From Streptomyces mirabilis (GTDB lineage Bacteria; Actinomycetota; Actinomycetes; Streptomycetales; Streptomycetaceae): a DNA stretch of 64,000 bases. The position numbers and the translations under genes were made by a program. This document shows positions 1 to 64,000 of the stretch, piece by piece (the stretch's first letter is position 1; each line of letters starts with the position of its first letter). The stretch lies in the NCBI RefSeq assembly GCF_039503195.1, contig NZ_JBCJKP010000001.1:3348001-3412000 (forward strand). The letters run 5' to 3'. The notes under the pieces were generated by a model that was given only the letters and a program-made list of their open reading frames with translations, was not told the origin of the DNA and made no database searches.

Positions 1-488
1 ATGCCGTCGTCCCGTCCGGGAAAGCCTCGGGCCCGCACGCGCCCGGCCAACTCGTCCTCCCAGGCCCAGGCGTACACCCACTCGCCCGGCTCCGGCACGG
101 CCAGCGCGTCGACCTCGTCGGCGGACCCGTACTGCCGCAACGTACGCCCCGGCGCCCACTCCGCCCGCGCCTCGATCCAGCTGAACTCCCCGTCCAGCCG
201 CACCCCCACCACCCCGGCGGGCGTGACCAGTTCGGGAATGTCGAGCAGCCACCCCACCCCGACACAGGGATGCCCGGCGAACGGCAGCCGCAGGGTCGGG
301 GTGTAGATGTCGACGACCCCGCGCTCGGGGTCGTCGACGAACACGGTCTCGCTGAACCCGAGCTTCGCGGCGAACGCCTGCCGCTCCTCCGGATCCGGCA
401 TCACCGAACCCTCGCGCACCACACCGAGCTCGTTGCCGTGGTCACCACCGGGCCCGCAGAAGACGCGCAGTACGTCGAAATCTGTCAC
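1..488 (-). CDS. PhzF-family isomerase/epimerase, 5' part only (runs off the left edge)
   Basis: A GTG start at 488 opens a frame that stays open to base 1, giving the first 162 residues. The N-terminus (VTDFDVLRVFCGPGGDHGNE) and the downstream LPFAGHPCVGVGWL segment match the PhzF fold, in which the active site lies between two similar alpha/beta barrels and an early glutamate acts as acid/base (family knowledge). Members catalyse isomerisations such as that of dihydro-hydroxyanthranilate in phenazine synthesis, but most Streptomyces homologues have unknown substrates. The gene is transcribed away from the iron-uptake genes. No phenazine genes are visible, so only the family can be assigned. 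Confidence 0.8.
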   Translation of the reverse strand, partial: MTDFDVLRVFCGPGGDHGNELGVVREGSVMPDPEERQAFAAKLGFSETVFVDDPERGVVDIYTPTLRLPFAGHPCVGVGWLLDIPELVTPAGVVGVRLDGEFSWIEARAEWAPGRTLRQYGSADEVDALAVPEPGEWVYAWAWEDELAGRVRARGFPGRDDG

Positions 489-578
489 CCGAGCATTCAA
501 ACATCACCCGTTCCACGCCGTGCGCCGCCGCGTACCGCGACCACCACACTCGTCCCCGTGCCGACGCCAAGGGCGCAC

Positions 579-818
579 GCCGGTGACGCGGTGGTCGTGG
601 TGTTGCACGATCCGGGGCTCGCGGCGACGTACGCGCACCGGGTGGCGATTCTGTGCGCCGGTCGTGTCGCCGCCGAGGGACCGCCGGCCGAGGTTTTCAC
701 GGGCGCGTTGCTGAGCGAGGTCTACCACCGGCCCGTCGAAGTGATCCCGCACCCCCGGACGGGTGCCGTCCTGGTGACTCCCGAACGGGGCGCCGTGACC
801 ACCGAACGAGATACTTGA
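579..818 (+). pseudogene. 3' remnant of a heme/iron ABC transporter ATP-binding gene (HmuV-like)
   Basis: From about 579 to the TGA at 816-818 the frame reads like the last ~79 residues of a HmuV/BtuD-type ATPase: GDAVVVVLHDPGLAATYAHR (strand plus H-loop histidine), then ILCAGRVAAEGPPAEVF and HRPVEVIPHPRTGAVLV. Everything before the H-loop is absent: no Walker A, signature LSGGE or Walker B upstream in any frame, and only 90 bp separate it from the divergent PhzF start. It is therefore a decayed 3' end, not a functional ATPase. Its place directly before the efe iron-import genes suggests a former heme/siderophore transporter locus. Confidence 0.72.
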
Positions 819-921
819 CCATCGCTTGACCTTTTCATGGGTTCCAATTTTGAGTCACCGCGATCAGGCCGTGCCCGTGCCCCAACCGTGAGAGCTGAAT
901 CACCGCAGGGAGGGGTAAGAG

Positions 922-955
922 TGAGGTAAGCCTCAGGTAAGTTAGGGCAGCCTCA
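922..955 (+). promoter_or_regulatory. Two overlapping DmdR/IdeR-type iron boxes upstream of efeO
   Basis: Bases 922-940 (TGAGGTAAGCCTCAGGTAA) and 937-955 (GTAAGTTAGGGCAGCCTCA) each match the actinobacterial iron-box consensus TTAGGTTAGGCTAACCTAA at 13 of 19 positions, and overlap by four bases. They lie 55-88 bp before the efeO start. By family knowledge DmdR1/IdeR with Fe(II) represses from such sites, so iron-limited induction of efeOBU is inferred. Confidence 0.6.
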
Positions 956-1009
956 CCATGCCGGCGGGGATCTTCCGCCTGGCCTGTCCGTCGTTCCCTT
1001 GGAGCCTGA

Positions 1010-2158
1010 ATGCGAGCCGTCCGACTCTCAGTTGTCACCGCCGCCGCGACCGCGGCCGCTCTGGCCGCCGTCACGGGCTGCACCGAGAAGAGCGACGCCG
1101 GGTCCGGCGACGCGATTCAGGTGACCGCCGCCGACTCCAAGTGCGAGACCTCCTCGAAGTCCGTCCCGGCCGGCCAGGTCACCTTGAACATCGAGAACAA
1201 GGGCTCGAAGGCCACCGAGGTCGAGATCCTCTTCCCGGACGACCGGATCGTCTCCGAGAAGGAGAACATCGGCCCGGGCACCAAGTACACGCTGACCGCC
1301 GAGGTCAAGGCCGGTTCGTACGAGATAGCCTGCCGCCCCGGCATGAAGGGCCTCGGCGTCCGCCAGAAGCTCGCCGTGACCGGTGGCACGGTCGCCAAGC
1401 GCGACCCGCGCCTCGACAAGGCCGTCGCCGCCTACCGCGAGTACGCGCAGGAGCAGGCCGACGCGACGATCCCGAAGGTGGAGACGTTCGCCAACGCCAT
1501 CAAGGCCGGCGACATCGAGGCCGCCAAGCAGGCCTACGCCCCCTCCCGCTTCGGCTGGGAGAGCACCGAGCCGATCGCGGAGTCCTTCGGGGACATCGAC
1601 CCCAAGACCGACACCCGCGTCAACGACCTGGAGAAGGGCCAGAAGTGGACCGGCTGGCACGCGCTGGAGAAGGCCCTCTGGCAGGACAAGAAGATCGGCG
1701 CCGAGCAGAAGGCCCTCGCCGATGAGCTGGTCACCGACCTGAAGGGCTGGCAGAAGCGGGTCGGCACGGCCGAGATCACCCCGACCTCCATGGCCAACGG
1801 CGCCAAGGAACTGCTCGACGAGGTCGCCACCGGCAAGGTCACCGGCGAGGAGGACCGTTACTCGCACACCGACCTCAGCGACTTCAAGGGCAACGTCGAG
1901 GGCGCGCAGAAGTCGTACGAGCTGCTCAAGCCGGTCGCACAGCAGAACGACAAGACGCTGACCACCGAGCTCGACAAGCAGTTCTCGGCGCTGAACACGC
2001 TGCTGGACAAGTACCGCACGGACGATCCGCAGGAGAAGGCGCAGAACGGCTTCGTGTCGTACGACAAAGTCACCAAGGACCAGCGCAAGGAGCTCTCGGA
2101 CGCGGTCAACGCGCTCGCCGAGCCGCTGTCCAAGCTCGCCGCGGCTGTTGTGAAGTAG
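1010..2158 (+). CDS. efeO: Iron uptake system lipoprotein EfeO (cupredoxin + imelysin-like M75 domain)
   Basis: The 382-residue protein has a lipoprotein signal ending in AAVTGC (Cys24 as lipidation site). A cupredoxin-like domain (about 35-120) contains the C-x3-M segment ACRPGM. A C-terminal M75/imelysin domain (about 135-380) carries the HxxE motif in GWHALEKALW. EfeO binds iron outside the membrane and hands it to the EfeU permease, working with the peroxidase EfeB. The ATG at 1010 has a GGAG Shine-Dalgarno at 1001-1004. It is the first gene of efeO-efeB-efeU-lipoprotein, with efeB starting 12 bp after its stop, and is probably controlled by the iron boxes at 922-955. Confidence 0.95.
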   Translation: MRAVRLSVVTAAATAAALAAVTGCTEKSDAGSGDAIQVTAADSKCETSSKSVPAGQVTLNIENKGSKATEVEILFPDDRIVSEKENIGPGTKYTLTAEVKAGSYEIACRPGMKGLGVRQKLAVTGGTVAKRDPRLDKAVAAYREYAQEQADATIPKVETFANAIKAGDIEAAKQAYAPSRFGWESTEPIAESFGDIDPKTDTRVNDLEKGQKWTGWHALEKALWQDKKIGAEQKALADELVTDLKGWQKRVGTAEITPTSMANGAKELLDEVATGKVTGEEDRYSHTDLSDFKGNVEGAQKSYELLKPVAQQNDKTLTTELDKQFSALNTLLDKYRTDDPQEKAQNGFVSYDKVTKDQRKELSDAVNALAEPLSKLAAAVVK

Positions 2159-2170
2159 GCGGGGCGCGTC

Positions 2171-3448
2171 ATGACGAACGACACCACACAGGCAGCGGGC
2201 GGACCTTCGCCCTCCCGGCGTTCGCTGATCGGCTGGGGCGGTGCCGGGCTCGCGCTCGGGGCCGCCGCGGCCGGCGGCGCGGTGGCGATGACCCGTACCG
2301 GCAGCGACGCGGACCCGGCGGGTGCCGAGACCGGCGCCGCGGTCGCCTTCCACGGCGCGCACCAGGCGGGCATCGCGACGCCGGTGCAGGACCGGCTGCA
2401 CTTCGCCTCGTTCGACGTGAAGACGGACGACCGCGCCGCGTTCGTCCAGATGCTGAAGGACTGGACGGCCGCCGCGCGCCGGATGACCGCGGGGCACGCG
2501 GTCGGTGAGGGCGCGTACGGCGGACTGGCCGAGGCACCACCGGACGACACCGGCGAGGCCCTGGGCCTCAGGCCGTCCCGGCTGACCCTGACCATCGGTT
2601 TCGGGCCCTCGCTGTTCGAGAAGTACGGCGAGAAGTTCGGGCTGACGGGGCAGCGGCCGGAGGCCCTCGTCGACCTGCCGCCGTTCCCCGGTGACAACCT
2701 GGAGAAGACGCGCAGCGACGGCGACCTGTGCGTCCAGGCCTGCGCGGACGACCCGCAGGTCGCGGTGCACGCGATCCGCAACCTGGCCCGGATCGGCTTC
2801 GGCAAGGTCGCCATCCGCTGGTCGCAGCTCGGTTTCGGCAAGACCTCCTCGACGACCCCCGACGCCCAGACCCCCCGCAACCTCATGGGGTTCAAGGACG
2901 GCACCCGCAACATCGCGGGCACCGAGCCGGACCGGCTGAAGAAGTTCGTGTGGGTGGGCGAGGGCGAGGGTCCCGCCTGGATGACCGGCGGCTCGTACCT
3001 CGTGGCGCGCCGCATCCGGATGAACATCGAGACCTGGGACCGGACCTCGCTGCAGGAGCAGGAGGACGTCTTCGGCCGGGACAAGGGCGAGGGCGCGCCG
3101 GTCGGCAAGGCCCAGGAGCGCGACGAGCCGTTCCTGAAGGCGATGAAGCCCGACGCGCACGTACGGCTCGCGCATCCCGACTCCAACGACGGGGTCACCC
3201 TGCTGCGCCGCGGCTACTCCTTCACGGACGGCACGGACGGCCTCGGCAGGCTGGAGGCCGGGCTGTTCTTCCTCGCCTACCAGCGTGACGTGCGCAAGGG
3301 GTTCATCCCGGTGCAGCGCAGTCTGGCGCGCTCCGACGCGCTCAACGAGTACATCCAGCACGTGAGTTCGGCGGTCTTCGCCGTCCCGCCCGGCGTCCTC
3401 GACAAGGACGACTGGTGGGGGCGCGCGCTGTTCTCCAAGGAGGCGTAG
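2171..3448 (+). CDS. efeB: EfeB, Tat-exported DyP-type heme peroxidase of the iron uptake system
   Basis: The 425-residue protein begins with a twin-arginine signal (SRRSLIGWGG followed by an Ala/Gly-rich hydrophobic stretch). The DyP-family signature GxxDG is present as GFKDGTRN near residue 240, with a conserved histidine region further on. DyP peroxidases bind heme; EfeB is thought to act on iron substrates (Fe(II) oxidation or heme deferrochelation) before EfeU transport (family knowledge). It starts 12 bp after efeO and ends 3 bp before efeU, so the three are surely cotranscribed. Length is normal for the family. Confidence 0.95.
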   Translation: MTNDTTQAAGGPSPSRRSLIGWGGAGLALGAAAAGGAVAMTRTGSDADPAGAETGAAVAFHGAHQAGIATPVQDRLHFASFDVKTDDRAAFVQMLKDWTAAARRMTAGHAVGEGAYGGLAEAPPDDTGEALGLRPSRLTLTIGFGPSLFEKYGEKFGLTGQRPEALVDLPPFPGDNLEKTRSDGDLCVQACADDPQVAVHAIRNLARIGFGKVAIRWSQLGFGKTSSTTPDAQTPRNLMGFKDGTRNIAGTEPDRLKKFVWVGEGEGPAWMTGGSYLVARRIRMNIETWDRTSLQEQEDVFGRDKGEGAPVGKAQERDEPFLKAMKPDAHVRLAHPDSNDGVTLLRRGYSFTDGTDGLGRLEAGLFFLAYQRDVRKGFIPVQRSLARSDALNEYIQHVSSAVFAVPPGVLDKDDWWGRALFSKEA

Positions 3449-3451
3449 CCC

Positions 3452-4327
3452 GTGTTCGGCAACTATCTGATCGGCCTGCGCGAGGGGCTGGAAGCCAGCC
3501 TCGTCGTCTGCATCCTCATCGCCTACCTGGTGAAGACCGATCGCAAGGACGCCCTGAAGCCCATCTGGATGGGCATCGGCGTCGCGCTCGCGCTCGCGCT
3601 CGGCTTCGGCTGCGCGCTCGAGTTCGGCTCCCAGGAGCTGACGTTCGAGGCACAGGAGGCGCTCGGCGGTTCGCTGTCGATCGTCGCGGTCGGCCTGGTG
3701 ACGTGGATGGTCTTCTGGATGCGGCGCACCGCCCGGCATCTGAAGTCCGAACTGCACGGCAGGCTGGACGCGGCGCTGGCGATGGGCACGGGCGCGCTGG
3801 TCGCGACCGCGTTCCTGGCCGTCGGCCGGGAGGGTCTGGAGACGGCGCTGTTCGTGTGGGCGTCGGTGCACGCGGCGAGCGACGGCACCCCGCGCCCGCT
3901 GATCGGTGTCGCCCTGGGCCTGGCCACCGCGGTCTTCCTCGGCTGGCTCTTCTACCGGGGCGCCCTGAAGATCAACCTCGCGAAGTTCTTCACCTGGACC
4001 GGCGGCATGCTGGTCGTGGTCGCGGCGGGTGTGCTCGCGTACGGCGTCCACGACCTGCAGGAGGCCGACTGGATCCCGGGGCTGCGGAATCTCGCCTTCG
4101 ACATCAGTGGCACGATCCCGCCGGACAGCTGGTACGGCACGCTCCTCAAGGGCGTGTTGAACTTCCAGCCCGACCCGACGGTCCTTCAGGTCACGGTGTG
4201 GGCGCTGTACCTGGTCCCGACACTCGCGATCTTCCTCGCCCCGGTAGGGTTCGCCTCCGGGAAGGGGAAGGTGAAGGTACCTGATGAGCAGGGATCGCGC
4301 GGGTCGCAGCCCACGAAGGCTTCGTAG
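3452..4327 (+). CDS. efeU: EfeU, FTR1-family ferrous iron permease
   Basis: The 291-residue integral membrane protein has about seven hydrophobic segments. It carries the two REGLE iron-transfer motifs typical of FTR1/EfeU: LREGLEAS near residue 10 and GREGLETAL near residue 127. It moves iron through the cytoplasmic membrane, receiving it from EfeO/EfeB. The GTG start is 3 bp after the efeB stop. The 3' end overlaps the next gene by 44 bp in another frame, after the last membrane helix. Confidence 0.94.
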   Translation: MFGNYLIGLREGLEASLVVCILIAYLVKTDRKDALKPIWMGIGVALALALGFGCALEFGSQELTFEAQEALGGSLSIVAVGLVTWMVFWMRRTARHLKSELHGRLDAALAMGTGALVATAFLAVGREGLETALFVWASVHAASDGTPRPLIGVALGLATAVFLGWLFYRGALKINLAKFFTWTGGMLVVVAAGVLAYGVHDLQEADWIPGLRNLAFDISGTIPPDSWYGTLLKGVLNFQPDPTVLQVTVWALYLVPTLAIFLAPVGFASGKGKVKVPDEQGSRGSQPTKAS

Positions 4328-5297
4328 TCTCAACCGGTTCGCCCTGACAGCGGGGGCGGTGACCGTTCTGTCCTTGACGGCGAGCGGCTGCGTGGTGGTG
4401 CACGGGGAGCGGGAGGTCGTACCGACGGCGACCCGGACCGAGGCCGCGCGTGCGCTCAAGGACTTCACCGCCGCCTACAACAAGGCGGACAAGGCGAACG
4501 ACAGCTCCCTGGACGCGGACCGCGTCACCGGCGCCCTGGGCGCCATCGACGGGGCGAAGCTGACGGCCGGGCAGAAGAACAATCCGGGCGGCAACCCGTC
4601 CTATTCGCCGCTGTCGCTGACCGACGCGAAGTTCTCGATACCGGCGAAGGCCGGCTGGCCGCGCTGGTTCGTGGCCGACGCCGCGGCCAACAAGGGCGTG
4701 GCGGGCTACCGTTGGCTGCTCGTCTTCACCCGGGGCAGCGCGAACGACGTGTGGCAGGCCTCGTACCTGACCGTCCTCGCCGCCACCGACGTACCGAAGT
4801 TCCAGCAGGACAAGGACGGTTGGGCGCAGCCCGTCACCGGGGACGACACGGCTCTCGCCGTCGAGCCGAACAAACTGAGCCAGTCGTACACCACGTATCT
4901 GAAGAGCGGCGGTGACACCTTCGCACCGGGCCTCCACACCTCGCAGTGGCGGACCCAGCGCGCCAAGAACGCCGTCAAGCCCGGTCTCGCCCGGCAATAC
5001 ATCGACGAGCCGCTGACCTCGGGCGACTACGCCCCGGTGGGGCTGCGCACCGCGGACGGCGGCGCGCTGGTCTTCTTCGTCACCCGCCGCTACGAGAAGC
5101 AGACCGCCGCGCAGGGCACCGAGATCCCGGCCCTCAGTGCGGACGTCAAGGCCCTGACCACCGGTGACATCAAGCAGTCCCTCACCCTGGAGTTCGTCTC
5201 CAACCAGGCGGTCCTGGACCCCGGGAAGAGCGCGCAGAAGCAACAGGTGGCGGTGCTGGGGCGGATCGAGGGGCTGACGGCGGCGAAGGGCGGCTAG
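4284..5297 (+). CDS. Conserved lipoprotein of unknown function, last gene of the efe operon
   Basis: A 337-residue protein with a long basic n-region (MSRDRAGRSPRRLRSLNRF), a hydrophobic segment and a lipobox TASGC, so it should be anchored outside the membrane. The rest is soluble with no motif I recognise. The ATG at 4284 lies inside efeU, giving a 44-bp overlap in a different frame; later in-frame starts would shorten the signal sequence. Overlap and orientation imply translational coupling to the iron permease, but whether it takes part in iron uptake is not shown. Confidence 0.8.
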   Translation: MSRDRAGRSPRRLRSLNRFALTAGAVTVLSLTASGCVVVHGEREVVPTATRTEAARALKDFTAAYNKADKANDSSLDADRVTGALGAIDGAKLTAGQKNNPGGNPSYSPLSLTDAKFSIPAKAGWPRWFVADAAANKGVAGYRWLLVFTRGSANDVWQASYLTVLAATDVPKFQQDKDGWAQPVTGDDTALAVEPNKLSQSYTTYLKSGGDTFAPGLHTSQWRTQRAKNAVKPGLARQYIDEPLTSGDYAPVGLRTADGGALVFFVTRRYEKQTAAQGTEIPALSADVKALTTGDIKQSLTLEFVSNQAVLDPGKSAQKQQVAVLGRIEGLTAAKGG

Positions 5298-5323
5298 CCG
5301 GGGGCTCGGCCGGTTCCGGTGGG

Positions 5324-6064
5324 CTAGTTGCGGTGGGGCCAGGCTGCCAGATGGTCGTCCGACTCGTTCTCGCCCACGTAACGGGCACAGGCGTCCGTCA
5401 GCGCCTCGAGCAGGCTCAGGGGGTCGGGGAGGGGGTGTTCCGGGCCCCGTACCCAGTCGACCGTCAGGCCACCGGGGAGCTGGGCCGGCGGCACCAGGAC
5501 GTACGAGCCTCGACAGTGCCAGCGCAGACCGGGGTGCTCGTCCGTCGTCTCGGGGTGCGAGTCCAGCTCGCACGGCCACCACTCGTCCTCGTCCTCGGGC
5601 GTACCGCGGGTGAGTGTGAAGAAGAACATGCGGCCGTCGCCGCTCTGCGCGACGGGCCCCACCTCCACACCGGAGGCGAGCAGCCGCTCGAGCGCCTCGC
5701 GGCCCGCGTCCACGGGCACGTCGAGGACGTCGTGCACCATGCCGGTCGCGGTGATGAAGTTGGCCTGCGGCTGATGCCGGACCCACCGCTCGATCTGGGC
5801 GCGGTCGGTCGTCGACTGGGTCTGCCAGGCGAAGGAGACGGGATGGCGCGCGGGGGTGGGGCAGCCGACGCGGTCACAGGAACAGCGGTAGCCGGAGGGG
5901 TACGCGGCCTGCGCGAGCGGCAGCCCCGCGGCGGCAGCGGCGATCAGCAGGGCCTCGCGCCCGCCGTCGGCAGCGATCTCTGTCGCACCCTTCGGACGGC
6001 GACCACGCAGCCACTGGGAGATCCTGCCCTGCGCGCCGGAGCGGCGGCCGAACTCTGCGCTCAT
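5324..6064 (-). CDS. Bifunctional primase/polymerase (Prim-Pol) N-terminal-like protein
   Basis: The 246-residue protein resembles the N-terminal archaeo-eukaryotic primase-like domain. It has a Cys/His zinc-knuckle region (CSCDRVGCPTPARHP near 65-80), an acidic segment VLDVPVDAG near 110, and a late RGSYVLVPPAQLPGG segment like the usual GGYVVAPPS strand. The expected histidine of the second catalytic motif is not evident (SGDGRMFFFTL), so activity is doubtful. The ATG at 6064 follows GAGGGG closely; a TTG at 6079 is an alternative. Streptomyces often carry such short proteins in the core chromosome with unknown function. It stands alone, converging on the efe operon 26 bp away. Confidence 0.75.
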   Translation of the reverse strand: MSAEFGRRSGAQGRISQWLRGRRPKGATEIAADGGREALLIAAAAAGLPLAQAAYPSGYRCSCDRVGCPTPARHPVSFAWQTQSTTDRAQIERWVRHQPQANFITATGMVHDVLDVPVDAGREALERLLASGVEVGPVAQSGDGRMFFFTLTRGTPEDEDEWWPCELDSHPETTDEHPGLRWHCRGSYVLVPPAQLPGGLTVDWVRGPEHPLPDPLSLLEALTDACARYVGENESDDHLAAWPHRN

Positions 6065-6201
6065 CAATCCCCTCGCCAAGCAGTTGTGCCGACAGCGGTC
6101 GTGTCGCGGCGTCCATGTCCATCACGTTCACGTGGTTCACGTTCACGTCGGTCAATCGTGCCGACGAACGCCTTCAACAACCTCTATGGTCCCACCCTCC
6201 C

Positions 6202-6237
6202 GCGCCCCGAATGGACAGAGCCCCCCATCCGGGGCGC
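6202..6237. terminator. Inverted repeat (GCGCCCCG...CGGGGCGC), probable terminator after the TetR gene
   Basis: Perfect 8-bp arms at 6202-6209 and 6230-6237, extended inside by ATGG/CCAT, enclose a 20-nt loop. The hairpin lies 12 bp beyond the stop of the leftward TetR gene; no clear U-run follows on either strand. Confidence 0.5.
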
Positions 6238-6248
6238 TTTGGCATGAT

Positions 6249-6920
6249 TCATCCCCGTGGAGCGAGGCCGTACAACGCGTAGTCGACGAGAGTGTCCGTA
6301 TACGCGTACGAGATGGGGCCGGTGTGCTGGAGCCAGCGCTGCGCGAGCGGGGAGACGAAGAGTTCCAGGGCGATGCGGGGGTCGATGTCCGGGCGCAGGT
6401 CGCCCTTGTCCTGGGCGGACCGCAGCCGCTTCACGTAGAGCTGGAGCTGGGGTTCGAGGAGCTTGGTCACGAACTCGACGCCGAGTGCCTCGTTCACGAC
6501 GCCCTCCGCGGCCAGGGCGCGCGAGGGGATCTCGAACGTGGGGTTCTGGAGTTCGTCGACGGTGGCGCGCAGGACCAGCTTGAGGTCGGCCGCGAGATCG
6601 CCGGTGTCCGGGATGACGTACTCCGCGCGCTCCCCCAGCACCTCCGACCGGTCCGCCGCCTCCGCCGCCTGGGCGCTCAGATCGATGAACGCCTCCAGCA
6701 GGACGTCCGCCTTCGACGACCACCACCGGTAGATCGTCTGCTTGCCGACGCCGGCGCGGGCGGCGATGCCCTCGATCGTGGTCTTGGGATAGCCGACCTC
6801 GCCGACGAGGGCGAGAGCGGCGTCGAAGATCGCACGCCGGGACTTCTCGCTGCGGCGGGTGGAGTCGGGGGTGGGTTTGGCAGGGGCGGGTTCGGCGGAG
6901 GGGCGGGGCGTGTGAGCCAT
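6249..6920 (-). CDS. TetR/AcrR-family transcriptional regulator
   Basis: The 223-residue protein carries a TetR DNA-binding domain at about residues 28-75 (AIFDAALALVGEVGYPKTTI, then AARAGVGKQTIYRWW), followed by a helical ligand-binding domain. Its N-terminus is Pro/Ala-rich and disordered. Ligand and targets are unknown. The gene is monocistronic; the divergent ddaH lies beyond 350 bp of repeats, so a regulatory link is uncertain. Confidence 0.9.
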   Translation of the reverse strand: MAHTPRPSAEPAPAKPTPDSTRRSEKSRRAIFDAALALVGEVGYPKTTIEGIAARAGVGKQTIYRWWSSKADVLLEAFIDLSAQAAEAADRSEVLGERAEYVIPDTGDLAADLKLVLRATVDELQNPTFEIPSRALAAEGVVNEALGVEFVTKLLEPQLQLYVKRLRSAQDKGDLRPDIDPRIALELFVSPLAQRWLQHTGPISYAYTDTLVDYALYGLAPRG

Positions 6921-6977
6921 GGGGCGAATCTAACAGGATGACAAGACGGGGCGTCTCGTGGCCGGCTGCGGACCGGT

Positions 6978-7145
6978 GGGGGCTGGTCGCGCGGTTCCCC
7001 GCGCCCCTCAAGGACGCCGGCGCGCATCTTTCAGCCCGTCCGGCGTGTGAGGACGAGGCCGTTCAGCCCGACAGGGGGTCTGGGGGCGTAGCCCCCAGGG
7101 ATGACGGGGGTCCCCCCTGCTCGAGCGAAGTCGAGAGCTTGGGGG
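6978..7145. repeat. Composite dispersed Streptomyces-type intergenic repeat, left copy
   Basis: This holds three elements seen elsewhere in the window. The first is GGTCGCGCGGTTCCCCGCGC (within 6978-7008). The second is a 40-bp unit at 7030-7069 whose reverse complement is 39/40 identical to 9221-9260. The third is a hairpin CTGGGGGC-GTA-GCCCCCAG. A further G/C-rich unit (CTGCTCGAGCGAAGTCGAGA) follows. The rest of the 353-bp gap between the TetR gene and ddaH shows no gene. Confidence 0.8.
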
Positions 7146-7273
7146 AGGGTTGGGGCGGCGGGGGCGGGAACCGTCGTGGCCCTGCGAAGTCCACCCGTTC
7201 GCCAGCGGGCCGACGGGCCCCGCGGACCGCACCATGGGCATCACCTGCCCCTGCGGTACGTGAGGAGCCCTCC

Positions 7274-8095
7274 TTGCAGCCTCCCCGCCGCGCCACACCC
7301 CGGCGCTATCTGATGTGCCCACCCGCACACTTCGACGTCACCTACGCCATCAACCCGTGGATGAACCCCGCCAAGCCGGTCGACGTGCCGCTCGCCGTCG
7401 CCCAGTGGGAGGACCTGCGCAGCCGTTACCTCGCGCTCGGCCACACGGTCGAGGAACTCACCCCGCGCCCCGGCCTGCCGGACATGGTCTTCGCCGCGAA
7501 CGGGGCGACGGTCGTCGACGGTCGGGTGCTGGGCGCCCGGTTCGCGCACCGCGAGCGTGAACCGGAGGCGGCGGCCCACCTGGAGTGGTTCCGCGCACAC
7601 GGCTTCCCGCACGTCCAGGAGCCGGTCCACGTCAACGAGGGCGAGGGCGACTTCGCGGTCACCGCCTCCTACGTACTCGCCGGCCGTGGCTTTCGCGCGA
7701 GCCCCCTCTCGCACGGCGAGGCCCAGGAGTTCTTCGCGCGACCGGTGATCGGGCTCGACCTGGTCGACCCCCGCTACTACCACCTCGACACCGCCCTCGC
7801 CGTCCTCGACGACACGACGGACGAGGTCATGTACTACCCGCCCGCCTTCTCCCCCGGTAGCCGGGAGGTACTGCGGCGACTGTTCCCCGACGCGCTGATC
7901 GCCGGTGCCGAGGACGCCGCCGCGTTCGGCCTCAACGCGGTCTCGGACGGCCTGCACGTGCTGCTGCCGCAGGCCGCCACGGGGCTCCTCGGTCCGCTGC
8001 GGGAACGTGGCTTCGAGCCCGTCGGCATCGACCTGAGCGAGCTTCTCAAGGGCGGCGGCAGCGTGAAGTGCTGCACACAGGAGCTGAGGTGTTGA
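7274..8095 (+). CDS. ddaH: Dimethylargininase (NG,NG-dimethylarginine dimethylaminohydrolase)
   Basis: The protein belongs to the guanidino-group-modifying superfamily that hydrolyses methylated arginines to citrulline and methylamines. The conserved substrate-binding segment PDMVFAANGA, the catalytic histidine region YYHLDTAL and a cysteine near the C-terminus (GGSVKCCTQEL) are present. About 273 residues is the usual size. No ATG lies near the start of homology; TTG at 7274 is preceded by GAGGAG (7262-7267) at good spacing, so I chose it over longer frames that run through repeat DNA. The last 50 bp overlap, tail to tail, the methyltransferase gene on the other strand. Confidence 0.88.
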   Translation: MQPPRRATPRRYLMCPPAHFDVTYAINPWMNPAKPVDVPLAVAQWEDLRSRYLALGHTVEELTPRPGLPDMVFAANGATVVDGRVLGARFAHREREPEAAAHLEWFRAHGFPHVQEPVHVNEGEGDFAVTASYVLAGRGFRASPLSHGEAQEFFARPVIGLDLVDPRYYHLDTALAVLDDTTDEVMYYPPAFSPGSREVLRRLFPDALIAGAEDAAAFGLNAVSDGLHVLLPQAATGLLGPLRERGFEPVGIDLSELLKGGGSVKCCTQELRC

Positions 8096-9125
8096 GGAGC
8101 GGAGGTGCCGAGGAGCTGAGCCCCGGCTGCTGGTCCTCCGCGGGCGGCGGTGGCCAGGCGTCGCCCCAGTCCGCGTCGCGGGCCGCCCGGTACAGCGGCC
8201 CGTGACGCTTGGTCACCGTCTCGCGGTGCAGGGCCTCGTCGGGGCCGCACAGGTCCAGGAGTACCTGGCCCTTGCGGATCTGCGGCTTGCGTACGACGCG
8301 GGAGGGGGCCGGGGTCGGCGCGAGGCGGGTGGCGGCGACGTAGCTGAACTTCTCGTCCTCGTAGGGCAGGGAGCCGCCCTTGACCTGACGGTGCAGGGAG
8401 GAACGCGCGACCCGGGCGGAGAAGTGGCACCAGTCCTCGCCGGGGACGATCGGGCAGGCCGCGCTGTGCGGGCAGGGGGCGGCGACGTGGAACCCGGCGG
8501 TGATCAGACGGTCCCGCGCCTCGATGACGCGCGCGTAGCCGTCGGGCGTACCGGGCTCGATGATCACGACGGCCTGGGCGGCGGTCGCGGCGGCGGTCAC
8601 GACGGAGGCGCGGTCGGCGTCGGTGAGCTCGCCGAGGACGTAGGAGACGGTGACGAGATCAGTGCTCTCGATGGTGAGCGCCGATCCGATACGAGAGCGG
8701 TGCCATTCGGCGGACTTCAGTTCCGGGTTCGCCGCGGCGATCTCGCGGCCCAGCGCGAGGGCGGGCTCGGCCCAGTCGAGGACGGTCACGGGGCGGGCGC
8801 CCGCCCAGGTCGCGTTCACCGCCCAGGTCGCGGCGCCCGTGCCGCCGCCGACGTCCACGTGGCTCGCCGGCGTCCACTGCGGGACCGCGTCCGCGAACGC
8901 CTCCAGCGCCGATCGCACCGCCTCGAACGTCGCCGGCATGCGGTAGGCGGCGTACGCGACCACGTCCGAGCGGTCGCGGAGGACCGGGGTGTGGGTGGGG
9001 GTCGTTCCCCGGTAGTTCGCGATCAGCCGGTCGACCGCCTGTGTGGCCGCCTTCGGCGGGAGGCCGTCGAGGAGTCCGGCGAGGGCGGTACGCAGGGTCT
9101 CGGCGGGAGGTACGGGGACGTTCAC
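8046..9125 (-). CDS. Rsm22-family (small ribosomal subunit) SAM-dependent methyltransferase-like protein
   Basis: The 359-residue protein has a Rossmann methyltransferase motif HVDVGGGTGAATW near residue 90. It also has the Rsm22-type cysteine cluster PCPHSAACP...DWCHF near 220-240, which in mitochondrial relatives binds an iron-sulfur cluster. Rsm22/METTL17 proteins associate with the small ribosomal subunit; the bacterial role is poorly defined. The start follows the longest well-conserved frame and lies next to the right-hand repeat block. The 3' end is antisense to the last 50 bp of ddaH, so the final 16 or so residues (Cys/Ser/Arg-rich) are probably not conserved. Confidence 0.8.
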   Translation of the reverse strand: MNVPVPPAETLRTALAGLLDGLPPKAATQAVDRLIANYRGTTPTHTPVLRDRSDVVAYAAYRMPATFEAVRSALEAFADAVPQWTPASHVDVGGGTGAATWAVNATWAGARPVTVLDWAEPALALGREIAAANPELKSAEWHRSRIGSALTIESTDLVTVSYVLGELTDADRASVVTAAATAAQAVVIIEPGTPDGYARVIEARDRLITAGFHVAAPCPHSAACPIVPGEDWCHFSARVARSSLHRQVKGGSLPYEDEKFSYVAATRLAPTPAPSRVVRKPQIRKGQVLLDLCGPDEALHRETVTKRHGPLYRAARDADWGDAWPPPPAEDQQPGLSSSAPPLLNTSAPVCSTSRCRRP

Positions 9126-9177
9126 CCACCGATTCTACGGTCGCCGCGCCGGCTTCCTCGCCCCCGCCGCCCCTACC

Positions 9178-9470
9178 CGTCCCCTCCCCACATGGGGGCT
9201 CCGCCCCCAAACCCCCGATCGGCCTGAACGGCCTCGTCCTCACACGCCGGACGGGCTGAAGATGCGGGCCGGGGTGGGTGGGGTGCGGCCCCCGACCTCG
9301 CCCTGCAACGCCGGACGACCCAGGGCTTTCAGGAACGCGGGGAACTGCGCGACCAGCCCCCACCGGGCCGCAGCCGAAGAACCCCGCGCGTCCGGGGATC
9401 CGGGGCCCAGCCCCGATCCCGTAGGGGCGCGGGGAACTGCGCGACCAGCCACGACGCACCCGCAGGCGAA
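9178..9470. repeat. Composite dispersed intergenic repeats, right copy (inverted relative to 6978-7145)
   Basis: A hairpin (TGGGGGC-TCC-GCCCCCA, 9194-9210) is followed by the 40-bp unit at 9221-9260. Two copies of GGGGAACTGCGCGACCAGCC-type sequence end near 9360 and 9450. The block fills the 357-bp gap between the methyltransferase and serine hydrolase genes; nothing coding is supported here. Confidence 0.8.
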
Positions 9471-9482
9471 CAGAACCCCCGC

Positions 9483-10592
9483 TCACGCACCCCGTACCGC
9501 CCGCGCGAGCCGCGTCGCCGCCTCTGCCCGGGGCGCGCTGTCCGGAGGGCGTCGGCGGGGATGCACGGTGTTCGCGAGGAGCACCAGGAACGTGTCCGTC
9601 GCGGGGGCCAGTACAAGGGACGTACCGGTGAAACCGGTGTGCCCCGCGGCGCCCCGCCCGGCCAGCGCACCCATGAACCAGGGCTGGTCGACGGCGAAGC
9701 CGAGGCCCGGCGGGGCGAGCATCAGCTCGACGAAGTCGGGGCCGAGGATGCGGGCGGGGCCGTAGGAGCCGCCCGCGAGGAGGGTCCGGCAGAAGATCGC
9801 GAGGTCGTGGGCCGTGGAGAAGAGGCCCGCGTGCCCGGCCACCCCACCGAGCGCCCACGCGTTCTCGTCGTGCACGACCCCCCGCAGCATCCCCCGGTCC
9901 ACCTTGCCCCACGGCCGCCGCTGGTCCTCGGTCGCCGCCGCCCCCTCGCACGGCCCGAAGGACGTGGCGGTCATCCCGAGCGGCCGGGTGATCCCGTCGC
10001 GGACGAGGACGTCGAGCGTGCGGCCGGTGACGCGTTCCAGGACGTGTTGGAGGAGGATCAGGTTCAGGTCGGAGTAGACGTACTCCCCCGGCCGGGACGA
10101 GGGGGCCTCGGCCCGCAGCAGGGCGAGGCGCGCCGCGTCGTCCGGGCAGTCGTACAGCGGGAGTTCGGGGCGCAGCCCGGAGGTGTGCGTGAGCAGCTGT
10201 CGTACGGTGATGTCGTGGGCGCAGGCCGCGCGGAACTCCGGCAGATAGGCCCCCACCCGCGCGTCGATCCCCAACGTGCCCCGCTCCAGCTGCTGCACCG
10301 CGGCGACCGCCGTGAACAGCTTGGTGAGGGAGGCCAGGTCGAAGGGGGTGTGGACGGTCATCGGCCGCCGGTCCCCGGGCGGCAGTTCGACCCCGGCGTC
10401 GGTCTTCTCGTCGTACGAGGAGTAGCGCACGGCCCAGCCCGCCGCCTCCTCGACGGCGATGACCGGGCCGCGGCCCGCGACCAGCACGACGCCCGCCGCC
10501 CAGGGGCGCGGCCCACGGGTGAGGATGCGGACGTCCCGTACGAGGTGGCGCAGTTCCGTCGGGTCGAGTCCGGCCCGTTCCGGGGTGTCCAC
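9483..10592 (-). CDS. Serine hydrolase of the beta-lactamase/penicillin-binding protein class C family
   Basis: The frame shows the three active-site motifs of class C-type serine hydrolases: SLTK (SxxK, after FDLA), YSDLN (YxN-like) and GHTGFTG (H/KTG-like) towards the C-terminus. About 369 residues fit the family, which includes esterases, D-aminopeptidases and carboxypeptidases; no signal peptide is visible, so it is probably cytoplasmic. Start choice is uncertain: GTG at 10592 is the first standard codon near the homologous region, whereas CTG at 10613 would overlap the stop of the upstream MFS gene. It follows that gene by 17 bp and is likely cotranscribed. Confidence 0.85.
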   Translation of the reverse strand: MDTPERAGLDPTELRHLVRDVRILTRGPRPWAAGVVLVAGRGPVIAVEEAAGWAVRYSSYDEKTDAGVELPPGDRRPMTVHTPFDLASLTKLFTAVAAVQQLERGTLGIDARVGAYLPEFRAACAHDITVRQLLTHTSGLRPELPLYDCPDDAARLALLRAEAPSSRPGEYVYSDLNLILLQHVLERVTGRTLDVLVRDGITRPLGMTATSFGPCEGAAATEDQRRPWGKVDRGMLRGVVHDENAWALGGVAGHAGLFSTAHDLAIFCRTLLAGGSYGPARILGPDFVELMLAPPGLGFAVDQPWFMGALAGRGAAGHTGFTGTSLVLAPATDTFLVLLANTVHPRRRPPDSAPRAEAATRLARAVRGA

Positions 10593-10609
10593 GCGCAGTC
10601 TCGGTGCGC

Positions 10610-11974
10610 TCAGCTGCCCGCCGCCTTTCCGTCCACGGTGTGTCCCGTCTGCCAGGGACGGCACAGTCCCACGAAGAAGACGATGGCCACCAGTACCGCC
10701 GCCAGTTGGACGACGGCCATCGGGACCGCGGTGTGCTCCCCGGCGATGCCGACGAGCGGGGAGGCGATCGCGCCGATGAGGAAGGAGGAGGTGCCGAGCA
10801 GTGCGGACGCGGAACCGGCCGCGTGCCGTACCCGCATCAGGGCCAGCGCCTGGGTGTTGGGCATGGCGAGGCCCATGGCGGACATGAGGACGAAGAGGGC
10901 CGCGGCCACCGGGACGAGGCCTGCCTCGCCGAAGACTCCGGTGGAGAGCAGGAGCAGCGCCGTCGCGGCGAGGGCGATGAGGGCGAGGCCGACGGCGAGG
11001 ACCTTGTCGAGGCTGACCCGGCCGACGAGGATCTTGCCGTTGATCTGGCCGACGATCACCAGGCCGACGGAGTTGATCCCGAAGAGCAGGCTGAAGGTCT
11101 GCGGGGACGCGCCGTAGATCTCCTGGATCACGAAAGGAGAGGCGCTGATGTATGCGAACAGTGCCGCGAAGGCGAAGCCGCCCGCCAGCGTGTAGCCGGT
11201 GAAGACGCGGTCGGCGAGCAGTCCGCGCATGGCGCGCAGCGCCGCACCGACGCCGCCGCCGTGGCGCTGCGCGGGCTCGAGGGTCTCGGGGAGCCTGGTC
11301 CAGACGAGCGCGGTGAGTGCGATGCCGACCGCCGTGAGGAGGACGAACACGCCCCGCCAGTCGGTGGCGCGCAGGATCTGGCCGCCGATGAGGGGCGCGA
11401 CGACGGGGGCGACGCCGGAGATCAGCATGAGGGTGGAGAAGAAGCGGGCCATCGCCATGCCGTCGTACAGGTCGCGTACGACGGCTCGCGCGATCACGAT
11501 GCCGGCCGCGCCCGCGAGGCCCTGCGCGAGGCGGAAGGCGACGAGGAGTTCGACGTTCGGGGCGAGGGCGCACAGGGCGGTGGCGAGGACGTAGACGACG
11601 AGGCCGACGAGGAGCGGGCGTCTGCGGCCCCATTTGTCGCTCATCGGTCCGACGACGAGCTGGCCGAGCGCCATCCCGGCGAGGCAGGCGGTCAGCGTGA
11701 GCTGGACGGTGGCAGCGGGGGCGTGCAGTGCGCGGGTGACCTCCGGCAGGGCCGGGAGGTACATGTCCATCGACAGCGGGGGCGTGGCGGTGAGTCCGCC
11801 GAGGATCAGGGTGACGAGGAGTCCGGTGCGGCGCAGGGCACCGCGGTCCGGCGCTTCGGGCGTCGCCGGTGCGTCGGGGGTCGCCGGTCCGTCGGCCACC
11901 GCCGTGTTCGGTATGTGCCCCTCCGGGGCCTCCGGGCCCTTCGGGTCCCGCCTGGTGTGCCCGCGCTCGGGCAT
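10610..11974 (-). CDS. Bcr/CflA-type MFS drug efflux transporter
   Basis: The protein of about 454 residues has twelve predicted membrane helices after a hydrophilic Pro/Ala-rich N-terminal stretch. It matches the Bcr/CflA subgroup: the intrahelical segment SDKWGRRRPLLVG between helices 2 and 3 and the N-terminal MDMYLPALPEV signature. These proton-driven exporters act on drugs such as bicyclomycin and chloramphenicol, or on amino acids. ATG 11974 is chosen because GAGGGAGGGG lies just before it; a longer GTG start at 12004 lacks such a site. It is followed by the serine hydrolase and diverges from the oxidoreductase at 12085. Confidence 0.9.
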   Translation of the reverse strand: MPERGHTRRDPKGPEAPEGHIPNTAVADGPATPDAPATPEAPDRGALRRTGLLVTLILGGLTATPPLSMDMYLPALPEVTRALHAPAATVQLTLTACLAGMALGQLVVGPMSDKWGRRRPLLVGLVVYVLATALCALAPNVELLVAFRLAQGLAGAAGIVIARAVVRDLYDGMAMARFFSTLMLISGVAPVVAPLIGGQILRATDWRGVFVLLTAVGIALTALVWTRLPETLEPAQRHGGGVGAALRAMRGLLADRVFTGYTLAGGFAFAALFAYISASPFVIQEIYGASPQTFSLLFGINSVGLVIVGQINGKILVGRVSLDKVLAVGLALIALAATALLLLSTGVFGEAGLVPVAAALFVLMSAMGLAMPNTQALALMRVRHAAGSASALLGTSSFLIGAIASPLVGIAGEHTAVPMAVVQLAAVLVAIVFFVGLCRPWQTGHTVDGKAAGS

Positions 11975-12084
11975 GAGCCCCTCCCTCTTCGAGTAATCCG
12001 CCACCTATGCTCTCAGTTCGAACGGAGTGTTCGGGGTCACAGAACGTCAAGTGGCTGAGCGAGTGGCAGAGCGAAGGGCCGGGA

Positions 12085-13092
12085 ATGACGGGCGTGGGCG
12101 AGCGGGTGCGGTGGGGGATTCTGGCGACCGGCGGGATCGCGGCGGCCTTCACGGCGGATCTGGTGGACATGCCGGACGCCGAGGTCGTGGCCGTGGCCTC
12201 GCGGACCGACGCCTCGGCGAAGGCGTTCGCCGAGCGGTTCGGGATACCGAGGGCGTACGGGGACTGGGCCTCGCTCGCTGCGGACGAGGACGTCGACGTC
12301 GTGTACGTCGCCACTCCGCACTCGGCGCACCGGGCCGCCGCCGGGATGTGTCTGGAGGCGGGGCGCCATGTGCTGTGCGAGAAGGCGTTCACACTGAACC
12401 TGCGCGAGGCGGAGGAACTGGTCGCGCTCGCCAAGGAGCACGACCGCTTCCTGATGGAGGCCATGTGGATGTACTGCAATCCGCTGGTCCGGCGGCTCAA
12501 GGGCCTCGTCGACGACGGCGTGATCGGTGAAGTCCGCACGATTCAGGCCGACTTCGGGATCAATGGCCCGTTCCCGCCGTCGCACCGGCTGCGGGACCCC
12601 GCCCAGGGCGGTGGCGCGCTGCTGGATCTCGGCGTCTATCCGGTGTCGTTCGCGCAGTTGTTGCTGGGGGAGCCCTCGGGCGTCACCGCGAGAGCGGTGC
12701 TCTCCGACGAGGGCGTCGATCTCCAGACCGGAGCACTGCTCACCTGGGAGAGCGGCGCTCTCGCTTCGGTGCACTGCTCCGTCAACGGGGGCACCCCCGT
12801 CTCCGCCTCCGTCACCGGCTCCCAGGGCCGCATCGACATCCCGGGCGGTTTCTTCTTCCCGGACCGGCTCGTGCTGCACCGCGACGGCCGCGACCCCGAG
12901 GAGTTCACGGCCGACCCGGCGCACGGCCCGCGCACCAGCCTCAGGCACGAGGCCGCCGAGGTGATGCGCGCCCTGCGGGCCGGCGAGAAGGAGTCACAGC
13001 TCGTCCCCCTGGACGGCAGCCTCGCCGTGATGCGGACGCTCGACACGATCCGCACCCAGATCGGCGTCCGCTACCCCGGAGAGACCGACTAG
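12085..13092 (+). CDS. Gfo/Idh/MocA-family NAD(P)-dependent oxidoreductase
   Basis: The N-terminal Rossmann domain (RWGILATGGIAAAFTADL) and the conserved HVLCEKAFTLN segment (EKP-type motif with catalytic lysine) identify the family, which oxidises or reduces sugars, cyclitols or dihydrodiols. The 335 residues are normal. ATG 12085 is preferred over an in-frame ATG at 12007 because homology starts there and a purine-rich AAGGGCCGGG precedes it. It diverges from the MFS gene. Substrate unknown. The stop codon overlaps the first copy of a 14-bp tandem repeat. Confidence 0.88.
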   Translation: MTGVGERVRWGILATGGIAAAFTADLVDMPDAEVVAVASRTDASAKAFAERFGIPRAYGDWASLAADEDVDVVYVATPHSAHRAAAGMCLEAGRHVLCEKAFTLNLREAEELVALAKEHDRFLMEAMWMYCNPLVRRLKGLVDDGVIGEVRTIQADFGINGPFPPSHRLRDPAQGGGALLDLGVYPVSFAQLLLGEPSGVTARAVLSDEGVDLQTGALLTWESGALASVHCSVNGGTPVSASVTGSQGRIDIPGGFFFPDRLVLHRDGRDPEEFTADPAHGPRTSLRHEAAEVMRALRAGEKESQLVPLDGSLAVMRTLDTIRTQIGVRYPGETD

Positions 13093-13152
13093 GACGGTCC
13101 CACCAGGACGGTCCCACCAAAACAATCGCACCAGGACGGTCCGACCAGGACG
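13091..13152. repeat. 14-bp tandem repeat, about 4.4 copies, starting in a stop codon
   Basis: Units AGGACGGTCCCACC (13091-13104, 13105-13118), AAAACAATCGCACC (13119-13132), AGGACGGTCCGACC (13133-13146) and a partial AGGACG. The array begins within the TAG of the upstream oxidoreductase and occupies most of the short gap before the SDR gene. Confidence 0.9.
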
Positions 13153-13194
13153 CCGACACCGCACGGCAGCCCCTCCCGATTACGCTGCGGGCCC

Positions 13195-13980
13195 ATGAAT
13201 GCCCTCAACGACTCGAACGCCCTGCCCGCCTCGCAGGCGAAGATCGCGGTGGTGACCGGCGCGGGCTCCGGCATCGGCCGTGCGGTGGCCGTCGAACTGC
13301 TGCGCACCGGCTGGTCGGTGGCGCTCGCCGGACGCAAGACGGAGACGCTGGAGGAGACGGCCGCCCTCGTCCTTGAGGCGCCCTCCCTCGTCGTACGCAC
13401 CGACGTCTCGCGCCCCGACGACGTGGCGGCTCTGTTCGACGCCGCGCGCGAGCGCTTCGGGCGGCTGGACCTGCTCTTCAACAACGCGGGGACGTTCGGA
13501 CCCGGCGGTGTCCCGGTCGAGGAACTGCCGTACGAGGCATGGCTGCACGTCGTGAACACGAACCTCAACGGCGCGTTCCTGTGCGCGCAGGCCGCTTATC
13601 GGCAGATGAAGGAGCAGGACCCGCAGGGCGGCCGGATCATCAACAATGGCTCGATCTCGGCGCACACGCCCCGCCCACGGTCGGTGGCGTACACGGCGAC
13701 CAAGCACGCGCTGACGGGGCTGACCAAGTCGCTGTCCCTGGACGGGCGTCCGTACCGGATCGCCTGCGGTCAGATCGACATCGGCAACGCGGCGACCGAC
13801 ATGACCGAGCGCATGCGGACGGGAGCGTTGCAGGCGAACGGGGAAACGGCGGTCGAGCCGGTGATGGACGTGGCGGACGTGGCACGCACGGTGCGGCACA
13901 TGGCCGAGCTGCCGTTGGAGGCGAATGTGCAGTTCGCGACGGTACTGGCCACCGCGATGCCGTATGTCGGGCGCGGTTGA
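13195..13980 (+). CDS. Short-chain dehydrogenase/reductase (SDR)
   Basis: The 261-residue protein has the classical SDR cofactor motif [14 protein letters not shown] near residue 17, the NNAGTFG motif near 98, and a catalytic Ser plus YxxxK in SISAHTPRP...YTATKHAL near 155-170. NAD(P)H-dependent oxidation/reduction of an alcohol/ketone substrate is expected; substrate unknown. It lies 102 bp after an oxidoreductase in the same direction, separated by a tandem repeat, so cotranscription is possible. Confidence 0.9.
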
Positions 13981-13993
13981 CGGGCCCCGGACA

Positions 13994-14033
13994 GCTCGTC
14001 GACGGCTCGTCAACGGCTCGTCAACGGCTCAAC
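13994..14033. repeat. 11-bp tandem repeat (GCTCGTCAACG), 3.6 copies
   Basis: Units at 13994-14004 (GCTCGTCGACG), 14005-14015 and 14016-14026 (GCTCGTCAACG) with a partial copy to 14033, just after the SDR stop at 13980. Confidence 0.85.
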
Positions 14034-14168
14034 CTACACAAACGGAAGCTGAACCTCCGTACCGTTCGGGCCGGTGGCAGGCTTATGCTCGTGCCTTCTC
14101 CACCAGAGCTTCACACTTGGAGTGGAGGACTTCGGTACGACCACGGTCCACACCGAGGGGGGTGGTGG

Positions 14169-14244
14169 CAGCCGTTCCGCGGCCTGGGTGGGGGGCGGAC
14201 CTCGCGCGGGACCGCGAGGTGAGCTCCGAGCCTCGGAACGGCTG
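14169..14244. terminator. Nested inverted repeat between convergent genes, probable bidirectional terminator
   Basis: Outer 11-bp arms CAGCCGTTCCG (14169-14179) and CGGAACGGCTG (14234-14244) enclose an inner 7-bp hairpin CCTCGCG/CGCGAGG (14200-14206, 14213-14219). It lies between the rightward SDR gene and the leftward carboxypeptidase gene. The remainder of the 299-bp gap (13981-14279) holds only the 11-bp tandem repeat. Confidence 0.55.
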
Positions 14245-14279
14245 TCCCAATGACGGCCGCCCCCCAGCGGCCACCGCGG

Positions 14280-15488
14280 TCAGCCCTGCTGACCGTCCTG
14301 ACCGTCCTGGCGTCCCTCGGGGGCCTCGTCCCCCACCACACGCCGCCGCCTGCGCCACGCGTACGCCCCGCCCGCGAGCAGCGCGACCGCTCCCCCGGCC
14401 CCGCCGACCAGCCCCCACGACGACGAGCCGCCGTCGCCCGCGGCCGTCGCGGGAGCTCCGGCCGCCGCCGTCGCCGCCTTCCGGGTGGGGGCCGCGGAGG
14501 CGCCGCCCTCGCTGAGCGGATCGACGAGGGCGCCCACGGGCTGGGCCTTCGCGCCCTCCTTGAACCCCCAGTCGAGCAGCGCGGCCGTCTCCTCGTAGAC
14601 GCCGCTGCCGCCGCTCTTGGGGTGCATCACGGTGACGAGGAGGGTCCGCCCGCCACGGGTCGCGGCGCCGGTGAAGGTGTTGCCGGCGTTGCTGGTGTAG
14701 CCGTTCTTCACGCCGATGAGTCCGTCGTACGTCGGCACACCCCACGCGCCCGTCAGCAGGCGGTCGGTGTTCTGGATCTGGAAGGTCTTCTTGCCGCCCG
14801 CCGGGAAGTTCGCGGTCTTCGTGTGGCAGTAGGCGCGGAAGTCGGCGTCGGCGAGGCCGTGGCGGGCGAAGAGCGTCAGGTCGTACGCGGACGACACCTG
14901 CCCCTTGTGGTCGAAGCCGTCGGGGCTGACCACATGGGTGTCCAGGGCCTGCAGGTCCTGGGCCTTGGCCTGCATCTGGGCGACCGTCCTGGCGACACCC
15001 CCGTTCATGTGGCTGAGGACGTGCACCGCGTCGTTGCCGGAGCGCAGGAAGACGCCGAGCCACAACTGCTCGACGGTGTAGGTGATGCCGGGCTTGACGC
15101 CGACCATGCTCGAGCCCGCGGGGATGTCGGCGAGGTCGGCGTCGGTCACCCGGTGCCGCTCGGTCCGCTCGAAGTTCTTCAGCACGGTGTCCGCGAAGAG
15201 CATCTTCAGCGTGGAGGCGGGCGCCAGGTGCGTGTGCGCGTGGTACGAGGCGAGCACCTCGCCGCTCTGGTGGTCGGCGACGAGCCAGGAGCGGGCGGTG
15301 AGCCGCTTCGGCAGTCCCGCGGCACCGCGCACCTGGACGCCGGCGCGAGCGAGCCGCTCACCGCCGATCACGGGCGTGGCGGCCGACGCCGGGGAGGCCG
15401 CGGCCAGCGGGAGCGCCGCGACGAGGCCGAGGGCGGCACGGCGGGACAGCCGAGCGGCACGCGGAGGGACGGGAGAGGAATCACGCAT
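14280..15488 (-). CDS. D-alanyl-D-alanine carboxypeptidase (PBP5/DacA-type, membrane anchored)
   Basis: A 402-residue exported protein: the N-terminus (PRAARLSRRAALGLVAALP) looks like a twin-arginine or Sec signal ending in ASAATP. The serine-peptidase S11 motifs are STLK (SxxK), SGN (SxN) and KNG in GVKNGYTSNAG, where KTG is usual; that change is known in some streptomycete members. A C-terminal hydrophobic helix (LVGGAGGAVALLAGGAYAW) followed by RRRRR anchors it with the catalytic domain outside. It trims the terminal D-Ala of peptidoglycan stem peptides. ATG 15488 is used; the frame runs upstream without a plausible leader. Confidence 0.92.
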   Translation of the reverse strand: MRDSSPVPPRAARLSRRAALGLVAALPLAAASPASAATPVIGGERLARAGVQVRGAAGLPKRLTARSWLVADHQSGEVLASYHAHTHLAPASTLKMLFADTVLKNFERTERHRVTDADLADIPAGSSMVGVKPGITYTVEQLWLGVFLRSGNDAVHVLSHMNGGVARTVAQMQAKAQDLQALDTHVVSPDGFDHKGQVSSAYDLTLFARHGLADADFRAYCHTKTANFPAGGKKTFQIQNTDRLLTGAWGVPTYDGLIGVKNGYTSNAGNTFTGAATRGGRTLLVTVMHPKSGGSGVYEETAALLDWGFKEGAKAQPVGALVDPLSEGGASAAPTRKAATAAAGAPATAAGDGGSSSWGLVGGAGGAVALLAGGAYAWRRRRRVVGDEAPEGRQDGQDGQQG

Positions 15489-15701
15489 CCCGGGACCGTA
15501 CAAAAGAAGTTCGCGGGTCCGTACGCCGGGGTCTCGAAGTCGCCACGCGTCGGGCCCCCGAAGAAAGGGCACAGCGCACCCAAAGGCAGGGCGAAGGAAC
15601 ACCCCCCGCCCGTACGTCCGGCCGACTCCTGCCCTCAGCACCCCACCCCACAGGGGTTTCCTGGCAACAGCCCCTCCGGACCTCAGGAATCAGCTGTCTT
15701 A

Positions 15702-15717
15702 CGGAATATTGATTCCG
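15702..15717. promoter_or_regulatory. Palindrome CGGAAT-ATTG-ATTCCG, candidate operator before the ABC operon
   Basis: Perfect 6-bp arms around a 4-nt centre lie in the only AT-rich part of the 338-bp gap 15489-15826, about 110 bp before the permease start. Downstream the DNA has TCTCA-type direct repeats (CAGCTCTCACCCATCTCTTA), which may be response-regulator half-sites. Function is inferred only from position. Confidence 0.35.
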
Positions 15718-15826
15718 GACCCTACTTTCTCAGCTCTCACCCATCTCTTACTCAGCCCCGCTCAAAGGTTTCTCCATAGCTTGTGGCCGCGCCCACAGCG
15801 GGCGCCAAGAACCTTTGGGGAACGGG

Positions 15827-17284
15827 ATGTTTGGCATCTATCTCAAGCGTGAGCTGAGCCGGCGCAAGAAAGCGGCCCTGGTGATCGCCATGGGTCTGGC
15901 GCTCGGTATCGCGCTGGTCATCACCGTCAACTCGGTGTCGGCCGGCATGCAGCAGGCTCAGGACAAGGTCCTGAAGTCGCTGTACGGGCTCGGCACCGAC
16001 ATGACGGTGACCAAGGCCCAGGCGGCGCCTTCGGGCACCTCGTCCGGCAGACCGAAGTTCGACTTCAACGCCAAGTCGAGCAGCTCCACCAAGCAGAGTT
16101 CGGACCGCGTGATGACGCAGGGCGGACAGTCCCTGGCCTCCTCCCTGGTCACCAAGGTCTCCACGCAGAAAGGCGTGGCGAGCGCGGTGGGCGCGCTGAG
16201 CCTGAACGTCACCAAGGTCGACGGCTCCTTCACCCAGGGCACCGCGAAGTCCTCGACGTCCGGCGGCTCCTCCCGGCAGGGCGGCCCCGGCGGCAGCAGC
16301 ACGGGAGCGCCCCAGGTGCAGGGCGGCGGCGCCTCCTTCGACGTGAACTCGTACTCCGTCGCAGGCGTCGACGTCACCGACCAGGGCCTCGGCCCGCTCG
16401 CCACCTCGAAGATCACCTCGGGCAAGACCTTCACGGCGACGCAGACCGATGCGAAGGTCGCGGTGGTCAGCAAGTCGTACGCCAAGGAGAACAAGTACAC
16501 GGTCGGCAAGACCTTCAAGATCTCCGGCACCAAGTACACGGTCATCGGGATCGCGACGCCGGACAGCAGTGAATCGACGACCGACGTCTACCTGCCGCTG
16601 AAGCAGGCGCAGACGCTGGGCGACGCGAAGAACAAGGTCACCACGATCTACGTCAAGGCGACCGACTCCAAGCAGATCACCACGGTCAAGGCGACCATCC
16701 AGAAGAACATCTCGGGTACGACGGTCACCACCTCCGCCGACCTCGCCTCCACCGTCTCCGGCTCCCTGTCGACCGCCTCGAACCTGGCGACCAGCGTCGG
16801 CAAGTGGCTGTCCATCGCGGTGCTCGTGGCCGCGTTCCTGGTGGCGGCGCTGCTGACCTCCTCCGCCGTGTCCCGCCGGGTGCGTGAGTTCGGCACCCTC
16901 AAGGCGCTCGGCTGGCCCTCCCGCAAGGTCACCCGGCAGGTCGTCGGCGAGTCCATCGTGAACGGTCTGATCGGCGGCGCGCTCGGCATCGCCATCGGCC
17001 TCGGCGCGGCGTACGCGGTGACGGCGATCAGCCCGAAGCTGACCGCGGAGCTTGGCAACACCGGTGGTGGCGGTGGCGGAATGGGCGGTGGCCCCGGCGG
17101 TGGCGGTCCCGGGCAGCAGGCGGTCAAGAACACGATGGAGATCGCGCTCTCCGCGCCGGTCTCGGTGACCACCATCGCGCTCGCCGCGGGCCTGGCCATC
17201 GCGGGCGGTCTGATCGCCGGTGCGATGGGCGGCTGGCGCGCCTCGCGGATGCGCCCGGCGGACGCGCTGCGCAGCGTCGCCTAG
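15827..17284 (+). CDS. MacB/FtsX-type ABC transporter permease
   Basis: About 485 residues with one N-terminal membrane helix (LVIAMGLALGIALVITVNSV). A large extracytoplasmic Ser/Thr/Gly-rich MacB-periplasmic-core domain (about 45-320) follows, then three C-terminal helices with an FtsX domain (VSRRVREFGTLKALGWPSR). A Gly-rich loop GNTGGGGGGMGGGPGGGGPG sits between helices. Such permeases work with a MacB-like ATPase in mechanotransmission or export of peptides/antibiotics and are often run by two-component systems. ATG 15827 has GGGGAACGGG just before it. The partner ATPase starts 106 bp downstream. Confidence 0.9.
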   Translation: MFGIYLKRELSRRKKAALVIAMGLALGIALVITVNSVSAGMQQAQDKVLKSLYGLGTDMTVTKAQAAPSGTSSGRPKFDFNAKSSSSTKQSSDRVMTQGGQSLASSLVTKVSTQKGVASAVGALSLNVTKVDGSFTQGTAKSSTSGGSSRQGGPGGSSTGAPQVQGGGASFDVNSYSVAGVDVTDQGLGPLATSKITSGKTFTATQTDAKVAVVSKSYAKENKYTVGKTFKISGTKYTVIGIATPDSSESTTDVYLPLKQAQTLGDAKNKVTTIYVKATDSKQITTVKATIQKNISGTTVTTSADLASTVSGSLSTASNLATSVGKWLSIAVLVAAFLVAALLTSSAVSRRVREFGTLKALGWPSRKVTRQVVGESIVNGLIGGALGIAIGLGAAYAVTAISPKLTAELGNTGGGGGGMGGGPGGGGPGQQAVKNTMEIALSAPVSVTTIALAAGLAIAGGLIAGAMGGWRASRMRPADALRSVA

Positions 17285-17313
17285 CCCCTTCGGGCGATCC
17301 CGTCCGCGCCCTG

Positions 17314-17357
17314 CCCCTTCCCCTCCTCCTCTCTCCCCTCCTCCTCTCTCCCCTCCC
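17314..17357. repeat. 44-nt homopyrimidine tract with a 15-bp tandem unit between permease and ATPase genes
   Basis: The + strand is uninterrupted C/T from 17314 to 17357. Two copies of CCCCTCCTCCTCTCT (17320-17334, 17335-17349) and a partial third are seen. It lies 34 bp before the ATPase start, in the intercistronic mRNA. Confidence 0.9.
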
Positions 17358-17390
17358 ACTTCAACGCCTGCTTCATCTTCGGAGAACCTC

Positions 17391-18104
17391 ATGTACAAGC
17401 TCACCGGCGTCACCAAGCGCTACACACGGGGCAAGGACACGGTGGAGGCGCTGCGTGGCATCGACCTCACCATCGAGGACGGCGACCAGCTCGTCATCCA
17501 GGGCCCCACGGGCGGCGGCAAGTCCACCCTGCTCCAGATGATCGGCGGCCTGGACCGTCCCTCCGCCGGCAGCGTCGAGCTGGACGGCGTCGACCTCGCC
17601 TCCATCAGCGAGGCCAAGCTGACCCGGCTGCGCGCCGAGAAGATCGGCATCATCTTCCAGTCCTTCAACCTCATCCCGACGCTGACCGCGCAGGAGAACG
17701 TCGAGACCGCGCTCGTACCGCTCGGGGTGAAGCCCGCGGAGCGGCGCGAGCGGGCCGCCGAGGCGCTGCGTTCCGTCGGTCTCGGCGAGCGGCTGACGCA
17801 TGCGCCGTCCGAGCTGTCGGGCGGCCAGCAGCAGCGTGTCGCCATCGCCCGCGCGCTGGTCAAGAAGCCGAAGGTGCTCCTCGCGGACGAGCCGACCGGC
17901 AACCTCGACGAGGGCACCCGCGACGACATCATGGGTCTGCTGGAAGGGCTGTGGCACGAGTACGGGCTGACCTTCATCATGGTCACCCACGACTCGTCGA
18001 TCGCCCGCCGGGCGCCGCGCCTCGCGACCATCGAGGCCGGGCAGATCACACTGACCGAGCAGGGGGGCCGACGCCCCCTGGCCCAGCAGTACGTCCAGCA
18101 GTAG
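17391..18104 (+). CDS. ABC transporter ATP-binding protein (LolD/MacB type)
   Basis: A complete 237-residue ATPase: Walker A GPTGGGKST, Q-loop FQSFNLIP, signature LSGGQQQRVAIA, Walker B VLLADEPTGNLD and H-loop VTHDSS. The LolD/MacB/FtsE subgroup is shown by the NLIPTLTAQENV segment. It pairs with the upstream permease. ATG 17391 follows GGAGAA at a good distance. Confidence 0.95.
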   Translation: MYKLTGVTKRYTRGKDTVEALRGIDLTIEDGDQLVIQGPTGGGKSTLLQMIGGLDRPSAGSVELDGVDLASISEAKLTRLRAEKIGIIFQSFNLIPTLTAQENVETALVPLGVKPAERRERAAEALRSVGLGERLTHAPSELSGGQQQRVAIARALVKKPKVLLADEPTGNLDEGTRDDIMGLLEGLWHEYGLTFIMVTHDSSIARRAPRLATIEAGQITLTEQGGRRPLAQQYVQQ

Positions 18105-18121
18105 ACGCGGCCCGGGGCCGC

Positions 18122-19114
18122 TCACCGTCCCAGCACGCGGTCGGCCTCGGCCAACTGCGCGGCGGTGAGCGGCCCTCGCGCGATCGCGCCGGCGTTCTCC
18201 TCGGCCTGGGCGACCGAGCGGAAGCCGGGGATCGGGACGGTGCGCGGGCTGCGGGCCCACAGCCAGGCGAGGGCGCCCTGCGCGAGGGTACGGCCGCCGC
18301 TGGTGAGGATGTCCCGGAGGGCGTCGACCCGGGCGAGCCAGTCCGGGTCGGCGCCGCTGTCGCGCCGGAAGCCGGGCAGCCAGGCGGGCGGCGCGCTGCG
18401 GATGTCCCCGGCCTCCAGCGCCCGCCCGGCGCTCCGCCCGCCGGTGAGCAGCCCCATGGCGAGCGGGCTGCGGTTGATGCTCGCGAGGTTCGACTCCTCG
18501 CAGAGCGCGAGGAGTTCCGGCGCGTCCTGGAGGACGTTGAGACGGTGCTGTACGGCCGCGCAGTGCGGGCCCCGCGCGAACACGGCGGCCCGCGCCGGGT
18601 CGTCGGTGCTCCAGGCGTACGAGCGGATCAGCCCCTCCCGAACCAACTCCTCGCAGGTGTCGCGGAGTTGGGCGGCCCGCTCCGGGTCGGCGTCGGAGAG
18701 GTGCAGCTGGTAGAGGTCGACATGGTCGGTGTCGAGGCGCCGCAGTGAGGCGGTCAGCGCACGGCGGACGTACGCGGGGGAGTCGTCGGAGCCGGTGCAC
18801 AGGCGGCGGTCCTCGTCGATGACGTTGCCCCACTTGGTGGCGACGACCACGTCCGCGCGCCGCTTGCCCAGTGCCCGCGCGAGGACGCGTTCGCTGTGCC
18901 CCGTCCCGTACGCGTCCGCCGTGTCGAAGAACGTCACGCCGAGGTCGAGGGCCCGCCGGACGGCTCGTACGGACTCCTCGTCGTCGACCTTGCCCCAGCC
19001 GAGCGGCTGCCCGCCGGGCGTCGCCCACTCGCCTCCGATGGCCCAGCAGCCGAAGCCGAGGGCGCTCACCTCGATACCGGTCCGTCCCAGCGTCCTGTTC
19101 CCGATGCTCTCCAT
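18122..19114 (-). CDS. Aldo/keto reductase
   Basis: The 330-residue protein starts LGRTGIEVSALGFGCWAIGG and has the AKR signatures FFDTADAYG (catalytic Asp/Tyr), VVATKWGNV (catalytic Lys) and a His in LYQLHLSD. NADPH-dependent carbonyl reduction is expected, of the type acting on sugars or xenobiotics; substrate unknown. It converges on the ABC ATPase gene, 17 bp between stops. ATG 19114 is chosen at the start of homology; a start at 19153 would add 13 non-conserved residues. Confidence 0.9.
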   Translation of the reverse strand: MESIGNRTLGRTGIEVSALGFGCWAIGGEWATPGGQPLGWGKVDDEESVRAVRRALDLGVTFFDTADAYGTGHSERVLARALGKRRADVVVATKWGNVIDEDRRLCTGSDDSPAYVRRALTASLRRLDTDHVDLYQLHLSDADPERAAQLRDTCEELVREGLIRSYAWSTDDPARAAVFARGPHCAAVQHRLNVLQDAPELLALCEESNLASINRSPLAMGLLTGGRSAGRALEAGDIRSAPPAWLPGFRRDSGADPDWLARVDALRDILTSGGRTLAQGALAWLWARSPRTVPIPGFRSVAQAEENAGAIARGPLTAAQLAEADRVLGR

Positions 19115-19172
19115 GCCCCTGGACGCTAGGAGTTGGAGCGCACACGAAGGCAAGACCCCCGGACGGTTCCGG

Positions 19173-19499
19173 CTACGCCTGGCCGGTCTCGAAGCGGATG
19201 ATCCTGCCGCCGTCGTCGACGGTGAAGCTCCACCTCGTCTTCATCTCGCCCCAAGTGTCGTTGCTGTAGCGGGCGATGAGGGCACGGCCGCCGTTCGACT
19301 CGTTGTCGACCTCCATGTGGCCGCGGGAGGAGAAGATCTCCCGATCGGTCCAGTCGGCCAGGTCGCGGTCGGCACCGTCGTCGGACATGGTCGCGTCGGG
19401 TGCGAGGACGGCCTCGAAGGCGGCACGGTCATGGGCGTTCACAGCGGTGACGAAGGCCCGGACGGCCGGGTCGCTGAGTTTCGCTACCTGAATCGTCAT
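19173..19499 (-). CDS. NTF2/SnoaL-like small protein
   Basis: A 108-residue protein (MTIQVAKLSDPAVRAFVTAV...) with the cone-shaped NTF2-like pattern: N-terminal helices, AFEAVLAPDATMSDDG, then beta strands ending VDDGGRIIRFETG. Members bind small hydrophobic molecules or act as cyclases/isomerases; no catalytic set is clear. ATG 19499 has GAAGGTG before it. It lies just upstream of the aldo/keto reductase in the same direction, 58 bp away, and diverges from the DoxX gene. Confidence 0.8.
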   Translation of the reverse strand: MTIQVAKLSDPAVRAFVTAVNAHDRAAFEAVLAPDATMSDDGADRDLADWTDREIFSSRGHMEVDNESNGGRALIARYSNDTWGEMKTRWSFTVDDGGRIIRFETGQA

Positions 19500-19641
19500 G
19501 GGAGTCACCTTCACACCGGTCCCGGACGCCCGCCACCCGAACGACACCCCGAACACGTCGGTCACGCGTGATCGGTGCGACAGTGGAGACACGGGAGGGA
19601 CCGTTCACCGTTGCCGCCGGCCGTCTGCTCTGGGAGCCACC

Positions 19642-20196
19642 GTGACCTGTTACGACCGAAGTGATCTGGGACTGCTGTTGCTCCGTCTGGGCACGGGCGG
19701 AGTGCTGGCCGCGCACGGGGCGCAGAAGCTGTTCGGCTGGTTCGGCGGGGGCGGTCTGGAGGGGACCGGGACCGCCATGGAGGCCATGGGCTACCTGCCC
19801 GGGAAGGCGAGCGCGACGGCGGCGGGGCTGGCCGAGGCCGGCGGGGGCACCCTGCTGGCGCTGGGCCTCGCGACCCCCGCGGCGGGCGCGGCGGCGGCCG
19901 GGGCGATGGTGGGCGCGGCCGCGGTCCATCTGCCCAACGGGTTCTTCGCGATGAACGGCGGCTACGAGCACGCGGCGTCGCTGGCCCTGACGGCGGCGGG
20001 CCTCGCGGTGGCGGGCCCCGGCCGCCTCTCGCTGGACCACGCCCTCGGCCACGCCGTGAACCGCGGCTGGATGGTCCCCGTGGCGCTCGGCGTGACGGCG
20101 GCGGCCACGCTGGCCGTGGTGGGCGCCCGGAACAAGAGGGTGCGCGAGACTGCCGAGGGCAAGCAGGAGGCCCTGTTCGAAGAGTTCGAGGAGTAG
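19642..20196 (+). CDS. DoxX-family membrane protein
   Basis: The protein of about 184 residues begins TCYDRSDLGLLLLRLGTGGV followed by AAHGAQKLFGWFGGGG, the DoxX signature, and has four hydrophobic helices. DoxX proteins are small membrane subunits linked with thiosulfate:quinone oxidoreductases or redox/thiol stress responses in actinobacteria. GTG 19642 with a GGGAG ribosome site is preferred; a longer frame from 19498 overlaps the divergent gene's start. No partner subunit is seen nearby. Confidence 0.85.
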   Translation: MTCYDRSDLGLLLLRLGTGGVLAAHGAQKLFGWFGGGGLEGTGTAMEAMGYLPGKASATAAGLAEAGGGTLLALGLATPAAGAAAAGAMVGAAAVHLPNGFFAMNGGYEHAASLALTAAGLAVAGPGRLSLDHALGHAVNRGWMVPVALGVTAAATLAVVGARNKRVRETAEGKQEALFEEFEE

Positions 20197-20277
20197 GCGC
20201 ATGAGGGGGTGGGCGTGGGCGTACCCGTGGCCGTCCAGATGGCGTGGGACCCGCGGCCGGTGCGGGAAGCTTGCCCC

Positions 20278-20610
20278 ATGGCTGATGACGACGTCTGGGA
20301 ATCCATCGACCGTCTGTGCACCTGGCTGGACGCCCACCGCACGCACGGCGGTCAGGAGGGCCTGCTGCTGCGCATCCTGAAACTGTCGGAGGAGGTCGGC
20401 GAGGTCGCCGAGGCGGTGATCGGCGCGACCGGCCAGAACCCGCGCAAGGGCGCCAGTCACACCTGGGACGACGTGCGGTCCGAGCTCTGCGACGTCGTCA
20501 TCACGGCCCTGGTCGCCCTGCGCACGCTGACGCCGGACGCGCGCGAGGTCTTCATGGACCGTCTGGCGGGCGTCACGCAGCGCTCGCTCGGGGCGGATCC
20601 AACTCCGTGA
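20278..20610 (+). CDS. MazG-like nucleotide pyrophosphohydrolase
   Basis: The 110-residue protein has the all-alpha NTP-PPase pattern: LLLRILKLSEEVGEVAEAVI carries the metal-binding ExxE and a later SELCDVVITAL segment supplies the second acidic pair (E/D). It probably hydrolyses a non-canonical NTP or dCTP-like substrate. ATG 20278 follows GGGAAG; the in-frame upstream start at 20209 is not conserved-looking. Confidence 0.85.
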   Translation: MADDDVWESIDRLCTWLDAHRTHGGQEGLLLRILKLSEEVGEVAEAVIGATGQNPRKGASHTWDDVRSELCDVVITALVALRTLTPDAREVFMDRLAGVTQRSLGADPTP

Positions 20611-20713
20611 GCCGCGCCCGCACTTGTTCACCCCGTGGACGGGTGCGGGCCGTCGGCAGTTGGTGGGGACGGCCGAGCCTTCTCGTCGACATCACGCCGA
20701 CGAAAGGGTCCCC

Positions 20714-22108
20714 GTGCAGGACTACCTTCTCCCCCGTGGCCGCAGGACGCTCGCCGTTGCCAGTGGGGCGCTCGCGCTCGCCGTCACGGGGCTGGGAAGC
20801 CAGGCCGGAGCGGCGAGTCACGGGACGCCGACACTGTCGCTGTCGGCGGCCTATCTGTCCGGCGCGGTGGGGGCGAGCGGGGATCCGGTCGTGAAGGTGA
20901 CGGTCGCGCAGAGCGGCGCGGACGCCGGTGCGCTCACGGTCACGGTGACCAAGAACAGCAAGACCTCCGTCGCGACCACCGCCGACGTCACGGTCACCGG
21001 CACCGGCGCCACCCGCCAGGTCGCCATCGCCGCGCGCGGCCGGGGCTACACCGACCTGACCGTGAAGGTCACCGGCGTGGACGGCGACACCGCCACCAAG
21101 ACCCTGCACTACGCCGCCTCGGCCGCCGTCCAACAGGCCGCGGACAGCAGGTACTTCACGGGTTCCAGCGACGCCTCCGCCGCCGTGGACGTCGGGGGCG
21201 GCTATGCGGTGGTGGCGGACGACGAGTCCAACACCCTTCGCCTGTACGACCGTTCGGCCTCGGGCGCGCCCATGAAGACCTGGGACTTCAGCTCGAACAT
21301 CGGTGTCTCGAAGGAGATCGACATCGAGGGCGCCACGCGCGTCGGCGACACGATCTACTGGACGGGCTCGCTGGGCAACAACAAGGACGGCGAGTACAAG
21401 TCCGCCCGCAACACCGTCTTCACCACCAAGGTCAGCGGTTCGGGCGCGGCGACCGTGCTGTCGTACGGCGGCTCGTACGGGAAGCTCCGCGACGACCTCG
21501 TCGCCTGGGACGTGGCCCACGGCGACCGTTACGGCTTCGCGGCGGGCACCGCCGACGGCCAGGTCCCCCAGCAGATCGACGGGTTCAACGTGGAGGGGCT
21601 GGAGTTCGCGCCCGGGTCGACGACGACCGCGTACCTCGGCTTCCGCGCGCCGCTCGCCCCGGCGGTCGCCGGCGGCAAGGCGCTCCTCGTGCCCGTCACG
21701 AACATGGACAAGGTGGTCGGCAGCGGCGCCACGGCCGTCTTCGGGACGCCGATCGAGCTGGACCTCGGCGGCCTCTCCGTGCGCGACCTGCGCAAGAACG
21801 CCGCGAACCAGTACCTGATCGTCGCGGGCTCCTGGGCCGCCGACGACAACTCCGACCCGTACGCCCTCTACTCCTGGGACGGCGACCCGGCGCACGCCCC
21901 GGTCAAGCGGGGCGACCTGCCCACCTCGGACCCGGGCGGCTGGGAGTCGGTCGTCGACGTCCCGGACCTCACCGTTCCCGGCGCCCGCGCCCAGCTGATC
22001 ACCGACGACGGCTCCGCCGACCTGTACGGCGACGGCACGGAGGCCAAGGACCTCACCCACCCCGAGTGGAAGAAGTCCCGGGCGACCTGGTTCACGATCG
22101 GCGGCTGA
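20714..22108 (+). CDS. Secreted DUF3616-like protein
   Basis: The precursor of about 464 residues has a signal peptide (RRTLAVASGALALAVTGLGS, cleavage near GAASHG). An Ig-like Thr/Val-rich domain (about 35-130) precedes a beta-propeller-like domain containing DIEGATRVGDTIYWTGSLG, a pattern I associate with DUF3616 proteins. It is likely extracellular; catalytic role unknown. GTG 20714 with upstream GAAAGGG gives a proper signal peptide. It is followed by an 18-bp tandem repeat. Confidence 0.75.
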   Translation: MQDYLLPRGRRTLAVASGALALAVTGLGSQAGAASHGTPTLSLSAAYLSGAVGASGDPVVKVTVAQSGADAGALTVTVTKNSKTSVATTADVTVTGTGATRQVAIAARGRGYTDLTVKVTGVDGDTATKTLHYAASAAVQQAADSRYFTGSSDASAAVDVGGGYAVVADDESNTLRLYDRSASGAPMKTWDFSSNIGVSKEIDIEGATRVGDTIYWTGSLGNNKDGEYKSARNTVFTTKVSGSGAATVLSYGGSYGKLRDDLVAWDVAHGDRYGFAAGTADGQVPQQIDGFNVEGLEFAPGSTTTAYLGFRAPLAPAVAGGKALLVPVTNMDKVVGSGATAVFGTPIELDLGGLSVRDLRKNAANQYLIVAGSWAADDNSDPYALYSWDGDPAHAPVKRGDLPTSDPGGWESVVDVPDLTVPGARAQLITDDGSADLYGDGTEAKDLTHPEWKKSRATWFTIGG

Positions 22109-22166
22109 GGCACGGGGCGGGCGGCCGGGGCACGGGGCTGCTCCGGCCTGGGGGCTGCTCTTCCCT

Positions 22167-22246
22167 GCGGGGCGACTCTGCTCCGCAGGGCGACTCTGCC
22201 CCGCAGGGCGACTCTGCCCCGCAGGGCGACTCTGCCCCGCAGGGCG
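22167..22246. repeat. 18-bp tandem repeat, about 4.4 copies
   Basis: Units GCGGGGCGACTCTGCTCC (22167-22184) and three of GCAGGGCGACTCTGCCCC (22185-22238), plus a partial copy. Each junction forms a small hairpin CTGC-CCC-GCAG, so the array can fold into a row of hairpins. It lies between the DUF3616-like gene and the phosphatase gene. Confidence 0.95.
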
Positions 22247-22320
22247 GCCCCACCCGCCAGGGCCGCCGCGTCCGCCCGGGTCGCCGCATCCGTCGTAGCG
22301 CCGTCTGAGAAGGTGACCGT

Positions 22321-22986
22321 ATGCGCCTGATCCTCATCCGCCACGGCCAGACCCCGTCCAACGTGGCCTTCCTCCTGGACACCGCCGTCCCCGGCCCGGG
22401 TCTGACCGACCTCGGTGAGAAGCAGGCCGCCGCGCTGCCCCATACGCTCGCGGACGTGGACATCGACCTGCTGTACGTCTCCACGCTGACCCGTACCCAG
22501 CTGACGGCCGCCCCGCTGGCGGCCGCCCGCGGGCTCGAGGTGGTCGTACGCGACGGCATCCGTGAGCTGGAGGCCGGGGACCTGGAGATGATGCGCGGCG
22601 ACACCGAGGCGGCCAGGACGTACTTCACGACGGCGTTCGCCTGGGTGGCCGGGGACACCGCGCTGCGGATGCCGGGCGGCGAGAACGGCATCGAGGCGCT
22701 GGGCCGCTTCGACGCAGTGGTCGCTGAGGCCGCGGCGACCGGCGTGGGCAGTGTCGCCATGGTCAGCCACGGCGCCGCGATACGGGTGTGGACGGCGGCT
22801 CGGGCGCACAACGTCGACATGTCCTTCGCGACCGAACACCGGCTGGACAACACCGACATCGTGATCCTGGAAGGCTCCCCCGAGGAGGGCTGGACGGCGC
22901 TGTCCTGGGCGGGCACGGACATCGGCGGCGCGGCGCACGCGCGGGAGAGCGGCCCTGCGGGACAGCCGCTGGACCCGACCACGTAG
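22321..22986 (+). CDS. Histidine phosphatase (phosphoglycerate mutase superfamily)
   Basis: The 221-residue protein starts MRLILIRHGQTPSN with the catalytic RHG (His8). It has the second-half motif VAMVSHGAAIRVW carrying the second active-site His, plus the acidic IRELEAGDLE. It is probably a cytosolic phosphomonoesterase; the substrate is not evident. The ATG follows GAAGGTGACC. Confidence 0.9.
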   Translation: MRLILIRHGQTPSNVAFLLDTAVPGPGLTDLGEKQAAALPHTLADVDIDLLYVSTLTRTQLTAAPLAAARGLEVVVRDGIRELEAGDLEMMRGDTEAARTYFTTAFAWVAGDTALRMPGGENGIEALGRFDAVVAEAAATGVGSVAMVSHGAAIRVWTAARAHNVDMSFATEHRLDNTDIVILEGSPEEGWTALSWAGTDIGGAAHARESGPAGQPLDPTT

Positions 22987-22998
22987 ACGTCCGCCGGT

Positions 22999-23083
22999 CC
23001 CCGCGGGTACGGGATCCGTCGCCCCACGGGTACGGGATCAGTCCGCCGCGGATGCGGGATCCGTCCCCGCGGCTAGGGGATTC
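22999..23083. repeat. Degenerate ~22-bp tandem repeat (GGGTACGGGATC core)
   Basis: Cores at 23005, 23028, 23050 and a decayed one at 23071 have periods of 23, 22 and 21 bp. The array fills the 97-bp gap between the convergent phosphatase and LacI genes. Confidence 0.75.
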
Positions 23084-24121
23084 TCACACCGGCGGCACGT
23101 TGTACGGCGGCATGTTGTACGGCGTCACCACCTGGATCGCCGACGGCAGGAACGGACCCTCGTCCGGCAGCGCCTGCTGGGCTCGCATGATCGTCTGGCA
23201 GGCGCGCCGCATGTCCTGGCGCAGGTCGTGGTGGAGTACCGCGGACAGTTTCCCCTCCGCCAGCAGCCGGGTGTTGTCGTGGTCCAGGTCGTGCGCGACG
23301 AAGGCCAGCACTCCCCGGCCGAGCGTCGCGAAGGCGTCGATGGTCGCGGTGTTGCCGCCGCCGATGGAGTAGACGGCGTTGATCTCCGGATCCCGCTCCA
23401 GAGCCGCCAGGACCAGGGCCCGCTGGGTGGAGTCCAGCCCGTCGCTGTCCGTGACCTCGACCAGTCGGCGCACGGGGCCGCCGCCGCGCATCCCGCTGCG
23501 GAAACCCATCTCGCGCTCCTCCTCGTTGCGGAAGGACCCCCGGCTGATCGTGACGAGCACATGGCCCGGACGGTCGGCGAGCCACTGGCGTATCAGGTAG
23601 GCGGCGGTGGCTCCGGCGGCCCGGTTGTCGATGCCGACGTACGCGAGTCGCGGGCTGCTGGGCAGATCCGTCACCAGCGTGACCACCGGGATGCCGGCCG
23701 CCACCAGCCGGCCGACCGCGGCGGTGACCTCGGGGACCTCCGGGGCCTTGAGGATCACTCCCTGAGAACCGCGCGCGGCGATCCTGTCCAGGTCCTTCAC
23801 CAGCTCCGCCGCGGGGTCCGTCTCGCGGAAGTGGAACCGTGAGCGGACGATCGCCGGGTGCAGGGACGGCAGTTCGGCCTCCAGGGCGTCCCGTACCGCC
23901 GAGGAGAACCGCTCCGGGGTCTGCATCACGATGTCGATCATGAACGTGCGGCCGCCGATGCGGACCTGGGTGCGCTGCCGGTCCAGGTCCTTGATGGCCT
24001 GCTGCACCTCCCGCGCCGTGCTCTCGCGCACGCCGCCGCGATGGTTGAGGACCCGGTCGACCGTCGCCTCGCTCAGGCCGGCCTGCCGGGCGATCTCGCG
24101 GATCGTATACGGATGTCCCAT
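23084..24121 (-). CDS. LacI-family transcriptional regulator
   Basis: A 345-residue protein with an N-terminal LacI helix-turn-helix (YTIREIARQAGLSEATVDRV, residues 5-24) and a periplasmic-binding-protein-like sensor domain of the sugar-binding type. The hinge-helix region is atypical (AIKDLDRQRTQV). It diverges from the SDR and Gfo/Idh/MocA genes at 24255-26118 and is their likely repressor. The 133-bp intergenic region must hold the operator, though I see no clear palindrome. Confidence 0.9.
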   Translation of the reverse strand: MGHPYTIREIARQAGLSEATVDRVLNHRGGVRESTAREVQQAIKDLDRQRTQVRIGGRTFMIDIVMQTPERFSSAVRDALEAELPSLHPAIVRSRFHFRETDPAAELVKDLDRIAARGSQGVILKAPEVPEVTAAVGRLVAAGIPVVTLVTDLPSSPRLAYVGIDNRAAGATAAYLIRQWLADRPGHVLVTISRGSFRNEEEREMGFRSGMRGGGPVRRLVEVTDSDGLDSTQRALVLAALERDPEINAVYSIGGGNTATIDAFATLGRGVLAFVAHDLDHDNTRLLAEGKLSAVLHHDLRQDMRRACQTIMRAQQALPDEGPFLPSAIQVVTPYNMPPYNVPPV

Positions 24122-24254
24122 GGCTTCCTTCGCTGCGTCCCGTGATCGCGGAGATCGATGAGGGGTTTTTGATGGTTCTCTGCGGATTGATTGACGGTCC
24201 CGGCCTCATGAGACTGGCAGAAATGTCACCGCGCCGGAAGGCGGCAGCACACTC

Positions 24255-25019
24255 ATGAACCAACTGCTCGAGGACAAGGTCGTCCTCGTCAACGGCGGCA
24301 GCCAGGGCGTCGGCGCGGGCATCGTGCGTGCGGCGCTGCGCGAGGGCGCCACGGTCGCCTTCACCGGGCGGCGCACCGAGCTCGGCGAGAAGTTCGCCGC
24401 TGAGACCGGGGCCACGTTCGTACGGGCCGATCTGACCGATCCCGCGCGGGCGCGTGGCAGTGTCGAGCAGGTCGTGGCCGCCCACGGGCGGATCGACTGC
24501 CTGGTGAACGCGGCGGGGCTGACGTCGCGCGGCACGCTCCTGAACACCACGCCGGAACTGTTCGACGCGCACGTGGCGATCAATCTGCGGGCGCCGTTCT
24601 TCGCGATGCAGGCCGCCGTCCAGCATCTGGTGGAGCGCGGGGCGCCGGGCACCGTCGTCAACATCATCACGTCCTCCGCCCACGGCGGGCAGTCCTTCCT
24701 CGCCCCGTACGTCGCCGCCAAGTCCGGGCTCATGGGCCTCACCCGCAACGCCGCCCACGCGCACCGCTGGGACCGGGTCCGGATCAACGGCCTCAACATC
24801 GGCTGGACGGACACCGAGGGCGAGGAGGAGATCCAGCGCGCCTTCCACGGCGCGGGCGACGACTGGCGGGAGAAGGCGGCGAAGACCCAGCCGATGGGCA
24901 AGCTGGGCCAGGTCGACGAGATCGCCGACTTCGTCGTCTTCCTGCTCTCCGACCGCAGTGGCGTGGTCACGGGCTCGGTGATCGACTGGGACCAGATCGT
25001 CTTCGGCGGACTCGACTGA
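24255..25019 (+). CDS. SDR-family oxidoreductase of a LacI-controlled catabolic operon
   Basis: The 254-residue protein has a Rossmann motif VLVNGGSQGVGAGIV (first Gly region slightly changed from TGG), the NAAG motif in VNAAGLTSRG, and the catalytic Ser/Tyr/Lys arrangement near TSSAHGGQSFLAPYVAAKSG. It likely oxidises a polyol or sugar together with the downstream Gfo/Idh/MocA enzyme. The two genes are 94 bp apart, separated by a C/T-rich spacer. Confidence 0.88.
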   Translation: MNQLLEDKVVLVNGGSQGVGAGIVRAALREGATVAFTGRRTELGEKFAAETGATFVRADLTDPARARGSVEQVVAAHGRIDCLVNAAGLTSRGTLLNTTPELFDAHVAINLRAPFFAMQAAVQHLVERGAPGTVVNIITSSAHGGQSFLAPYVAAKSGLMGLTRNAAHAHRWDRVRINGLNIGWTDTEGEEEIQRAFHGAGDDWREKAAKTQPMGKLGQVDEIADFVVFLLSDRSGVVTGSVIDWDQIVFGGLD

Positions 25020-25038
25020 TCCCCCGTCCCTCGCCGCA

Positions 25039-25077
25039 CTCCCTCTCTCCCTCCTCCCCTCTCGCCCCTCCCCCCTC
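25039..25077. repeat. Homopyrimidine tract (25 + 13 nt) between two operon genes
   Basis: The + strand is only C/T from 25039 to 25063 and again from 25065 to 25077, with a single G between. It sits 36 bp before the Gfo/Idh/MocA start and resembles the tract at 17314-17357 in position and composition. Confidence 0.85.
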
Positions 25078-25113
25078 GGCGGGCACACCCTCACTGGCTT
25101 TAGGAGCAATCTC

Positions 25114-26118
25114 ATGCGTATCGGCATCCTGGGACTGGGCCGGATCGGCGCCTTCCACGCGGCGACCCTCGCCGGGCTCGACGCGGTGGACACCCTGGTC
25201 GTCAGCGACCCGGTGGCGGCGGCCACCGCGGCCGCGGTGGAGCGGTTCGGGGCGACGGCGGTGGACTCCCCCGAGGCGGTGCTCGCCGCCGGGGTCGACG
25301 GCATCGTCATCGCGGCCGCCACCGACGCGCACCCCGCGCTCATCCTCGCCGCGGTCAAGGCGGGTGTCCCGGTGTTCTGCGAGAAGCCGGTGGCGCGGAC
25401 CGTCGAGGAGAGCCTCGACGTGCTGGAAAGCGTCCGGGACAGCGGTGTCGAGGTGCAGATCGGCTACAACCGGCGTTTCGACGCGGGCTGTGTGGCCGCC
25501 CGCAAGGCCGTGGTGAGCGGCGAACTCGGCAAGCTGCACACCGTACGGTCCACCACGCTGGACCCGGCGCCGCCGCCCGCCGCGTACGTCGCGGTCTCCG
25601 GGGGCATCTTCCGCGACTGCAGCGTGCACGACTTCGACATCGTGCGCTGGGTCACGGGCCGCGAGGTGGTCGAGGTGTACGCGGCCGGTGGCAACCGGGG
25701 TGCCGAGTACATCGCCGAGGCGGGTGACGTCGACACCGCGTCCGCGATCCTCACCCTCGACGACGGCACCATCGCTCTGGTCTCCAACTCCCGCCACAAC
25801 GCGCGGGGTTACGACGTCCGCCTGGAGCTGCACGGCATGCGCGACAGCATCGCCGTGGGCCTGGAGGACAAGCTGCCGCTGCGTTCCGTCGAGCCGGGCG
25901 CCACCTTCCCGGCGGGTCCGCCGCACGACTTCTTCATGGACCGGTTCGCCCCCGCCTACCGCGCCGAACTCACCGCCTTCACGGAGGTCGTCGCGGGCCG
26001 CGCCACCTCGCCGTGCACGGTCGCCGACGCCATCGAGGCCGGCTGGATCGCCGAGGCCTGCGCCCTTTCGCTGGCCGAGCACCGGCCCGTACGCCTGGAG
26101 GAGGTACGCGAGGCCTGA
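25114..26118 (+). CDS. Gfo/Idh/MocA-family dehydrogenase, inositol 2-dehydrogenase-like
   Basis: The 334-residue protein begins MRIGILGLGRIGAFHAATLA (Rossmann) and has the EKP motif VFCEKPVA with catalytic Lys, then FRDCSVHDFDIVRW, a pattern of inositol 2-dehydrogenases (Asp/His catalytic pair). It may oxidise a cyclitol or sugar with NAD+. The start has TAGGAG at good spacing. Second gene of the operon facing away from the LacI gene. Confidence 0.88.
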   Translation: MRIGILGLGRIGAFHAATLAGLDAVDTLVVSDPVAAATAAAVERFGATAVDSPEAVLAAGVDGIVIAAATDAHPALILAAVKAGVPVFCEKPVARTVEESLDVLESVRDSGVEVQIGYNRRFDAGCVAARKAVVSGELGKLHTVRSTTLDPAPPPAAYVAVSGGIFRDCSVHDFDIVRWVTGREVVEVYAAGGNRGAEYIAEAGDVDTASAILTLDDGTIALVSNSRHNARGYDVRLELHGMRDSIAVGLEDKLPLRSVEPGATFPAGPPHDFFMDRFAPAYRAELTAFTEVVAGRATSPCTVADAIEAGWIAEACALSLAEHRPVRLEEVREA

Positions 26119-26188
26119 CCGCCGGACGCGGCGGGGCCGGTCGGCGCGCCCGAAGACCCGGGGCCGCCGTCCGGGGCCCTCGTGCGTC

Positions 26189-26252
26189 GCGGCCGTCGTG
26201 CGGTGCGGCCGTCAGGCGGTGCGGCCGTCAGACGTCGCGGCCGTCAGGCGAG
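26189..26252. repeat. 16-bp tandem repeat (GCGGCCGTCAGGCGGT-type), four copies
   Basis: Four consecutive 16-bp units begin at 26189, 26205, 26221 and 26237; all share GCGGCCGTC. The last copy overlaps the stop codon and final codons of the leftward NmrA-like gene. Confidence 0.9.
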
Positions 26253-27134
26253 AACAGCCGGCTTGAGGATCTCCTCGCACCACTGCCGGAACGTGGTGGG
26301 GGTGGTGGCCTCCGGGGTGCGCGGCTCGGCGTTGTCGAGGCCACGGTCCTTGGCCGTCGCCATGTCCGCCATGCCCTGCGCCATCGCCTCGGACATCCCC
26401 CGCTGCTTCAGCGTGTCCCTGAACGACTCGACGGGGACGTACTGGAACCGCACCGGCCTCCCCAACACCTCGGACATGATCCGCGCCATGTCCTCGAAGG
26501 ACAGGTCCTCGGGCCCGAGCACCGGCACCTCGCCCTGCCCGCTCCAGGAGCGGTCGAGCAGCAGCCCGGCGGCCACGGCGGCGATGTCGCGGGTGGCACA
26601 GGTCGGCGCCTTGAGGTCGCCGGCGACGGGCTGGAAGAACACGCCCTCGCTCCCGATCGCCTCGACCTGGCGCAGCAGGTTGTCCATGAACGAGGGCAAC
26701 GTCAGCGCCCGATAGCCCACCCCCGTCCCCGCGATCAGGTCGTCCATCGCCAGGGAGGCCGACACCAGCCCGGCATTGCCGGGCACCCCGCGCCCCAGGG
26801 CCGAGATCCCCACGACCCGCCGAACCCCCCGCCGCTTGAAGGCGTCGCAAGCGGGCCTACTGAAGTCCACATAGACGTCCTCGACCCGCGCGGCCCGCGG
26901 ATTCGGCGGCGCCAGCCAAAAGACGCTGTCCGCTCCGGCGAACGCCGCGTCGACGACGTCGGGGTCGCCGTGCGAGCCGACCACGACCTCGACCCGCTCG
27001 CGCACCCGCGGCGCGAGCCGGGAGGGATCGCGCGCGATCACCCGAACCGACTCCCCGCCGTCGAGGACGTCGCCCAGGACGATGTCGAGGACCTGGCGGC
27101 CGATCTGCCCGGTGGGCGTAGTGATGACGATCAC
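26244..27134 (-). CDS. NmrA/NAD(P)H-binding atypical SDR
   Basis: The protein of about 296 residues starts VIVITTPTGQIGRQVL, the glycine-rich NAD(P) motif of the NmrA/atypical SDR group. There is no YxxxK active site; members act as redox sensors or NAD(P)H:quinone oxidoreductases. GTG 27134 has an excellent AGGAGG site 8 nt upstream, so the longer frame to 27212 is rejected. It diverges from the LysR gene at 27253, an arrangement in which LysR proteins often control the neighbour. Confidence 0.87.
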   Translation of the reverse strand: MIVITTPTGQIGRQVLDIVLGDVLDGGESVRVIARDPSRLAPRVRERVEVVVGSHGDPDVVDAAFAGADSVFWLAPPNPRAARVEDVYVDFSRPACDAFKRRGVRRVVGISALGRGVPGNAGLVSASLAMDDLIAGTGVGYRALTLPSFMDNLLRQVEAIGSEGVFFQPVAGDLKAPTCATRDIAAVAAGLLLDRSWSGQGEVPVLGPEDLSFEDMARIMSEVLGRPVRFQYVPVESFRDTLKQRGMSEAMAQGMADMATAKDRGLDNAEPRTPEATTPTTFRQWCEEILKPAVLA

Positions 27135-27252
27135 GAAAAGGAACCTCCTGAGGAACGGCGAACGGGATGCCCGAACACCACACCCAGTCACTCTGCGCTC
27201 GCCGCACATCACGCGTCCAATACCTCTTCGGGCACATTGATACCCTCAGGGC

Positions 27253-28065
27253 ATGGATCTGGACCTGCGCAAACTGCGGTACTTCACGGCCGTCGCGCAG
27301 CACGAGCACTTCGGCCGCGCCGCCCGGCAACTGCACATCGCACAGCCCGTACTGAGCCGTCAGATCCGCGCGCTGGAACAGGAGTTGGGCTGCGCGCTGC
27401 TGGTGCGCACGACCCGCAGCGTGCGTCTGACCCCGGCCGGCCGGCAACTCTACGAAGACGCGCCGGGCGTACTCGCCGCCGCGCAGGCCGCCACCCGCCG
27501 GGTGCACGGCGCCGCCCGCGCCGACCGTCTGGTCGTCGGCTTCGCCCCCGGTCTGAGCGTCTCCCCCGCGATCCTCGCGTTCACCCGGACCCACGCCGAC
27601 GTCGAGATCGAGCTGCTCCACCTGAACTGGTACGAGAAGGGCGAGGCGCTCCGGGACGGCCGGGCCGACGTCGGCTTCCTGCGCCACCCCTTCGACGCGG
27701 AGGGGATCCACACCATCCCGGTGGGCAGCGAACCGAAGGTCGTATGCCTCCCCACCACGCACCCCCTGGCGTCCCGCCGCCGGCTGACCCTGGCCGCCCT
27801 CGACGGCGAGACGATCCTGGACTTCCAGGCGCGCCGCACCGCGACGGTGGAGGAGAAACTCGAACTGGTCGCGGCCGGGCGCGGCATAGCAGTTCTGCCA
27901 CGCAGCGTCGCCCGCTCCTACTCACGCCCCGACCTCGTGAACCGACCGGTGACCGACGTCCCACCGACCGAGATCTGCCTCGCCGTACTCGAGGGCCGCC
28001 GCGACGGACTCCTGAACGACTTCCTGACCACCGCGACACACGCGCTGTCCGAACACCACTCCTGA
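27253..28065 (+). CDS. LysR-family transcriptional regulator
   Basis: The 270-residue protein has the LysR helix-turn-helix (RYFTAVAQHEHFGRAARQLH, residues 9-28, then SRQIRALEQELG) and a LysR substrate-binding domain. The 118-bp region shared with the divergent NmrA-like gene contains 8-bp inverted arms TGCCCGAA (27168-27175) and TTCGGGCA (27227-27234), possible half-sites. Confidence 0.9.
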   Translation: MDLDLRKLRYFTAVAQHEHFGRAARQLHIAQPVLSRQIRALEQELGCALLVRTTRSVRLTPAGRQLYEDAPGVLAAAQAATRRVHGAARADRLVVGFAPGLSVSPAILAFTRTHADVEIELLHLNWYEKGEALRDGRADVGFLRHPFDAEGIHTIPVGSEPKVVCLPTTHPLASRRRLTLAALDGETILDFQARRTATVEEKLELVAAGRGIAVLPRSVARSYSRPDLVNRPVTDVPPTEICLAVLEGRRDGLLNDFLTTATHALSEHHS

Positions 28066-28121
28066 AGCCCCCTCCGGGGTGAACCACCCCGTTTCCTGCG
28101 AGAGTTGCGAAAATAGGGGCC

Positions 28122-28978
28122 ATGACGCGCAACGCATCCACCGAACTGGGCGAATTCCTCAGGGCCCGGCGCGCGGAGCTCACCCCCCGTTCCGTGGGAC
28201 TGCCCGGCGGGACCGTCCGGCGGCGGGTGCCGGGTCTGCGCCGGGAGGAAGTGGCCATGCTGGCCGCGATCAGCACCGACCACTACACCCGCCTGGAACA
28301 GGGCCGCGTCCAGGCGTCCGAGCCCGTCCTGGACGCCATCACCCGCGTCCTGGACCTGGACGAGGACCAGCGCGCCTACGTGTTCGAGCTGGCCGGCAAG
28401 GAGCCCGCGCGCCCGCGCCCGCAAGGCGTGCAGAAGGTCCAGCCGCAGTTGCGGCGGCTGCTCGACGACCTCGCCTCCCTCCCCGCCATGGTCCTGGGCC
28501 GCCAGATGGACGTACTGGCGTGGAACCCCCTGGCCGCAGCCCTGGTGGGCGACTTCGCCCAGCTCCCGGCGGAGGAACGCAACTACGCCCGGATGGTCTT
28601 CTCCCCCGCCATGCGCGAGCTGTACGCGGACTGGGAGACCACGGCCCGCACGACGGTCGCCCAACTCCGCATGGAGGCCGCCCACAACGCCGGCTCCCCC
28701 GCCTCACCACCCTCGTGAACGACCTCTCCGAGCAGGACCCCGACTTCCGCCGCTGGTGGGCCGCCCACCACGTGGCCGCGCGCACCACCGGCACCAAGAC
28801 CCTCAACCATCCGATCGCCGGCACCCTCGTCCTCGAATGGGACACCCTCACCGCCACCACCGACCCCGACCAACAACTCATCATCTGGACGGCCGCCCCC
28901 GACACCCCCACCCAGGAGGGGCTGCGGTTCCTCGCGTCGTGGGCGGCGGGGGGCCGGGAGGCCGGGCGGGGCACCTAG
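28122..28978 (+). pseudogene. XRE-family regulator with MmyB-like ligand-binding domain, frameshifted
   Basis: The frame from 28122 gives a normal N-terminus (VPGLRREEVAMLAAISTDHY, XRE helix-turn-helix) and the start of the MmyB-like domain, but stops at 28718. The expected rest (LSEQDPDFRRWWAAHHVAAR and WDTLTATTDPDQQL) continues in another frame to 28978. The break lies in a run of five C at 28696-28700; six would restore NAGSPRLTTLVNDL. Whether a real mutation or an assembly error is unknown. The intact family member would be about 285 residues. Confidence 0.85.
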
Positions 28979-29038
28979 GGTTGAAACCACCCCGGGCCTG
29001 ATGGGTGAGCTGGGGCGTGTGGCTGCCGCCGTCCCTGC

Positions 29039-30105
29039 TCACGGACCGTGTTGCTCCATCAGGCGCATGAGGTTCCGCTTGCGTTTCTGGGTGGCGCGCA
29101 GAGCGGTGACGTACGCGCTGAACTCGTCCGGTGTGCCCAGACGGCGGTGGCAGTCGCGCATGCCGAGCAGCATGCTGACGAGCTGCTCGTATATCGCGTT
29201 GCCGGTCTGCTGCGTAAGCGGCTCGGCCAGGCGCAGGTAGACGCCGAGTGCGTCGGCGGGACGGGCTGCGCAGGCCTGGTCGGCGAGTGCGAGCCACTGT
29301 CGGTCGTGAGCACCGGCTTCGGTCGCGGCCTGCCAGGCGGCCTCGACATCCTTGTCGTCGAGCAGGGCGTCGACCAGGACGGGCCCGCCGTACCAGCCCC
29401 CGTGCCGCCGCCCCGCGTCCTCGCGCAACAGCGCCAGGGCACCCGCGCGTTCGGCCGGCCAGCAGTCGGCGGCCCGCGCGGCGGCGCGCAACTGCTGGTA
29501 AGCCGGCAGGGTGTGGCGAGCGCCGAAGTGGTCGCGGCGCAGGCTGACGGCGTCGGGGAGCCGGGCCGCCCGCGCGTAACGCTCACAGAGATCGTCGACG
29601 AGGGCGGTGTCGACGGCGCCGAGGTCCCGGACTTCCTGGATGCCGCGTTCCGCCCAGCGCAGCGCCTCGTCGGAGCGTCCCGCGACGTCCAGCTCGCGGG
29701 CGATGACCAGATGCGTGTGACCGTTCGCCGCGAGGTCGGCCGCGTGCACGGCGATCACCGCGTCGACGTCGCCTCCCGCCTCGGCCAACCGCTCCATGAG
29801 GTACTTCTCCGCCCAGCCGGTGCGCTTGCGCCGCCACGCCCGGGTCACCAGCTCCCGCAGGACGGTCATCCCTCCTTCGCCGAGGACATCCGCGTAGTCG
29901 AGCGGATCGATATCGGTGATGCCGTCACACTCGCCGAGCACACGGCCGACCAGCCAGCGGGCCAACTCCTCCGGGTCGGGGCGCGCCACACGGCACGCGT
30001 CGAGATGGACACCGCGTCGAGGTATCCGAGCCCGCGCTCGAAGGAGCGGCCGCCGGCCAGCGCTTTGAGGTTCGCCTCGGTGAGGCCGCGCCTACTTCTA
30101 TCCAC
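29039..30105 (-). pseudogene. SWIM zinc-finger family gene with a large internal deletion
   Basis: The N-terminus (GTG 30105; DRSRRGLTEANLKALAGG, GYLDAVS) matches the start of Streptomyces SWIM zinc-finger proteins. From about 30000 downwards the reading frame changes and matches only their C-terminal helical-repeat half (ARPDPEELARWLVGRVL, then AEKYLMERLAEAGGD). The middle, including the CxC...CxH zinc ligands, is gone. A 9-bp direct repeat CGCGTCGAG stands at 30013-30021 and 29996-30004, by the junction. A start at GTG 29989 would give a 316-residue C-terminal fragment, which may or may not be expressed. Confidence 0.78.
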
Positions 30106-30174
30106 CCTGACCAGGTTACGTACGTGATGTGCCGTCAGCTCAGGGATGGGCAGGACACGAGCCCTAGGCGCAAT

Positions 30175-31779
30175 TCAGCTTCCTCGTCTTGCCGCTCCCG
30201 CCAGAATCCATGCTTCGACCGCCTCGTACTGCTGGCGCTGTTCCTCCGCCTTCTGCCGCCCGGAGATCTTTGTCCCTGTCCAGCCGAGAGCGAAGCCCAG
30301 GGGTATGGAGACAAGGCCGGTGGTGGTGAACGGGAACCAGTTGAAGTCGGAGTGCGGGAAGGCGGAGAAGGGGGAACCGGAGACGAGGTTGGTGCCGGTC
30401 ATGAGGACGAGGGTGGCGAGTGTGCCGCCGATCAGGGTCCACAGCAGACCCGTGCGGGTGTAGCGGCGCCAGAAGAGGCTGTAGACCAGTGCCGGTGCGA
30501 GTGCGGATGCACCGATGGAGGCCGACAGCAGAGCCAACGGCTGCAGATTGTGATGCTGGACGAGGGTGGCCAGCAGGATGGTGGGGGCGCCCACCGCCAG
30601 GGCGGAGACCCGGGCGATGGTCATCTCGCGGCGGGGAGTCGTATCACGGTGCGCGAGCAGGTCGTGCGCGAGGGTGTTGGCACAGGCCAGGATCATGCTG
30701 GCGACCGATGCGAGCAGGGTGAGGAAAAGCGCCGTTGTGACCATGGTGAACAGGAACGTTTCGGACGTCGAAACACTCGTTCCGAGCGCGGCCCGTGAGC
30801 CCAGCAGATACGCGGTCCTGCCCGTCGGGTCGGCACCGGCGATCGTCGTGCGCCCGATCAGCGCCGCTGCCCCGATGCTGACGACCGTGCAGATCAGCAT
30901 GAACAGTGCGACGCACGACACAGCCCAGGACATCGACCGGCGCACCTGACGGGCACTGGTCGCGGTGTACATGCGCATGGTGACGTGCGGCAGGCAGGCG
31001 CCCCCGAGGATGACGGTGAGCTCCGAGCTGATCATGTCGAGCCGAGGGCTGGGGCCACCGGCGAACTGGAGACCGGAGTGCAGGAAGGCCGACCCCACGC
31101 CGCTGTGCGCTGCCGCGGCGGAGAACAGCTTGCCCAGGTCCCAGTCGAACTGCCGCAGAATCAGCGCGGCCACGACCGCGCCGGAGCCGAACAGCATCAC
31201 GATCTTCAAGACCTGGATGAGGGCTGTGCCCTTCATACCACCGATCACCGCGTAAGTGATCATCAGTGCGCCGATCCCGACGATGCATCCGGTCTTCAGC
31301 GAGTCACTGGAAAAGCCAAGGATGAACGCCAGCAGATCACCGGTGCCGGCGAGCTGGATGAGCATCATCGGCAGCAGGGCCGCGATCGTCGCCACACACG
31401 CGGCGATGCGCACCTTGCGGCCGGGCATCCGCCGCGCAAGCACGTCGCCCATGGTGAACCGGCCCGCGTTGCGCAACGGTTCGGCCAGCAGGAACATCAG
31501 CAGCATGAGGGAGAGGGCGATGCTCAGTGCCAGGACGACGCCGTCGTACCCGTCGAGCGCGATCACCCCGCCTGTGGACAGGACCGTCGCCGCGGAAATG
31601 TAATCCCCGGCGATGGCAAGGCCGTTGCGCATCGGCGACAGCGACCCGTACCCGGTGTAGAACTCGTCGAGGTCGTCACCGTCAGGTCCTGTCATCACGC
31701 ACAGCAGCAGGATGATCGTAGCGACCGCCGTGAATGCCACCAAAGACATTGCTTGCGTGGAACTGCTGAAGCCGCTCAC
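30175..31779 (-). CDS. Sodium:solute symporter (SSS family, ActP-like cation/acetate symporter)
   Basis: The protein of about 534 residues has some 13 hydrophobic helices and SSS signatures such as DEFYTGYGSLSPMRNGLAIA and GDYISAATVLSTGG near the N-terminus. ActP-type proteins import acetate or other monocarboxylates with Na+ or H+. GTG 31779 overlaps the stop of the DUF485 gene (GTGA), as usual for this pair; the much longer open frame to 32376 is not coding. Confidence 0.9.
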   Translation of the reverse strand: MSGFSSSTQAMSLVAFTAVATIILLLCVMTGPDGDDLDEFYTGYGSLSPMRNGLAIAGDYISAATVLSTGGVIALDGYDGVVLALSIALSLMLLMFLLAEPLRNAGRFTMGDVLARRMPGRKVRIAACVATIAALLPMMLIQLAGTGDLLAFILGFSSDSLKTGCIVGIGALMITYAVIGGMKGTALIQVLKIVMLFGSGAVVAALILRQFDWDLGKLFSAAAAHSGVGSAFLHSGLQFAGGPSPRLDMISSELTVILGGACLPHVTMRMYTATSARQVRRSMSWAVSCVALFMLICTVVSIGAAALIGRTTIAGADPTGRTAYLLGSRAALGTSVSTSETFLFTMVTTALFLTLLASVASMILACANTLAHDLLAHRDTTPRREMTIARVSALAVGAPTILLATLVQHHNLQPLALLSASIGASALAPALVYSLFWRRYTRTGLLWTLIGGTLATLVLMTGTNLVSGSPFSAFPHSDFNWFPFTTTGLVSIPLGFALGWTGTKISGRQKAEEQRQQYEAVEAWILAGAARRGS

Positions 31780-32231
31780 CGAGCCGCTCCCCGCTTCACG
31801 TCCAGCTCGGCGTGCTTGCGAATGCGGTCCGCAATCGGGTCGACCCTGCGGCGCGCGGCGTGCTCGTAGAGCCCGACCGACAGGCAGGTGACGGGTACCT
31901 GGAGCAGCCCGAGAAGCAGCCCCGTGGACAGGCCGCCCGAGACAGTGCCCGTCATCAACGACGGCGCGAACGCGGACAGCACAAGAAAGAGCGTGAAGTA
32001 CCCGAGCGCCGTGAACGTCGCCACGCGCCGCTGGGTGCGGTAGGCGCGGCGCAACACACGTAGGTCGCTGTGGTGACCGAGCCCCGTATCGGGCGACGTC
32101 GCCCCACTGTCGAACTCCTGATGCTGCTGCCACGCGTAGATGACATCGGAAGAGGCGAAATGAGGCGCGGGGCGGTACGGCGCTCCTGACCGGCGCGGCT
32201 GGTATGCGGGATAAGGGAACGGCTCTGGCAT
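31776..32231 (-). CDS. DUF485 membrane protein, partner of the SSS symporter
   Basis: A 151-residue protein with a hydrophilic N-terminus and two membrane helices (FTALGYFTLFLVLSAFAPSL and GLSTGLLLGLLQVPVTCLSV) and the DUF485 pattern YRTQRRVATF...YEHAARR. DUF485 (YjcH) genes precede ActP symporters and probably assist them. ATG 32231 is supported by GAGGAG; two earlier in-frame ATGs lack one. It overlaps the symporter by 4 bp. Confidence 0.88.
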   Translation of the reverse strand: MPEPFPYPAYQPRRSGAPYRPAPHFASSDVIYAWQQHQEFDSGATSPDTGLGHHSDLRVLRRAYRTQRRVATFTALGYFTLFLVLSAFAPSLMTGTVSGGLSTGLLLGLLQVPVTCLSVGLYEHAARRRVDPIADRIRKHAELDVKRGAAR

Positions 32232-32680
32232 CCCGATTCTCCTCATGCGACTCATGGACCCATACGGGACCGAAGGGAAGCGGGGGGTGGGCGCACGCTA
32301 CCCAGCAGGTATGGACCTGCGCCAGGCTCTGGCCAAACTGAACAGTTGGTATGCAGCAGATCGATGGCTGTATCAACTACTTCTGTTCGGCGCCGGGAAT
32401 CATGGGCCCGTCGTACCGCGAGTTCCACCGACGAGACGAGGGCGGATCCGCGATCAAGGACGCGCGGCCGAGGAGCTCATCGAGCAAACCGGGCTCGGTG
32501 CGGCTTGCGGGGGTCAAGTCCTCCGCCGGGCCGCGCAAACACTGGCCTGACACCGCGAAGCGCTCGCGTCGGCACCCACGCGTCCGCCGGGTCCTCGCGA
32601 CCGCACCGCCCCGGCCGCTCGGGGAGATCTTGGCGGAGGCGCGTGCGGACCCCGTTTCCCGAAATCGCCCGGCTCCGTGC
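32232..32680. other. 449-bp gap without a recognised gene
   Basis: Between the DUF485 gene and the mce locus promoter motif, open frames exist on the + strand (for example 32245-32550, with LIEQTGLGAACGGQVLRRAA). None has a ribosome site or a family I recognise, and GC skew between codon positions is weak. The region should contain the divergent promoter of the DUF485/symporter operon. Confidence 0.5.
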
Positions 32681-32708
32681 GACGGACCCGCCGCCCCGCC
32701 CCGTAGAG
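32681..32708 (+). promoter_or_regulatory. Candidate sigma-factor promoter, copy 1 (GACGGAC-N15-GTAGAG)
   Basis: GACGGAC at 32681-32687 and GTAGAG at 32703-32708, continuing as CAGA, recur with identical 15-bp spacing at 35027-35054. The GTAGAG is 41 bp before the transglycosylase GTG start, leaving room for a short leader with the GAGGGGAG ribosome site. Confidence 0.5.
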
Positions 32709-32743
32709 CAGACGACATCAGCTCACAGCGAGGGGAGCGCGAC

Positions 32744-33802
32744 GTGGCAGGGCACAGAGTCAGAGGCGCCAGGGGTACGGCGGTCGCGGCGGCGGCCATG
32801 GCGGCGCTGACCGCGTCACAGGCGCCGGGGGCGGTCCCGGCACGGGCTTCCGTACCCCCGCGGCAGGCGCCCGCCGAGCAGGGGCCGAGCGTGTCGGGCG
32901 ACACGCGGTACCGCACCGACCTTCCGCTGCTGCGGACCCGGGAACGCGAGGGCGAGGCGTCGGTGGCGGGCGCCGCGCTGCCGGCGAGCGTGTTCGCCGC
33001 CTACCGGCACGCCGAGGCGGAACTCGCACGCGCCGCGCCCGGCTGCCGGCTGCGGTGGCAGTTGCTGGCCGCGATCGGCCAGGTCGAGTCCGGGCAGGCG
33101 CGCGGCGGTCGGGTGACGGCGGACGGTACGACCGTGGCGCCCATCCTCGGGCCGCGGCTGGACGGCGGCGCCTTCGCCGTCGTGCGGGACACCGACGGCG
33201 GCGCGTACGACGGGGACGCGGCCTACGACCGGGCGGTCGGACCGATGCAGTTCATCCCGTCGACCTGGGCCCGCTGGGGCACGGACGGCAATGGCGACGG
33301 GCGGGCCGACCCGGACAACGTCTTCGACGCGGCGCTCGCCGCCGGGCGCTACCTGTGTGCGGGCGGACGAGACCTCTCCGACCCGGCCGAGCTGGACCGG
33401 GCGGTCCTCGGCTACAACCACGCGGAGGCGTATCTGCGCACGGTCAGGGCCTGGTACACGTACTTCCTGGAAGGCTACCGGGTGGTGCCGGACAGCTCCG
33501 CGGAGTCCTCGGCGCACCCGGAGCCGTCGCGGCCGCCGTCCACGCCGAAGCCCTCACCGACACCGTCCGCCCGTCCGGGCGCCGCCCCCTCCCCGAAACC
33601 GTCCGCACGTCCCTCGCCGACCCCCGGCCCGTCCCGTCCGGCGGGCGGGGCCACTCCGACGGAGAAGCCCCAACTCCCCTCGCCCGGCACGGACATCGAA
33701 CTGCCCGGCGACGACCTGCTGCCCAGCGGCGGTCCGCTGACCAGTAACAGCGGGGACTCGACGACCTCCGCCCCCTCCACAACCGCGACTACCGGGCGGT
33801 AA
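32744..33802 (+). CDS. Secreted lytic transglycosylase with Pro-rich tail, first gene of the mce locus
   Basis: About 352 residues: a signal-like N-terminus (GTAVAAAAMAALTASQAPGA), then an SLT_2/MltB-like domain (about 85-245) with the catalytic Glu in AAIGQVESGQ and the family segment VGPMQFIPSTWARWGTDGNG. A Pro/Ser/Thr-rich tail of about 100 residues follows. It cleaves peptidoglycan glycan strands, perhaps to let the Mce complex span the wall; that role is inferred. GTG 32744 has GAGGGGAG upstream. Confidence 0.88.
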   Translation: MAGHRVRGARGTAVAAAAMAALTASQAPGAVPARASVPPRQAPAEQGPSVSGDTRYRTDLPLLRTREREGEASVAGAALPASVFAAYRHAEAELARAAPGCRLRWQLLAAIGQVESGQARGGRVTADGTTVAPILGPRLDGGAFAVVRDTDGGAYDGDAAYDRAVGPMQFIPSTWARWGTDGNGDGRADPDNVFDAALAAGRYLCAGGRDLSDPAELDRAVLGYNHAEAYLRTVRAWYTYFLEGYRVVPDSSAESSAHPEPSRPPSTPKPSPTPSARPGAAPSPKPSARPSPTPGPSRPAGGATPTEKPQLPSPGTDIELPGDDLLPSGGPLTSNSGDSTTSAPSTTATTGR

Positions 33803-33808
33803 TGTCAC

Positions 33809-33839
33809 CACCCGCCGGACGGCACAGGACCGGCGGGTG
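33809..33839. terminator. Strong hairpin CACCCGCCGG/CCGGCGGGTG between transglycosylase and sigma genes
   Basis: Perfect 10-bp arms at 33809-33818 and 33830-33839 with an 11-nt loop start 6 bp after the transglycosylase stop and end 17 bp before the sigma factor start. No U-run follows; it could be a terminator, an attenuator or an mRNA stabiliser. Confidence 0.5.
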
Positions 33840-33856
33840 AGCGCAAAGGGGCCCTC

Positions 33857-34900
33857 ATGGCGACGCACATGCCGGACATGCCTGCGGAGATACAGGCGGC
33901 CCACGACCGTTGGCAGCGCATGTGGAGCCACCGCGAGCAACTGCTCAAGGTGGCCCGGCGCAGGTCGATGAGCCCGGAGGACGCCGAGGACGCGGTGCAC
34001 GAGGCCATGCTGCGCGCCGCGGAGCGCCCCGACCTGGACGACGAGCGCCTCGGCGGCTGGCTGACGACCGTGACCATGCGGCTGTGCGTCGATCGGCATC
34101 GCCAGGTCAACCGTGAGGCCGAGGTACACCGCAGCCCGACGCTCGCCGCGCCGGGTCCGGTGCCCGTCGAGGAGGCGGTGTGCGACCGGGCCGAGGCCAA
34201 GTGGCTGGCCGTGCGGAGCGGGGAGCTGCCCGCGCGCCAGGCCGAGGCGCTCCGGCTGAAGTCCGACGGCCTCGACGTCGGACAGGTCGCCGTGCGCATG
34301 GGGCTGAGCTATCGCACCGTCGAGTCGCTGCTCGCCCGGGCCCGGCGCACGCTGCGCAACTCGCTGGCCGGAACGCTGGGCCTCGCCCTGTTCCTGTGGG
34401 GGCGCGGCAAGCTGCGCGCGGGCGGACACGCGCAGGCCGTGGCGGTGACCTCGACGGCCGCGACCCTGGTGGTGGCGGGGTTCGTGTTGCCGTACGTCCA
34501 CGGCGGGGACAGCCAGGGCACGGCTCCCCGCCCCTCCGTGTCCCGCATGGCCCAGGTGACCAAGCAGACCGTCCGGCCCGACGGCGTCGGCCGGGTGGCC
34601 GCCCCGAACGCCCGTGATCTGTCGGCCGTCTCGGCGTCCCACGCGGCGACGCCGACGGTGCCGCCCGGCGATGGCGACCGGTCGTTGCTGCCTCTGTCGG
34701 TGCCACCGCTGCCGGACGCCTCGCTGTCACCCGTGCCGTCCGTCCCCGACGTCCCCGGCGTGTCCGACCTGCCGAGCGTGCCCGGCCTCCCCGATCTGCC
34801 GGCCACGTCCACGGTCCCGACGACGCCTCCGGCCCTCCCGGAGGCCTCCGCCACGTCCTCCGCCCCGGTCGACGTACCGACCCCGACCGCGCTGCCGTAG
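33857..34900 (+). CDS. ECF-like sigma factor fused to membrane segments and a Pro-rich tail
   Basis: The first 170 residues are a sigma-70 region 2/4 protein: region 2 about 25-90 (MSPEDAEDAVHEAMLRAAER, VTMRLCVDRHRQVNRE), region 4 about 122-168 (ARQAEALRLKSDGLDVGQVA, SYRTVESLLARARRTL). Two hydrophobic stretches follow (about 168-181 and 194-215). A 130-residue Pro/Ser/Val-rich tail ends in VPTPTALP. The protein would be membrane-tethered with an external tail, so release or conformational signalling may be needed. ATG 33857 has AAAGGGG before it. It sits inside the mce locus with no anti-sigma gene visible. Confidence 0.82.
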   Translation: MATHMPDMPAEIQAAHDRWQRMWSHREQLLKVARRRSMSPEDAEDAVHEAMLRAAERPDLDDERLGGWLTTVTMRLCVDRHRQVNREAEVHRSPTLAAPGPVPVEEAVCDRAEAKWLAVRSGELPARQAEALRLKSDGLDVGQVAVRMGLSYRTVESLLARARRTLRNSLAGTLGLALFLWGRGKLRAGGHAQAVAVTSTAATLVVAGFVLPYVHGGDSQGTAPRPSVSRMAQVTKQTVRPDGVGRVAAPNARDLSAVSASHAATPTVPPGDGDRSLLPLSVPPLPDASLSPVPSVPDVPGVSDLPSVPGLPDLPATSTVPTTPPALPEASATSSAPVDVPTPTALP

Positions 34901-35026
34901 AACCGCCGGAAAGCTGCCGCAGAACCGCCGGGAAAAGGACTGCCGTAGAACCAGCGGAGAACGCGCGGCCGTCGAGCCGCCGGAAACCCGGCCGCAAGAC
35001 CCCCGAAAAAAAACCGCCCCCGTCGC

Positions 35027-35054
35027 GACGGACGCCCGGCCCCTCCCCGTAGAG
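35027..35054 (+). promoter_or_regulatory. Candidate sigma-factor promoter, copy 2 (GACGGAC-N15-GTAGAG)
   Basis: GACGGAC (35027-35033) and GTAGAG (35049-35054), same 15-bp spacing and same following CAGA as at 32681-32708. GTAGAG is 45 bp before the MlaF-like ATPase start. The preceding 34901-35026 contains imperfect GCCG(T/C)AGAACC repeats and no gene. Confidence 0.5.
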
Positions 35055-35093
35055 CAGATGTCGGAGCTGCTCCACGGCCGAAGGGTGGACCGG

Positions 35094-36038
35094 ATGGGTG
35101 TCGAGATCTGTGTGGAAGGGCTGACCAAGTCCTTCGGTCACCAGGTCGTCTGGCAGGACGTCTCGCTGACGCTGCCCGCCGGGGAGGTCTCGGTCATGCT
35201 CGGCCCCTCGGGCACGGGCAAGTCGGTGTTCCTCAAGACGCTCGTCGGACTGCTGAAGCCGGACCGGGGTTCCGTGAAGGTCGCGGGCCGGGACGTCACC
35301 AGGCTGCGCGAGCACGAGCTGTACGAGGTGCGGAAGCTGTTCGGGGTGTTGTTCCAGGACGGCGCGCTGTTCGGCTCGATGAGCCTGTACGACAACATCG
35401 CTTTCCCGCTGCGCGAGCACACCCGCAAGTCCGAGAGCCAGATCCGGCGCATCGTGCTGGAGAAGATGGACATGGTCGGGCTGATCGGTTCGGAGGGGAA
35501 GCTGCCCGGCGAGATCTCCGGTGGGATGCGCAAACGGGCCGGGCTGGCACGTGCGTTGGTCCTCGATCCGGAGATCATCCTGTTCGACGAACCGGACTCG
35601 GGCCTCGACCCGGTGCGCGTCGCGTACCTCAACCAACTCATCGTCGACCTCAACGCGCAGATCAACGCGACGTTCCTGATCGTCACGCACGACATCGCCT
35701 CGGCCCGCCAGGTGCCGGACAACATCGGGCTGTTGTTCCGCCGTGAGCTGGTCATGTTCGGGCCCCGCGAGGAGCTGCTGACCAGCGATGAGCCCGTCGT
35801 ACGGCAGTTTCTGAACGGCCGGATGCAGGGGCCGATCGGGATGGCGGAAGAGAAGGACGCCGCGCAGGTCGAGCAGGAGCTGGCGCGGCTCGGCGACGCG
35901 GACCGGAAACCCCGCCACGTCGGCAACGACATGACGCCGCGCCTGATGCCGGGCCCCGGCATCGCCCGTCCGCCCCGCTGGGAGGCGATCGCGAGACGCG
36001 AGGCCGAGCTGCACCGGAAGGCGGTGACCGGCGCATGA
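35094..36038 (+). CDS. MlaF/MkL-type ABC ATPase of the Mce importer
   Basis: A 314-residue ATPase with Walker A GPSGTGKSV, Q-loop LFQDGALFGSM (typical of MlaF), signature ISGGMRKRAGLARAL, Walker B IILFDEPDSGLDP and H-loop VTHDIA. A C-terminal extension of about 60 residues (AQVEQELARLGDADRKPR...) is also seen in actinobacterial MkL proteins. It energises lipid import with the YrbE permeases and Mce proteins. ATG 35094 with AAGGG is chosen; ATG 35058 in frame is too close to the candidate promoter. The stop overlaps the next start (ATGA). Confidence 0.93.
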   Translation: MGVEICVEGLTKSFGHQVVWQDVSLTLPAGEVSVMLGPSGTGKSVFLKTLVGLLKPDRGSVKVAGRDVTRLREHELYEVRKLFGVLFQDGALFGSMSLYDNIAFPLREHTRKSESQIRRIVLEKMDMVGLIGSEGKLPGEISGGMRKRAGLARALVLDPEIILFDEPDSGLDPVRVAYLNQLIVDLNAQINATFLIVTHDIASARQVPDNIGLLFRRELVMFGPREELLTSDEPVVRQFLNGRMQGPIGMAEEKDAAQVEQELARLGDADRKPRHVGNDMTPRLMPGPGIARPPRWEAIARREAELHRKAVTGA

Positions 36039-36805
36039 GACTGTCACCCACCGGGGCGCTGAGGCACTCGGGGAACCTCTTCGCGATGGCGCTGGACGTC
36101 GTCCGGACCATCCCCCGACGGCCGTTCCAGGCACGGGAGTTCATCCAGCAGGCCTGGTTCGTCGCGAGCGTCACCATCCTGCCGACGGCCCTGGTGTCCA
36201 TCCCCTTCGGCGCGGTCATCGCGCTGCAGATCGGCAGCCTGACCCGGCAGCTCGGCGCCCAGTCCTTCTCCGGGGCCGCCTCGGTCCTCGCGGTGCTGCG
36301 GGAGGCCTCGCCGATCGTCACCGCGCTGCTGATCGCGGGCGCCGGCGGCACGGCGATCTGCGCGGATCTCGGGGCGCGGAAGATCCGCGAGGAGATCGAC
36401 GCGATGCAGGTGCTGGGCATCGACCCCATCCACCGGCTGGTCGTCCCGCGGGTCCTGGCGTCGATGGTGGTGGCGGTGCTGCTCAACGGCCTGGTGTCGG
36501 TGGTGGGCGTCGCGGGCGGCTACTTCTTCAACGTCGTCCTGCAGAACGGCACGCCGGGCGCGTATCTCGCCTCCTTCACCACGCTCGCCCAGCTCTCCGA
36601 CCTGTGGGCGGCGGAGATCAAGGCGCTGGTGTTCGGCGCGATCGCCGCGATCGTCGCCTCGTACAAGGGACTCAACGCGAAGGGCGGCCCGAAGGGCGTG
36701 GGCGACGCGGTGAACCAGTCGGTGGTGATCACCTTCATGTTGCTGTTCGTGACGAACTTCGTGATGACCGCCGTGTACTTCCAAGTCGTTCCGCAGAGGG
36801 GCTGA
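36035..36805 (+). CDS. YrbE/MlaE-family permease, first of two
   Basis: The 256-residue membrane protein has five to six helices and the MlaE signatures TALLIAGAGGTAICADLGARKI and EEIDAMQVLGIDPIHRLVVP. Together with the second YrbE protein it forms the membrane channel of the Mce transporter. It overlaps the ATPase gene by 4 bp. Confidence 0.93.
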   Translation: MRLSPTGALRHSGNLFAMALDVVRTIPRRPFQAREFIQQAWFVASVTILPTALVSIPFGAVIALQIGSLTRQLGAQSFSGAASVLAVLREASPIVTALLIAGAGGTAICADLGARKIREEIDAMQVLGIDPIHRLVVPRVLASMVVAVLLNGLVSVVGVAGGYFFNVVLQNGTPGAYLASFTTLAQLSDLWAAEIKALVFGAIAAIVASYKGLNAKGGPKGVGDAVNQSVVITFMLLFVTNFVMTAVYFQVVPQRG

Positions 36806-36808
36806 GTC

Positions 36809-37612
36809 GTGGCGCTGCTGAATCGTCTGGAGGAACTGGGCAGCCAGCTGTCCTTCTACGGCCGCTCGTTGGCGTGGACGGGCCGCACCGTACGCCGCTA
36901 CAAGAAGGAGATCCTGCGGCTGCTCGCCGAGGTGAGCTTCGGACGCGGCGCCCTCGCCGTCGTCGGCGGCACGGTCGGCGTCATCGCCTTCCTGTCGTTC
37001 TTCACCGGCACGGAGGTGGGCCTCCAGGGCTACGCCGCGCTCAACCAGCTCGGCACCTCGAACTTCGTGGCGTTCCTCTCGGCGTACTTCAACACCCGGG
37101 AGATCGCGCCACTGGTGGCGGGGCTCGCGCTGTCCGCGACGGTGGGGGCCGGGTTCACGGCGCAGCTGGGCGCGATGCGGATCAGCGAGGAGACGGACGC
37201 CCTGGAAGTCATGGGCGTGCCCTCGCTGCCGTTCCTGGTGACCACCAGGATGATCGCCGGTTTCGTCGCGGTGATCCCGCTGTACGTGGTCGGCCTGCTG
37301 TCCTCGTACTTTGCCGCCCGCACCATCACCACGGGCTACTACGGGCAGTCGGCGGGCACCTACGACCACTACTTCCAGCAGTACCTGCCGCCGGTCGACG
37401 TGCTGTGGTCCTTCGGGAAGGTGCTCGTCTTCGCCGTCCTGATCATCCTGGTGCACTGCTTCTACGGCTACTACGCGAGCGGCGGCCCGGCGGGCGTCGG
37501 CGTCGCAGTGGGCCGCGCCGTGCGCACCTCGATCGTCGCGATCAACGTCCTGGACTTCTTCCTGTCGCTCGCGATCTGGGGCGCCAACACGACCGTACGG
37601 ATTGCGGGGTGA
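36809..37612 (+). CDS. YrbE/MlaE-family permease, second of two
   Basis: A 267-residue membrane protein with the same fold: SATVGAGFTAQLGAMRISEE and TDALEVMGVPSLPFLVTTRM are the characteristic cytoplasmic segment. GTG 36809 lies 3 bp after the first permease. The final helices end at NTTVRIAG. Pairs with the first permease as a heterodimer (family knowledge). Confidence 0.93.
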   Translation: MALLNRLEELGSQLSFYGRSLAWTGRTVRRYKKEILRLLAEVSFGRGALAVVGGTVGVIAFLSFFTGTEVGLQGYAALNQLGTSNFVAFLSAYFNTREIAPLVAGLALSATVGAGFTAQLGAMRISEETDALEVMGVPSLPFLVTTRMIAGFVAVIPLYVVGLLSSYFAARTITTGYYGQSAGTYDHYFQQYLPPVDVLWSFGKVLVFAVLIILVHCFYGYYASGGPAGVGVAVGRAVRTSIVAINVLDFFLSLAIWGANTTVRIAG

Positions 37613-37617
37613 GCCGG

Positions 37618-38853
37618 ATGAGAGTGCTGAGACTGCGGTTGTACGGCGTCGTGTTCCTCGCCGTGCTCGCGCTGCTGCTGTCCCTGTCCGTCGCCGTGTA
37701 CCAACAGGTGTTCACCCCGGCCGTACGGATCGAGCTGGAGGCCGACAGCATCGGCAACCAACTCGATCCCCGCGCCGACGTCAAGCTGCGCGGACTGCTG
37801 GTCGGCGAGGTGCGCGCGGTCCACGCCGACGGGACGAAGGCGACACTCGACATCGCGCTCAAGCCGGAGTACGTCGCGTCCATCCCGTCCGACGTACACG
37901 CACGCCTGTTGCCCAAGACCCTGTTCGGCGAGAAGTACGTCGACCTGGTCGCGCCCGCGCGCTCCTCGGCCAGGCCCATCCGCGCCGGGGATGTCATCAC
38001 CCAGGACCGCACCCGCGTCGGCATCGAGCTCCAGCAGCTGATGAACGACCTGCTGCCGCTGCTGCGGACCGTGCAGCCCGGCAAGCTCAACGCCACGCTC
38101 TCCGCGTTCGCCACCGCCCTCGAGGGGCGCGGCGACCGGATCGGCGACAACCTCACGCGTGTGGAGGACTATCTGCACCGGCTCGATCCGCACCTGCCGT
38201 CCCTCACCGAGGACTTCGCCCGCCTGGCCGACGTCGCCGAGGTGTACGGCGACGCGGCTCCCGACCTGATGGAGATCCTGCGCAACACCGTCACCACCAG
38301 CCGCACCCTGGTCGAGCAGCGGGACCGGCTCGCGTCCGCGCTCACCACGACGGCCACTGCCGCGGGCACCGCGGACGACTTCCTCGACGCGAACGGCGAC
38401 CGGCTGATCACCCTGGGCCGGGTCTCCCGCCCCACGCTCGACCTCTTCGCCCGCTACTCGCCCGAGTACCCCTGCCTCTTCGCCGGCCTGGTGCGCGAGG
38501 AGCAGGCATCCGAGCAGGCTTTCCGGGGCGGCAGGATGCACATCACGCTCGAAGTCGTCCGCCCGCAGGGGGCGTACGAACCCGGTGAGTATCCGCGCTA
38601 CGACGATCGGTCGGGGCCCAACTGCCGCGATCTGCCCCATCCGCCGGTGCCCGCGCCCGGCGTCCACCTCAACGACGGTTCGGCGAAGGGCGGTTCGTCC
38701 GGGCCGGGCGGCGTCTCCGCCACCCGGGCCGAGCAGCGCGCCGTCGGCTCGCTCGTCGCGCCCGTCATGGGCGTGCCCGCCGACGAGGTACCGCCGGTCG
38801 CGACGCTGCTGTTCGGGCCGATGGCGCGCGGGACGGCGGTGAGCGTCGCATGA
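37618..38853 (+). CDS. MCE-family protein, first of six (MceA position)
   Basis: The protein of 411 residues has an N-terminal membrane helix (LYGVVFLAVLALLLSLSVAV) and an MCE domain at about 35-115 (VKLRGLLVGEVRAVHADGTK, LFGEKYVDLVAP). A long alpha-helical region follows that should form part of the transport tunnel, then a Gly/Pro-rich C-terminus. ATG 37618 is used; GTG 37609 would overlap the preceding stop (GTGA) and is equally possible. Lipid substrate not known. Confidence 0.9.
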   Translation: MRVLRLRLYGVVFLAVLALLLSLSVAVYQQVFTPAVRIELEADSIGNQLDPRADVKLRGLLVGEVRAVHADGTKATLDIALKPEYVASIPSDVHARLLPKTLFGEKYVDLVAPARSSARPIRAGDVITQDRTRVGIELQQLMNDLLPLLRTVQPGKLNATLSAFATALEGRGDRIGDNLTRVEDYLHRLDPHLPSLTEDFARLADVAEVYGDAAPDLMEILRNTVTTSRTLVEQRDRLASALTTTATAAGTADDFLDANGDRLITLGRVSRPTLDLFARYSPEYPCLFAGLVREEQASEQAFRGGRMHITLEVVRPQGAYEPGEYPRYDDRSGPNCRDLPHPPVPAPGVHLNDGSAKGGSSGPGGVSATRAEQRAVGSLVAPVMGVPADEVPPVATLLFGPMARGTAVSVA

Positions 38854-39932
38854 GGATCACGAGGATCATGAAGACCGCGAAGACTACGAGGTCCACGAGG
38901 ACGTCAGGAGCCCGGCAGGCCGCCGCCCCGCTGATCAAGTTCAGCCTCTTCGCCCTGGTGACGATCCTGGCGACGGCCCTGCTCGCCGCCACCATCGTCA
39001 ACATCTCCCTCACCCCCGAGCACACCTATCGCGCGGTGTTCAGCGACGTGACGGGTCTGGAGAAGGGCGACGACATCCGGGTGGCCGGGGTGCGGGTCGG
39101 CGAGGTCGAGGGCATCCGGATCAAGGACCGGACGTGGGCGGAGGTCACCTTCACTGTCGGTGAGGACCGCCCGCTGCTGAACAGCACCGGCGCGGTCATC
39201 CGCTACCGGAACCTGGTCGGACAGCGTTACGTCGCCCTGACCGAGGGCGCGGGAGACGGCACCCGGCTGAAGCCCGGCGCCACGATCCCGCTGTCGCGCA
39301 CCCGGCCCGCGCTGGACCTCAACGCGCTGCTGAACGGCTTCAAGCCACTGTTCGCGGCGCTCAGCCCGCAGGACGTCAATCAGCTCGCCACCGAGATCAT
39401 CCGGACCCTCCAGGGCGAGGGCGGCACCGTCAACAGCCTGCTCGCGCACACGGCGTCGCTCACCACGACGCTGGCCGGCCGCGACCAGCTGATCGGCTCG
39501 GTGATCGACCACCTGAACACCGTGCTGGGGACGCTGGACAAGCGCGGCGCCCGTTTCTCCGGGCTGCTCAAGCAGCTGCGTCGGGTGATCTCGGGGCTGT
39601 CCGCCGACCGCAAGCCCATCGGGCAGTCCCTGGTGGGGATCGGCGATCTGACGGACGCCACCTCGGGGCTGCTCAAGGACGCGCGTCCGCCCCTGAAGGA
39701 CGACATCGCCGAGCTGACCGATCTCACCGGAACGCTGAACAAGAACGAGAACACCGTGGAGGGCGTGCTGAAGCGGCTGCCGAACAAGCTGGGCGAGCTG
39801 ACGGGGACGGCGTCCTACGGCTCGTGGTTCAACTTCTACCTCTGCGACTTCGACGGCCGGATCGTGCTGCCGAAGACGAAGCAGGTGCTCACTCCCGAAC
39901 TGCACGTGGCGAGGGCGAGGTGCGGCGCATGA
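38850..39932 (+). CDS. MCE-family protein, second of six (MceB position)
   Basis: The 360-residue protein has a basic N-terminus (MRITRIMKTAKTTRSTRTSG), one membrane helix (FSLFALVTILATALLAATIV) and an MCE domain (VTGLEKGDDIRVAGVRVGEV, VGQRYVALTEGAGD). A coiled-coil-like region follows and the C-terminus has YLCDFDGR. ATGA overlap with the previous gene. Confidence 0.92.
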   Translation: MRITRIMKTAKTTRSTRTSGARQAAAPLIKFSLFALVTILATALLAATIVNISLTPEHTYRAVFSDVTGLEKGDDIRVAGVRVGEVEGIRIKDRTWAEVTFTVGEDRPLLNSTGAVIRYRNLVGQRYVALTEGAGDGTRLKPGATIPLSRTRPALDLNALLNGFKPLFAALSPQDVNQLATEIIRTLQGEGGTVNSLLAHTASLTTTLAGRDQLIGSVIDHLNTVLGTLDKRGARFSGLLKQLRRVISGLSADRKPIGQSLVGIGDLTDATSGLLKDARPPLKDDIAELTDLTGTLNKNENTVEGVLKRLPNKLGELTGTASYGSWFNFYLCDFDGRIVLPKTKQVLTPELHVARARCGA

Positions 39933-41194
39933 CAAAGCACTTCCTTCCGCGCAGGACCCGTGAGCGCCGCCCGGAGCCGCTGGTCAAGGTCCGTATCGAC
40001 CCGCCGAAGCTGCCGAAAATACGGCTCCTGCCGCGCCGGGCACCCCGCCCCCGCCGCCCCGAACCCCTGGTGAAAGTCCGCATCGACCCACCGAAGCTGC
40101 CGAAAATACGGCTCCTGCCGCGCCGGGCACCCCGCCCCCGCCGCCCCGAACCCCTAGTGAAAGTCCGCATCGACCCGCCTCGGATACGGCTTCCACGGAT
40201 CCGCCGTCCGCGCCTCACCCCGTTCCGTGAGCGAAACCCCGTGGTGATCGGCGCCGTCGGCCTCACCCTTCTCGCGCTGCTGACCGTGGCCGCGTTCAAC
40301 GCCGACAGCCTGCCGCTGATCGGTGGCGGCGAGACGTATAGCGCGGCCTTCTCGGAGGCGGGCGGCCTCAAGCCCGGCGACGAGGTGCGGATCGCAGGCG
40401 TCAAGGTCGGCAAGGTCGAGGACGTCGATCTGGACGGCGACCACGTCAGGGTCACCTTCAAGATCAAGGGCGATCCGGGGTTCGGCACCGAGACCGGCGC
40501 CTCGATCCGGGTCAAGACGATCCTCGGCGCGAAGTACCTCGCGCTGCATCCCAAGGGACCGGGACAGCTGAAGCCCGGGAGCGAGATACCGCTGAAGAGG
40601 ACGGTTCCGGCGTACGACGTCGTGCAGGCGTTCAGCGATCTCACCACCACGACGGAGAAGGTCGACACCGACCAGTTGGCGAAGGCCCTGGACACCATCT
40701 CCACCACGTTCCAGGACTCGCCCGCCGAGGTACGGGCATCCATCAAGGGCCTGTCGAAGATCTCCCGTACGGTCGCCTCGCGCGACAAGGCGCTGGGCGA
40801 GCTCCTCGACCACGCGAACGGTGTCACGGGCGTACTGGCCGAGCACTCCGAGGACTTCACCGCGCTGGTCAAGGACGGCGACCAGCTGTTCAAGGAGATC
40901 AGCAAGCGCCGCGAGGCGATCCACAAGCTGCTGAAGACCTCCGCCGCGCTCGGCATCGAGCTCTCCGGCCTGGTCGAGGACAACGACAAGGAGATCGGGC
41001 CCGCCCTCAAGGGCCTGAACACCGTGGTGCGGATGCTCGAACGGAACCAATCCAGCCTCGACCGGAGCGTCAAGCTGCTCGCGCCCTACGTCCGGGTCTT
41101 CAGCAACGCCCTCGGCAACGGCCGCTGGTTCGACAGCTACGTCCAGAACCTGGTCGCCGCTCCAGTGGTGCCGCGCACGGGAGGCGCCCGGTGA
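39929..41194 (+). CDS. MCE-family protein, third of six (MceC position), with repeated basic N-terminus
   Basis: A 421-residue protein whose cytoplasmic N-terminus is unusually long (about 105 residues) and made of 2.4 copies of a 29-residue Arg/Pro-rich repeat (core RRPEPLVKVRIDPPKLPKIR). Then comes one membrane helix (VVIGAVGLTLLALLTVAAFN), an MCE domain (AGGLKPGDEVRIAGVKVGKV, LGAKYLALHPKGPG) and a helical region. ATGA overlap with the previous gene fixes the start, so the repeats are translated. Confidence 0.92.
   Translation: MTKHFLPRRTRERRPEPLVKVRIDPPKLPKIRLLPRRAPRPRRPEPLVKVRIDPPKLPKIRLLPRRAPRPRRPEPLVKVRIDPPRIRLPRIRRPRLTPFRERNPVVIGAVGLTLLALLTVAAFNADSLPLIGGGETYSAAFSEAGGLKPGDEVRIAGVKVGKVEDVDLDGDHVRVTFKIKGDPGFGTETGASIRVKTILGAKYLALHPKGPGQLKPGSEIPLKRTVPAYDVVQAFSDLTTTTEKVDTDQLAKALDTISTTFQDSPAEVRASIKGLSKISRTVASRDKALGELLDHANGVTGVLAEHSEDFTALVKDGDQLFKEISKRREAIHKLLKTSAALGIELSGLVEDNDKEIGPALKGLNTVVRMLERNQSSLDRSVKLLAPYVRVFSNALGNGRWFDSYVQNLVAAPVVPRTGGAR
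39965..40178 (+). repeat. 87-bp in-frame tandem repeat inside the MceC-position gene
   Basis: Copies begin at 39965, 40052 and 40139 (partial). Copies 1 and 2 are nearly identical, including CTGCCGAAAATACGGCTCCT. The unit is exactly 29 codons, so copy number can change without breaking the frame. Confidence 0.95.
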
Positions 41195-42315
41195 AGAACC
41201 TGAAGAGGCGCGTGGCCGTGGTCACCGCACTCGCCCTCGTCGCCGCGCTCACCTACGTGCTGTGGCCGCGCTCCGAGTCCGTGCACGTCACCGCGTACTT
41301 CCCACGCACCGTCGGCATCTACCCCGGCTCGGACGTCCGCGTCCTCGGCGTACGGATCGGCGAGGTCGAGAAGATCACGCCGGAGGGCGACCGGGTGCGG
41401 GTGGAACTGAAGTACGACGAAGGCCGCAAGGTGCCGGCGGACGCCAAGGCCGCCGTCATCAACTCCTCGGTGGTCAGCGACCGTTACGTACAACTGCTGC
41501 CGGTGTACCGAAGGGGACCGGTACTGCGGAACGGCGCCGTCATCCCCGAGACGCGGACGGCGGTACCGGTCGAGCTGGACCGCGTCTTCGACAGCCTGCA
41601 CACGACGGCCGACGCGCTCGGCCCCCAGGGCGCCAACAAGGACGGCTCGCTGTCGCGGCTGCTCGGGGTGAGCGCGGACAACCTCGACGGCCAGGGCGAG
41701 AACCTCAACCAGACGGTCGAAGACCTCTCGCAGGCCGTCACCACGCTGTCCGACGGCCGCACGGACCTGTTCGGCACGGTGCGGAACCTGCAGGTGTTCA
41801 CGGCCGCGCTGGCCGCCGACGACAAGAGCGTGCGGTCCTTCGACACCAGCCTCGCCGAGGTCGCCGGACAGCTCGCGGGCGAGCGCAAGGACCTCGCGGA
41901 CGCACTCAAGAACCTGGGGACGGCGCTCGGCGACGTGTCCGCCTTCGTGAGGAACAACAAGAAGTCGCTGACCTCGAACGTGCGGGGCCTCAGCAAGGTG
42001 ACCAAGGTGCTCGTCACCCAGCGAGCCGCGCTGGCCGAGCTGTTGGAGGTCGCTCCCACGGGTCTGTCGAACCTGAACAACGCCTACAACCCGTCCTCGG
42101 GCACCCTCGACACCCGCAACAACGCGCAGCAGGCACAGGATCCGGCCTCACTGCTGTGCTCCGTACTGAGGACGACCGGCGACGAAGGCGGCAAGAACCC
42201 CGACTGCAAGGAGCTCAAAGGCCTCTTCGACTCCCTGCCGAAGGTGCCTCAGGGCCCCGCGGTGACGGGCACGGTCGACCGGACGCTCGGCGGAATTCTG
42301 GGGGCGAGCGCATGA
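41191..42315 (+). CDS. MCE-family protein, fourth of six (MceD position)
   Basis: The 374-residue protein has a short cytoplasmic start, a membrane helix (VAVVTALALVAALTYVLW), an MCE domain (GIYPGSDVRVLGVRIGEVEK, VVSDRYVQLLPVYRRGP) and a helical region. A cysteine pair (LLCSVL...NPDCKEL) is near the C-terminus. GTG start overlaps the preceding TGA (GTGA). Confidence 0.92.
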   Translation: MKNLKRRVAVVTALALVAALTYVLWPRSESVHVTAYFPRTVGIYPGSDVRVLGVRIGEVEKITPEGDRVRVELKYDEGRKVPADAKAAVINSSVVSDRYVQLLPVYRRGPVLRNGAVIPETRTAVPVELDRVFDSLHTTADALGPQGANKDGSLSRLLGVSADNLDGQGENLNQTVEDLSQAVTTLSDGRTDLFGTVRNLQVFTAALAADDKSVRSFDTSLAEVAGQLAGERKDLADALKNLGTALGDVSAFVRNNKKSLTSNVRGLSKVTKVLVTQRAALAELLEVAPTGLSNLNNAYNPSSGTLDTRNNAQQAQDPASLLCSVLRTTGDEGGKNPDCKELKGLFDSLPKVPQGPAVTGTVDRTLGGILGASA

Positions 42316-43592
42316 GCGCACTGCGCAAGGTCGCGGCGGTCGCGTGGGCCGCGGTCGGCTCGCTGCTGCTGTCCGGCTGCGAGTTCAACGGCTGGTACGA
42401 CGTCCAGCTGCCCGGCGGAGCCGCCGCCGACGGCCACGCGTACCACGTCACCGTCGAGTTCCGCGACGTCCTCGACCTGGTGCCGCAGTCGGCCGTGAAG
42501 GTCAACGACGTCACCGTGGGCGCGGTCGAGAAGGTGGAACTGGACGGGTGGCACGCGCGCGTACGGCTGCGGGTCGCCGACTCGGTGAAGCTGCCCGCCA
42601 ACGCGGTCGCCGAGCTGCGGCAGACCAGCATGCTCGGCGAGAAGTACGTCGCGCTCTCCGCCCCGACCGGCACGGCCCCCATGGGCCGGCTCGGCGACGG
42701 CGACCGCGTCCCGCTGTCCCGCAGCGGCCGCGACCCGGAGATCGAGGAGGTGCTCTCCGCACTGTCCGCGCTGCTCAACGGCGGCGGGGTGGCCCAGCTC
42801 AAGACGATCACCGTGGAGCTGAACAAGGCCCTGGACGGCCGGGAGAACCGGGTCAGATCGCTGCTCAAGGAGCTGAACACCTTCATCGGCGGCCTGGACG
42901 ACCAGCGCAAGGACATCGTCCACGCCCTCGAGGCCGTCGACCGGCTCGCGGGGCGGCTCGGCAAGGAGAAGAAGACGATCGCCCAGGCCGTCGACACGAT
43001 GCCACCCGCGCTGAAGGTCCTGGCCGACCAGCGCCGCGATCTGACGAGGATGCTCACCGCCCTGTCGAAGCTGGGCAAGGCGGGCACCAAGGTGGTCAAC
43101 GCCTCGCACGACGACACGGTCGCGAACCTCGAACAGCTGCGGCCCATCCTGCAGCGGCTGAACAAGGCGGGCGACGATCTGCCCAACTCCCTTGAGTTGC
43201 TGACCACTTACCCGTTCCCGCGCAACGCGGTGGACGCCGTCAAGGGGGACTACGTCAACCTCGACATCACGGCCGACCTCGATCTGTCCGACCTCTACGG
43301 AAACCTGACGGACGGCGACTCCGGCCGTGGCAAGGGCGATTCCCACAAGCCCCGCACTCCCGACGTACCGGATCTCCCCGGTCTCCCCGATCTGCCGAGC
43401 GTGCCGACGCCCACGGCGCTGCCGAGCACACCGAGCCTGCCGTCGTCCCCCTCGGTGCCGTCGGCCCCCTCGGGCGGGGGCGGGCCGCTGTGCCCGCCGG
43501 TGTGCACCAGCGGCTACACCACCCAACGCGGGCTGCCCGAGGGGATCAACCTCGCGCTCGCGGAGCTGATGCTGAAGGGGGTTCAGCCGTGA
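42312..43592 (+). CDS. MCE-family lipoprotein, fifth of six (MceE/LprK position)
   Basis: The 426-residue protein carries a lipoprotein signal (AVAWAAVGSLLLSGC, Cys22 or so), an MCE domain (VDLVP-type segment VLDLVPQSAVKVNDVTVGAV, MLGEKYVALSAPTG) and a helical region. A Pro/Leu/Ser-rich tail (GLPDLPSVPTPTALP, positions about 355-370) is followed by CPPVCTSGYTTQRG. Lipoprotein at this place is usual for actinobacterial mce operons. ATGA overlap. Confidence 0.93.
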   Translation: MSALRKVAAVAWAAVGSLLLSGCEFNGWYDVQLPGGAAADGHAYHVTVEFRDVLDLVPQSAVKVNDVTVGAVEKVELDGWHARVRLRVADSVKLPANAVAELRQTSMLGEKYVALSAPTGTAPMGRLGDGDRVPLSRSGRDPEIEEVLSALSALLNGGGVAQLKTITVELNKALDGRENRVRSLLKELNTFIGGLDDQRKDIVHALEAVDRLAGRLGKEKKTIAQAVDTMPPALKVLADQRRDLTRMLTALSKLGKAGTKVVNASHDDTVANLEQLRPILQRLNKAGDDLPNSLELLTTYPFPRNAVDAVKGDYVNLDITADLDLSDLYGNLTDGDSGRGKGDSHKPRTPDVPDLPGLPDLPSVPTPTALPSTPSLPSSPSVPSAPSGGGGPLCPPVCTSGYTTQRGLPEGINLALAELMLKGVQP

Positions 43593-44878
43593 TCACCCGT
43601 ACGGTCAAGGCCCAGCTCCTGGCCTTCGCCACCGTCACCGCCGTCGGGGTGTCGTACGTCGGCGCCGAGTACACCGGTCTGGTGGACGACGTCCTGGGCC
43701 GCGGTTACACCGTGCGAGCGGACTTCGCCGACTCCGGGGGCATCTTCCCCGGTGCCGAGGTCACCTATCGCGGGGTGCCGGTGGGTCGCGTCGGCGCGCT
43801 GCGGCTGACCGGCTCCGACGGCGTCTCGGTCGCTCTCGACATCAAGGACGGCACGCCACGCATCCCGGCGGACACCCTCGCCGTGGTGGCGAACCGCTCG
43901 GCGGTGGGCGAGCAGTACGTCGACCTGCAGCCGCGGACATCGCACGGCCCGTACCTCCTCGACGGCAGCGCCATCCCGCGCGGCAGCACGCGCGTGCCAC
44001 TGCCCACGACGGACCTGGTCCTGAGCCTGGACCGGCTGGTGAACTCGGTCGGCAAGGACGATCTACGGGTCACCGTGGACGAGTTGGGCAAGGCCTTCTC
44101 GGGCACCGGCCCGAATCTGAGCCGACTGGTGGACTCGGGCAACGCGCTCGTGGAGTCGGCCTCCGAGTCGCTCCCCCAGACGATCTCGCTGATCGAGGAC
44201 TCGCGAAAGGTCCTCAAGACGCAGTCCGACCAGGGCTCGTCCATCACGTCGTTCGCGCACGACCTGGCGGCTCTCACCGCGCAGCTGAAGTCGAGCGACG
44301 GAGACCTGCGCAAGCTGATCGGCAACGCGACACCGGCCGCGCAGCAGGTGAACTCGCTGCTGAAGAACATCTCACCGCGCCTGTCGGTCCTGCTGGCCAA
44401 TCTGATCAGCGGCGGCCAGGTCACGCTGGCCAACCTGCCCGGCGTGGAGCAGTCCCTGGTCACCTTCCCGGCGCTGGTCGCGGGCAGCTACACGGTGGTC
44501 CCGGGCGACGGCACCACCCACTTCGGCCTGGTGGTGAACGCCGACGACCCGCCGCCGTGCACCCAGGGGTACGGCACGGCACGGCGCGACCCCTCGGACA
44601 CCAGCCCGCGCGAGGCGAACACCGACGCGCGCTGCACGGCCCCGCGCGGAAGCAAGACCTCGGTACGGGGCGCGCAGAACGCCCCCGGCGCGTCGGCCGC
44701 TTCCGGCGATGCGAACCAGGCGGCGTACGTGACGCCGTACGTCACGCCTTACGACCCGGAGACCGGCATCGCGACCGGCCCGGACGGCAGACCGGTCGAG
44801 ATCGGCTCGACGGGCGGCCAACAGGCGGTGTTCGGAAAGGAGTCGTGGCAATGGCTGCTGGTAGGGCCGATGGCATGA
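43589..44878 (+). CDS. MCE-family protein, sixth of six (MceF position)
   Basis: The 429-residue protein has an N-terminal helix (LLAFATVTAVGVSYVGAEYT), an MCE domain (GIFPGAEVTYRGVPVGRVGA, AVGEQYVDLQPRTS), helical region and a polar C-terminal tail with a short YVTPYVTPYDPETG repeat. GTG start overlaps the preceding stop. Confidence 0.92.
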   Translation: MITRTVKAQLLAFATVTAVGVSYVGAEYTGLVDDVLGRGYTVRADFADSGGIFPGAEVTYRGVPVGRVGALRLTGSDGVSVALDIKDGTPRIPADTLAVVANRSAVGEQYVDLQPRTSHGPYLLDGSAIPRGSTRVPLPTTDLVLSLDRLVNSVGKDDLRVTVDELGKAFSGTGPNLSRLVDSGNALVESASESLPQTISLIEDSRKVLKTQSDQGSSITSFAHDLAALTAQLKSSDGDLRKLIGNATPAAQQVNSLLKNISPRLSVLLANLISGGQVTLANLPGVEQSLVTFPALVAGSYTVVPGDGTTHFGLVVNADDPPPCTQGYGTARRDPSDTSPREANTDARCTAPRGSKTSVRGAQNAPGASAASGDANQAAYVTPYVTPYDPETGIATGPDGRPVEIGSTGGQQAVFGKESWQWLLVGPMA

Positions 44879-45450
44879 GCGAGACCATGAACAGGACCTT
44901 GAGCGTGACCGTGTCGGGCAAGATCCTGTCGAGCAGGGCGTGGTCGGGCAGGGCCTGGTCGGGCAGGGCCTGGTCGGGCAGGGCGTCGTCGGTGGCGCTC
45001 GCCGTGGCGACCGTCCTCACGACGGCGCTGACGATCTGGCTGGTCCTTGGGCTCTACGGCCAGCACGACAGGGCGCAGCGGCGCCAGGACATCCTGGCCG
45101 CGGCCCGCCAGTCGGCGCTGAACTTCACCTCGCTCGACTACCGGCACTACGACCGGGACAGCGCGAACGTCCTCCAGGGCGCCACCGGTGACTTCAAGAA
45201 ACAGTTCGCCGCGCAGACCGAGCAGCTGACCAAGCTCGTCGCCGCGAACGAGTCCGTGTCCGAGGGCCAGATCCTCGACGCGGGCATCGTCCGCTCCGAC
45301 GAGCATTCGGCCCGCGTCCTGGTGGTCGCCGACAGCACGGTGACCAACACGGCCGCCCCCAAGGGCGAGGCGCGCACCTACCGCCTCCAGCTCGACCTGG
45401 TGCACCGAAACGGCCGCTGGCTGACCTCCGACGTCGAGTTCGTCGGCTGA
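44875..45450 (+). CDS. Mce-associated membrane protein 1
   Basis: The protein of 191 residues has a cytoplasmic N-terminus with three RAWSG repeats (15-bp DNA units, about 44936-44985), one membrane helix (VALAVATVLTTALTIWLVLG) and an extracytoplasmic NTF2-like domain (LDYRHYDRDSANVLQGATGD). This is the Mas pattern found downstream of actinobacterial mce genes, where such proteins stabilise the complex. ATG 44875 (ATGA overlap) is chosen; ATG 44851 would add eight residues. Confidence 0.85.
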   Translation: MSETMNRTLSVTVSGKILSSRAWSGRAWSGRAWSGRASSVALAVATVLTTALTIWLVLGLYGQHDRAQRRQDILAAARQSALNFTSLDYRHYDRDSANVLQGATGDFKKQFAAQTEQLTKLVAANESVSEGQILDAGIVRSDEHSARVLVVADSTVTNTAAPKGEARTYRLQLDLVHRNGRWLTSDVEFVG

Positions 45451-45499
45451 CCGCGCCCCTCCCCGCCATACGACCCATGAGGACATGAGGAGTAAGACC

Positions 45500-46303
45500 G
45501 TGGCGAAGACGACCACCCGAAGCCGCGGCTCCGGTTCCGGATCCGGCACCCGGCACACCATGACCGCGGCCGCCCGCGCGGCGGCCAAGCGCGCGGAGCG
45601 CGGCCACCTCGAACCGGAGCCGGCGTCCATCGACGAGGTGGCCCCGGGACGGCCCGGGGCACCGACCGCCGGCCGCACCGTGCTCATCGAGGCCCCCGAT
45701 GAGGACGGCTGGGACGACCCGCCCGAGCCCTCGCCGGAGGGCTTCGAGGAGGACGCACCGCAGGAGGAGGGCGAGCCCGGCCCCGGTACGGCTACGCGGC
45801 GCGGTCGGCGGCGGCTGCTCATCGCCGCCCTGTGTGTCCTGCTCCTGGCGGGCCTGGTCGCGGCCACCTTGCTCGGGTGGCGCTACCGGGCGGGCGTGCG
45901 GGCCGAACAGGCACGCGGTCAGGCACTCGCGGCCGCACGCCAGGCGGCGCCGGTCGTGCTGTCGTACGACTACAGGCACCTGGACCGCGACTTCGCCGCG
46001 GCCCGCGCCCGGCTCACCGGGCACTTCCGCGACGAGTACCGGAAGACCACCACGACGGTGGTCGGGCCGACGGCCAGGAAGTACCACGGGGTGGTGAAGG
46101 CCACGGTGGCGCAGCCCACCGGCGGCTCCCCGGCGGCCTCCGTGATCTCGGCCTCGGCCGACCGGGCCGTGGTCCTCCTCTTCGTCAACCAGGTGACCAC
46201 GAGCACCCAGGTCTCGGGCTCCCGCGTGGACCTGAACCGGGTGCGGATGACGGTGGCCCTGACGTCCGACGGCTGGAGGGTGAGCGGGGTCGACGCGCTC
46301 TGA
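45500..46303 (+). CDS. Mce-associated membrane protein 2
   Basis: A 267-residue protein with a long acidic cytoplasmic N-terminus (about 105 residues, rich in Glu/Pro), a membrane helix (LLIAALCVLLLAGLVAATLL) and an extracytoplasmic Mas domain (LSYDYRHLDRDFAAARARLT) like that of the preceding protein. GTG 45500 with GAGGAG fits better than ATG 45485. Last gene of the mce operon; a weak hairpin GGGGC/GCCCC lies at 46319-46334. Confidence 0.87.
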   Translation: MAKTTTRSRGSGSGSGTRHTMTAAARAAAKRAERGHLEPEPASIDEVAPGRPGAPTAGRTVLIEAPDEDGWDDPPEPSPEGFEEDAPQEEGEPGPGTATRRGRRRLLIAALCVLLLAGLVAATLLGWRYRAGVRAEQARGQALAAARQAAPVVLSYDYRHLDRDFAAARARLTGHFRDEYRKTTTTVVGPTARKYHGVVKATVAQPTGGSPAASVISASADRAVVLLFVNQVTTSTQVSGSRVDLNRVRMTVALTSDGWRVSGVDAL

Positions 46304-46437
46304 CCTCTGCTTCTTCCAGGGGCTGGGAGGCCCCGATCGCGGACCCCGCCTGCCCGGCCTGGTCGGCGTAGGCGCGGGCATCGACGTATTCGACGTATCG
46401 CTCGACAGGAGGCGGGCGCACCCCCGGCCGTACGGGA

Positions 46438-46977
46438 TCACCAGGTGTGCGCCACGTCCACCACGAGATGGTTGGCCGTCTGGAAGACCCGGAACGGCAG
46501 CCTCGCGCGGACGCCCAGTCCGGCCTGGGTGTAGCCCTCGGAGCCACCTGTGAACTTGAACTCCCGGAAGGTCCGGTACCCGGTGACGTCGACGGAGGGA
46601 AGCGGCGGGTAGGGCTGTCCGGTCGCCGGGTCGTAGCGCGAGGAGAACAGCGAGATCTCCAGAATGGCTCCGCCCTTGATCGGAACCACGACGTCGCTCG
46701 GGTCCTGGTGCAGTACGTCGACGTAGCGGACCGTGTAGCCGATGGGGTCGGCCGCCGTGCCCTGGGCGTCGAAGACCAGACGGTCGAAGCAGTCGTGCTG
46801 TCCGGCCCTCACGTCGACCAGTCGCCTGGAGGCAGTGGAGTCACCGGTCTTGTCCAGGCTCCCCCACGTCACGGCGCAGTCCACGGCCGTCGGCGCGGCC
46901 ACCGCCGGAACCGTGCCGGCCAACAGACCGCCGCCCGCCAGCATCATCGCGGCCAGTGCAGTACCTATCCGTCGCAT
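46438..46977 (-). CDS. Secreted AMIN-like domain protein
   Basis: The 179-residue precursor has a signal peptide (MRRIGTALAAMMLAGGGLLA, cleavage near AVAAPT). Its beta-rich domain carries FDRLVFDAQG and YRTFREFKFTGGSEG, as in small streptomycete AMIN-like proteins; the AMIN domain of cell-wall amidases binds the envelope. There is no catalytic domain. ATG 46977 is preceded by GGGGGG; the in-frame extension to 47208 would bury the signal peptide. The 284-bp region to 47261 holds no recognised gene. Confidence 0.78.
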   Translation of the reverse strand: MRRIGTALAAMMLAGGGLLAGTVPAVAAPTAVDCAVTWGSLDKTGDSTASRRLVDVRAGQHDCFDRLVFDAQGTAADPIGYTVRYVDVLHQDPSDVVVPIKGGAILEISLFSSRYDPATGQPYPPLPSVDVTGYRTFREFKFTGGSEGYTQAGLGVRARLPFRVFQTANHLVVDVAHTW

Positions 46978-47261
46978 GACTACCCCCCGGTAGCTCGCGT
47001 AGGTGTGTGTCTGTTCAGACCGGCGGCCTTCCGGAAGGTTGTGCGTAGTGGAGCAGCCCATTGCGGCGCAGGGGCCCTTCCAGCACCAGGTGCCCCGTGA
47101 GACCTCAGCGTTCTCCGCGGGCACCGCCGCCTGGTGCTGTTCTTCCTGCCGTTCTATCTCGGCGTGGGCATCGCGTGAGGTGCGCTCGACATCGACCGCA
47201 TCGGCCACCGCCTTCGGCAGGCCGACCCGGTACCGTCGGCCTGACCGCGCCCCTCCTGTCG

Positions 47262-48077
47262 TTACGGCTTACGCGCAAGTCCACCGTGCTCGGCGACGAC
47301 CTCCGGGACGTCCGAACCGGGGTTTGGACGCCACTCCGTCACCGAGACGACACCGGGCTCGACAAGCTCCAGACCGTCGAAGAACGCGGTGATCTCATCA
47401 ACGGAGCGCAGGTTGTACGGAACGGCGCCGCTGTTGTTGTAGGCGTCCTGGGCCTGCTCGAAGACAGGGTCGATGCCGCGCGACCCGTCGTTGATGGAGA
47501 GGTAACTGCCCGAGGGCAGGGCTTCCATCAGCCGGGTGACGATGGAACGGGCCTGATCGTAGTCGGCGACGTGCCCCAGGATGTTGCTGAGGATGAGCGC
47601 GGTGGGACGACCGAAGTCCAGCGTCTCGGCGGCGACTTCAAGAATGCGATCCGGGTCCGTCACGTTCGCGTCGATGTAGGCGGTCGCACCCTCCTCGGTG
47701 GAGGAGAGCAGCGCACGGGCGTGGGCGAGCACCATCGGATCGTTGTCGACGTAGACGATTCGCGCCTCGGGAGCGAGCCCTTGGGCGACCTCGTGGGTGT
47801 TCTGGGCGGTCGGAAGGCCGGTGCCGACGTCCAGGAACTGCCGGATGCCCGCCTCGGAGACGAGATACGCGATGTTGCGACGCAGGAAGCCACGGCTGGA
47901 GCGGGCGATGGTGACGATCCCGGGAAACACCTCGGTGTACGCGTCACCGGCCGCCTCGTCGACGGGGTAGTTGTCCTTGCCGCCGAGCCAGTAGTTCCAG
48001 ATACGGGCGGAGTGCGGCACCGACGTGTCGATCTTCTGCTGCTCCGCCGGCTCGGGCGTCGTCACAGGGTCACTCAT
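47262..48077 (-). CDS. SAM-dependent methyltransferase (streptomycete DUF574 type)
   Basis: A 271-residue protein with the signature HSARIWNYWLGGKDNYPVDE near residue 20, the SAM motif QFLDVGTGLPTAQNTHEVA, and VYVDNDPMVLAHA. This family is very expanded in Streptomyces and its substrates are unknown. ATG 48077 precedes the conserved part; a GTG/TTG-started longer frame up to 48122 is possible. Confidence 0.88.
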   Translation of the reverse strand: MSDPVTTPEPAEQQKIDTSVPHSARIWNYWLGGKDNYPVDEAAGDAYTEVFPGIVTIARSSRGFLRRNIAYLVSEAGIRQFLDVGTGLPTAQNTHEVAQGLAPEARIVYVDNDPMVLAHARALLSSTEEGATAYIDANVTDPDRILEVAAETLDFGRPTALILSNILGHVADYDQARSIVTRLMEALPSGSYLSINDGSRGIDPVFEQAQDAYNNSGAVPYNLRSVDEITAFFDGLELVEPGVVSVTEWRPNPGSDVPEVVAEHGGLARKP

Positions 48078-48360
48078 GAGTCGTGTACGTCCTTCAACCG
48101 GGGCGGGGATCAATCGCGGCACATCCTACGATCGAACTCCCGTTTCTTGCTTGCTAGTTCATGTCTTCCTTCCGGGTGGTTGGGCCAGCGGCGCCGGATC
48201 CTCGACCGACCAGGCCACCGGCTGGGCAGCCTCGGCAGGGCACGGGCCGAGGAGAAGTTGCTCGCACTGTTGGAGCCGGTGCGGTGGGAGATCGAAGCGG
48301 CGTACTGGGACGGGGCGGCAGCCAATACGAACGCCTCCAGCGTTCTCAACTCAAGCCCGA
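48078..48360. other. Gap with a possible gene fragment on the + strand
   Basis: No full gene is supported. On the + strand around 48235-48360 one frame reads RARAEEKLLALLEPVRWEIE followed by AAYWDG, with codon bias like real coding sequence, but no start or family could be identified. It may be a relic or chance. Confidence 0.3.
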
Positions 48361-48400
48361 AAAGGGCCCCTGACCAGCTCGTTCGCTGATCAGAGCCCCT
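48361..48400 (-). terminator. Rho-independent terminator of rnpB
   Basis: On the minus strand, arms 48386-48400 (GGGGCTCTGATCAGC read leftward) and 48365-48379 form a 15-bp stem with wobble pairs, followed by four U (48361-48364), immediately downstream of the RNase P RNA. Confidence 0.75.
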
Positions 48401-48404
48401 AAAC

Positions 48405-48815
48405 GGCAGACGAGTCGGGCTGTACGCCGGGTTCTGTCGCCCGGTCGCCTCGCGGCGGCCGGGGAGACGGCCATCCATCTAGGACCGACGTTGCCGCCGG
48501 TCTCGTGCGGTCTACCCGCGGACTCGGGCGGGCAGCCCTCGAACGTCCGCGCAGAAACACCGAGGTGTTTCCTTTTGACCTTGCTCCAGGTGGGGTTTAC
48601 CTAGCCGCCTGAGTCACCTCAGGCGCTGGTGGTCTCTTACACCACCGTTTCACCCTTACCGAGGACCGAGATCCCCGGCGGTCTGTTTTCTGTGGCACTG
48701 TCCCGCGGGTCACCCCGGGTGGCCGTTAGCCACCACCTTGCCCTGTGGAGCCCGGACGTTCCTCGGGAAGGTCCACAAGGACCTCCACGCGGCCGTCCGC
48801 CCGGCTCGTCTGCCG
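48405..48815 (-). ncRNA. rnpB: RNase P RNA, bacterial class A
   Basis: Catalytic RNA that trims 5' leaders of tRNA precursors. The minus strand contains the universal P4 strands GAGGAACGTCCGGGCTCC (5') and ACAGAACCCGGCGTACAG (3'), GGTAAGGGTGAAACGGTGG (J11/12-P10/P11 region), and GGTAAACCCCACC. The ends pair as P1: CGGCAGACGAGCCGGG with CCCGACTCGTCTGCCG. The length, about 411 nt, is typical. A possible -10 box TACCAT lies at about 48825-48830. The EamA gene overlaps its 5' part. Confidence 0.96.
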
Positions 48816-49700
48816 TGTGGACCATGGTACCGGGCGTGGGGTGCGCCTCGGGCCGGCCGTGGCGAGCACAGAGCCGGCCAGGATGAGAGCGAACGCGGCG
48901 AGGACGCCGGGGGTCAGGCGTTCGTCGAGGAAGAGGGCGCCCGCGGCGACCGCGACGGCCGGGTTGACGTACGTGATCACCGTCGCCCGCGTCGGGCCCG
49001 CCTCCTTGATCAGTTCCAGGAAGGCCACGAAGGCGACCGCGGTGCAGATGACGCCGAGGCCGGCGAGGGCGGCCAGGATCTGCGGGGAGGGGAGCCCGGA
49101 GGGGTGGGTGACGGCCGCCGCGGGGGCGTAGACCAGGGCCGCCAGGGTCAGGCAGGCGGCCGTGAGGTGGAGCGAGGGGACGTTCTTGAGGTGGCGGGCG
49201 GCTATGACGGGGGCGGTCGCGTACCCGATCACCGTCAGCAGTACCTCGGCCAGCGAGCGGGCGTCGCCGCCGGTCAGGTGCGGGACGGTGAGGACCGCGA
49301 CGCCGGACAGGCCGAGGGCCAGCCCGGTCATCCTGCGGGCGCCGAGGCGTTCGGTGTCGCCGAAGAGGCGGGCCGCGGCCACGCCGACGATCGGCACCCC
49401 GGCGATCAGCAGGCCCGCCGTGGAGCTGGAGAGGTGGCGCTCGGCGTCCGTGAGGGTCCACCACGGGACCATGATCTCGATGCACGCGAAGGCCAGCATC
49501 GGGCGCCAGTACGTTCGTACGGTCCGAGCAAGGCCCCCTTGACGGATCGCGAAGGGGAGCAGCAGCGCCGCGCCCACCGCGCAGCGCGTGAACACCACCG
49601 TCGACGGGGACACGCCGTCCACCGCCACTTTGATCATCAGGTAGGGGATGCCCCAGACCACTCCCATCAGGGAGAACAGGAACCAGCCGCGTGCAGTCAT
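48726..49700 (-). CDS. EamA/DMT-family transporter, 3' end inside rnpB
   Basis: A 324-residue protein with ten hydrophobic helices in two EamA repeats (start RGWFLFSLMGVVWGIPYLMI; second half TRATVITYVNPAVAVAAGAL). These transport metabolites such as amino acids or purines outward or inward. The last membrane helix ends about residue 285; the final ~40 residues (VPWSTRQTSRADGRVEV...) are polar, and the last 30 codons are read from the 5' end of rnpB, on the same strand. It follows an AraC gene by 49 bp, a common regulator-transporter pair. Confidence 0.88.
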   Translation of the reverse strand: MTARGWFLFSLMGVVWGIPYLMIKVAVDGVSPSTVVFTRCAVGAALLLPFAIRQGGLARTVRTYWRPMLAFACIEIMVPWWTLTDAERHLSSSTAGLLIAGVPIVGVAAARLFGDTERLGARRMTGLALGLSGVAVLTVPHLTGGDARSLAEVLLTVIGYATAPVIAARHLKNVPSLHLTAACLTLAALVYAPAAAVTHPSGLPSPQILAALAGLGVICTAVAFVAFLELIKEAGPTRATVITYVNPAVAVAAGALFLDERLTPGVLAAFALILAGSVLATAGPRRTPRPVPWSTRQTSRADGRVEVLVDLPEERPGSTGQGGG

Positions 49701-49749
49701 GGGGGGAGTCTCGGCTGCCCGGCGGTCGGCTGTCTTGAACGTTGTTGCG

Positions 49750-50577
49750 CTACGCCGTCGGCGACACGCTGGTCCGGTACGCCGCCGGTGTCACCCCGAG
49801 CACCCTGCGGAACCAGCGCGTCAGGTGCGCCTGGTCCGCGAAGCCCACGAGCGGGGCGACCTCGGCGGGGCGCAGGCCGCTCTCCAGCAGGGCGCGGGCC
49901 CGGTTCACCCGGTACTGGGCCAGCCAGGCGTACGGCGGTATCCCCATCGTCGTACGGAAGGCGCGCAGGAGCTGGTAGCGGGAGAGGCCCAGGTCGGTGG
50001 CGAGGGAGGCGAGTGACGGGGGTGCCTGGAGTTCGTCGGCGAGGCGGTCGCGTACGGCGTGGGCCATGTGGGCCGCTCCCGGCACCGTGTCGCACGCCGG
50101 GCGGGCCGTGGAGTGGCGACGGGCGAGGGCGGCCAGCAGCCAGGGGAGGCGGGACTCGGCCTCCAGGGGGTCGGGGCAGGCGCTCAGGTCGGTGTGGGCG
50201 GTGCGCAGGGCGGCGGCCAGTTCGGGGTCGTCGAGGACGGGGTCCCGGAAGTGCGGGGGGCTGCCCAGAATTCCCTCGGTGAGCAGGGAGGGCTCGGCGT
50301 ACAGGGCCCGGTAGGCGTAGCCGTCGGAAGCGGCCGGGCCGCCGGTGTGCATCTCGCCCGGAGCCAGGACGACGATCGAGCCGGGGCCGGTGTGGATGCG
50401 GCCGCCCCGGTAGTCGATGATCTCGGAGCCGCCGACGCAGACTCCGATGGTGAACTCGTCGTGGGCGTGGGGAGCGTAGCGGTGCTGGTCGAAGTGCGCG
50501 GTCAGGAGGTCGAGGGGCGGACCGTCGCGGCCGAGAGTGGCCCGGGTCCAGCGGGCCTCTTCACGTCGTGCACCCAT
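49750..50577 (-). CDS. AraC-family regulator with cupin-like N-terminal domain
   Basis: The 275-residue protein has an N-terminal arabinose-binding-like domain (YAPHAHDEFTIGVCVGGSEI) and a C-terminal pair of helix-turn-helices (LASLATDLGLSRYQLLRAFR; LVGFADQAHLTRWFRRVLGV). It lies just upstream of the EamA gene in the same direction and probably controls it. It diverges from the truncated MerR gene. Confidence 0.9.
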   Translation of the reverse strand: MGARREEARWTRATLGRDGPPLDLLTAHFDQHRYAPHAHDEFTIGVCVGGSEIIDYRGGRIHTGPGSIVVLAPGEMHTGGPAASDGYAYRALYAEPSLLTEGILGSPPHFRDPVLDDPELAAALRTAHTDLSACPDPLEAESRLPWLLAALARRHSTARPACDTVPGAAHMAHAVRDRLADELQAPPSLASLATDLGLSRYQLLRAFRTTMGIPPYAWLAQYRVNRARALLESGLRPAEVAPLVGFADQAHLTRWFRRVLGVTPAAYRTSVSPTA

Positions 50578-50690
50578 GGCCGCCTCCCCGCTCGCCTCGT
50601 CAGGGGTGCAACGCCGGCGGCCCGCGTTTCCATGCCGCCAAGGATCTTCTCGCTTGACCTTGCCGCGGCGTCAACGTTTCTCCTGAGGGC

Positions 50691-50945
50691 ATGCGGATCG
50701 GAGAACTCGCCGTCACCGTCGGAGTCACCACGCGGGCGGTGCCGCATTACCACCATCTCGGGCTGTTGCCGGAGCCCGAGCGTCGCCCCAACGGCTGCCG
50801 GGAATACACGCTACGTCACGCCGTCCGGCTCGCCCGGACCAGGCGGCCGACCGAGCTGGGACTGGGGCTCGCCGAGGTGCGGGACGCACGGGCCCTCACG
50901 CGGGCGCGAACCGCACCTTCGCCGTCCCCAGGTCGGCCTGGGTGA
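50691..50945 (+). pseudogene. MerR-family regulator truncated to its DNA-binding domain
   Basis: The first ~65 residues are a clear MerR HTH (MRIGELAVTVGVTTRAVPHY, GLLPEPERRPNGCREYTLRH, ELGLGLAEVRDA). Some normally conserved residues are changed (RAVPHY for RAVRHY). The frame then runs into the 3' end of the RNB ribonuclease gene on the opposite strand and stops after 84 residues, with no dimerisation helix or effector domain. Its start has a normal position, so a short DNA-binding protein might still be made, but a decayed gene is more likely. Confidence 0.75.
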
Positions 50946-52332
50946 GGCGGACCCGCAACCGCTCCCCCAGCGGCAGCGTCCGGGTGCCGCCCTCGATGCG
51001 TGCGACGACCGCGGGAGACTCCAACTGGACGGTGCCGACCGTGGGTTGACGCTCCATCACGTCCACCACACATCCGTCGAAGATGTCCCCGACCCGGTCC
51101 TTGAGGAGCGCGGCCTCCACGATGTCGACGCACTCGCGTTCCACGGTGCCCGCGCGTCGGGAGCCCTCGGCCATCTCCTTGGGGAGGGTGTCGAGGGCGG
51201 TGAGGACCCAGTCGGGGGGCGGTTCGTCCGCGGCGGCGGCCAGGCAGAGTTCCGAGGCGTAGCGGTCGACGAGACGGCGCAGGGGGGCCGTGCAGTGGGC
51301 GTAGGGCGCGGCCACGGCGGCGTGCGAGGTGACGTCCGGGAGGGCGCCGCCCCGGAACACCGTGTAGCCCGCGCCGCGCAGCAGCGTCGTGCACTCCTGG
51401 AGGAAGGCCGCGTGGCGCGGCAGGTGCGGGTCGAGGGAGCGGACGAGATGCGCGTACGAGACGTGGTGCGGCCAGTCGATGTGCAGGGCCCTGGCCGTGC
51501 GGCGAAGGCGGCCGACGGCGCCGTCGGGGGCGGCGGGCAGCGTGCGCAGGACGCCGGTGCCGTGCGCGAGCATCAGGTCGGCCGCCGCCATCCCGGTGAG
51601 CAGGGAGATCTGCGCGTTCCAGGCGTCGGCGGGAAGCGGGGCGCGGTAGCCGAGTTCGTACGTCCCGTCCTTCTCGACGATCTCCTGCTCGGGGACGTTG
51701 AGGGAGATCCCTCCTCGCTCCACCTCCAGACGCTCGCGCAGCGTCCCGATCTCCTTGAGGAGGGCGAGCGGTTCCTCCGCCGTGCCGTCGTCGATCCACT
51801 TCTGTACGTGCGCGTAGTCGAGCTTGGCGCGGCTGCGGACGAGGGCACGGCGTACGTCGACGCCCTCCGTGCGGCCGTCCGCGTCCAGGTCGATCGTCCA
51901 GAGCACGGCCGGGCAGGTCTGGTCGGGCAGGAGGCTCGCGGTGCCTTCGGAGAGCCGGGTCGGATGAAGGGGGACCTTCTCGTCCGGGAAGTAGAGGGTC
52001 GTCACGCGGCGGTGCGCCTCGGCGTCCAGGGCGCCACCGGGGGCGACGAAGGCGGCGACGTCGGCGATCGCGTACCGGACGCGGTAGCCGCGGCCGTTCT
52101 CGCGGCGGGACAGGTGCATCGCCTGGTCGAGGTCGGAGGACGTCGGCGGGTCGATGGTGAGGAAGGGGATGCCCGTCGCGTCGTGGGGAGGCAGGCGGGG
52201 TGGCCGGGCGGCCTCCTCCAGTACGCCGGGCGGGAAGCTCCCGGGCACGCCGAGCTCGGTCCGCAGGGCGCACAGGGCGGCCTGCAGAGGAGCCCCCGGT
52301 GCGCAGATGGCGCGGATGTGGCGGCACGGCAT
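50896..52332 (-). CDS. RNB-domain (RNase II/R family) ribonuclease
   Basis: About 478 residues, mostly the RNB catalytic domain: the metal-binding segment IDPPTSSDLDQAMHLSR near 60, YRVRYAIADVAAFV and APYAHCTAPLRRLVDRYASE near 330 are characteristic. A short beta-rich C-terminus follows; no separate cold-shock domain is seen. It would degrade RNA 3' to 5'. ATG 52332 is chosen; a much longer upstream frame is the antisense of yaaA. The 3' end overlaps the truncated MerR gene by 50 bp. Confidence 0.88.
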   Translation of the reverse strand: MPCRHIRAICAPGAPLQAALCALRTELGVPGSFPPGVLEEAARPPRLPPHDATGIPFLTIDPPTSSDLDQAMHLSRRENGRGYRVRYAIADVAAFVAPGGALDAEAHRRVTTLYFPDEKVPLHPTRLSEGTASLLPDQTCPAVLWTIDLDADGRTEGVDVRRALVRSRAKLDYAHVQKWIDDGTAEEPLALLKEIGTLRERLEVERGGISLNVPEQEIVEKDGTYELGYRAPLPADAWNAQISLLTGMAAADLMLAHGTGVLRTLPAAPDGAVGRLRRTARALHIDWPHHVSYAHLVRSLDPHLPRHAAFLQECTTLLRGAGYTVFRGGALPDVTSHAAVAAPYAHCTAPLRRLVDRYASELCLAAAADEPPPDWVLTALDTLPKEMAEGSRRAGTVERECVDIVEAALLKDRVGDIFDGCVVDVMERQPTVGTVQLESPAVVARIEGGTRTLPLGERLRVRLTQADLGTAKVRFAPA

Positions 52333-52425
52333 GGGTCGAGCGTAGGTCGCGCGCACGCGGCGGGCACCCCGACCGCACCCCTTAGGCTGGCGCCGGGCCA
52401 TACCCACCGTTAGGAGAACACCACC

Positions 52426-53208
52426 GTGCTCGTGCTGCTGCCGCCTTCCGAGGGCAAGGCACCCTCCGGCCGGGGAACCGCGCTGAAGCTGGAGTCGCTG
52501 TCCCTGCCCGGGCTCACCGAGGCGCGTCGGGCGGTCCTCGACGAGCTGGCCGAGCTGTGCGCCGGCGACGAGGAGAAGGCCCGCGAGGTGCTCGGGCTGA
52601 GCGAGGGCCTGCGCGGCGAGATCGCCAAGAACACGCAGCTGCGCAGCGCGGGCGCGCGCCCGGCCGGGGAGATCTACACGGGGGTGCTGTACGACGCCCT
52701 GGACCTGGCCTCGCTGGACACGGCGGCCAAGCGGCGCGCCAGCCGCTCGCTGCTGGTCTTCTCCGGGCTGTGGGGCGCGCTCCGGGTGACGGACCGGATC
52801 CCGTCGTACCGCTGCTCGATGGGGGTGAGGCTGCCGGGGCTCGGGGCGCTGGGCGCGCACTGGCGTACGCCGATGGCCGCCGCGCTCCCCGAGGCGGCCG
52901 GCGACGGGCTGGTGCTCGACCTGCGGTCCTCGGCGTACACGGGCGCGTGGAAGCCGAAGGGCGAGGTGGCCGGGCGGACGGCGACGGTACGGGTGCTGCA
53001 CGCGCCCACCCGGAAGGTGGTCAGCCACTTCAACAAGGCGACGAAGGGGCGGATCGTACGGAGTCTGCTGGCGGCCGGGGCCGCGCCCGCCGATCCGGCG
53101 GAGCTGGTGGAGACCTTGCGGGACCTGGGGTACGAGGTGGAGGTGCAGGCGCCCGCGCGGGCGGGGACGGCCTGGGCGCTGGATGTGCTGGTGAACGAGG
53201 TGCACTAG
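52426..53208 (+). CDS. yaaA: YaaA-family peroxide stress / DNA-binding protein
   Basis: The 260-residue protein starts MLVLLPPSEGKAPSG and contains YTGVLYDALD, SGLWGALRVTDRIPSYRCSM and the late HFNKATKGRIVRSLL, all hallmarks of YaaA/DUF328. In E. coli YaaA lowers free iron during peroxide stress and binds unusual DNA structures. GTG start with AGGAGA just upstream. Confidence 0.93.
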   Translation: MLVLLPPSEGKAPSGRGTALKLESLSLPGLTEARRAVLDELAELCAGDEEKAREVLGLSEGLRGEIAKNTQLRSAGARPAGEIYTGVLYDALDLASLDTAAKRRASRSLLVFSGLWGALRVTDRIPSYRCSMGVRLPGLGALGAHWRTPMAAALPEAAGDGLVLDLRSSAYTGAWKPKGEVAGRTATVRVLHAPTRKVVSHFNKATKGRIVRSLLAAGAAPADPAELVETLRDLGYEVEVQAPARAGTAWALDVLVNEVH

Positions 53209-53256
53209 AGCCGCACGAGGTGCACTGGAGCGGCCCGGTGCACCGGAGCAGGGGTC

Positions 53257-53293
53257 GTTGCAGCATATGCAACGCTCTTTGCGCATGCTGCGC
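53257..53293. promoter_or_regulatory. Two adjacent palindromes before eda, candidate operator
   Basis: GTTGCA-GCATA-TGCAAC (53257-53273) and GCGCA-TGC-TGCGC (53281-53293) lie 21-57 bp before the eda ATG. They share a GCAT-TGC core and 8 bp spacing. The regulator is unknown. Confidence 0.45.
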
Positions 53294-53313
53294 GGCGAGG
53301 GCACGATGAGCCC

Positions 53314-53964
53314 ATGAGCTCACCGCTGCCCTCGGTTCCCGCCGCCTCCGTGCTGGATCTCGCCCCCGTGGTACCCGTCGTCGTGGTGAACGAGGTCGCG
53401 GACGCCGTGCCCCTGGCCACGGCACTCGTCGCGGGTGGGCTGCCCGCGATAGAGGTGACCCTGCGGACGCCGTGCGCGCTCGACGCCATCCGGGCGATCG
53501 CGGACGGGGTGCCGGGCGCGGTGGTCGGCGCGGGCACCGTCATCACGCCGACGCAGGTGACGGAGTGCGTGGCCGCGGGCGCCCGCTTCCTGGTCAGCCC
53601 CGGCTGGACCGACGTACTGCTCGATGCCATGAAGGCGTCCGGGGTGCCGTTCCTGCCGGGGGTGTCCACGACCTCGGAGGTGGTGGCGCTGCTGGAGCGC
53701 GGGGTGCGGGAGATGAAGTTCTTCCCGGCGCAGGCCGCGGGCGGCACGGCGTACCTCAGGTCGCTCGCCGGACCGCTGCCGCAGGCCAGGTTCTGCCCGA
53801 CGGGCGGCATCGGCCCCACCTACGCGCCGGACTACCTCGCCCTCCCCAACGTCGGCTGCGTGGGCGGGACATGGATGCTTCCCGAGGACGCGATCGCCGC
53901 GAAGGACTGGGGGCGGGTGGAGAGCCTGGCGCGCGAGGCGGCCGCGCTCAGGCCACGCGGATGA
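53314..53964 (+). CDS. eda: KDPG/KHG aldolase
   Basis: The 216-residue protein is a class I aldolase splitting 2-keto-3-deoxy-6-phosphogluconate to pyruvate and glyceraldehyde-3-phosphate and/or 4-hydroxy-2-oxoglutarate. Catalytic Glu lies in GGLPAIEVTLRT and the Schiff-base Lys in REMKFFPAQAAGG; CPTGGIGP is the phosphate loop. The 3' end overlaps the convergent dehydrogenase gene by 17 bp. Confidence 0.94.
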   Translation: MSSPLPSVPAASVLDLAPVVPVVVVNEVADAVPLATALVAGGLPAIEVTLRTPCALDAIRAIADGVPGAVVGAGTVITPTQVTECVAAGARFLVSPGWTDVLLDAMKASGVPFLPGVSTTSEVVALLERGVREMKFFPAQAAGGTAYLRSLAGPLPQARFCPTGGIGPTYAPDYLALPNVGCVGGTWMLPEDAIAAKDWGRVESLAREAAALRPRG

Positions 53965-54964
53965 CGACCTTGCCGAAGGCCACGCCGGACTCGTAGTGGC
54001 GGAACGCCTCGTGGACCTCGTCGAAGCCGAAGGTCCGGTCGACGACCGGGCGGGTGCCGTGCAGGGTGAGGGCCCGGTTCATGGACTCGAAGTGAGTACG
54101 GCTGCCGACGAAGAGCCGCCGCATCGTCACCAGGCTCGACGCGAGCGCGTCCGTCGTGATCTCCAGAGAGGCCTTGCGCGGGCTGTTGGCACTGACCAGG
54201 ACGATCCTGCCGTAGAGCGCCGAGGCGCGGACCGACTGCTCGATCGTCTCCGGGCCCACGGTCTCGACGACGAGGTCCACGCCACGCCCGCCCGTGAGGT
54301 CGCGGACCGTCTGTGCCCACGCGGGGTGGTCGGCGTACCGCACGATGTGGTCGGCGCCCAGGGCCTTGAGCCGCTCGGCCTTCTCCGGGCTCGACGTCGT
54401 GGCGACGACCTCGGCGCCCAGCAGCTTCGCGAACTGCACGGCGAACAGCGAGAGCGCGCCCGTGCCGAGTGTCAGCACCGTCTCGCCGGGGGCCACCGCC
54501 TCCCCGCCGGTCAGCGCGTGCCAGGCCGTGACGCCCGCGCAGGGCAGGCAGGCGGCCTCCTCCCAGCCGAGGTGGTCGGGCACCCGCACCGCCGCGTTCT
54601 CGTCGAGGCGCGCGTACTCGGTGAGCATGCCGGGCAGGGTGGCGCCGGGCTGGTCGATCTGCGCGGGGGTGATCCTGCCGTCGATCCACTTCGGGAAGTA
54701 CGTGCTCGCCACCCGGTCCCCGACCGCGAACCGGGTCACCTCCGCGCCCACCGCGACGACTTCGCCCGCTCCGTCACTCAGCGGGATCACGTCCGGCACG
54801 GCCTTCAGCGGATAGGTACCGTTCAGGATCAGCAGATCGCGCTTGTTGAGGGAGACGGCGCGGACGCGGACGAGGATGTCGCGGGGGCCGGGCTCGGGGC
54901 GGTCCGTCCGACGCGGGGCGATGCCGTCGACGGTGCCGGGCGTTTCGAGGTGGTAGGCGCGCAT
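53948..54964 (-). CDS. Zinc-independent MDR (quinone oxidoreductase-like) dehydrogenase
   Basis: A 338-residue medium-chain dehydrogenase: GroES-like half with VRVRAVSLNKRDLLILNG and VIPLSDGAGEVVAVG (Asp replaces the usual zinc-site Glu), cofactor motif VLTLGTGALSLFAVQFAKLL, C-terminal IRVA. Structural and catalytic zinc cysteines are absent, so it is QOR-like and uses NADPH. It diverges from the XRE gene at 55080, which may regulate it. Confidence 0.9.
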   Translation of the reverse strand: MRAYHLETPGTVDGIAPRRTDRPEPGPRDILVRVRAVSLNKRDLLILNGTYPLKAVPDVIPLSDGAGEVVAVGAEVTRFAVGDRVASTYFPKWIDGRITPAQIDQPGATLPGMLTEYARLDENAAVRVPDHLGWEEAACLPCAGVTAWHALTGGEAVAPGETVLTLGTGALSLFAVQFAKLLGAEVVATTSSPEKAERLKALGADHIVRYADHPAWAQTVRDLTGGRGVDLVVETVGPETIEQSVRASALYGRIVLVSANSPRKASLEITTDALASSLVTMRRLFVGSRTHFESMNRALTLHGTRPVVDRTFGFDEVHEAFRHYESGVAFGKVVIRVA

Positions 54965-55079
54965 GTCGGCTCCCTGGGGTGTGCTCCGTGGATGCGTCCA
55001 TGCTGCTCGGACGGGGTACGCCGCTCAATTCCCCGTGAGGTATGGCCGGACTGTCGTACCCGTGACGTACAACTGAGCC

Positions 55080-55892
55080 ATGACCCTCAGCACCGCAGCC
55101 GCCTCGGTGACCGAACCCCCGCCCTTCGCCCGGGAGCTGCTGCGCTGGCGCACCGCCCGCCGGGTCAGTCAGCTGGAGCTCGCCTCGCGGGCGGGGACGA
55201 CCCAGCGGTACGTCAGTTTCATCGAGCGCGGACGGTCGGTGCCCGGCAGGGAGATCGTGATCCGGCTCGCCGAGTCGCTCGGCCTGACGTTGAGGGAGCG
55301 CAACTCGCTGCTGCTGGCGGCCGGTTACGCGCCCGCGTTCGCGGAGTCACCGCTCGACGCGGTCGCGCTGAAGCCCGTACGGGAGGCGTTGGACAGCATC
55401 CTCGAAGGGCATCTGCCGTATCCGGCGGTGGTGGCGGGGCCGCGGGGTGAACTGGTCGCGGCGAACGAGGCGTTCGACGTGCTCACCGAGGGCGCGGACC
55501 CCGCGCTGCTCGCGCCGCCCGTCAATGTGCTGCGGCTCGCGCTGCATCCGCGCGGGATGGGCTCGCGGGTGGTGAACCTGGACGCGTGGGGGCAGCACAT
55601 CGTGGAGAACCTGCGGGCCCGTGCCGTGCGCAGTCCCGATCCCCGACTCGCCTCCCTGGCCGAGGAGTTGGCGGACTACGTACCGGCGAGTGAGCCCGGC
55701 GCCGACTATCTCGGGTTCGCCGTGCCGCTGCGACTGCGGTGCGCGGAGGGCGAGTTGAGACTGCTCACCACGCTGACGTCGTTCGCGACCGCGGTCGACG
55801 TGACGCTCGCCGAGCTCCACCTGGAGGCGTTCCTGCCGGCGGACCGGGAGACCGCCGAGCTCCTGCGGGCCCGGGCCGCTCGGCGCGGGTGA
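55080..55892 (+). CDS. XRE-family regulator with MmyB-like ligand-binding domain
   Basis: The 270-residue protein has an N-terminal HTH (SQLELASRAGTTQRYVSFIE, about residues 30-49) and a MmyB-like PAS domain (EGHLPYPAVVAGPRGELVAA, HPRGMGSRVVNLDAWGQHI). Such proteins often control a divergent dehydrogenase gene, here the MDR enzyme 115 bp away. It is an intact counterpart to the broken one at 28122. Confidence 0.9.
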   Translation: MTLSTAAASVTEPPPFARELLRWRTARRVSQLELASRAGTTQRYVSFIERGRSVPGREIVIRLAESLGLTLRERNSLLLAAGYAPAFAESPLDAVALKPVREALDSILEGHLPYPAVVAGPRGELVAANEAFDVLTEGADPALLAPPVNVLRLALHPRGMGSRVVNLDAWGQHIVENLRARAVRSPDPRLASLAEELADYVPASEPGADYLGFAVPLRLRCAEGELRLLTTLTSFATAVDVTLAELHLEAFLPADRETAELLRARAARRG

Positions 55893-55910
55893 CCTACGGG
55901 CCCGGGTCGC

Positions 55911-57178
55911 TCAGCGCAGGTGAGAGGTGTCGTTGAAGAGGCGCAGGCTGGCGTTGCCGTCCGCGTAGTACGCCACCGCCGACAGGGAGGCCGCGGACAG
56001 CTCCATCCGGTACAGGGACTCCGGCGGGGCACCGATCGCGAGCCGTACGAGGCTCTTGATCGGGGTGACGTGGCTGACGAGCAGGACGGTGCGGCCCGCG
56101 TAGGAGGCGATGAGCTTGTCGCGGGTGGTGGCGATACGGCGGGCGGTCGCCGCGAAGCTCTCGCCGCCGCCGGTCGGTTCGGCCTTCGGGGAGGCGAGCC
56201 AGGTCTTCAGGTCCTCGGGGTAGCGCTCCTGCACCTCGGCGAAGGTGAGGCCTTCCCAGGCGCCGAAGTCCGTCTCGCGCAGGCCGTCCTCGATGGCGAC
56301 GTCCAGTCCCAGGCGGGCGGCGACGGCGGCGGCGGTCTGGCGGGTACGGGTGAGTGGCGACGCCACGATCGCCTGGACGGTGCCGCGTGCGGCCAGCGCG
56401 GCGGCGACGCGCTCGGCCTGCTCCCGGCCCACGTCCGAGAGCGACGGGTCGGTGCCGCCGCTGCCGGAGAAACGCTTCTGGGGGTGAGGGGGGTCTCACC
56501 GTGGCGCAGGAGCACGAAGGTGGTGGGGGCACCCATGTCGGGGGTCGAGCCCCAGCCGGTCGACGGGGCCGTTGTGGCCACGTTGCGGGCGGCCCGTGCG
56601 TCGTCCTCGGACTTCGCGGCTTCGCCGCGGGGTGACCGGGCGGAGCCGGGAGTCGTCGGAGTGCGGGGCTGTGGGGGCTGGTCGCGCAGTTCCTCGCGCC
56701 CCTGAAGGGGCGCCGCAGAACCCGGCGTCAGCAGTTCCGCCGTCGATGCGGACGGGGACCACTGTTCGCCGCGCCGCCCCGCGTCCATCGCCTCGTTGGC
56801 CAGTCGGTCCGCGTGCTTGTTCTGTTCGCGCGGCATCCACTCGTAGGTGATCCGGTCGGGCGGGAAGACGCGGGCCGCCTCCGCGGCCAGGGGCTTCATG
56901 TCCGGGTGCTTGATCTTCCAGCGGCCGGACAGCTGCTCGACGACGAGCTTGGAGTCCATCCGGACCCGGACGCGCGCGGCCGGGTCCAGTTCGTGGGCGG
57001 CGCGCAGGCCCGCCACCAGGCCCCGGTACTCGGCGACGTTGTTGGTGGCGATGCCGATGTACTCGGCACGCTCCGCCAGCGTCTCCCCCGTGACCGCGTC
57101 GATGACCACGGCGCCGTAGCCCGCGGGTCCCGGGTTGCCCCGGGAACCGCCGTCGGCCTCGACGATGAACTCCCGCAC
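55911..57178 (-). pseudogene. Bifunctional RNase HI / acid phosphatase, frameshifted as given
   Basis: The N-terminal half is RNase HI with catalytic Asp9 (VEADGGSRGNPG), Glu in NNVAEYRGLVAG, Asp in RVRMDSKLVVEQ and Asp in KHADRLANEA. The C-terminal half is a histidine phosphatase (LLRHGETPLTP, then VGREQAERVAAALAARG). The two are out of frame: five G at 56480-56484 (C on the coding strand) should be six to give LTPQKRFSGSGG. The corrected protein has about 422 residues, as in the Rv2228c-type family. The linker contains a dispersed repeat. It belongs to the same leftward run as the zinc-ribbon and Nif3 genes. Confidence 0.85.
56673..56703. repeat. Copy of the dispersed GGTCGCGCAGTTCC-type repeat, inside coding sequence
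   Basis: The + strand reads GGGGGCTGGTCGCGCAGTTC and continues CTCGCGCCCCT, nearly the same as 6978-7008 and the reverse of units in 9330-9450. Here it encodes part of the linker between RNase H and phosphatase domains. Confidence 0.8.
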
Positions 57179-57190
57179 GCCCCGCGCCCC

Positions 57191-57934
57191 TTACAGACCG
57201 GACTCGGACGTACGCACCAGGATGCGACGGCAGTTCTCGCAGCGCAGCACGGTGTCCGGGGAGGCCGCCTTCACGTCGTTGACCTCGGTGATGTTGAGCT
57301 CGAGGCGGCAGCCCTCGCAACGGCGCTGGTAGAGCCGCGCGGCGCCGACGCCGCCCTGCTGCTGGCGCAGCTTGTCGTAGAGCTTCAGCAGGTCGGCGGG
57401 GACGGAGGCCGCGACGACCTCGCGCTCCTTCGTCACCGAGGCGGCCTCGCCGTCGAGGGACTCGAAGGCGGCGTCCCGACGGCTGGTCGCGTCGTCGATC
57501 TTCGACTGCACGGAGGAGGTCCGCTCGGTCAGCTCGGCGACCCGCTCCTGCGCGGACTCGCGGCGCTCCATGACCTCGAGGACGACGTCCTCCAGGTCGC
57601 CCTGCCGCTTGGCGAGGGAGGTGATCTCGCGCTGGAGGTTCTCCAGGTCCTTGGGGGAGGTGACGGCACCGGAGTCCAGGCGCTGCTGGTCGCGGTTGGC
57701 GCGCTGGCGCACCTGGTCCACGTCCTGCTCGGCCTTGGTCTGCTCGCGGGCGCAGTCGCTCTCCTCGGTCTGCGCGGCGACGAGCAGGTCGCGCAGCTGC
57801 GTGAGGTCCTTGTTCAGCGACTCGATCTCGGCGTGCTCGGGAAGGGACCTGCGCTTGTGCGCGAGCTGCTGCAGGCGTACGTCGAAGGCCTGGACGTCGA
57901 GAAGTCGGATCTGGTCGGCGGGCGCGGCGTTCAG
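57191..57934 (-). CDS. Coiled-coil zinc-ribbon protein (C4-type, DUF164/CT398-like), CTG start
   Basis: The protein of about 247 residues is almost entirely coiled coil (LLDVQAFDVRLQQLAHKRRS, LENLQREITSLAKRQGDLED) and ends in a C4 zinc ribbon (CEGCRLELN...LRCENCRRIL). Homologues start NAAPADQ-like; the only nearby start is CTG 57934, overlapping the Nif3 stop as CTGA, since an in-frame TAA lies just upstream and the next standard start is over 200 bp inside the coiled coil. It may be a nucleic-acid or ribosome-associated protein; role unknown. Confidence 0.85.
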   Translation of the reverse strand: MNAAPADQIRLLDVQAFDVRLQQLAHKRRSLPEHAEIESLNKDLTQLRDLLVAAQTEESDCAREQTKAEQDVDQVRQRANRDQQRLDSGAVTSPKDLENLQREITSLAKRQGDLEDVVLEVMERRESAQERVAELTERTSSVQSKIDDATSRRDAAFESLDGEAASVTKEREVVAASVPADLLKLYDKLRQQQGGVGAARLYQRRCEGCRLELNITEVNDVKAASPDTVLRCENCRRILVRTSESGL

Positions 57935-58788
57935 TTGGGGGCTCCCATTGCGTTAGGTGTTTCGGTGGACGCCGCGTGGGCGGTCCAGGGGTCGGTGACC
58001 GTCTTGGAGACGTGGACCCGCAGGCCCCATCCCTTGCGGTCGGAGATCTCGTCGAGCTGGGCGGCGGCCAGCTCGCACCAGGGCCACTCGGTGGCCCAGT
58101 GCGCCGCGTCGAGCAGCGCGAGAGGACTGTGGGCGCGGGCCTCCGACGCCGGGTGGTGGCGCAGGTCCGCGGTGAGGAAGGCGTCGACGCCGGCGGCGCG
58201 CACGTCGTCGAAGAGGCTGTCGCCGGAGCCGCCGCTGACCGCGACGGTCCGTACGACCGCCTCCAGGTCACCGGCGACGCGGATGCCCTGCGCGGTGGCG
58301 GGCAGTCGCCCGGCGGCGCGCGCGGCGAGTTCGCGGACGGTCAGCGGGTGGTCCAGCTCACAGACGCGGCCGAGGCCGCGGCGGCCCTCGGGGTCGGTGG
58401 GGTCCGGCACGAGTGGCCGTACGACCCGGAGGTCGAGCGCGCCGGCGAGGGCGTCGCTGACTCCCGGGTCGGCGCGGTCGGCGTTGGTGTGGGCGACGTG
58501 CAGCGCGATGTCGTTCTTGATGAGGGTGTGCACGACCCGGCCCTTGAAGGTGTCGGCCGCGACCGTCGTCGTCCCGCGCAGATAGAGCGGATGGTGGGTG
58601 ACCAGCAGGTTCGCGCCCAGCTTCACCGCTTCGTCGACGATTTCCCGAACGGGGTCGACGGCGAACAGGACGCGGGTGATCTCCTGGTCCGGCTCGCCGC
58701 ACACGGTGCCGACCGCGTCCCATCCCTCGGCCCTCTCGGGGGGCCAGAGGGTGTCGAGCGCGGCGATGACTTCAGACAGACGGGGCAC
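57931..58788 (-). CDS. Nif3-like dinuclear metal-center protein
   Basis: A 285-residue member of the Nif3/YbgI (DUF34) family. Metal ligands are visible in LLVTHHPLYLRG (two His), LHVAHTNAD (His, Asp) and DAAHWATEW (His, Glu). These proteins form hexameric rings with a two-metal site; a GTP cyclohydrolase-like or scaffold role has been proposed. The stop TGA overlaps the CTG of the zinc-ribbon gene. Confidence 0.93.
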   Translation of the reverse strand: MPRLSEVIAALDTLWPPERAEGWDAVGTVCGEPDQEITRVLFAVDPVREIVDEAVKLGANLLVTHHPLYLRGTTTVAADTFKGRVVHTLIKNDIALHVAHTNADRADPGVSDALAGALDLRVVRPLVPDPTDPEGRRGLGRVCELDHPLTVRELAARAAGRLPATAQGIRVAGDLEAVVRTVAVSGGSGDSLFDDVRAAGVDAFLTADLRHHPASEARAHSPLALLDAAHWATEWPWCELAAAQLDEISDRKGWGLRVHVSKTVTDPWTAHAASTETPNAMGAPN

Positions 58789-59043
58789 GGGGAAAGGCTA
58801 CCTGGCTTGGGCCGGTGCCCCACCGGTCGCGGGCCGGTCCCGGGGTGCGCGACCAGGGGTCCCGGCCGCGGGCGGCCCTTGATGATCCGGGCCCCACCCC
58901 CTTCTCCCCGCACCGTTCAGCACACGCATCCCCGTTCCCTCAGGCGAATCGCGGCACGGCCACCCTTATGTGTGAAGCGCCCGCCCGCCGATCCCACGTC
59001 TGTGCGTGCGAAAACTAGCTTCGTCGCCGGAGGTGACCGAACG

Positions 59044-60330
59044 ATGACGGCCTGTGCAACCGAGCCTGCGGCGGAACCCGGGGACGAGCGGGCCACTCGC
59101 CCCGCGGATACGACCGCCCGCACCACGGATGCGATCGCCCGCACCACGGATACGACCGCCCGCCCCACCTGCGTGATCGCCGCGGACGGAACCTACGCGG
59201 CCCGCCTCGCCCTCGACGGCGAGTGCTGGTTCCCGGAGCGCTGGACGCTGGACGGCCCCGAGCCCTACGCCGTACCGCTGCCGTCCCACCAGCCGGAGGA
59301 GCCCGGCACCGAGGTGCTGCCGATGTCCGACGGGCGGGTGCTGATCCACCGCGTCGCGGACGGGCGGCACACGTTCTCGCTGCTGTACCCGACCGGGCCC
59401 GGCACCGGGGAACTGCTTCTCGGCGCGGTGGAGTGCCACGACGAGGACACCCGGCTGTGGCTGCTGCCGCCCGCGCCGGACGGGGAGCACGCGTACGCCC
59501 TCGCCGCGGGCCGTGACTCCACGGCGGTGTGGCTGGTGGCGGGCGGGGCGTTCGGGCCCGAGCACCTGGCCGAGGTGCCGGGCCCCTGTTCGGGCGGGGT
59601 CTGGCTGGACGACACGGGGCGCCTGCTGGCCCTGGACCGCCACCAGGACGGCCGCACCAAGACGGTGGTCGTCGACCTGGGGCGCGGCGGTGAAGTAACG
59701 CCACTGCTGCAGATCGCCGAGGACAGCGACGACCGGCTGCTGCTCGCGGACGCCGACAGCGGACTGCTGCTGGTCCGCTCCGACGCGCCGTCCCCGGGCC
59801 ACGACCGCCTCGGCTGGGGGGTCCTCGGCAGCACCCTGCCGATCCGCTTCCCCGACTGTCTGCGCGCCACCGACTGCGCGGTGACGCCGTTCGCGATCCA
59901 GCCGGGGCAGGTACTGACGCCGGAGGCCTGCGCGGTGGCCCTGCGCATCGACGGGCCGGCCGGCAGCTGGGTGGGCGTGTGGCGGCCGTTCGAACGCCAG
60001 GTCCACCATCTCGCGGCCCCGGAGGGCTGGTTGGCGGGCGCGGGCCTGTGGACCAGGGAGGGGGTCCTCCACCTGCCGTACACGACGGGGGCGGTGCCGT
60101 GCGGGGTGGCGAAGGTGACGGCGCCCGCCGTCGCGGTGACGGCGGAGGCGCCCCCTCCGCCGGAACGGCCCGCGGCGCGCCCGGTCCCCCTCCAACAGGC
60201 GCCGCTGAGCGGGCGGTCCCCCGTGAAGAGGCGGCCCCTCTTCGCCCGCCCGGTACCCGAGGACGAGGCCTTCCGGACCGACGGGGGGCCCGGGGGCGAG
60301 AACAGGTCACCCGCCCCCGTTCCCGCGTGA
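59044..60330 (+). CDS. Hypothetical protein, possible beta-propeller, with repeated N-terminus
   Basis: A 428-residue protein without signal peptide. The N-terminus has three 7-residue repeats (TTARTTDAIARTTDTTAR) coded by 21-bp units. The body alternates short beta-type stretches (GRVLIHRVADGRHTFSLLYP, WLLPPAPDGEHAYALAAG, DDTGRLLALDRHQDGR) suggestive of a propeller. The Pro-rich C-terminus is basic (SPVKRRPLFARP). I recall no characterised relative. ATG 59044 follows GGAGGTG at 10 nt. Upstream 58789-59043 is non-coding and should contain both divergent promoters. Confidence 0.75.
   Translation: MTACATEPAAEPGDERATRPADTTARTTDAIARTTDTTARPTCVIAADGTYAARLALDGECWFPERWTLDGPEPYAVPLPSHQPEEPGTEVLPMSDGRVLIHRVADGRHTFSLLYPTGPGTGELLLGAVECHDEDTRLWLLPPAPDGEHAYALAAGRDSTAVWLVAGGAFGPEHLAEVPGPCSGGVWLDDTGRLLALDRHQDGRTKTVVVDLGRGGEVTPLLQIAEDSDDRLLLADADSGLLLVRSDAPSPGHDRLGWGVLGSTLPIRFPDCLRATDCAVTPFAIQPGQVLTPEACAVALRIDGPAGSWVGVWRPFERQVHHLAAPEGWLAGAGLWTREGVLHLPYTTGAVPCGVAKVTAPAVAVTAEAPPPPERPAARPVPLQQAPLSGRSPVKRRPLFARPVPEDEAFRTDGGPGGENRSPAPVPA
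59106..59168 (+). repeat. 21-bp in-frame tandem repeat, three copies
   Basis: Units start at 59106, 59127 and 59148, differing at a few positions (GGATACGACCGCCCGCACC-like). They code TDTTART, TDAIART, TDTTARP. Confidence 0.9.
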
Positions 60331-60392
60331 GCGACCGGTTAGAATCCCCCGGCTACAAAGAAGGATCTTGTTGACGGGGTGAACACTTCCAC

Positions 60393-60560
60393 ATGAGCGA
60401 AACCAGCACCATGGAACCGCCGGCCACCGACGCCCGCGAGGCGACGGTCCAGGACGAAGGCCACGGCAAGCACCGCGGCCCGGTCTCCGGCCGGGACGAC
60501 GAGGCGACCCCTCACGGCCGCCACCGCAAGCCGTCCGGCCAGCAGAACACGTCGGCCTGA
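60393..60560 (+). CDS. Small basic, His-rich conserved-looking protein
   Basis: A 55-residue frame (MSETSTMEPPATDAREATVQ, then HGKHRGPVSGRDDEATPHGRHRKPSG). GGGGTG lies 12 nt upstream of the ATG and a strong terminator follows 20 bp after the stop, which argues for a real gene. I remember similar small GKHRGP...HGRHRKP proteins in Streptomyces, with no known function. It follows the hypothetical gene by 62 bp. Confidence 0.7.
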   Translation: MSETSTMEPPATDAREATVQDEGHGKHRGPVSGRDDEATPHGRHRKPSGQQNTSA

Positions 60561-60580
60561 CGGTAAGCAGGACCAGCGAT

Positions 60581-60618
60581 ACGGCCCCGCTCGTGCTCGG
60601 CGCGAGCGGGGCCGTTTC
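60581..60618 (+). terminator. Rho-independent terminator after the small gene
   Basis: Perfect 13-bp arms ACGGCCCCGCTCG (60581-60593) and CGAGCGGGGCCGT (60603-60615) with a 9-nt loop, followed by TTTC. The next 160 bp up to the SDR stop show only a 33-codon frame (60644-60745) that I do not recognise. Confidence 0.9.
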
Positions 60619-60782
60619 ATGCGGGGCTCCCCGGGCGCCACGCGTGGGTGACGTCCTCTTGTCGGTCCGGCACTACTTGCCCCAGCTGGCACACCCGCCC
60701 CTGTCGACCGACGGCCGACTGCTCGGCCCGGAGCACGACGGCTAGGCGGAACGGCCGGGCGGACTCGGGGATGTCGGGCGAG

Positions 60783-61721
60783 CTAGGTGTGCTTGAGTCC
60801 CAGTACCTCCGTCGCCGCGAACGTCTCCCCCGGTGGCCGCTGCGCGTAGTACGGGCCGAGCAGTGCGTCGAGTTCGTCGTAGGTGAAGGCGTCCTGCTTG
60901 GTGTCGAACTTGGCGGCCACCCGCGGCCGTTCGACGACCGCGACCATGCCGCCGTGCACCACGAGCAGCTGTCCGTTGACGTGCGCGGCGGCGGGTGAGG
61001 CCAAGTAGCCGACGAGGGGCGCGACATGCTCGGGGGCGAGGGGATCGAGGCCCTGCTCGGGCACCTCGAACCCGTGGAACACGTCCTCGGTCATCCGGGT
61101 CCGGGCGCGCGGGCAGATGACGTTGGCCGTCGCGCCGTACTTCGCGAGCGCCAGCGCGGTCGAGGTCGTCAGCCCGACGATGCCGCCCTTGGCCGCCGCG
61201 TAGTTGGGCTGTCCCGCCGAGCCCGCGAGGAACGCCTCCGAGGAGGTGTTCACGATCCGCCCGTACACCGGCCCGTTCGCCGCCTTGGACCGCGCCCGCC
61301 AGTGCGCGGACGCGAAGTGGGTCGTGTTGAAGTGCCCCTTCAGATGCACGCGGATGACGGAGTCCCACTCGTCCTCGGACATCGAGAAGACCATCCGGTC
61401 GCGCAGGATGCCCGCGTTGTTGACGAGGATGTCGAGCTTCCCGAACTCGCCGATCGCCAGGTCGACCAGCTCACGGGCCCGTTCGCGGTCGGAGACGTCC
61501 CCGGTGTGGGCGAGGGCGCGGCCGCCCGCGGCGCGGATCTCGGCGGCGACCTCCTCGGCGGGGGTGGCCGAGGCCGCGCCGGAGCCGTCCCGTCCGGGCT
61601 GCCCGTAGTCGTTGACGACGACGGCGGCACCCAGGCGGGCCAGTTCCAGCGCTTCGGTCCGGCCGAGCCCGCGCCCCGCGCCGGTGACGATCGCGGCGCG
61701 CCCTTCAAGTGGCAGTGACAT
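60783..61721 (-). CDS. SDR, 17beta-HSD4/3-hydroxyacyl-CoA dehydrogenase-like
   Basis: The 312-residue protein has TGAGRGLGRTEALELARLG and VVVNDYG near the N-terminus, NNAGILRDRMVFSM, and catalytic Ser...YAAAK in NTSSEAF...GQPNYAAAKGG. This pattern (GLGR-EAL, VVNDYG) is typical of the dehydrogenase domain of peroxisomal HSD17B4 and of Hsd4A in sterol-degrading actinobacteria, which oxidise 3-hydroxyacyl-CoA. ATG 61721 with GAGGA. Third gene of the leftward operon. Confidence 0.9.
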   Translation of the reverse strand: MSLPLEGRAAIVTGAGRGLGRTEALELARLGAAVVVNDYGQPGRDGSGAASATPAEEVAAEIRAAGGRALAHTGDVSDRERARELVDLAIGEFGKLDILVNNAGILRDRMVFSMSEDEWDSVIRVHLKGHFNTTHFASAHWRARSKAANGPVYGRIVNTSSEAFLAGSAGQPNYAAAKGGIVGLTTSTALALAKYGATANVICPRARTRMTEDVFHGFEVPEQGLDPLAPEHVAPLVGYLASPAAAHVNGQLLVVHGGMVAVVERPRVAAKFDTKQDAFTYDELDALLGPYYAQRPPGETFAATEVLGLKHT

Positions 61722-61791
61722 CGAAGTCCTCAGCAATCGTGGCGGCGGTCGTGGTGCAATCGTGGGGGCCGGGTGGCGGCAGCCGTGGGGG

Positions 61792-62868
61792 TCAGATCTC
61801 GATGCACGTACGCAGCGCGGTTCCCGTCCGCATCTGGTCCAGCGCCTCGTTGATCCCGGACAGCGGCACCCGGTGGGTGATCAGGCTCTCCAGGTCGATG
61901 CGGCCCGCGCGCCACAGGGCGACCGTCCGCTCGTACGACCGCAGGACGTCCCCGCCGCCGTACATGGACGGCAGGATCCGCTTCTCGTCGAAGAACAGCT
62001 CGAACATGTTGAGCTGCAGGAAGTCGTCCATGGCGCCCGCGCCGACGATGACGAGGGTGCCGCCGCGGCGGGTGTTCTCGTACGCGGTGCGGGCGGTGGC
62101 GGAGCGGCCGACGACCTCGAAGACGTAGTCGAAGCCCTCGCCGCCGGTCACCGACTGCTTCGCGCCCGGGAGTTCGTCGGGCGAGACCGCCTTCGTCGCG
62201 CCGAACCGCAGCGCGGCCTCCCGGCGCGAGGCGACCGGGTCGACGGCGACGATCTCGGCGGCGCCCTTGAGGCGCGCGCCCTGGATCGCGGAGATGCCGA
62301 CGCCCCCGCAGCCGATCACGGCGACCGAGGAACCGGCGGCCACGTCCGCGGTGTTGAGGGCGGCGCCGAGGCCGGTCGTCACTCCGCAGCCGATGAGGGC
62401 CGCGATGTCGAAGGGCACGTCGTCCGGGATCGGAACGGCGGAGCCCGCGTCGACCACGACCTCCTCGGTGAAGGTGCCCGTCCCGGCGAAGCCGAAGACG
62501 TCTTGGCCGGGCCGCCGGAAGTTGGGCGTGCCGGCGTTCATGAACCCGGCCAGGCACAGCTGGCTCTGGCCGCGCTTGCAGGCGGGACAGACGCCGCAGG
62601 CGGGCAGCCAGCAGACGACGACCCGGTCGCCGGGCTTGAGATGGGTGACGCCCTCGCCGACCTCGACGATCTCCCCGGCGCCCTCGTGGCCGGGCACGAA
62701 CGGCGCGGGCTGCGGCAGTACGCCGCTCATGGCGGACAGGTCGGAGTGGCACAGCCCGGTGGCCCGTACCCGGATCCGCACCTTGCCCGGACCGAAGCCC
62801 ACCGCCTCGATGTCGTCGAGGACTTCCAGCTTGTCCTGGCCTATCTCGTGCTGTACGGCTGCGCGCAT
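61792..62868 (-). CDS. Zinc-dependent alcohol dehydrogenase (MDR)
   Basis: The 358-residue protein has all zinc ligands: catalytic Cys in GLCHSDLS, His in PGHEGAGEI, Cys in IGCGVTTG; structural Cys4 in CGVCPACKRGQSQLC. The cofactor motif is VIGCGGVGISAIQGARL. It probably oxidises an alcohol or aldehyde of lipid metabolism, judging by neighbours. Separated by 45 bp from the MaoC gene and by 70 bp from the SDR gene. Confidence 0.93.
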   Translation of the reverse strand: MRAAVQHEIGQDKLEVLDDIEAVGFGPGKVRIRVRATGLCHSDLSAMSGVLPQPAPFVPGHEGAGEIVEVGEGVTHLKPGDRVVVCWLPACGVCPACKRGQSQLCLAGFMNAGTPNFRRPGQDVFGFAGTGTFTEEVVVDAGSAVPIPDDVPFDIAALIGCGVTTGLGAALNTADVAAGSSVAVIGCGGVGISAIQGARLKGAAEIVAVDPVASRREAALRFGATKAVSPDELPGAKQSVTGGEGFDYVFEVVGRSATARTAYENTRRGGTLVIVGAGAMDDFLQLNMFELFFDEKRILPSMYGGGDVLRSYERTVALWRAGRIDLESLITHRVPLSGINEALDQMRTGTALRTCIEI

Positions 62869-62913
62869 GGTGCGGCTCCCCTCGACAACGGGCTGATCAC
62901 TGACGGGCTGGGC

Positions 62914-63771
62914 TCAGGAGTGTGTGACGACGGTGTCGGCGAGGACAGGCGCGTCGTCACGCTCGACGGCGCTCACGGCCACCCGGACGCCGCCTTCCCG
63001 CCGCCACATACGGATGCGCAGGGTCTCCCCCGGGTACACGACCCCGGCGAAGCGCGTGGTGTACGAGCGGACGCGCGCCACGTCCCCGCCGAGCAGCGTG
63101 TCGACGACCGCCTTGAGCGTCATCCCGTACGTGCACAGCCCGTGCAGGATCGGCCGGTCGAACCCGGCGAGCTTGGCGAACTCGGGGTCGGCGTGCAGCG
63201 GGTTCCAGTCGCCGGAGAGCCGGTAGAGCAGCGCCTGCTCCTCGCGGACCGGGCGCTCGACGGTCCGGTCCGGCGCACCGGTGGGCTCCTCGAGGCGGGT
63301 GGCGGGGCCGCGGTCGCCGCCCCAGCCGCCCTCTCCCCGTACGAAGATCTGGGCGTCGTTCGTCCACAACGGTCCCTCGGCGTCGGCGACCTCGGTGCGC
63401 ATGACCAGGACGGCCGCCTTGCCCTTGTCGTACACGGCGGCGATCCGCCCGGTGGCCAGGGCCTTGCCCTCGACCGGGATCGGACGGTGCAGTGCGATGG
63501 TCTGGCCGCCGTGCAGGACGCGGGCGAGGTCGACGTCGACGCCGGGCATGGACAGGCCGCTGATCACTCCGGGGGAACCGGCGCCCGCGACGGTGGCGAA
63601 GCTCGGCAGGACGTGCAGCTTCGATTCGAGGGTGTAACGCAGCTCGTCGGGATCCGTCGCCGGGACGCCCGCTCCGAGGCCGAGGTGGTAGAGCTGGACG
63701 TCCTTGCGGTCCCAGGTGATCTCACCGCTGCGGGGTTCGGCGGCGAGGGCCTTGGCGGCGTCGATGGGCAT
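62914..63771 (-). CDS. MaoC-type (R)-specific enoyl-CoA hydratase, HSD4B-like
   Basis: A 285-residue double-hotdog protein. The C-terminal hotdog has the hydratase-2 motif SGDWNPLHADPEFAKLAGF followed by PILHGLCTYG (catalytic Asp/His); the N-terminal half is the inactive-like repeat. The family includes Rv3538/Hsd4B, which hydrates steroid side-chain enoyl-CoA. ATG 63771 with AGGAG; the in-frame extension to 63894 runs through the operator region. First gene of the operon. Confidence 0.9.
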   Translation of the reverse strand: MPIDAAKALAAEPRSGEITWDRKDVQLYHLGLGAGVPATDPDELRYTLESKLHVLPSFATVAGAGSPGVISGLSMPGVDVDLARVLHGGQTIALHRPIPVEGKALATGRIAAVYDKGKAAVLVMRTEVADAEGPLWTNDAQIFVRGEGGWGGDRGPATRLEEPTGAPDRTVERPVREEQALLYRLSGDWNPLHADPEFAKLAGFDRPILHGLCTYGMTLKAVVDTLLGGDVARVRSYTTRFAGVVYPGETLRIRMWRREGGVRVAVSAVERDDAPVLADTVVTHS

Positions 63772-63796
63772 GGGGCTCCTGATCAGTAGCGCGAAA

Positions 63797-63838
63797 GACC
63801 TCGGTGCGGCCGTCCGCACCGTCGGCCGCACCGAGGTC
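63797..63838 (-). promoter_or_regulatory. Terminator-like hairpin in the leader of the MaoC operon
   Basis: Perfect 15-bp arms GACCTCGGTGCGGCC (63797-63811) and its complement (63824-63838) with a 12-nt loop. On the minus strand the stem is followed by TTTCGC, 26 bp before the MaoC start and downstream of the operator, so it may attenuate or, alternatively, end a transcript from beyond the window. Confidence 0.55.
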
Positions 63839-63852
63839 GACACTGGCCGATC

Positions 63853-63866
63853 TAGAACGCGTTCCA
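63853..63866 (-). promoter_or_regulatory. KstR-type operator TAGAACGCGTTCCA
   Basis: The 14-mer matches the consensus TNNAACNNGTTNNA of the TetR-family sterol regulator KstR at all specified positions. It lies 82-95 bp upstream of the MaoC start. Other TetR proteins bind similar sites. Confidence 0.55.
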
Positions 63867-63912
63867 GTCCGGCGACCCTTGTATAGCCCAGCACTCGGCA
63901 GTTGTGAAGGCT

Positions 63913-63929
63913 CCTGACGCCCTGTCAGG
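63913..63929. promoter_or_regulatory. Inverted repeat CCTGAC-GCCCT-GTCAGG
   Basis: Perfect 6-bp arms at 63913-63918 and 63924-63929, 142 bp or more upstream of the MaoC start. It may be an operator for this or a rightward gene outside the window. Confidence 0.35.
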
Positions 63930-64000
63930 TCAACGGTCCGTCCGTCCGGCCGTGACATTTGTCCTGCCGGAGTCCGTACAAGCGCATCTGCCGGGCGGGG

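Follow-up and report, generated by a model that had tools for sequence, protein, structure and literature searches.

Sigma factors of the ECF type that are fused to a membrane segment are already known. In the sections of PMC8999054 that were available, ECF48, ECF52, ECF53 and IutY are described as membrane-fused sigma factors, the first three with a zinc-finger domain, and ECF123 is named in a table together with its model protein. ECF48 and ECF53 are actinobacterial groups with membrane-fused C-terminal extensions. ECF52, also from Actinobacteria, is represented by SCO4117 of Streptomyces coelicolor, which according to the available part of PMC5826349 joins an ECF sigma factor to a membrane helix and a Pro-rich stretch outside the cell and carries zinc-finger and carbohydrate-binding domains; truncation and proteolysis of SCO4117 are discussed there. 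IutY of Pseudomonas putida (ECF243; PMC8999054, same sections) is a sigma factor fused to a membrane-anchored C-terminal part. It carries a fused anti-sigma domain, Prc and RseP release it during iron signalling, and truncated IutY is active.

The closest description of the neighbouring operon is that of the mce6 operons of Streptomyces and Nocardia (PMC1810536), in which a Mkl ATPase (SAV5902 in S. avermitilis) is encoded directly upstream of yrbEA and mceA-F. The portion of that paper at hand mentions no upstream sigma factor, whereas the operon described here is preceded by one, the product of a gene referred to below as sig. The window, by which is meant the whole 64,000-nucleotide stretch of Streptomyces mirabilis DNA that was analysed, contains slt, then sig, and directly downstream of sig the mkl-yrbEAB-mceA-F operon:

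32744..33802 (+), slt, lytic transglycosylase-like protein of 352 aa with a Pro-rich tail (SLT_2, E 8e-7, above cut-off)
33857..34900 (+), sig, ECF-type sigma factor with a predicted membrane anchor, 347 aa (Pfam, TIGR02937)
35094..36038 (+), mkl, ABC ATPase (MlaF-like) of the Mce importer (ABC_tran, E 2.5e-29; start corrected to 35094)
36035..37612 (+), yrbEA and yrbEB, permeases (yrbEA by MlaE, E 4e-70; yrbEB named by order)
37618..44878 (+), mceA-mceF, open reading frames in conserved order, named by order
44878..46303 (+), mas-like genes at the operon end, assigned by order and named after PMC1810536 by position only

The window thus has the mce6-type arrangement of Mkl upstream of yrbEA-yrbEB-mceA-F, with mkl and yrbEA identified by family scan and the rest by order and homology. 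In tblastn the yrbEB product is 28% similar to the reading frame of yrbEA at another locus (L156), and no Pfam match was obtained for mas2. The GTG start of slt at 32744 was chosen by us from a purine-rich site upstream of it, the mechanical open reading frame beginning at 32351, and the export signal of slt was judged by eye. Three further features of the region may be recorded. The N-terminal part of MceC (about 39950-40150) contains a repeat of roughly 28 residues in about three copies (RRPEPLVKVRIDPPKLPKIRLLPRRAP), the mkl leader (35050-35080) has apparent hairpin potential (GAGCAG...CTGCTC, judged by eye), and a gene for an AMIN-like domain protein (46438-47208, minus strand) converges on the mce operon at its end.

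The first-pass annotation of the window had described sigma regions 2 and 4 followed by two hydrophobic segments and a Pro/Ser-rich tail, and each of these parts is present, the domains by Pfam and the segments by KD hydropathy, with a tail of 135 residues:

33926..34114 (+), sigma region 2, aa 24-86 (PF04542 Sigma70_r2, E 3e-11; AlphaFold2 pLDDT about 90)
34223..34354 (+), sigma region 4, aa 123-166 (PF08281 Sigma70_r4_2, E 2e-9)
34364..34402 (+), hydrophobic segment 1, about aa 170-182 (KD 1.74 over 13 residues; AlphaFold2 helix 152-182)
34436..34492 (+), hydrophobic segment 2, predicted single transmembrane helix, N-in/C-out, aa 194-212 (KD 1.87 over 19 residues)
34493..34897 (+), Pro/Ser-rich tail, predicted disordered and outside, aa 213-347, 135 residues

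The product of sig is a genuine sigma factor. Both of its domain matches lie above the Pfam cut-off and, as the sole Pfam matches, they present regions 2 and 4 in the absence of region 3, which is the ECF arrangement. NCBIfam returned TIGR02937 (sigma70-ECF; 60.5 bits against a cut-off of 42.9), which is a broad superfamily model, and no narrower family reached its own cut-off among the 25 of 37 families listed. The AlphaFold2 model, good over sigma-2 and fair over sigma-4, becomes poor past residue 185; a Foldseek search with this model placed SigL of M. tuberculosis at the top.

When sig is set beside the fused sigma factors introduced above, it shares with ECF52 a membrane helix followed by a Pro-rich stretch, as judged from its sequence. 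Zinc-finger and carbohydrate-binding domains, as described for ECF52 in the text available, are both absent. The zinc-finger signature HxxxCxxC was found in 0 of 37 family members from whole genomes and in 0 of 120 listed homologues (of 764), and Pfam matched no carbohydrate-binding domain at the C-terminus in the 347 residues of sig. The genome of the window also encodes an ECF52-like protein of its own (L199) with zf-HC2 and NPCBM domains; this was the one ECF52-like member compared, and its similarity to the sigma domain of sig is not significant (BLASTP E 6.5). Membership of ECF52 was rejected on all three counts. ECF48 and ECF53 resemble sig in their membrane-fused extensions and are set apart, as they are described in the accessible sections, by the same zinc finger. 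The fused anti-sigma domain of IutY likewise has no counterpart in sig, where Pfam identified no anti-sigma domain within the 347 residues, no domain of any kind C-terminal to region 4, and a gap of 27 residues between the region-4 match and segment 2 of the window protein. The earlier remark that such a regulatory design is seldom described is a fair one, but in principle the design is not new, given what the available part of PMC8999054 reports for ECF48, ECF52, ECF53 and IutY.

With respect to topology, the first-pass annotation had combined two membrane segments with an external tail. These are incompatible, since two spans would return the tail to the cell interior; the anchor and the external tail are better accommodated by one likely span. 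In the AlphaFold2 model, segment 1 continues the last helix of sigma-4, with confidence dropping at that point, and it is probably a cytoplasmic or membrane-surface helix that extends this domain. Segment 2 is the sole stretch long enough to span the membrane. The loop joining the two segments has a net charge of +1 to +4 in 37/37 family members from whole genomes, and the 15 residues past segment 2 have a net charge of -2 to +1 in the same 37. A second set, the best 80 of 165 named loci, of which nine are also among the 28 sigma-linked loci discussed below, gave +3 to +5 and -3 to +2, respectively, with the same asymmetry in every locus. By the positive-inside rule, a positive loop followed by a neutral or negative stretch predicts that the sigma domains are inside, that there is one span and that the tail is outside. 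A two-span topology was rejected on this charge pattern in both sets.

Since the anchor is moderately hydrophobic, its insertion into the membrane is put no higher than likely. The KD value falls below 1.6 in four of the 37 members, all of them paralogues, and in two of the 80 named loci. This moderate hydrophobicity, together with an AlphaFold2 pLDDT below 50 for the helix and most of the tail, would also suit a soluble protein in which the helix is not a span and the C-terminal extension folds onto the sigma domains, as has been proposed for ECF41. We consider such a protein quite unlikely, given that the charge asymmetry is present without exception in both sets and that the Pro-rich tail is disordered with no folded domain predicted, neither SnoaL nor any other Pfam domain being found in sig.

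The tail is, from the pattern of substitution, a genuine part of the protein. It consists of 20% Pro and 21% Ser/Thr, and its length ranges from 121 to 189 residues in the 37 whole-genome members, from 121 to 169 in the 120 listed homologues (of 764) and from 117 to 162 in the 80 named loci; the longest, 189 residues in L066, belongs to a reading frame that extends beyond the stop points of L067 and L068. In nine of nine pairs the tail has a dN/dS below 1 (0.33-0.83), compared with 0.06-0.30 for the sigma domain and 0.14-0.42 for the helix and linker. A ratio that is below 1 yet above that of the sigma domain fits a stalk that is disordered and under weak constraint, apart from a few positions that are fixed. 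Among the 120 listed homologues (of 764), 94 have a short block near LPLSVP and 113 end with Leu-Pro as the final two residues. As a separate observation, MceE (42312-43592) of the sigma-linked loci has a Pro-rich end, for example PDLPSVPTPTALP, that resembles the sigma tail (34493-34897), and the tail of slt is Pro-rich as well. The similarity between MceE and sigma tails is greater within loci than between them (28 loci, permutation p 0.0004, relatedness uncorrected), but little weight is given to it because relatedness was left uncorrected and several MceE ends are badly cut.

Anchor and tail occur together in 37/37 whole-genome members, in all 120 listed homologues (of 764) and in 80/80 named loci. 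A sigma orthologue was found in 28 of 150 Streptomyces genomes (E below 1e-89). Among named species, S. avermitilis carries an orthologue (P0017). At E 1e-15, no relatives outside Streptomyces were detected among 396 genomes of the phylum representing 236 genera, and the organisms named among the matches listed (120 of 764, 120 of 748 and 80 of 165) are Streptomyces or [Kitasatospora] papulosa. A search of the open-licence literature found no published work on this sigma factor. Orthologues lacking the tail, which the first-pass annotation had named as evidence against its proposal, were sought and none was present in these three sets. Only the nearest relatives beyond the family (34-38% identity) are tail-less: 14 of the 14 checked end 8-44 residues past the region-4 match with neither anchor nor tail. 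Since these relatives stop after region 4, the anchor and tail mark the sig family. An origin of the tail by fusion of an anti-sigma factor neighbouring the tail-less relatives was considered and rejected, as all 14 end soon after region 4; no anti-sigma candidate was seen near L075-L087, whose neighbours were inspected by eye. Within the window's own genome there are at least 142 region-4 matches (150 of 456 candidates scored). Of the 61 proteins inspected, mostly long reading frames, only the ECF52-like L199 also passed the anchor test, which additionally demands a helix free of charged residues.

The position of sig beside mce genes is just as regular. All 28 sigma copies lie directly upstream of a yrbEA of high identity (89-100%), a type that is present in 29 of the 150 genomes. 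The one remaining genome (G099) has just 1.6 kb of contig ahead of yrbEA, and no sigma orthologue was found elsewhere in it. In 28/28 loci (27 and the window) the genes run sig-mkl-yrbEA-yrbEB-mceA-mceB, with more mce genes following where the contig permits, and the fusion likewise stands beside mkl and yrbEA in 80/80 named loci. The slt gene is missing or fragmentary in 6 of the 28 and was not found in 20 of the 80. A second Streptomyces mce lineage (65-75% identity, 47 loci) has none of the 28 sigma factors. Eight of its loci with listed neighbours (among L100-L119, which have no sigma gene) have similar long exported-looking genes upstream.

The expectation that this fusion would be conserved beside mce genes is thereby borne out, but the architecture is not specific to mce, since paralogue clades 2 and 3 keep the anchor and tail at other locations. 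The paralogous anchored sigma factors L066-L069 are remote from mce genes, and the recognition helix of the clade-2 proteins, as read by eye, differs too. In three of these loci (L066-L068) the sigma gene is followed by genes for exported-looking proteins, one with a PepSY domain, and an element variant lies near the junction.

The absence of an adjacent anti-sigma gene, as claimed in the first-pass annotation, was substantiated: the adjoining slt (SLT_2) and mkl (ABC_tran) matched no anti-sigma family in the family scan. It would still be conceivable that sig is a conventional sigma factor, held by an anti-sigma factor encoded elsewhere in the genome and merely modulated by its anchor and tail. 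The check covered the neighbourhood, and the genome has 12 zf-HC2 matches from which such a partner might come. As sig is flanked by slt and mkl in the window, mkl being its downstream neighbour in 28/28 loci, we regard a distant partner as very unlikely.

A comparison of upstream regions yielded a conserved block before mkl, and a search of the genome with it gave a copy before slt as the sole second site at up to 3 mismatches. The element common to both regions is GCGACGGAC-N13-CCGTAGAGCAG, and GCGACGGAC and CCGTAGAG are its putative promoter boxes:

32679..32711 (+), shared element of slt, an exact match 32 bp upstream of the GTG start
35025..35057 (+), shared element of the mce operon, an exact match 36 bp upstream of the ATG of mkl and immediately preceded by an A-tract

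The flanks and spacers of the two regions differ, so that the boxes alone are in common, and the whole genome has two element sites in all at up to 2 mismatches, the slt site among them. Across the 28 sigma-linked loci, the element before mkl has 0-1 mismatches of 20 in 28/28. Before slt it has no more than 1 in 20 of the 21 loci that could be tested, and the exception (L064) shows 3 mismatches together with a spacer lengthened by one base. The distance to the gene is 34-46 bp for mkl and, where the element is matched, 29-63 bp for slt (some slt starts being extrapolated), which are distances that a promoter should have. In the named loci, 0-2 mismatches were counted before mkl in 80/80, compared with 6-10 for shuffles, and at most 2 before slt in 55 of 58 tested; two of the remaining copies have 3 mismatches and L277, with a spacer visibly one base longer, has 7.

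The mce loci that have no sigma gene are different. In 20/20 of those fetched (of 47 found) the best match has 6-8 mismatches, which is the level of shuffled sequence; the mkl start of one (L107) was roughly placed, and two of the 20 sit in genomes that also have a sigma-linked locus. A scan of 26 whole genomes at up to 1 mismatch, a threshold set after the list was seen, gave 33 sites in 14 genomes with a clade-1 sigma factor: 26 at mce loci, 4 at clade-2 sigma genes and 3 elsewhere. No site at this threshold occurred in the 12 genomes that lack both clade 1 and clade 2, a group that includes two with clade 3. Sites with 2 mismatches were left uncounted; both groups of genomes have them, and a reversed control pattern also matches in both. 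The clade-2 genes, remote from mce, carry the variant GCGACGCA or GCGACACA; three of the four sites are downstream of the gene and the fourth falls within the 3' run-on of the L066 frame, and three of these sigma genes adjoin genes for exported proteins. Clade-3 paralogues gave no close element match and no clear element in their upstream regions. Since the element is missing at sigma-less mce loci and reappears as a variant at clade-2 sigma genes away from mce, it tracks the sigma factor and not mce, a strong linkage.

This linkage makes the element a candidate target that the sig protein may recognise, and with the shared element before both slt and the mce operon, both are plausible direct targets. 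Another factor might read the element instead, the regulon of sig lying elsewhere; recognition by sig is deduced from linkage, and the three sites away from the locus were inspected with no convincing target. A second factor of this kind seems improbable to us, at about the level of the soluble protein, given that the element accompanies the sigma factor at two unrelated kinds of locus and is absent from the 20 fetched sigma-less mce loci and, at up to 1 mismatch, from the 12 genomes without clade 1 or 2.

The region upstream of sig itself has a different conserved block that is unlike the shared element:

33772..33806 (+), conserved block before sig, CCCCTCCACAAC...TACYSGRCGGTAATGTC

It contains an imperfect palindrome, TACYSGRCGGTA, that overlaps a possible -10 box, and is probably the promoter or operator of sig. 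The palindrome part is kept in 28/28 loci, including L065, which is otherwise divergent, and, when as many as 3 substitutions are tolerated, in 79 of the 80 named loci; in genome G000 it is the sole site within 2 mismatches. Loci with an earlier end of the slt reading frame, L043 among them, keep the block too. Because the upstream block of sig does not contain the shared element, simple autoregulation is not seen, and because the block is a different one, another regulator probably sets the amount of the sigma factor while the tether sets its activity.

Since sig is placed between slt and an mce operon that share a promoter-like signature, it probably controls both. The explanation that we favor, and to which we would give an even chance, is that sig encodes a one-protein membrane-anchored ECF sigma factor with an outside tail, which targets slt and the mce genes and may be latent until freed. 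The sigma domains would be tethered by the protein's own single transmembrane helix with the long disordered Pro-rich tail outside, so that a single protein would stand in for the usual pair of sigma and anti-sigma factor. Transcribed from its own conserved promoter, it would most likely act on the two adjoining promoters before slt and mkl-yrbE-mce. Production of the wall-cutting enzyme would thereby be coupled to that of the Mce lipid importer, and the slt enzyme may open the wall for the Mce machine. More tentatively, the tethered protein may be latent, and sensing of the wall or the Mce complex by the tail may lead to cleavage in the tail, then in the membrane helix, and so to release. Activation by cleavage is suggested by analogy with the fused sigma factors in the available sections of PMC8999054 and with SCO4117 in those of PMC5826349.

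The main rival is that the sigma factor acts while anchored. It would then recruit RNA polymerase, at the membrane, to the promoters of mce and slt, which would aid insertion of membrane and exported products during transcription; the tail would be a wall anchor or spacer, and cleavage would be needless. With no anti-sigma domain in the 27 residues between region 4 and the helix, inhibition is not built into the protein, and most predicted targets, the ATPase Mkl excepted, encode membrane or exported proteins. Conversely, A201, T203, G208 and P212 of the helix are invariant in 43 sequences, which is beyond the need of a plain anchor, and the known fused sigma factors are thought to be held inactive in the available text of PMC8999054. 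On this evidence, action while tethered is unlikely. A bolder proposal, slightly less doubtful in our estimation, is that of a one-component transmembrane sigma factor devoid of any anti-sigma function, whose outside tail would read the wall or the Mce complex (the MceE tail being similar) and which would serve just the slt and mce promoters in the genome, perhaps at the membrane.

To our knowledge, there is little understanding of what turns Mce importers on outside mycobacteria or of the way in which they span a thick wall. While membrane-fused ECF sigma factors as such are already known, sig appears from its sequence to be new in having none of their zinc-finger or anti-sigma domains. If the explanation favored here is true, transmembrane signalling by a sigma factor would be simpler than described so far, with no need for either domain. 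A predicted membrane sigma factor, two likely promoters, a wall-cutting enzyme and an importer would then form one compact, testable unit.
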